Shown here: piece after piece, positions 1-7,653 of the stretch | How the letters are laid out: each line of letters opens with the position of its first letter | Numbering within the stretch: the first letter of the stretch is position 1 | Assembly (NCBI GenBank): GCA_029210545.1 | Contig: JARGFV010000114.1 | Location: forward strand, 1-7,653 | From: a bacterium | GTDB lineage: Bacteria > BMS3Abin14 | Reading direction: 5' to 3' | DNA: 7,653 bases | Position numbers and translations under genes: made by a program | The notes under the pieces: model-generated | The model's database searches: none | What the model saw: only the letters and a program-made list of their open reading frames with translations | What the model was told of the DNA's origin: nothing

Positions 1-162
1 ATGTCCTACTATAACATTGCTCTTGCCAACGAGAACCTGGGCCAGTTTAATGAAGCCCTGGTCAACTACCAGAACTTCATGCGTTACTGGCTGGGGGATC
101 CGAAATACAACTCGCTCGCCCAGCAAAAAATGACGATATTGAGAAAGAAAACCGGCAACTAA
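1..162 (+). CDS. C-terminal fragment of a TPR-repeat protein (5' end outside window)
   Basis: The frame is open from base 1 to a TAA at 160-162, giving 53 residues. The segment from residue 3 to about 30 fits the C-terminal helix pair of a tetratricopeptide repeat: YNIALANENLG, then FNEALVNYQNFM, with the usual Leu-Gly, Ala and aromatic positions. It is followed by a short basic tail ending KKTGN. The ATG at base 1 is probably an internal methionine, because the sequence starts inside a repeat and no ribosome site can be seen. TPR proteins are protein-interaction scaffolds; the substrate or partner here cannot be told. Only 43 bases separate its stop from the ATG of the next gene on the same strand, and no terminator lies between, so the two are probably co-transcribed. 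The family call rests on one repeat only. Confidence 0.7.
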   Translation: MSYYNIALANENLGQFNEALVNYQNFMRYWLGDPKYNSLAQQKMTILRKKTGN

Positions 163-188
163 AGTGAACTTGCTTGAACCACAACCCT

Positions 189-196
189 GGAAAGGA
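189..196 (+). promoter_or_regulatory. Ribosome binding site deciding the 206 start
   Basis: GGAAAGGA lies nine bases before the ATG at 206. The longer frame beginning at a GTG at 164 has no purine-rich site in front and would put about 14 non-hydrophobic residues before a clean signal peptide, so 206 is the better start. Confidence 0.65.
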
Positions 197-205
197 CCTG
201 CTGCC

Positions 206-1252
206 ATGAGATTCTTCACAATTTGCCTGATTATTGCCGGTACATTACTTGTCACCCAGATGCCGGCTTTGGCCTTCAGTAATCAATCAACTCCCGGATC
301 CAAGGGCGCAGACGCACCTTTACAGCTTACCAACGACTCCGGCGACATGTCCTATCGCCCCCCAAAGGTGATAATCAACGGCATTAATTTGGACGGGGAG
401 CTTATCCTGTCCCAGTTGAAACTCAATGCTCTTTCCACCATCTCCCTTCACGGAATGGTAGATTTCGATCAATACTGCGAAAAACATATCCAGCCGGTTC
501 TGCACCAGATGATCGGGCGTGAACTGCTTGTACGCGCCGCCAAAGATGCCGGCGTCACGGTAACGGAAAAGGAGTTCAGCGATTATTATGAAAAAAGCCT
601 TTCCATGCTGGGAGGGACCGAGAAAATGTCAAAGTTCCTCGCCCCACTGAAGCTGGAGATGAACCAGCACCGGGCTCTTTCCCTCCACACCTACCTGGCA
701 CGCAAGTATGCTACCGAATTCCTGGCGCCCAAAGCGTTGTCTTCGGACCAAGTAAGGGACTACTACGATGAAAAAATTAACGAGATCAGCGGGGTGGAGA
801 GTCTGACCTACAGCTACGTGGGCGTGAATTTCATCGGCGACGAGGTGGACGAGGCCTTCCTGCGTGACATGAAACAGGACAAGACTTCGGTTCGGTCCCG
901 GGCCGACATCAAAGCCCTTGTAGACCGGTATAAGAAACGGCTGGGCGGCAAAGCAGCGGTAGCCTGGGTATTCGACAACACAACGGACTCCCGGGTAGGG
1001 GGGATCGTCTACGAAAAGGGCCGGGATGTAGCACCCGGGTCCGCCACCTACTTCCGGAACGTCAAGAAGGACGGAGAGGTATTCTACATCATCTTGTTCG
1101 TGGAATCGTTCATCCCCCGCCAGGGATCCACTTTCGAGGAGGTTAAAGGGTCTCTTGGATCACGTATAACAGGGGAGGGGATGAATGCCGCCATCGTAAC
1201 CAAAGTGGAGGAACTTCGCAACAAAGCCGTGATAAAGATCGTGGAACCCTAG
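206..1252 (+). CDS. Secreted SurA-N / parvulin-like peptidyl-prolyl isomerase family protein
   Basis: 348 residues from the ATG at 206. Residues 1-23 form a Sec signal peptide ending ALA before FSNQ, with no lipobox cysteine, so the protein is probably periplasmic. Residues 54-175 resemble the helical SurA N-terminal chaperone module: VIINGINLDGE, a helical stretch with HQMIGRELLVRAAKDAGV, then VTEKEFSDYYEK. Residues 178-305 look like a degenerate parvulin (PpiC) domain: a DQVRDYYDEK entry helix, a TYSYVGVNF strand, YFRNVKKDGEVFYIILFVE and the closing FEEVKGSL helix. The middle of the rotamase domain is poorly conserved by eye, so chaperone function is safer than isomerase activity. It follows a TPR gene closely and converges on a second SurA-like gene across a shared terminator. 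Family call is fairly sure; catalytic activity and client are inference, the client most plausibly being the nearby cytochrome. Confidence 0.75.
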   Translation: MRFFTICLIIAGTLLVTQMPALAFSNQSTPGSKGADAPLQLTNDSGDMSYRPPKVIINGINLDGELILSQLKLNALSTISLHGMVDFDQYCEKHIQPVLHQMIGRELLVRAAKDAGVTVTEKEFSDYYEKSLSMLGGTEKMSKFLAPLKLEMNQHRALSLHTYLARKYATEFLAPKALSSDQVRDYYDEKINEISGVESLTYSYVGVNFIGDEVDEAFLRDMKQDKTSVRSRADIKALVDRYKKRLGGKAAVAWVFDNTTDSRVGGIVYEKGRDVAPGSATYFRNVKKDGEVFYIILFVESFIPRQGSTFEEVKGSLGSRITGEGMNAAIVTKVEELRNKAVIKIVEP

Positions 1253-1269
1253 CTCCACATCCTGTAAGG

Positions 1270-1311
1270 AAAAGTAAAGGGCGGACCGCGTGCGGTCCGC
1301 CCTTTACTTTT
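1270..1311. terminator. Bidirectional intrinsic terminator between convergent genes
   Basis: A perfect inverted repeat with 20-base arms (1270-1289 and 1292-1311) and a GC-rich core, GGGCGGACCGC. The loop is effectively four bases. On the plus strand the stem runs into TTTTT (1308-1312). On the minus strand the arm ends in TTTT followed by CC. It sits 17 bases after the stop of the plus-strand gene and 22 bases beyond the stop of the minus-strand gene, so it can end both transcripts. Confidence 0.9.
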
Positions 1312-1333
1312 TGGTTTCGGGATATTCGGCCGA

Positions 1334-3133
1334 TCATGGGTGGCCCGCAGGCCGTTGACCGCCACCCGGGACGATGATCTCGCTGGGGCCGCCGCGCTGG
1401 TGAAAACCACCAGGAGGCGACACGCCCCGAAGCGCTTTTTGCAAATCAAGCCACTCACCTATCACTTTGTCGATGACCTCTCGGGTGTAAAAATATTTCA
1501 CCGGGTTTGCTTTGCTCTGGCGCACGATGATATCGGAGCGCTGGTCGGAGCTGTTGTTGGTGGTGTACTGGGCCCTGACCAACTCCCGGACCTGGTCGTA
1601 GGGCGGCATTTCTCCACGGCGCTTACCGGTGATGCGGTAAACACCATAGGACAACCCGATGCCTATCGGTCCCGCAACTTCCCCGGAGGGGGTCTTCTCC
1701 AAAACAAGTAAAGTGGCCCGGTCAAAATCGCCGTCCTTGAACGTCCCAGAGAGCCTCTCTCCAGTGTCGGGAAGGCTCACCGCTGAAAGAGCCTCGTCCA
1801 GGGAGGTGCCGCTTTCCAGGAGTCCTCTGATCTTTTCAGCTGTTTCGAAGTCAATATCCCGGGCTCCATCCACGCTGAAAACACCTGGTTCATCGACGTT
1901 GCCAAACTTTTCGCGGTAAAAGGTATAAAGCTCTTCCTCAGTGGGTTCGACCTGGCGGGCAAGGGTTGCTATCATGGTGGTCGCCAGGCTGTACTTCTTC
2001 ACGCGGGCCAGGTTTTCCTGGACCATCGGGTCATCCCCGAAGCCCTGAGCCATCGCCTCCTCGGTCATAGCCAGACCTGGGCTCATCAGGTTAATCACCC
2101 TCACCCACGTTTCCAAGTTGTCGTCCGCGGGGCGGTCCACAGAGACCATAAGGTGATACGCATAGGTTCGCATAAACTTGAGGGTCACAGGGAAATTACC
2201 CACTAATGCTACCACCGCCTCAGGGTTATTTTCGCCCAGCGCTTTATTTAGGGCGTCATGTTTGATCTCAAGCGGATACTTTGAACGGACCTGTTCCAGG
2301 TACGCATTGACCATCCCGTTTTGAAGCTCGTTGCGATGGCGTGTCCTGATCCCGGTTTTCTCGGAGTCAGACAAGGGTCTTTTTTCATCCACGCGGAAGA
2401 TCGTGTAGCCAATGGGGGTGCGAATGATCTCCGAATGGCGGCCTTGTTCCACGTTTACCAGCTTACCAAGAATCTCATCCCCGTAGATATTTCCCATGGC
2501 CATGACCTGCCAGTCCTTGATCCCCCCTCCCCGCAGGGCAACGGGATCAATGCTGTATTCCGGGGCCAGGCCCTCTATGCGCTGACCCTCGTTAATGCGC
2601 GACAGGATGTCCTGGGCTGCCGCCAGATCCGGAAGAGTCAACTGGTGGAGTTTGAACGCCCTGGCGTCTTCGGGAATCAACTGAGCCAGAATTTCCTCCG
2701 GCACCACGAAATCCTTGCCTTTTAAACCCATAAAAGTGATGCCTATCCAGAAACGGCTTTTTACCTTCCACTGTAACCAGGTCTCCGCATCAACCTCAAG
2801 GCCTCTCTGCTTAGCCTCCAGAAACAGGTAGTGCCGTGACATGACCGTGTTAAGGGTCTCGCGGGCAACCGACTCGTAAGTATCTTCCGAGGAAGGCTTG
2901 GAGAAGAGGTCCATGAAGGCATCACTTAGCTCCTGCTTTTCAACAGGATACCCCCCGGCCTCCAATACAGGGCTACCCGGATCGGCCTCCCGCAGTGCGG
3001 CCACCTCGGCCTCCCCGACTGGCTGCTGTTCCACCTTTTCAAACGGCTTTTTCCCGCAGGATGAGATTACCGCACTAATCAAAACAAAGATTAAAACTGC
3101 CAAAAGCCGCTGACAGGAAAAACTGGATCTCAT
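1334..3133 (-). CDS. Double-module SurA-like peptidyl-prolyl isomerase, lipoprotein
   Basis: 599 residues from an ATG at 3131-3133, with GGGAGG (3139-3144) five bases upstream. The N-terminus is a lipoprotein signal with lipobox ISSC, placing the acylated cysteine at residue 26. The next residues, GKK, are not the Asp inner-membrane retention signal, so outer-membrane anchoring is possible. Residues 50-150 are a SurA-type helical segment. Residues 158-252 fit a parvulin domain: FKLHQLTLPDLAAAQDILSRI, LAPEYSID, GGGIKDW, then HSEIIRTPIGYTIFRVDEKRP. Residues 258-415 form a second helical segment and 415-512 a second, more diverged parvulin-like domain with EALSAVSLPDTG, GEVAGPIGIGLSYGVYRI and PYDQVRELVR. 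The tail from about 570 is Gly/Pro-rich. The usual role is periplasmic folding and prolyl isomerisation of exported proteins. It is last in the minus-strand series behind a terminator. The cytochrome as client is inference. Confidence 0.82.
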   Translation of the reverse strand: MRSSFSCQRLLAVLIFVLISAVISSCGKKPFEKVEQQPVGEAEVAALREADPGSPVLEAGGYPVEKQELSDAFMDLFSKPSSEDTYESVARETLNTVMSRHYLFLEAKQRGLEVDAETWLQWKVKSRFWIGITFMGLKGKDFVVPEEILAQLIPEDARAFKLHQLTLPDLAAAQDILSRINEGQRIEGLAPEYSIDPVALRGGGIKDWQVMAMGNIYGDEILGKLVNVEQGRHSEIIRTPIGYTIFRVDEKRPLSDSEKTGIRTRHRNELQNGMVNAYLEQVRSKYPLEIKHDALNKALGENNPEAVVALVGNFPVTLKFMRTYAYHLMVSVDRPADDNLETWVRVINLMSPGLAMTEEAMAQGFGDDPMVQENLARVKKYSLATTMIATLARQVEPTEEELYTFYREKFGNVDEPGVFSVDGARDIDFETAEKIRGLLESGTSLDEALSAVSLPDTGERLSGTFKDGDFDRATLLVLEKTPSGEVAGPIGIGLSYGVYRITGKRRGEMPPYDQVRELVRAQYTTNNSSDQRSDIIVRQSKANPVKYFYTREVIDKVIGEWLDLQKALRGVSPPGGFHQRGGPSEIIVPGGGQRPAGHP

Positions 3134-3138
3134 TTAAA

Positions 3139-3144
3139 CCTCCC
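3139..3144 (-). promoter_or_regulatory. Ribosome binding site of the SurA-like lipoprotein
   Basis: GGGAGG on the minus strand, five bases before the ATG. It supports the 3133 start and hence the lipobox reading of the N-terminus. Confidence 0.75.
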
Positions 3145-3180
3145 GTGTAACCTTGCTGTTGCAAACTATCCGAATAAAGA

Positions 3181-3204
3181 GGGGGTGGCAATCATGCCCC
3201 CCCC
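3181..3204 (-). terminator. Intrinsic terminator downstream of the redoxin gene
   Basis: Ten-base arms (3181-3190 and 3195-3204) with one mismatch and a four-base loop form a hairpin of G and C runs. On the minus strand it is followed by TCTTTATT. It lies 61 bases past the redoxin stop and 47 bases before the start of the next minus-strand gene. The tail is not a pure U run, so partial read-through into the lipoprotein gene is possible. Confidence 0.7.
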
Positions 3205-3265
3205 TGGAAATAGATCAAAGAATAGATCACATTATGGTGACAATTAAAATGAAAAATGACGACAA

Positions 3266-3760
3266 TTATTTATATAGCGCGTTGATCTCTTCTTCACTGG
3301 ATTTGTCGTATCCGGAGAATACCTTAACTACCTTACCATCCTTGTCAACGAGAACCGAGGCGGGCGTCACTGACAGGCCGAAAGCGCCGGCAACATTGAA
3401 CTCCTGGTCCAGGTAGATGGGGTAATCCGGGTAATCCCGCATATACTGCTTCTGGTAGCGCTTTACGGCCGGTGCCCCTGCAAGGTCGATAGAAATGAGG
3501 ACGTTATTCTGGTCCTTATGCTTGCGCAACACCCACTTGATCTCGTTGAGGCAATTACGGCACGACGTGTTGAAAAATATCAGGGCCGAGGGCTTTCCCT
3601 GAGTAATGGATTTTAGCATCAATTCTTTACCATCTAATGTCTTCACAGAGAGGGTATCCGGAAGCATTTCCCCGGCAAGGACCGGTCCGGCGAGAACAGG
3701 CGCGACCCCAAGGGACAGCACCATCAGGCCTGCCAGCATTATAAGTAAAAGTTTACGCAT
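3266..3760 (-). CDS. Exported thioredoxin-fold thiol-disulfide oxidoreductase (TlpA/ResA-like)
   Basis: 164 residues from an ATG at 3758-3760. Residues 1-24 or 1-29 are a signal peptide; the VLAGPVLAG duplication offers two possible AxA-type cleavage points. The thioredoxin fold is clear: ALIFFNTSC strand, active-site CRNC at 67-70, and the cis-proline motif VTPASVLVD with Pro133, followed by DKDGKVVKVFSG. The length is normal for a TlpA/AhpC-TSA redoxin. In cytochrome c maturation such proteins (ResA, CcmG/DsbE) reduce the CXXCH cysteines of apocytochromes before haem attachment, and the 14-haem cytochrome gene immediately upstream fits that role. The active site is CRNC rather than the CEPC seen in ResA and the WCxPC pattern of many CcmG proteins, and Trp before the first Cys is replaced by Ser. 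The redox partner is therefore uncertain. Membrane anchoring by an uncleaved signal is an alternative. Confidence 0.85.
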   Translation of the reverse strand: MRKLLLIMLAGLMVLSLGVAPVLAGPVLAGEMLPDTLSVKTLDGKELMLKSITQGKPSALIFFNTSCRNCLNEIKWVLRKHKDQNNVLISIDLAGAPAVKRYQKQYMRDYPDYPIYLDQEFNVAGAFGLSVTPASVLVDKDGKVVKVFSGYDKSSEEEINALYK

Positions 3761-3767
3761 GGTAACA

Positions 3768-3775
3768 CTCCTTCC
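3768..3775 (-). promoter_or_regulatory. Ribosome binding site of the redoxin gene
   Basis: GGAAGGAG on the minus strand, seven bases before the ATG at 3760. A strong site that fixes the start in front of the signal peptide. Confidence 0.8.
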
Positions 3776-3819
3776 GACTAAAATTTCGAAAAAGATCCTG
3801 GGATCGTTTCCTTATCCCG

Positions 3820-3849
3820 ATACTACTGCCAGGTACCATTTTCCGTAAA
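3820..3849 (-). promoter_or_regulatory. Possible sigma-70-type promoter for the redoxin gene
   Basis: On the minus strand TTTACG (3844-3849) and TAGTAT (3820-3825) are separated by 18 bases, a modest match to -35/-10 elements. They lie between the cytochrome terminator and the redoxin start. Just downstream is a short dyad GATCC-TG-GGATC (3794-3805), which could be an operator or a transcript hairpin. Both matches are weak and could be chance. Confidence 0.25.
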
Positions 3850-3857
3850 TAACAAAG

Positions 3858-3890
3858 AGGCGCGTGGGGGGATATTCCCCCCACGCGCCT
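3858..3890 (-). terminator. Strong intrinsic terminator downstream of the cytochrome gene
   Basis: A perfect 15-base inverted repeat (3858-3872 and 3876-3890) with a three-base loop and a core of CGCGTGGGGGG. On the minus strand it is followed by CTTTGTTATTTACGG, a U-rich tail. It sits 37 bases beyond the cytochrome stop and separates that message from the redoxin gene. Confidence 0.85.
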
Positions 3891-3927
3891 TACATTAATT
3901 TGGATCTACTACAGCAAACTGCATGCG

Positions 3928-6186
3928 TTACTTAAGGTGGCAGGAGCTGCAGAGCACCTGCTCGTTCACATACTCGGCACCAGCACCGCCCAGCACGGGG
4001 ACGTTGGCTTCAAGGATGTAGTGACCATCAGAAGCCAACTTGCCTGCCCACCAGGCGGTGGAAGCATCGTGGGCCCGGTGACAGGACTCGCAGTTGATGC
4101 CGCTGGTGGCTGTAGGCGTCACGCCGTTATCGGCGACCGTCGCATTGGGAAGCGTTGCAGCCGACATGGCACCTGTTGTTTCAGGCTGGACCGGATGGGT
4201 CGTGTTGGCACCAGGGGCCGCACCGTGGCAATCGGTGCAAAGGAAGTCGCCCGTAACGGTGTTGGTAGCACCACCACCATCATCGACAGCGTTACCCGAG
4301 GGAGACAGCATCATACCGATAGTGTCTTTTGTGCCGGCCTCGTTGTCGCCCACGTTGTTGGCCGTCTGCACTATATAGGTATCTGTCTTGATCAAGTGGC
4401 ACGAGGTACAGATCAGTTCGCCGCCCGTGCCGTAGAACGCAGCACCTGCACCTGCTGCCGGGGTGACACTGTCTACAGCACCGGTTTCATTACCCCACTT
4501 GTACCCGGTAACGGTAACCGGACCGAGGAAGTGGGTGCCGTCCTGCTCAAGACCACCAACCTGCGCAGTGTACACAGAGGGGTTCAGCCCGTGGCAGTCC
4601 ACACACATGGTCGCCTCAGCGGCGTCACCGACCACACCAGGGAAAGCGGTGGCGTTGTTGTGAGCACCGCTGAAGTGACAGGTGGCGCAGCTCATGACGC
4701 CATCCTCAACGGCCGAAGTGGCGAAACGGTAAGGTGTGTTACTGCTGGTCCAGTCAACCACGGATGCGCTCTGGACGTCAGCTCGGTCAACAGCGTTCCA
4801 GGTCACGTCGGACCCGATCTCGGGGGGACCGCCGGCGCCGTCATCACGCAGTTCCGGGGTTGTACCAGTCCAGGTCACATCGATACCGGAGGGGTGGTGG
4901 CCGGTCTTGGAAGAAGCCGCATCGTGGCAGTCCTCACAGTAGACCCTCTGAAGCGAATAAGTGTCGGTGCTAGCCAAGTCGCTAAGCCTTGCAAAGTGCA
5001 TGTCGTGGCAGGACTGGCATACTATTGTCTCGTTGGGGGCAACTCCGCCCCATTTGGCGCCGTAACTGTTGGCCATAGCAACAATGTCCACCGAGACTCC
5101 CCACGGGGCCGCAGACTGGTAAGGGTGAGAGTACGTGGTTGCGGCACCTGGGCCGGCGGCGGGATCGGCGACGATGTCGTGGCAGCCGGCACACACGGCG
5201 GCAATAGCACCGGCGGCGGGGTTGCTATCCAGCGCCAGGAGGAAATTATAACCCCAGCCAACAGGCAAGGCGCCAACCTGGTTGCCGGCAAGGCCGTCGC
5301 CCACGGCGTAGGCGGTTTCGTCAACCTCGTTTGAGTGGGTCATGTGGCAGGTAGCGCAGTTGATCCCACCGGCAGAACCCTGCACGAACTTGCCGCCCAG
5401 GTTCCAGTGCTCGACGTCGTTACCGGCTGCAACCGAGGTGATCTCCACAGCGAGGCTGGCCCAGGTGCTGTCGAAGCGGATCGAATAACCGGCAACACCA
5501 AACTGGTAGAGGCTTGAAGCAACCGTATCAGCCAGGGCCCGGTTATCGGTGGGATGGTTCTGCCTGGATCCACCCACGGCATCGCTGGTGGACGTGGCAG
5601 CGCGGTTGATGTGGCAGTCGTTGCAGAGGGTCAGGAAATTCCCCTCAGCCACGGCCTCGCCGATGGCGTTGTCCCGGAGGAACGGCCGCTGGACGTTATC
5701 GTGGGGGTTGTGGCACGACTGGCAGCCGATCCTGTCGGTGGCAGCGTCGTAGCCGTAGATGCCCGCGAGGGCCGGATCCGGGTCGGCGCCGGTGATGTCG
5801 CCCCAACCTAGGGTACCGGTAACCAGTAAAGTAGCGTCACGGCCGTGGGCTCCGTCAAGGACACCCTGAAACGGCACGATCTGCTGCGTGGCAGGAGAGG
5901 GAGTGACCATGTCGCCGTGGCAATCCCAACACATCTGGGCGATGGCATCGCCTTCCCAAGCGGACCCGCCACCGGAGACAGCGCCGAGACCGCTGGGGAA
6001 CAGGCCGACGCCGGCTGCCCCGTGGGGCACGTGGCAGAAGGAGCAGGCGCCCTGCTGGGCGGTGGCACCAGAAAGGTTATCGTGGGCCACAACGTTGTGG
6101 TTGGTGTTGATCAGGGCCGCCATGGCACCGGTCGCGGCCAGGGCCACGATGGCAATAGCGGTGATCAGGATTCCAAGTTTCTTCAT
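3928..6186 (-). CDS. Secreted 14-haem c-type cytochrome, doubled-CXXCH family
   Basis: 752 residues from an ATG at 6184-6186, with AGGAGG eight bases upstream. Residues 1-23 are a signal peptide ending AMA, with no lipobox. Fourteen CXXCH haem sites begin at residues 48, 86, 155, 188, 277, 332, 390, 417, 500, 528, 593, 650, 699 and 746, and all 28 cysteines belong to them. They group into seven pairs of the doubled-CXXCH type (CXXCHxxH followed by CXXCHD/G). Seventeen other histidines (including 55, 114, 162, 211, 284, 354, 397, 430, 509, 552, 664, 706, 722) are enough for bis-His ligation of all haems. The last haem site is two residues from the C-terminus. The linkers are rich in Gly, Ala, Thr and Val. 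The chain is strongly acidic, with roughly three Asp/Glu per Lys/Arg. The role is electron transfer in the periplasm, at the cell surface or outside the cell. Filament formation is possible but not shown. Confidence 0.95.
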   Translation of the reverse strand: MKKLGILITAIAIVALAATGAMAALINTNHNVVAHDNLSGATAQQGACSFCHVPHGAAGVGLFPSGLGAVSGGGSAWEGDAIAQMCWDCHGDMVTPSPATQQIVPFQGVLDGAHGRDATLLVTGTLGWGDITGADPDPALAGIYGYDAATDRIGCQSCHNPHDNVQRPFLRDNAIGEAVAEGNFLTLCNDCHINRAATSTSDAVGGSRQNHPTDNRALADTVASSLYQFGVAGYSIRFDSTWASLAVEITSVAAGNDVEHWNLGGKFVQGSAGGINCATCHMTHSNEVDETAYAVGDGLAGNQVGALPVGWGYNFLLALDSNPAAGAIAAVCAGCHDIVADPAAGPGAATTYSHPYQSAAPWGVSVDIVAMANSYGAKWGGVAPNETIVCQSCHDMHFARLSDLASTDTYSLQRVYCEDCHDAASSKTGHHPSGIDVTWTGTTPELRDDGAGGPPEIGSDVTWNAVDRADVQSASVVDWTSSNTPYRFATSAVEDGVMSCATCHFSGAHNNATAFPGVVGDAAEATMCVDCHGLNPSVYTAQVGGLEQDGTHFLGPVTVTGYKWGNETGAVDSVTPAAGAGAAFYGTGGELICTSCHLIKTDTYIVQTANNVGDNEAGTKDTIGMMLSPSGNAVDDGGGATNTVTGDFLCTDCHGAAPGANTTHPVQPETTGAMSAATLPNATVADNGVTPTATSGINCESCHRAHDASTAWWAGKLASDGHYILEANVPVLGGAGAEYVNEQVLCSSCHLK
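3937..6045 (-). repeat. Seven doubled-CXXCH haem-binding units in the cytochrome
   Basis: The protein repeat spans residues 48-750. Distances from the first to the second CXXCH in each pair are 38, 33, 55, 27, 28, 57 and 47 residues. In pairs 1, 2, 3, 4 and 7 the first motif is followed by xxH (VPH, NPH, MTH, DMH, RAH). In pair 5 the histidine is four residues on (FSGAH). In pair 6 it is absent (CTSCHLIK). The second motif is nearly always CxDCH or CxGCH followed by D or G. This suggests growth by unit duplication with later divergence of pairs 5 and 6. Confidence 0.85.
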
Positions 6187-6194
6187 TACATTTT

Positions 6195-6200
6195 CCTCCT
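6195..6200 (-). promoter_or_regulatory. Ribosome binding site of the cytochrome, with a start-stop overlap
   Basis: AGGAGG on the minus strand lies eight bases before the cytochrome ATG at 6186. An earlier ATG (6189-6191) is only three bases from it and is followed directly by TAA, giving ATGTAATG. The second ATG has normal spacing and opens the signal peptide, so it is the true start. Confidence 0.8.
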
Positions 6201-6308
6201 GGAAGGCTCAACAAAACAACTAGTTAGGTTTCGACTTGCGGGGTTGATCCCCACGGTCAGGCTCGCCCCAGTTCCTGTGATACCGGGCTGGTACGGCGCG
6301 CCTGCTTC

Positions 6309-6395
6309 TCATACCGCTGATGGCGCCCACTGCGCCATGTTGCCTTGTACCGGCGGGCGGTAGGGGTGCTTGGTTCTCGCCGGTAGCTTATTCAT
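6309..6395 (-). CDS. Possible 28-residue leader peptide or small ORF
   Basis: On the minus strand an ATG at 6393-6395 opens 28 codons ending in TGA at 6309-6311. The peptide starts MNKLPARTKHPYRPP and ends MAQWAPSAV. A near-perfect Shine-Dalgarno, GGAGGTGG (6396-6403), abuts the ATG, with further purines (GAGGGG, 6402-6407) at a more usual six-base spacing. After the TGA the same frame stays open for 40 more codons to a TAA (6186-6188) that overlaps the cytochrome ATG by one base. The ORF lies over the first three leader stems, so its translation would alter their folding, as in attenuation. It has no cysteine and no signal peptide, and I recognise no family. An open frame of this size can arise by chance, so the ribosome site is the main support. 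Confidence 0.3.
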   Translation of the reverse strand: MNKLPARTKHPYRPPVQGNMAQWAPSAV

Positions 6396-6438
6396 CCACC
6401 TCCCCTCTCTTGTTGAGTTATTTTGATCGTCTACCTTA

Positions 6439-6466
6439 GGCCAGGAAAGGACACCCTTCCCTGGCC
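6439..6466 (-). terminator. Hairpin after the NHL gene, weak terminator or processing site
   Basis: Twelve-base arms (6439-6450 and 6455-6466) pair with one G-U or mismatched position around a four-base loop; the core is GGCCAGG. It starts 13 bases past the stop of the fn3-NHL gene. The minus-strand bases that follow are TAAGGTAG, with no U run, so complete intrinsic termination is doubtful. It may let some transcription continue into the cytochrome leader or protect an mRNA 3' end. Confidence 0.5.
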
Positions 6467-6479
6467 AGCGAAAGTCTCT

Positions 6480-7653
6480 TTATTTTTCCTCCAGAGAGGG
6501 ATACTGAACGGCATCTGCCTTGTCCCTCTGGAGGTTGAAATACGCTAGAGTTTTGCTCATGGACTCCAGGAGTACCATGTTCTTGCCGTCCTCGGTGATC
6601 ACCAGGCCCGCCGGTGTCAACGTGTTGACGTTGGCTTTCTTGGTTTCATTGGTGACAATATAGGTCGGCAGCCATCCCCCGTTTATCTGATCCTTGTAAG
6701 CTTCCTGGTATCTGAACACCTGAACGTTGCCGGCCCTGCCGTCGGTAGCGTATAGATCACCTGCCGCATCCTGGGAGATCCCCTTGATGGAGGTGAAGGT
6801 GCCGAAAATGGTGCCGCCCCCACCAATGGAATTTTTTTCACCCTCCGGAGTCACCTGGACTATCCGGTTAATGCTGGAGACAAATATATTACCTTCATCA
6901 TCAATGGTCAATGTCCCCGGCTTGTCGATTGCCCAGGCCGGGCTGTTGCTGACCTCCTCACCGGATTCATAAAGGATCGTTTCGATAAACTCCCCTTCCG
7001 GAGTTACGCGAAGGAGCCTGCTGTTGGCCAGGTCACTAATGACCAGGTTGCCTTCCAGATCGATTGCGACATCGCTGGTGACGGTCTTTTCCTTCCTCTG
7101 GACCACAACTTCCTCACCACTGGTATTCATACTTATGTAGTACAGGGTGCCCTCTTCCTCAGGCGGTCCTTCCGGGGGTTTAGGGAGATCCAATTTCTGA
7201 ACGACCTCGCCACGGTAATTTTCTTCCCCGATGGTGGTAGTGCCCTCGGGATCCACCACCCAGATCTGACCGGATGGAACGTGGGCGATGTAGATCAGTT
7301 CACAATCTTTGCTCCAGGTAATCCCCCTGAACTGCTTCGCAGTTGGAATAAGCATCTCGAGATCCCACAACGCCTCAGGAGCCTTCACGTTTTCGGTGAT
7401 GTAAAGGTTGTTGGCGGAGAGAGCCAGCCTGTCGCCACACAGTTCGAAATCTGCCGGGAACTGTTCGAGATCCGCCCTGTAGACCAACTGTGCCGGCAGG
7501 GCGTGAACCTGAAACTCGAGGCGCGCGCGACCCTTGTCCGCAGCCGACTCCACCATGAGGGTGGCCTCGATGAGGTCCGACAACGTGGAAGCCTTGCCGG
7601 TGTTGTCCTTGGACTTGACGGCGTATTGGTAAACAACTCCCGCCTCAACCTGG
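6480..7653 (-). CDS. fn3 / NHL-repeat beta-propeller protein (N-terminus outside window)
   Basis: The frame is open from the window edge (first full codon at 7650-7652) to a TAA at 6480-6482, at least 390 residues. A TTG at 7583 could be called a start, but it has no ribosome site, and the frame continues upstream with VVYQYAVKSKDNTGKAS, the last strands of a fibronectin type III domain. The true gene therefore extends further. After the TTG come about 60 linker residues, then a propeller: SGQIWVVDPEG (residues 104-114 from the TTG), a classic NHL repeat at 170-200 (DVAIDLEGNLVISDLANSRL), and others near 224-250 (IDDEGNIFVSSINRIVQVTPEG), 268-292 and 325-350. NHL propellers act as binding scaffolds. 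Similar proteins occur near multihaem cytochrome genes in Geobacter-type genomes (recalled, not checked here). It is upstream of the cytochrome on the same strand, separated by 293 bases. Confidence 0.8.
   Translation of the reverse strand, partial: QVEAGVVYQYAVKSKDNTGKASTLSDLIEATLMVESAADKGRARLEFQVHALPAQLVYRADLEQFPADFELCGDRLALSANNLYITENVKAPEALWDLEMLIPTAKQFRGITWSKDCELIYIAHVPSGQIWVVDPEGTTTIGEENYRGEVVQKLDLPKPPEGPPEEEGTLYYISMNTSGEEVVVQRKEKTVTSDVAIDLEGNLVISDLANSRLLRVTPEGEFIETILYESGEEVSNSPAWAIDKPGTLTIDDEGNIFVSSINRIVQVTPEGEKNSIGGGGTIFGTFTSIKGISQDAAGDLYATDGRAGNVQVFRYQEAYKDQINGGWLPTYIVTNETKKANVNTLTPAGLVITEDGKNMVLLESMSKTLAYFNLQRDKADAVQYPSLEEK

Follow-up and report, generated by a model that had tools for sequence, protein, structure and literature searches.

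A candidate maturation and assembly gene cluster for a 14-haem cytochrome with OmcE-like and OmcS-like ends

Introduction

How nanowire cytochromes are folded, loaded with haem and mounted is a disputed question, studied mostly in Geobacter. In the 2025 work of Shen et al., OscD is said to be propeller-like and OscH reportedly a chaperone of the prolyl-isomerase type. For the Geobacter osc operon, the proposed roles are in OmcS folding (OscH), secretion (OscE, F and G) and morphology (OscD) (PMC13194489, citing Shen et al. 2025). A second arrangement, described in SEEP-SRB1 and Desulfuromonadales, is an operon of a PPIase, a 26-haem and a 16-haem cytochrome and a six-bladed beta-propeller (Skennerton et al. 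2017, PMC5539420).

The locus described here shares its principal parts with both. As in osc of Geobacter sulfurreducens, an apparently nanowire-type cytochrome is linked to a beta-propeller and a prolyl-isomerase-type (parvulin-type) chaperone; as in the SEEP-SRB1/Desulfuromonadales operon, a PPIase-type protein accompanies large cytochromes and a propeller, and the double-parvulin proteins of the two arrangements are homologous. If the reading developed below is right, a compact gene set accompanies a fused OmcE/OmcS-type cytochrome across unrelated bacteria. This would supply a short parts list for nanowire maturation, and would make it possible to ask whether covalent joining of units takes the place of polymerisation.

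Gene content of the locus

The stretch analysed (the window) is 7,653 bp long and constitutes the whole of contig C114, one of 241 contigs of a 2.7-Mb genome; the full extent of the cluster therefore cannot show in it. Five genes are confirmed as open reading frames at the places first annotated. The minus strand carries, in order of transcription, a cut fn3-NHL gene, a 14-haem cytochrome, a ResA-like thioredoxin and a double-module lipoprotein. The plus strand carries the final 53 codons of a TPR gene, followed by a 348-aa exported SurA-like gene. The features are:

1-162, plus strand: C-terminal TPR end of a membrane-TPR (TMTC/PMT-like) protein, from matches to C-termini in loci L028 and L031
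206-1252, plus strand: exported SurA/PEB4-like protein, a probable chaperone whose parvulin domain is degenerate, from profile comparison and from relatives at the corresponding position in L028 and L030
1269-1312, no strand assigned: 20-bp perfect hairpin, a probable bidirectional terminator, from its position between convergent genes and its U-run
1334-3133, minus strand: lipoprotein of two tandem PrsA/SurA-like modules lacking the parvulin catalytic histidines, from Pfam, AlphaFold, Foldseek and a residue check
3266-3760, minus strand: exported ResA-like thioredoxin with CxxC, a probable cytochrome-cysteine reductant, from sequence profiles
3858-3890, minus strand: 15-bp hairpin directly 3' of the cytochrome gene, with hairpins at this position in all six loci examined
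3928-6186, minus strand: 14-haem c-type cytochrome with an OmcE-like tetrahaem N-terminus, four middle haems and an OmcS-like hexahaem C-terminus
6480-7652, minus strand: fn3-NHL beta-propeller, its 5' part lost at the contig end; complete relatives are exported

Much of the first-pass annotation stands, including the exported thioredoxin-fold protein (ResA-like, with its CxxC), the 14-haem count and the double-module PPIase-type lipoprotein (Rotamase/Rotamase_2 by Pfam, two modules in the AlphaFold model). Other parts need amending. The propeller gene matches NHL/SGL, with NHL repeats over the cut-off, but the gene runs off the end of the contig, and only some of the fn3 part falls inside the window. 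The statement that little else is present overlooks the TPR fragment at 1-162. Its translation matches the C-termini of complete relatives of 641-650 aa (L028:3087-5012 and L031:12555-14507), with strong TPR matches and a weak PMT_2 match below the Pfam cut-off; the window holds the tail only.

The fn3 stretch at window positions 7540-7652 is, by eye, near-identical to the start of the L030 fn3-NHL gene (6539-8140) and to a stretch of L028:11876-13555. Near-identity between clusters, with a contig ending inside one of them, suggests gene conversion or a repeat-broken assembly.

Recurrence of the gene set

The same genome carries further copies of the cluster. Contig C105 has all parts of the set, and C24 has the fn3-NHL, 14-haem, thioredoxin and double-parvulin genes with a complete TPR gene nearby. 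On a third contig, C3 (L143:7726-17177), an fn3-NHL gene directly precedes the 14-haem gene and three thioredoxin genes lie within about 8 kb; the double-parvulin gene is absent, and 7- and 8-haem proteins are encoded near. Within the same phylum, genome G003 has the complete set, and a GIY-YIG nuclease-like gene lies there between the SurA-like and double-parvulin genes (L028:6172-6702). Genome G010 has the fn3-NHL, 14-haem and double-parvulin genes without the thioredoxin. In genome G002 (contig C1), an fn3-NHL gene is followed by a cytochrome N-terminus that is cut by an N run (L097:9294-9393) after about residue 124; the N run joins the cytochrome gene to unrelated sequence.

More distant lineages retain the arrangement. 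In a deltaproteobacterial MAG (L036) the fn3-NHL gene is followed by those for the 14-haem protein, the thioredoxin and a parvulin, in that order. A Deferrisomatales MAG has one copy with 14-haem, thioredoxin and double-parvulin genes (L037) and a second with NHL, thioredoxin and double-parvulin genes, with a 14-haem frame between the NHL and thioredoxin genes (L131). The thioredoxin gene is missing in two Nitrospirae MAGs (L035, L043), which have the NHL, 14-haem and double-parvulin genes. One 14-haem homologue (L038) stands among unrelated genes with none of the neighbours.

These associations were counted, over all reading frames, in 57 loci fetched by the cytochrome profile alone. An NHL gene is present in 51 and a parvulin-type gene in 19; neither occurs in 19 control stretches, evenly spaced, 20 kb long and all from one related genome. 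Among 12 genomes of the phylum, the full double-parvulin gene and the cytochrome are found together in three and neither is found in eight, the twelfth being G002. Recurrence on two more contigs, with neighbour frequencies far above the control, establishes that the grouping of the genes is not chance. The membrane-TPR gene, present in 11 of the 57 loci against one of the 19 control stretches (E<1e-3), shows no clear enrichment outside the phylum beyond TPR cross-hits and is kept out of the main claim; the SurA-like and TPR proteins are tied to the cluster within the window's phylum only.

The first-pass annotation had proposed a maturation and assembly module around the cytochrome, to be abandoned if cytochrome homologues mostly lacked these neighbours or if the PPIases proved unlinked to cytochromes. 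Neither is what was found, and co-occurrence is conserved across several lineages: on three contigs of the genome, in G003, in L036, in L037 and L131, and, minus the thioredoxin, in G010 and Nitrospirae. The module as proposed thus gains support from the co-occurrence of its genes. These data also bear on a more mundane explanation, that the neighbours are a general kit for folding envelope proteins which happens to lie near an abundant secreted cytochrome and has no specific action on it. Parvulins, thioredoxins and NHL proteins are indeed widespread, and the L038 homologue does without them. Against such a kit, the genome's three full-length double-parvulin genes all sit in the cytochrome clusters, its five other parvulin matches are partial and located elsewhere, the double-parvulin family and the cytochrome come and go together in the phylum, and gene order persists across distant lineages and is repeated on three of this genome's contigs. 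We therefore consider a general folding kit improbable.

The 14-haem cytochrome

The cytochrome is a 752-aa protein with exactly 14 CXXCH motifs, no lipobox and, by eye, a Sec signal peptide. Outside the CXXCH motifs, 14 histidines are conserved across 13 relatives, 13 of them invariant and one nearly so; their number fits bis-His ligation of all 14 haems. With a profile of relatives, the whole of OmcE (7tfs, residues 7-231) aligns to the first four haems (E=2.6e-21), the alignment including the N-terminal T-x-H-D motif, CHxPH, FLR and the terminal CxxCH. The whole of OmcS (6ef8) aligns to the last six, haems 9-14 (E=1.6e-9, with a composition bias of 18 bits). A control profile of 26-haem cytochromes matched OmcE at 1.9e-5 over about 30 residues and OmcS at 0.006. 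As judged from these alignments, the relation of the N-terminus to OmcE is firm, and that of the last six haems to OmcS is likely, if less secure given its composition bias. The AlphaFold model of the cytochrome reached a pLDDT of 31 and was left out of fold searches, so the likeness to OmcE and OmcS is one of sequence and haem order.

Multihaem proteins match one another weakly via CXXCH motifs, and the OmcS match is strongly composition-biased, which raises the question of whether an ordinary large multihaem cytochrome resembles OmcE and OmcS through convergence or CXXCH-rich composition. Against this stand the absence of any full-length match to the 26-haem control profile and an alignment that spans all of OmcE and takes in the motifs named above. 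Convergence or composition is accordingly a poor candidate in our judgement.

The expectation of one large cytochrome did not survive, as the genome has four 14-haem paralogues: that of the window and those on C105, C24 and C3. In a tree of 16 cytochromes, whose deep joins are unsure owing to long branches, the window copy groups with C105, G003 and G010, the C24 copy with Deferrisomatales, and the C3 copy with the Delta36b and Nitrospirae b copies.

The Deferrisomatales genome encodes 8-haem and 5-haem proteins as separate chains, and these match opposite ends of the 14-haem profile, which supports a history of fusion (or fission) as read from these sequences. Such split forms, an 8-haem first part and a 5-haem C-terminal part, are found at L136:12797-14374 with 8828-10492, at L137:6961-8556 and in L138; those in L136 and L137 adjoin fn3-NHL genes. 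A further large cytochrome, in a Deltaproteobacteria MAG (Dive96_bin4.232; L135:3865-7899, G103:C167), has 1,344 aa and 31 CXXCH motifs and comprises roughly six to seven OmcE-like tetrahaem units in tandem, with CSTRH replacing CXXCH in one unit; an NHL gene adjoins.

We tentatively propose, as an idea that may well prove wrong, that whole nanowire subunits have been fused into single polypeptides in several phyla. The 14-haem protein would combine an OmcE-like unit, a four-haem middle and an OmcS-like unit, and the 31-haem protein some six to seven OmcE-like units, forming wire segments that are held together covalently and accompanied by an assembly kit of their own, made up of a pseudo-parvulin chaperone, a thioredoxin and a propeller.

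The neighbourhood could also be read as an electron-conduit operon: a complex of propeller and cytochrome would transfer electrons at the surface, with the chaperones in a secondary role and no polymerisation of the cytochrome. The NHL gene is the most constant partner (51 of 57 loci), the C3 copy is just an fn3-NHL gene and a 14-haem gene, and the operon of PPIase, 26-haem and 16-haem cytochromes and propeller has no demonstrated filament (PMC5539420). Similarity to OmcE and OmcS at opposite ends points instead to filament-type cytochromes, and no outer-membrane channel, barrel or porin gene was recognised beside the cytochrome; we hold this reading to be rather unlikely, if the strongest of the three competitors.

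Chaperones and thioredoxin

The lipoprotein (599 aa) has Rotamase and Rotamase_2 matches in Pfam. Its AlphaFold model (pLDDT 83) comprises two PrsA/SurA-like modules in tandem, and SurA and PrsA are among the best Foldseek matches of the model; the parvulin fold is thus found by all three methods. The two catalytic histidines of an active parvulin are present in neither module: module 1 has Q and T at these positions, and module 2 likewise lacks both, as do most relatives, Geobacter-type ones included. Their absence argues for a holding chaperone rather than proline isomerisation, and from its residues the lipoprotein is probably such a non-catalytic chaperone. Its earlier description as a prolyl isomerase thus keeps the fold and a likely chaperone role and probably loses the catalysis. 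More broadly, the "prolyl isomerases" of such loci may be non-catalytic chaperones.

The second of the two SurA/parvulin-type proteins annotated at first pass, at 206-1252, is a weaker case than claimed. It is SurA/PEB4-like by profile (3rfw, E=0.0013), its own Pfam matches all fall below the cut-off, and a relative has a near-cut-off Rotamase_2 match. Profile comparison gave this small protein no significant match to the lipoprotein family (27.9% probability).

The thioredoxin (164 aa) has the features of the ResA/CcsX type, namely a thioredoxin fold, a CxxC (residues 67-70) and, by eye, an export signal; it scores 51 of the 170 bits of the NCBIfam ResA cut-off. ResB is encoded on contig C13, which indicates System II maturation in this genome, so that a ResA-like reductant would be a sensible neighbour for a protein that binds its haems through 28 cysteines.

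Transcription signals and regulators

The hairpin at 1269-1312 has an MFE of -37.7 kcal/mol (z -6.6). A strong hairpin lies directly 3' of the 14-haem gene in all six loci examined (the window, L028, L029, L030, L031 and L036), the sequences being unrelated; it could keep the cytochrome transcript in excess over those of the chaperones. Upstream of the C24 cluster are a sensor kinase and an NtrC-type sigma-54 response regulator (L031:350-4433), and a similar NtrC-type regulator is found at L028:14364-15716. Between regulator and fn3-NHL gene, both loci encode a four-helix-bundle protein of the 23S rRNA intervening-sequence type (L028:13660-14184, L031:4613-4951). Prompted by these regulators, a search for sigma-54 promoters near the cytochrome genes returned nothing above chance; sigma-70 promoter scans stayed at chance level, and an Rfam search returned no RNA family.

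Proposed function of the cluster

We consider it probable that the genes of this cluster are dedicated to maturing and assembling an extracellular multihaem cytochrome of the nanowire type. The 14-haem apoprotein would be exported by Sec, and the ResA-like thioredoxin would hold its 28 haem-binding cysteines reduced for the haem lyase of System II, whose gene lies elsewhere in the genome. The non-catalytic double-module lipoprotein and the second SurA-like protein may hold the long chain during haem attachment and passage to the cell surface, where the fn3-NHL propeller could bind or cap the cytochrome, as proposed for OscD. The chain would then serve as an electron conduit, all its haems bis-His ligated. 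Its resemblance to OmcE-like, middle four-haem and OmcS-like units joined in one protein makes it probable that the cytochrome is part of an extracellular wire or polymerises to form one. Counting against this dedicated cluster are the L038 homologue without neighbours, the C3 paralogue without a double-parvulin gene, and the Nitrospirae and G010 loci without a thioredoxin.

Comparison with known systems

No candidate for OscEFG-like channel genes was recognised in the loci read, and the cytochrome belongs to a different, fused family; membership in osc proper thus cannot be claimed. By analogy, the cluster may nevertheless work like an osc cluster. It differs in having a fused 14-haem cytochrome where osc has the hexahaem OmcS, in adding a ResA-like thioredoxin and a second SurA-like protein, and in occurring in several copies per genome. 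Compared with the SEEP-SRB1/Desulfuromonadales operon, it has a 14-haem cytochrome of a different family, a thioredoxin gene, fn3 on the propeller and another gene order. In Geotalea sp. SG265, a gene of the lipoprotein's family adjoins those for 26-haem and 16-haem cytochromes, and some 7 kb away is an OmcS orthologue (E=1.2e-109) that has an NHL gene as its neighbour.

The individual proteins compare similarly. OmcE is matched over its full length as a tetrahaem domain, at an E-value far below that of the 26-haem control, but the window protein is not a stand-alone tetrahaem subunit, as ten further haems follow in the same chain. The OmcS-like region is covalently joined to the OmcE-like and middle units. 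PrsA, SurA and PEB4 have the same fold and module layout as the lipoprotein, which differs in being lipid-anchored, in comprising two whole modules and in having both catalytic histidines replaced. The thioredoxin shares fold, CxxC and export signal with ResA/CcsX, but occurs as one per cytochrome cluster and not with ccs genes. An arrangement that the first-pass annotation did not recognise as described is therefore already known in its general form, the combination of PPIase, multihaem cytochrome and beta-propeller (PMC5539420; osc operon in PMC13194489); what is new is the family of fused 14-haem cytochromes, the thioredoxin dedicated to it, and the spread of the set in multiple copies and across multiple phyla.
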